This document shows positions 1-5,738 of a stretch of DNA of 5,738 bases, one piece after another; position 1 is the first letter of the stretch; the number at the start of each line of letters is the position of its first letter. The position numbers were made by a program, and so were the translations under genes. The DNA is taken from assembly GCA_022560555.1 (NCBI GenBank), contig JADFSZ010000117.1:1-5738 (forward strand). Reading direction: 5' to 3'. The notes beneath the pieces were generated by a model. The model did no database searches, was not told the origin of the DNA, and worked only from the letters and a program-made list of their open reading frames with translations. The stretch is from JADFSZ01 sp022560555 [NCBI: PVC group bacterium]. Its GTDB lineage: Bacteria; GCA-001730085; JADFSZ01.

Positions 1-83
1 TGATGTGTACACTCGTTAGTATTATAATGGGCCTTGTTCCCATGCTTCTCGGAATCAAACGTTTAGAAAAACTTGAATATTGA
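1..83 (+). CDS. C-terminal end of a membrane protein (5' truncated by window)
   Basis: The frame through positions 3-80 is open from the window edge and ends at TGA 81-83. It reads as a hydrophobic segment (TLVSIIMGLVPMLLGI) followed by a charged tail (KRLEKLEY). That pattern fits the last transmembrane helix and cytoplasmic tail of a polytopic membrane protein such as a transporter, but the 26 visible residues do not identify a family. Its stop lies only 7 nt before the ATG of the acyl ligase, so the two are probably co-transcribed and perhaps translationally coupled. The pairing recalls LplT (a lysophospholipid transporter) with Aas (acyltransferase/acyl-ACP synthetase), but that link is only a guess. 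The open frame could also be chance, given how short it is. Confidence 0.55.
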   Translation, partial: MCTLVSIIMGLVPMLLGIKRLEKLEY

Positions 84-90
84 GCCGTCC

Positions 91-1623
91 ATGAAATCTC
101 TCATAGAAATTCTTGAAAACACAGCCCGTAAAAAACCTCTTAAGGAAATGATTGTTAGCCCCGAGGAAAGGCTTATGTATTTTCAGGTTATAAACCGGGT
201 TCGGCGACTGGCCGGTATTTTGGCACATGATTTCCATGTAGAAGACGGAGATCGGGTTCTTATTCAGTTAAAGAATTCATCTCAATTTATCGTGAGTTAT
301 TTTGCCGTTTTGGAGGTAGGCGCCGTTCCTGTTCCTCTTGGAATATTTCTTTCAAAAAATGAAGTATCCTACATTATGAAGGACTCAGAACCGGTGCTCG
401 CGTTGTCAGTCGAAGAGTTTTTAGATAAGCTTGAGGGAGCCAAAATTGAAAGCGGGCAAGAACAAGTTCGACTCCTTTCGATGGATGAAGCCGGCCAATA
501 CGATAATGTTAAGAAATATTTAAAACATGTCCGGCCTTATTATCGTAAAAATAAGGATGATTTCGAAAAGATTGCCGTGATTATATATACCTCCGGGACA
601 ACAGGATACCCAAAGGGCGTGATGCTGACTCATGGGAACTTACTTGCCAATTTAAAGGCATCTGTTGAGAGAATTCCTTTTCAAGCCAGTGATCATGTGT
701 TGGGGTTTTTACCGTTTTACCATTCTTTTGCGTTTACGGTTTGTGTTCTTATACCTATTTACGTCGGAGCTACAATTTATATCAGACCTTCCGTAATTCC
801 CCTTCAGAAATTTATGTGGTGGGCTGTTAATAACGGCATTACGATGTTCCCGGGAGTTCCGAAAGTGTTTTATCTTTTAGCGAGAAGCAAGATCCCTCTC
901 TGGTTTCGATTATTTAACCGGATTCGAATGTGTATATCGGGCGCCGCTCCGTTAGATGAAAATACATTGCAGAATTTTGAGAAAACACTTCGCATCCCTC
1001 TCTTGGAGGGATACGGGTTATCCGAAGCTTCCCCGGTTGTATCCGCGAATCCTCTCATGGGTGTCCGAAAAGCACTCTCCGTTGGGCCTTCTCTCGAGGG
1101 AGTAGACGTTAAAATTATTGACAAAGACGAACGTGAATTGTCCGTGGGAAGCGTCGGCGAACTCATAGTCAAAGGGCCTAACGTAATGAAAGGGTACTAT
1201 AAAAAAGAGGAGGAAACAAAAGAAGCCATTAAAAATGGATGGCTTTTTACCGGGGATATAGCCCGTATTGATGAAGAAGGCTATATTTTTATTGTGGATA
1301 GAAAAAAAGATCTCATTATCGTAAATGGTTTGAATGTATATCCCCGTGAAGTTGAAGTTGTTCTCGAAAGTTATCCGAAAGTTAAAGAAGCGGCTGTTAT
1401 TAAAGGAATGACAACGACTTTTTCCGAATACCCGATTGCCGTTCTTGTTATTCAGGAGGGGGCAGAAACATCCGTGGATGAGCTGAATTGTTTTTGCCAA
1501 GAGCGCCTTTCTCCCTATAAAGTTCCGCGCCGATATTATTTTTGCGACAGCTTTCCTAAAACACCGACCGGAAAGACTCTCAAGCGGGAAATCAAAATCG
1601 AGGAAATGGAAGCGGCAAAGTAA
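91..1623 (+). CDS. AMP-forming acyl-CoA (or acyl-ACP) synthetase, FadD/Aas-like
   Basis: A 510-aa member of the ANL adenylating superfamily, which activates a carboxylic acid with ATP to an acyl-AMP and passes it to a thiol (CoA or ACP). Counting from ATG 91, the hallmarks are present in order: the P-loop-like A3 motif YTSGTTGYPKGV (about 166-177), the A5 motif YGLSEASP (308-315), TGDIARID with the ribose-binding Asp (387-394), the hinge DRKKDLI followed by GLNVYPREVE, and the C-terminal catalytic Lys in PTGKTLKRE (about K495). Length and motifs are complete, so it should be active. The resemblance is closest to long-chain fatty acid ligases, but the substrate and the thiol acceptor cannot be read from the sequence. 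No membrane anchor is evident. An in-frame TTG at 73 would add six residues and overlap the upstream gene; ATG 91, 7 nt after that gene's stop, is preferred although neither start has a good Shine-Dalgarno. There is no intrinsic terminator downstream. Confidence 0.9.
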   Translation: MKSLIEILENTARKKPLKEMIVSPEERLMYFQVINRVRRLAGILAHDFHVEDGDRVLIQLKNSSQFIVSYFAVLEVGAVPVPLGIFLSKNEVSYIMKDSEPVLALSVEEFLDKLEGAKIESGQEQVRLLSMDEAGQYDNVKKYLKHVRPYYRKNKDDFEKIAVIIYTSGTTGYPKGVMLTHGNLLANLKASVERIPFQASDHVLGFLPFYHSFAFTVCVLIPIYVGATIYIRPSVIPLQKFMWWAVNNGITMFPGVPKVFYLLARSKIPLWFRLFNRIRMCISGAAPLDENTLQNFEKTLRIPLLEGYGLSEASPVVSANPLMGVRKALSVGPSLEGVDVKIIDKDERELSVGSVGELIVKGPNVMKGYYKKEEETKEAIKNGWLFTGDIARIDEEGYIFIVDRKKDLIIVNGLNVYPREVEVVLESYPKVKEAAVIKGMTTTFSEYPIAVLVIQEGAETSVDELNCFCQERLSPYKVPRRYYFCDSFPKTPTGKTLKREIKIEEMEAAK

Positions 1624-1626
1624 TTT

Positions 1627-1668
1627 TTTTATCTATATTAGTGAAATATTTCACTAATATAGATAAAA
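1627..1668. repeat. 42-bp perfect palindrome enclosing a Rex operator
   Basis: The two 21-bp arms (1627-1647 and 1648-1668) are exact reverse complements with no spacer; the centre of symmetry is between 1647 and 1648. The 18 bp at the middle are a Rex-type operator, while the outer arms (ATCTATAT / ATATAGAT and flanking T4/A4) extend the symmetry beyond what one Rex dimer needs. In RNA it could form a long hairpin, but A residues rather than a U-tract follow on the + strand, and no U-tract follows on the - strand either, so it is not a typical intrinsic terminator. Confidence 0.9.
1639..1656. promoter_or_regulatory. Distal Rex operator
   Basis: TAGTGAAATATTTCACTA matches the known Rex-family consensus TTGTGAAnnnnTTCACAA at 12 of 14 defined positions and is perfectly symmetric. 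Rex binds such sites when NADH is low and leaves when NADH rises. The site lies just after the acyl ligase gene and about 108 bp upstream of the likely rex promoter, so it could act at a distance, control a promoter not recognised here, or strengthen binding at the proximal site. Confidence 0.8.
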
Positions 1669-1746
1669 TCATGATATATGTAATAGACTATAAATTTTAA
1701 ACTTACGTAAATATATTTCATGAATTTTGAACTGTAAAATATATTA

Positions 1747-1776
1747 TTGACAGATATCCTCAATTATGTTAATAAT
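1747..1776 (+). promoter_or_regulatory. Sigma70-type promoter for rex-serC-serA
   Basis: A perfect -35 hexamer TTGACA (1747-1752) is followed after 18 bp by AATAAT (1771-1776), which agrees with TATAAT at 5 of 6 positions. The predicted start point is near 1783, inside the proximal Rex operator and about 28 nt before the rex ATG. The surrounding AT richness leaves other -10 registers possible (for example TAATAT at 1773-1778), but the -35 is clear. Confidence 0.7.
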
Positions 1777-1794
1777 ATGTGAAATGATTCACCA
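1777..1794. promoter_or_regulatory. Proximal Rex operator over the rex transcription start
   Basis: ATGTGAAATGATTCACCA agrees with TTGTGAAnnnnTTCACAA at 12 of 14 defined positions. It directly abuts the predicted -10 and would cover the transcription start, the expected place for repression. This supports autoregulation of rex and control of serC and serA by the same signal. Its centre is 138 bp from that of the distal operator. Confidence 0.8.
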
Positions 1795-1810
1795 ATAACA
1801 AAGGTTTATA

Positions 1811-2419
1811 ATGCTCCCGATTTGCACCTTAGAGAGGCTTTGTAAGATTTTTCAGGTTCTTGAGAGATATGAATTGGACCATATCCAGGCGGTGTCATCG
1901 AGGGACTTGGAAAAATGTATCCACGCCACATCTGTGACGATTCGTAAAGATATCAGCGCGATTGGGCGCGTGGGTGTCACAAAGAGAGGGTATGATGTCA
2001 TTGAGCTCAAAAAACATATCGGTGAACATCTTAAGCTCTTTCGTAAACGAAGAGCGTGTCTTGTCGGGCTGGGAAGAATCGGAGGCGCGCTTCTTGAGTA
2101 TCAAACCTTGCAAGATGATGGATTTGAAATCATAGCCGGATTTGATAACAATGTGAACAAAGTTGAACGTATGCGCACAGATATCCGGGTTTATCCCGTT
2201 CATGAATTGTTAGATATTGTAAAGAGCCATAGAATTGAACTAGGTATTATTGCCGTTCCGGGCGAAGCCGCGCAAAAAGTAGCCGATCAATTAAACAAAG
2301 CGGGTATTAAAGGGATTTTGAATTTTTCACCCGTTGGTATAGCGCTGCCGGATAGGGTCATAGTCGAAAATATTGATTTTACGACAGCTTTAAGAATTTT
2401 GGCCGCCAAAATGGGTTAG
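1811..2419 (+). CDS. rex: Redox-sensing transcriptional repressor Rex
   Basis: A 202-aa cytoplasmic DNA-binding repressor that senses the NADH/NAD+ ratio; length is close to the family's usual 205-215. Residues 1-80 form the winged-helix domain, with the recognition region SVTIRKDISAIG (41-52) and a wing ending KRGYDV. The Rossmann domain follows, with the dinucleotide motif GLGRIGGAL (86-94) and IIAGFDNN after the second strand. The C-terminal stretch GIKGILNFSPVGIALP then ENIDFTTALRIL (187-198) matches the conserved Rex core and the helix that swaps between subunits. The wing is slightly shorter than the usual GKRGVGYDV form. The start is ATG 1811, preceded by AAAGG at 1800-1804 with a 6-nt spacer. 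Two Rex-type operators lie upstream, pointing to self-repression. serC begins 27 nt after its stop. Confidence 0.93.
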   Translation: MLPICTLERLCKIFQVLERYELDHIQAVSSRDLEKCIHATSVTIRKDISAIGRVGVTKRGYDVIELKKHIGEHLKLFRKRRACLVGLGRIGGALLEYQTLQDDGFEIIAGFDNNVNKVERMRTDIRVYPVHELLDIVKSHRIELGIIAVPGEAAQKVADQLNKAGIKGILNFSPVGIALPDRVIVENIDFTTALRILAAKMG

Positions 2420-2432
2420 ATGAGAACATCAG

Positions 2433-2438
2433 AAAGGA
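2433..2438 (+). promoter_or_regulatory. Shine-Dalgarno deciding the serC start
   Basis: AAAGGA lies 8 nt before ATG 2447. The earlier in-frame ATG at 2420, directly after the rex stop, would add nine residues (MRTSERNKA) that precede the conserved SerC N terminus, and it has no comparable site before it. This favours 2447. Confidence 0.65.
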
Positions 2439-2446
2439 ATAAGGCG

Positions 2447-3529
2447 ATGAGAAAAGTTTTTAATTTTAGCGCGGGGCCGGCCGTTTTACCCCAAGAGGTT
2501 CTCCGGGAAGCAGCGGATGAAATGCTGGATTATCAAGGCTGTGGGATGTCTGTGATGGAGCTTTCTCATCGCGGCAAAGAGTTTGGTGAAATACTCGAAA
2601 ACGCTGAAAAACTTTTACGGGATCTTCTCAAGATTCCTAAGAATTATCACGTTTTGTTTCTTCAAGGCGGCGCCACCCTGCAGTTTGCTATGGTGCCTAT
2701 GAACCTTTTTGGAAAAACAGGACGCGCTCACTATTTTCATACGGGACTTTGGTCTAAAAAGGCCATTTTTGAAGCTAAGAAATTCGGAGAAGTTTTGATT
2801 TCTGCAAGCTCTGAAGATAAAAATTTCACATATTTGCCAACGGTTAAAGCGCAAGATCTTCAGCCGGACGGAGATTATATTTTTATGGTGACGAATAACA
2901 CGATTTACGGAACATGTTTTAAAAATATTCCGGATACAGGAAATATCCCTCTGGTGGGGGATATGTCTTCCAATATTCTTTCGGAGCCCATAGATGTGCA
3001 AAAATTCGGGATCATATTTGCCGGAGCTCAGAAAAACATCGGCCCGGCGGGTTTGACCATTGTGATCATTCGTGAAGACCTGGTTGAGAGGACTGAAAAG
3101 AAAATACCGACTTATCTCGATTATAAAACTCATGTTAAAAATAAGTCGCTTTATAATACACCTCCCTGTTACACCGTTTACCTGGCGAAACTTGTGTTTG
3201 AGTGGATCAAGGAGCAAGGGGGATTAGACGCTATGGGCAGGCGTAATCATGATAAAGCCGGTCTTTTATACGATTATCTTGATGCGTCAACATTGTTTAA
3301 ATCTCCCGTTGTAAAACACGACCGTTCGATCATGAATGTGACTTTTGTGACGGGGCAGCCCCAACTCGATGACATTTTTATCCGGGAGGCCGAAGGAGCC
3401 GGACTAAAGAACCTCAAAGGACATCGTGCCGTCGGAGGCATGCGGGCCAGCATTTATAATGCCATGCCGAAGGAAGGCGTGGAAACGCTTATTCGGTTTA
3501 TGGAAACATTTGAAAAAACACACACGTAA
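2447..3529 (+). CDS. serC: Phosphoserine aminotransferase
   Basis: A PLP-dependent class V aminotransferase that converts 3-phosphohydroxypyruvate plus glutamate to O-phosphoserine and 2-oxoglutarate, the second step of serine synthesis; some SerC enzymes also serve pyridoxine synthesis. From ATG 2447 it is 360 aa, the normal family length. Signatures include the start VFNFSAGPAVLP, SHRGKEF (about 40-46), GGATLQF contacting PLP phosphate (74-80), the cofactor Lys in GAQKNIGPAG (about K196), NTPP (237-240) and VGGMRASIYNAMP near the C terminus (329-341), whose residues bind the substrate. All key residues are present, so it should be functional. It sits 27 nt after rex with no promoter visible between them, and its stop codon overlaps the serA ribosome binding site. 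Confidence 0.95.
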   Translation: MRKVFNFSAGPAVLPQEVLREAADEMLDYQGCGMSVMELSHRGKEFGEILENAEKLLRDLLKIPKNYHVLFLQGGATLQFAMVPMNLFGKTGRAHYFHTGLWSKKAIFEAKKFGEVLISASSEDKNFTYLPTVKAQDLQPDGDYIFMVTNNTIYGTCFKNIPDTGNIPLVGDMSSNILSEPIDVQKFGIIFAGAQKNIGPAGLTIVIIREDLVERTEKKIPTYLDYKTHVKNKSLYNTPPCYTVYLAKLVFEWIKEQGGLDAMGRRNHDKAGLLYDYLDASTLFKSPVVKHDRSIMNVTFVTGQPQLDDIFIREAEGAGLKNLKGHRAVGGMRASIYNAMPKEGVETLIRFMETFEKTHT

Positions 3530-3533
3530 GGAG
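3528..3533 (+). promoter_or_regulatory. serA Shine-Dalgarno overlapping the serC stop
   Basis: AAGGAG begins inside the serC stop codon (TAA 3527-3529) and lies 6 nt before ATG 3540. It fixes the serA start and indicates coupled translation of serC and serA. A longer in-frame opening from GTG 3426 would overlap serC by about 100 nt and translates into serC sequence in another frame, so it is not the real start. Confidence 0.8.
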
Positions 3534-3539
3534 CAACTG

Positions 3540-4769
3540 ATGACAACAAAACATCCAAGCGCGAAAGTATCTTACGATCCCGGCACTGACAAGCCGTCTT
3601 ATAAAATTAAGACGCTGAATAAAATATCATCCGACGGATTAAGCCTTTTTGAACTTGACCGCTATGAAATCGGCAGTGAAATCCAAAATCCCGACGCCAT
3701 TGTTTTAAGAAGCTGTAAAATGCTCGATATGGATCTACCCGATACTCTTTTGGCTGTCGGAAGAGCCGGCATCGGTGTGAATAATATTCCGATTGAAAAA
3801 TGCACCGAAAGAGGAGTGGTTGTGATGAATACGCCGGGGGCCAACGCGAACGCGGTTAAGGAATTGGCTATACTTGGGCTTTTATTGTCCAGTCGGAAAA
3901 TTCTTGAAGGACTTGTATTTTCACAATCCCTCAAAGGAAAGGGGACCGAGATCCCGAATATTATTGAGGAACAAAAGAAAAACTACGGCGGCCAAGAAAT
4001 CGCGGGTAAACAGCTAGGGGTGATTGGCTTGGGAAAAATCGGTGTCATGCTGGCCAATAGTGCTTTGGATCTTGGAATGAATGTTGTCGGTTATGACCCT
4101 TTTATATCTGTCGAAGCGGCGTGGGGGTTGTCACGGGACGTGGAAAGAGAGGAAGGCCTCGACAGGCTTGTTGCCAAGTCGGATTATATCTCGATTCATA
4201 CACCCCTGACGGATGAAACACGGGGACTCATCGATATGGAGAAATTCCAAAGAATGAAAAAAGGGGTTCGATTACTTAATTTTTCACGCGGAGGCATCGT
4301 GAATAATGATGATCTTAAAAAAGCCATTGAAACAGGTGTTGTGGCCGGATATGTTACGGATTTCCCCGATGATGACCTTATTAACTCTAAAAATGTGATA
4401 TGTATTCCGCATTTGGGAGCCTCTACACGTGAAGCCGAAAGCAACTGCGCTCAAATGATGGCTCGACAAATGAAAGATTTCCTTGAGAACGGAAATATTA
4501 TCAATTCCGTTAATTTTCCGACATGCTCGCTAGAGCGAACGAGCAGCTATCGCCTTTTGATCGCAAACAGAAATATTCCGAATATGGTTGGGCAAATCTC
4601 AACAATACTCGCGAGAGAAGATATTAATATCGTCGAGATGCTTAACAAAAGCCGAGATGAGATCGCGTACAATATTATCGATATTTCCAGCCACGCGTCC
4701 AAGGCGATCATTCAAGCCATGGCCAAGACCAAGGGTGTGGTCACCGTCAGGCTATTGTCGCATGAATAA
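3540..4769 (+). CDS. serA: D-3-phosphoglycerate dehydrogenase, short ACT-domain type
   Basis: Catalyses the committed step of serine synthesis, NAD+-dependent oxidation of 3-phosphoglycerate to 3-phosphohydroxypyruvate. The protein has 409 aa. The D-isomer 2-hydroxyacid dehydrogenase core holds GRAGIGVNNIP (74-84), NTPGANANAVKEL (97-109), the Rossmann motif GLGKIG (163-168), the catalytic Arg in NFSRGG (R250) and the catalytic His in PHLGAST (H291). The position of the usual catalytic Glu appears to be Asp (D278, in VTDFPDDD). A C-terminal ACT domain spans about 337-409 (LLIANRNIPNMVGQ), normally the site of serine feedback. The layout recalls the roughly 390-aa SerA paired with serC in Clostridia and Bacteroidetes. 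About 20 hydrophilic residues precede the usual start at YKIKTLNKIS, with no internal start codon in between. An alternative 2-hydroxyacid substrate is possible, but the serC neighbour argues for serine synthesis. Confidence 0.93.
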   Translation: MTTKHPSAKVSYDPGTDKPSYKIKTLNKISSDGLSLFELDRYEIGSEIQNPDAIVLRSCKMLDMDLPDTLLAVGRAGIGVNNIPIEKCTERGVVVMNTPGANANAVKELAILGLLLSSRKILEGLVFSQSLKGKGTEIPNIIEEQKKNYGGQEIAGKQLGVIGLGKIGVMLANSALDLGMNVVGYDPFISVEAAWGLSRDVEREEGLDRLVAKSDYISIHTPLTDETRGLIDMEKFQRMKKGVRLLNFSRGGIVNNDDLKKAIETGVVAGYVTDFPDDDLINSKNVICIPHLGASTREAESNCAQMMARQMKDFLENGNIINSVNFPTCSLERTSSYRLLIANRNIPNMVGQISTILAREDINIVEMLNKSRDEIAYNIIDISSHASKAIIQAMAKTKGVVTVRLLSHE

Positions 4770-4800
4770 TTAAAATCCTGAGACTTTCACTATCTCACAA

Positions 4801-4838
4801 AACCTCGAACGGGGAAATTTCCCGTCCGAGGTTTTTTT
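4801..4838 (+). terminator. Intrinsic terminator of the rex-serC-serA operon
   Basis: The arms 4801-4813 and 4821-4833 pair over 13 positions with one A/C mismatch (4808/4826) around a 7-nt loop (GAAATTT), and the stem runs into seven T residues (4832-4838). It starts 31 nt after the serA stop. The strong GC stem plus U-tract marks the 3' end of the operon and separates it from mraZ. Confidence 0.93.
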
Positions 4839-4929
4839 ACGCAAGATTTAATTTAATAAGTTATTATATATAATCTAAGTAATATCAATATATTATAGAT
4901 TTACTGGGTCGTAATTCATATAAAACATC

Positions 4930-4959
4930 TTGACACAGGCCTTTAGGTCATGGTAAATT
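4930..4959 (+). promoter_or_regulatory. Promoter of mraZ (extended -10)
   Basis: TTGACA (4930-4935) matches the -35 consensus perfectly. After 18 bp comes TAAATT (4954-4959), 4 of 6 to TATAAT, preceded by TGG at 4951-4953, which fits the TGn extended -10 element. The start point would be near 4966, about 39 nt before the mraZ ATG. The MraZ boxes begin at the -10 and run downstream, so bound MraZ would block the promoter. Confidence 0.72.
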
Positions 4960-4985
4960 ATGGGTAGATGTGGGTAAAAGTGGGA
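4951..4985 (+). promoter_or_regulatory. MraZ-binding box array (TGGGN repeats, 10-bp period)
   Basis: TGGGT at 4961, TGGGT at 4971 and TGGGA at 4981 recur with an exact 10-bp period; a weaker copy, TGGTA, stands one period earlier at 4951. TGGGN repeats separated by 5 nt upstream of mraZ are the known operator of E. coli MraZ. The array overlaps the -10 and initial transcribed region and ends 19 nt before the mraZ start codon, fitting autorepression. Confidence 0.85.
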
Positions 4986-5004
4986 TAAGTAAGGAGAATT
5001 CCCA

Positions 5005-5448
5005 ATGTTCATGGGTCATCATATCCATAAAATAGACGCGCGAGATCGCCTGAGCATACCCGTCCGAATGCGCGAAGAACTGTATCGCGGCGGCCGGGAG
5101 CATCCGATCATTACTGTGGGATTTGAAAAATGCCTGTTTTTGTATCCCATGGAGCGCTGGAAAAATTTTTCCGAAGAAGCCGAAAGCCTAAAAACATCCC
5201 GTGAAGATTCCCGGAAAATCGAGCGATTTTTATTTGCCAACGCCAGTGAGTGCCCTTTTGACAGCCAGGGCCGCATTCTTGTGGCGAAACATCTCTTGGA
5301 TTATGCCCAACTGAATAAAGACGTTGTGATTATCGGTGTGAGGAATCGTATTGAGCTATGGGACAAATCGGAATGGGAAACGCAATCCATGCTCATACGT
5401 AAAACCGTTTTAGACGTCTCAGAAAATATTGACGGATTTTCCATTTAA
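5005..5448 (+). CDS. mraZ: Transcriptional regulator MraZ
   Basis: A 147-aa protein of the MraZ family, a ring-forming DNA-binding regulator at the head of the dcw (division and cell wall) cluster. It has the two AbrB-like half-domains expected: the first at about 1-50 (MFMGHHIHKIDARDRLSIP) and the second at about 77-122. Each carries the DxxxR signature, DARDR at 11-15 and DSQGR at 86-90. Length is typical (about 140-150). ATG 5005 is preferred because family members begin M-F-x-G; AAGGAG (4991-4996) precedes it by 8 nt, and a second ATG at 5011 is less likely. An array of TGGGN boxes upstream points to self-repression. The stop codon lies within a tandem 16-bp repeat. In most bacteria rsmH follows; here an unrecognised small ORF comes first. 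Confidence 0.94.
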   Translation: MFMGHHIHKIDARDRLSIPVRMREELYRGGREHPIITVGFEKCLFLYPMERWKNFSEEAESLKTSREDSRKIERFLFANASECPFDSQGRILVAKHLLDYAQLNKDVVIIGVRNRIELWDKSEWETQSMLIRKTVLDVSENIDGFSI

Positions 5449-5479
5449 CGGATTTTCCATTTAACTGGTTTTCGATATA
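5432..5479. repeat. 16-bp tandem repeat across the mraZ stop codon
   Basis: The unit ACGGATTTTCCATTTA occurs twice, identically, at 5432-5447 and 5448-5463. A third, diverged copy (ACTGGTTTTCGATATA, 12 of 16 matches) follows at 5464-5479. The unit length is not a multiple of three. The first copy encodes the last mraZ residues and runs into the TAA stop (5446-5448), so the added copies lie outside the coding region. The repeat probably arose by slippage and lengthens the gap to the next gene. Confidence 0.9.
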
Positions 5480-5500
5480 AACGGAAGGAGGTGCTTGTCC

Positions 5501-5668
5501 ATGAAATTAAGTGACGAATCAGAAAAAATTATTATGGATTTAGGAAAACAACTTACGAACAGGGAGTTAAAAGTGATGCTCCAGGAAGTTTTGACTCAGC
5601 TTGAGACGGGCAAAACACCGGCTGATAAAAACGTGAGGCTATACGACTCTAAAATTTCACTAAGATAA
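5501..5668 (+). CDS. Small protein of unknown function, 55 aa
   Basis: I do not recognise this protein. The ORF begins at ATG 5501, preceded by a near-ideal Shine-Dalgarno AAGGAGGTG (5485-5493) with a 7-nt spacer, and ends at TAA 5666-5668. The product is soluble-looking, rich in Lys and Glu/Asp (about ten basic and nine acidic residues), with no Cys, signal peptide or membrane segment. Residues about 5-35 (DESEKIIMDLGKQ, then NRELKVMLQEVLTQLE) suggest one or two amphipathic helices; the rest is polar. It lies 52 nt after mraZ on the same strand, where rsmH would usually start, and no promoter is evident between them, so it probably shares the mraZ transcript. The strong ribosome site argues that it is translated. 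It could be a lineage-specific dcw small protein, or a decayed gene. Confidence 0.7.
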   Translation: MKLSDESEKIIMDLGKQLTNRELKVMLQEVLTQLETGKTPADKNVRLYDSKISLR

Positions 5669-5723
5669 AAAAGAAAATCGTGAGCCGTTCCTATCAAACG
5701 GAGCGTGGGGGCATTTCACTTTC

Positions 5724-5738
5724 ATGCAAAAAAGAATC
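5724..5738 (+). CDS. Possible start of the next gene (rsmH expected), cut by window edge
   Basis: ATG 5724 opens a frame reading MQKRI to the window end. Position after mraZ makes rsmH (16S rRNA m4C1402 methyltransferase) the expected neighbour, but five residues identify nothing. The nearest purine-rich stretch, GGGGG at 5707-5711, is rather far at 12 nt. GTG 5680 opens a second uninterrupted frame to the edge, which resembles no RsmH N terminus I know. The true start may lie outside the window. Confidence 0.2.

Follow-up and report, generated by a model that had tools for sequence, protein, structure and literature searches.

We propose, with a probability of roughly 0.6, that the serine biosynthesis genes serC and serA belong to a self-contained redox module, in which a dedicated Rex protein (ser-Rex) would repress its own operon through two looped operators and be released by NADH. 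In the stretch of DNA analysed here (5,738 nucleotides, hereafter the window), sequence features mark rex, serC and serA as a single compact operon that has a pair of Rex-type operators and ends in one terminator.

Organisation of the rex-serC-serA operon

The first gene, rex (1811..2419, + strand, 202 aa), was assigned to a dedicated, serine-linked Rex subfamily by family profiles, structure match and phylogenetic tree. Its product scores 188.7 bits against the Rex model NF003995 (cut-off 126), exceeds the cut-offs of NF003994 and NF003996, contains both the winged-helix N-terminus (PF06971) and the Rossmann NAD domain (PF02629) above cut-off, and is matched over its full length by the Rex structures 5zz5 and 3ikt. 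A Shine-Dalgarno-like AAAGG (1800..1804, +) lies ahead of the gene. For serC, encoding phosphoserine transaminase (2447..3529, +; NF003764, 542 bits against 253; TIGR01364, 508.6 against 443.6), the mechanically called reading frame begins at 2420, but the ATG at 2447, behind a Shine-Dalgarno stretch, agrees with the starts of orthologs, and placing the start there gives a rex-serC gap of 27 nt. The TAA stop of serC overlaps the sequence TAAGGAG, and 10 nt separate serC from serA (3540..4769, +), which encodes a D-3-phosphoglycerate dehydrogenase-like protein with a C-terminal extension of the E. coli type, according to Pfam, NCBIfam and PDB matches. Downstream lies the intrinsic terminator of the operon (4799..4838, +), a hairpin (-22.1 kcal/mol, z -4.9) with a run of seven T behind it. 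These coordinates bear out the two gaps, the stop/Shine-Dalgarno overlap and the common terminator described in the first-pass annotation.

The best promoter in the window is of the sigma-70 type (TTGACA-18-AATAAT, 1747..1776, +; 11/12 matches), and it is adjoined by the proximal Rex operator (1776..1795, unstranded; core 1779-1792, GTGAAATGATTCAC), which lies over the expected transcription start. The distal operator core (1641-1654, GTGAAATATTTCAC) is embedded in a perfect 42-bp palindrome (1627..1668, unstranded) whose 21-nt arms are 100% complementary. Both cores are exact copies of GTGAANNNNTTCAC, lie 138 bp apart, and are the sole exact cores in the whole 1.66-Mb assembly; by chance, 0.15 cores are expected in the window even when one mismatch is allowed, yet two were reached in 4/200 shuffles. 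A scan of the + strand from 2000 to 4900 detected no strong internal serC promoter, the best matches (9/12, at 2124, 2207, 4159 and 4327) being at the chance level of the scan. A weak internal promoter could still be present.

A separate Rex clade linked to serine genes

Relatives were located by an alignment scan of genome contigs (best 80 matches); a single-protein scan of genome contigs with the window Rex found none. The 16 sampled ser-Rex members all fall into one distinct clade (16/16, support 100/99). Directly downstream of ser-rex we observed serC and/or serA in 24/24 testable loci, compared with 0/148 canonical rex loci, three of which have less than 100 bp downstream. One further ser-rex locus (L101) is outside this synteny count, its contig stopping 77 bp past rex, and the counts were made after removing duplicates (L096, L172, L173, L176, L178, L190, L192, L194, L198, L123, L126) and second copies of counted loci (L219, L221-L223, L228, L229, L231). 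Loci of this kind span at least four phyla, namely that of the window, one labelled Auribacterota, Omnitrophota and Margulisbacteria. The arrangement recurs across genomes and hence is not unique to one assembly, and Rex most likely does control serC-serA, as had been suggested, together with itself.

Two operators in helical phase

Operators were counted in 25 non-redundant ser-rex loci. An exact proximal GTGAANNNNTTCAC is present at the promoter in 24/25, and a distal copy of the core lies 60-170 bp from it in 21/25, where 0.07 would be expected; most of the 25 loci also have a -35 element of the TTGAC- type, 29-39 bp ahead of the operator core. The two operators are spaced by 92-93, 125-127, 136-140 or 149 bp, with 15 of the 21 loci at 136-140 bp and the remainder displaced by approximately whole helical turns. 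Across these 21 loci, a set superseding a first version with 12, the best period is 11.2 bp (p 0.0015 for the 10 distinct lengths; 0.011 for the 7 lengths outside the mode), statistics that are based on few spacings, related by descent, with the period fitted after the fact. Spacer identity is 0.578, against 0.563 in shuffles and 0.65 for pairs of equal length. None of 144 canonical rex loci has a two-site spacing of the ser type. The first-pass annotation had overlooked that the operators are regularly spaced.

Where both are present, the ser-rex operators are in helical phase, facing roughly the same side of the double helix, and a repression loop is the most likely reason for this. The lac repressor loop provides a precedent, combining a promoter operator with an auxiliary operator in helical phase; the ser-rex pair lies 92-149 bp apart, and its best period falls within the 10.95-11.60 bp per turn given for lac loops in vivo in PMC1762422. 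Unlike that system, Rex is an unrelated protein, and bridging by its dimers is putative.

A loop would not be universal, since 4/25 loci have no distal site even when two mismatches are allowed. These loci, with a proximal site only, would also be expected under ordinary local autoregulation, in which the proximal site alone represses, the distal site is independent and the spacing reflects promoter architecture. The distal site might then serve loop-free cooperative binding, a road-block or control of upstream readthrough, in keeping with its being the weaker site, carrying one mismatch in 13/21 loci. The shift of spacings by about whole turns across unrelated spacer sequence argues against this, and we regard local autoregulation as unlikely, though as an alternative to be taken seriously.

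Sensor residues and operator flanks

The NADH-switch residues Tyr98 and Asp188, whose roles are described in PMC6125430, are each present in 16/16 ser-Rex proteins. The NAD(H)-pocket residues are retained, including the glycine-rich loop as well as an acidic residue at position 112 (Asp in 15/16, Glu in one). Arg16, the partner of Asp188, is replaced in all 16 (Gly in 14, Gln in one, Ser in one), compared with its presence in 110/134 canonical Rex proteins. In T. aquaticus Rex this arginine locks the NAD+-bound, DNA-binding form. Since it is lost throughout ser-Rex, the set-point of the protein or even its ligand could differ, and ser-Rex might sense a signal or threshold other than NADH/NAD+, such as a metabolite of the serine pathway. 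The retained Tyr98, Asp188, glycine-rich loop and acidic residue 112 argue against this, as does T. maritima Rex, which likewise has no equivalent of Arg16 (Met18) but still adopts distinct NAD+ and NADH forms and responds (PMC6125430, PMC8836258); we consider a different ligand or threshold rather improbable.

Compared with canonical Rex, ser-Rex also has Thr in place of Gln44, and the wing residues Arg58 and Gly59, which read the operator flanks, are changed to Thr/Ser and Arg. The operators differ at the corresponding place: the flanking T at -1 (cf. TTGTGAA...TTCACAA) is found in 17/50 proximal and 9/42 distal half-sites, against 21/24 canonical ones (Fisher 1.5e-5 and 2.8e-7, respectively, on half-sites that are not independent). 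T. maritima Rex, unlike ser-Rex, keeps the readers of these flanking T bases (Arg60/Gly61; PMC6125430, PMC8836258). Overall, ser-Rex shares with the canonical proteins of T. aquaticus, B. subtilis, T. maritima and S. aureus the fold, the NAD(H) pocket, Tyr98, Asp188 and the GTGAANNNNTTCAC core, and is set apart from them by the change of Arg16 to Gly, of Gln44 to Thr, the altered wing, the relaxed -1 T and its serC-serA partner.

The SerA enzyme

The window SerA contains the Pfam domains 2-Hacid_dh and 2-Hacid_dh_C, and its PDB matches are phosphoglycerate dehydrogenases (PGDHs). It falls below the PGDH equivalog cut-offs (TIGR01327, its best NCBIfam match, 270 bits against 454; NF008759, 217.7 against 404), and in the alignment the catalytic Arg and His and the phosphate-binding Arg-Ser are present, with a shorter DFPDDD stretch in place of the loop bearing the catalytic Glu. 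The earlier premise that SerA makes NADH is thus an annotation, weakened by these scores and by the missing loop. Both features would suit a SerA that is partly an NADH-consuming reductase, for example of 2-oxoglutarate to 2-hydroxyglutarate, in which case induction at high NADH would serve as an electron sink and pose no paradox. E. coli SerA can indeed use 2-oxoglutarate, according to PMC6303947. However, PGDH activity also occurs among SERA enzymes that lack the catalytic Glu (type IIIK), and the pairing with serC points to serine synthesis, leaving this reading a slim chance.

Predicted targets of ser-Rex

In the genome of the window (assembly 91.5% complete), none of the 46 other one-mismatch cores is placed within 250 bp ahead of the start of another ORF, and two of them lie outside ORFs; one-mismatch cores nevertheless exceed a reversed-pattern control (48 vs 30). 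A one-mismatch site at C55:22708 was dropped, being inside a phosphatase-like ORF, and the pattern TTNGTGAANNNNTTCACNAA with two mismatches was discarded as too loose (21 sites vs 12 in the control). With no further near-exact core ahead of an ORF in this genome, ser-Rex looks operon-specific, its control apparently confined largely or entirely to rex-serC-serA, although more degenerate sites may occur. Among 13 relatives we counted 31 exact cores, 23 of which were examined, and one relative (G430) has an exact core 17 bp ahead of another ORF (L217); in the relatives, dedication may therefore be less than strict.

This bears on whether serC-serA is simply one among many targets of a global Rex and happens to be cotranscribed with rex. 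Such a regulon has a parallel in Caldicellulosiruptor, where Rex binds before, and is predicted to control, an operon of a class V aminotransferase/SerC and SerA, through a palindromic motif whose core is of the same type (PMC6391272, PMC8579813). Rex is global there, acting also on hydrogenases, pyruvate:ferredoxin oxidoreductase and fermentation genes, and the accessible portions of these papers do not mention rex within the ser operon or a two-site phasing. In our case, the lack of any other near-exact operator before an ORF in the genome of the window, the separate clade with altered DNA-reading residues and operator flanks, and the second, canonical-like rex carried by several ser-rex genomes argue against an extension of the usual regulon to serine, as had been assumed, and make it quite improbable.

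The first-pass annotation had further linked the operon to electron consumption, with serine feeding a reductive-glycine, C1 or serine-deaminase route; the genome of the window has no GcvP match (at 91.5% completeness) and PF03313 serine dehydratase occurs in 0/23 ser-rex genomes, so that we give this link very little credence, although GcvP in 21/23 (a count made in ser-rex genomes only) keeps it possible in relatives.

A proposed looped redox module for serine supply

In the two-operator module that we favour, ser-Rex, made from the first gene, would repress rex-serC-serA, with the proximal operator covering the -10 element and start, and the auxiliary operator about 137 bp upstream. The operators would probably be bridged by a pair of Rex dimers (or by one dimer of dimers), forming a loop that resembles that of lac repressor. 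The operon would be held down in the NAD+-rich state, and NADH accumulation would release Rex, yielding more SerC and SerA. NADH, which E. coli SerA binds at about 50 nM (PMC6303947), both inhibits and thermodynamically opposes phosphoglycerate oxidation, for which the extra enzyme could compensate, keeping up serine and C1 supply under reduced conditions, while autoregulation would limit the response. What we infer here is the NAD(H) sensing with its direction, the looping and the compensatory role. More broadly, and at slightly less than even odds, ser-Rex may be a widespread subfamily acting as a loop-forming, self-limiting redox thermostat of serine synthesis, in which wing and flanks have drifted jointly, preventing cross-talk with canonical Rex.

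A case of Rex control over serC-serA is already on record for Caldicellulosiruptor. What appears to be new is the dedicated paralog, along with the phased design of two operators, and in the open-licence literature we found no earlier description of a serine-linked or looping Rex. The unit fits into about 3 kb, which makes helical-phase- and NADH-dependent repression testable in E. coli. If our reading is true, a dedicated sensor would couple redox state straight to the supply of serine and one-carbon units in several uncultured phyla. Rex, which textbooks treat as a single-site repressor, would then be counted among the loop-forming ones, and wing residues that have drifted together with operator flanks would represent a natural case of paralog insulation.

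Recurrence of the serine-linked rex operon

The window is the entire contig G000:C87 (5738 bp) of a 1.66 Mb assembly in 222 contigs (91.5% complete), and carries in order an acyl-CoA-ligase-like gene, rex (1811-2419), serC (2447-3529), serA (3540-4769), a terminator and, directly past it, mraZ (5005-5448), which usually opens the division/cell-wall cluster. The first-pass annotation had described rex, serC and serA as one operon with short gaps, a stop/Shine-Dalgarno overlap, a terminator and two upstream Rex operators; each of these elements was confirmed, the operators as predicted sites.

It had also proposed a synteny search across genomes, in which the arrangement indeed recurs outside this assembly. 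The best match to the window Rex in 98 relatives (42%) lies in genome G088, with serC and serA downstream, and within the phylum of G088 (44 genomes) such a Rex occurs in three: G114 (54%), G111 (50%) and G088. Wider searches, with an alignment of these three proteins and the window Rex as query, gave at least 11 named loci at ≥50% among the matches listed, from Omnitrophota, one Auribacterota and one Termititenax. Five ser-Rex, the window's included, were found domain-wide in 386 genomes (scores 232-356 versus 180 for the next match), and 16 in 384 Omnitrophota genomes (302-335 versus 172). After duplicates were dropped we analysed 25 ser-rex loci, a minimum since part were drawn from matches listed. 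All 24 whose contig continues have serC and/or serA downstream on the same strand (serA without serC at L070 and L093), with a variable gap of up to ~200 nt from rex to the next gene. Neither gene was found beside any of 148 canonical rex loci in the available flank (median 1.5 kb downstream; <100 bp at three). The one comparison genome from the window's own phylum, G001, has a serC match; no rex match was found there, nor any serA on the 9.7 kb surrounding serC.

Phylogenetic analysis of 67 Rex proteins places all 16 ser-linked members in a single clade (support 100/99). The ser-Rex of G111 and G114 (L071, L070) nest among Omnitrophota proteins and that of G088, from the same phylum, is basal, a placement that makes horizontal transfer of the operon likely.

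Two phased operators upstream of rex

The proximal core (1779-1792 in the window) is exact in 24 of the 25 ser-rex loci, and in most lies directly past a TTGACA-type promoter. A distal core (1641-1654 in the window) with at most one mismatch is found 60-170 bp upstream in 21 of 25, versus 0.07 expected from Markov shuffles, and is absent at L099, L101, L174 and L175 even with two mismatches allowed. At L099 (Omnitrophota), a GC-rich inverted-repeat stretch separates the operator from the rex start, placing its core at -103 rather than the usual ~-35. Of the canonical rex loci, 144 offer sufficient upstream DNA; an exact core was found at 9 of these and a second site at 60-170 bp at none. Pairs at shorter distances (21, 24 and 38 bp) occur in 3 of 148.

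The spacings are 92, 93, 125, 126, 127, 136 (7 loci), 137 (2), 138 (5, with the window), 140 and 149 bp. Spacer sequences are about as similar as their shuffles (identity 0.578 versus 0.563; equal-length pairs, which are easier to align, reach 0.65), and length is therefore the conserved feature. With the period left free between 10.0 and 11.6 bp, the best fit was 11.2 bp (R 0.836; 0.72 at 10.5 bp). Tested against uniform spacings over this period range, the 10 distinct lengths give p = 0.0015, and the 7 values left once 136-138 is set aside give p = 0.011; as the spacings share ancestry, both p values are only indicative. Lac loops in vivo are reported at 10.95 to 11.60 bp per turn across 57-155 bp (PMC1762422).

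The distal operator of the window lies in a perfect 42-bp palindrome (1627-1668) directly past the ligase stop codon. As an RNA hairpin this scores -21.5 kcal/mol (z -7.3), and a possible further role is to terminate or stabilise the transcript arriving from upstream; comparably long arms are not apparent at the distal sites of other ser-rex loci.

DNA-contacting residues and operator flanks

The base-reading residues R46, K47 and D48 (T. aquaticus Rex numbering throughout) and the switch residues Y98 and D188 are retained in 16/16 ser-Rex. Position R16 is Gly in 14, Gln in one and Ser in one (canonical Rex: Arg 110/134), and Q44 is Thr in 15 and Asn in one (Gln 109/134). Position R58 is Thr in 11, Ser in three, Gly in one and Ala in one (Arg 77/134), and G59 is Arg in 12, Gly in two, Lys in one and Thr in one (Gly 91/134). 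In T. maritima Rex, the R58/G59 equivalents are described as minor-groove readers of the two T bases preceding the GTGAA core (PMC8836258). Ser operators are relaxed at this flanking T, which precedes the core in 17 of 50 half-sites at proximal and 9 of 42 at distal operators, versus 21 of 24 half-sites at canonical rex self-sites. Since distal sites overlap no -10 element, promoter constraint does not explain the relaxed T there. Judging from these sequences, ser-Rex and its operators seem to have drifted together.

Probable dedication of ser-Rex to its own operon

The only exact Rex cores in the whole assembly are the two window operators (0.15 expected in the window with one mismatch permitted). 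A further 46 cores carry one mismatch, making 48 in total versus 30 with a reversed-pattern control. By mechanical ORF calling (≥60 aa), 43 of the 46 lie within ORFs of ≥100 aa, one in a shorter ORF and two outside ORFs, both close to contig ends and neither within 250 bp ahead of an ORF. The positions of all 46 thus leave no near-exact operator preceding any other gene in this assembly, and dedication of ser-Rex to its own operon is well supported here.

Dedication is likely in relatives too, to judge from core placement. Thirteen of them contain 31 exact cores, and the 23 placed comprise 14 ser-rex operators, three sites before a second rex paralog, five within ORFs and one before another ORF. 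The last, in G430 (L217, G430:C29:110737), lies 17 bp ahead of an ORF resembling a large secreted haemagglutination-type repeat protein, a possible extra Rex target. G088 has no exact core; its two operators each carry one mismatch. At all three second-paralog loci inspected, in G114, G408 and G433 (L202, L203, L210), the rex paralog has its own exact core upstream, and the gene after it encodes a membrane protein bearing a Cache-type sensor domain (PF17202).

Implications for serine synthesis

Rex control of serine genes is already known: EMSA showed C. bescii Rex binding ahead of a class V aminotransferase-phosphoglycerate dehydrogenase operon (PMC6391272), and in Caldicellulosiruptor serC-serA is described as ranking with the best-conserved targets of Rex (PMC8579813). 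Our searches of the open-licence literature found no earlier description of a Rex subfamily that combines dedication, cotranscription with its targets and a phased auxiliary operator.

The first-pass annotation had suggested that serine might feed an electron-consuming route. GcvP was found in 21 of 23 ser-rex genomes, with no match in the 91.5% complete window genome, and serine dehydratase PF03313 in none of the 23, by a search positive in 9 of 14 known genomes. A bolder reading is that SerA itself would reoxidise NADH: in the window SerA and its ser-rex orthologs, YVTDF[PA]D[DE] replaces the DVFxxEP loop bearing the catalytic Glu, and SerA scores under the PGDH equivalog cut-offs, but activity is known for other PGDHs that lack this Glu. 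E. coli SerA is reported to bind NADH at about 50 nM (PMC6303947). The most economical reading is that induction of the operon is compensation: because NADH opposes phosphoglycerate oxidation, extra enzyme under reduced conditions would sustain serine supply.
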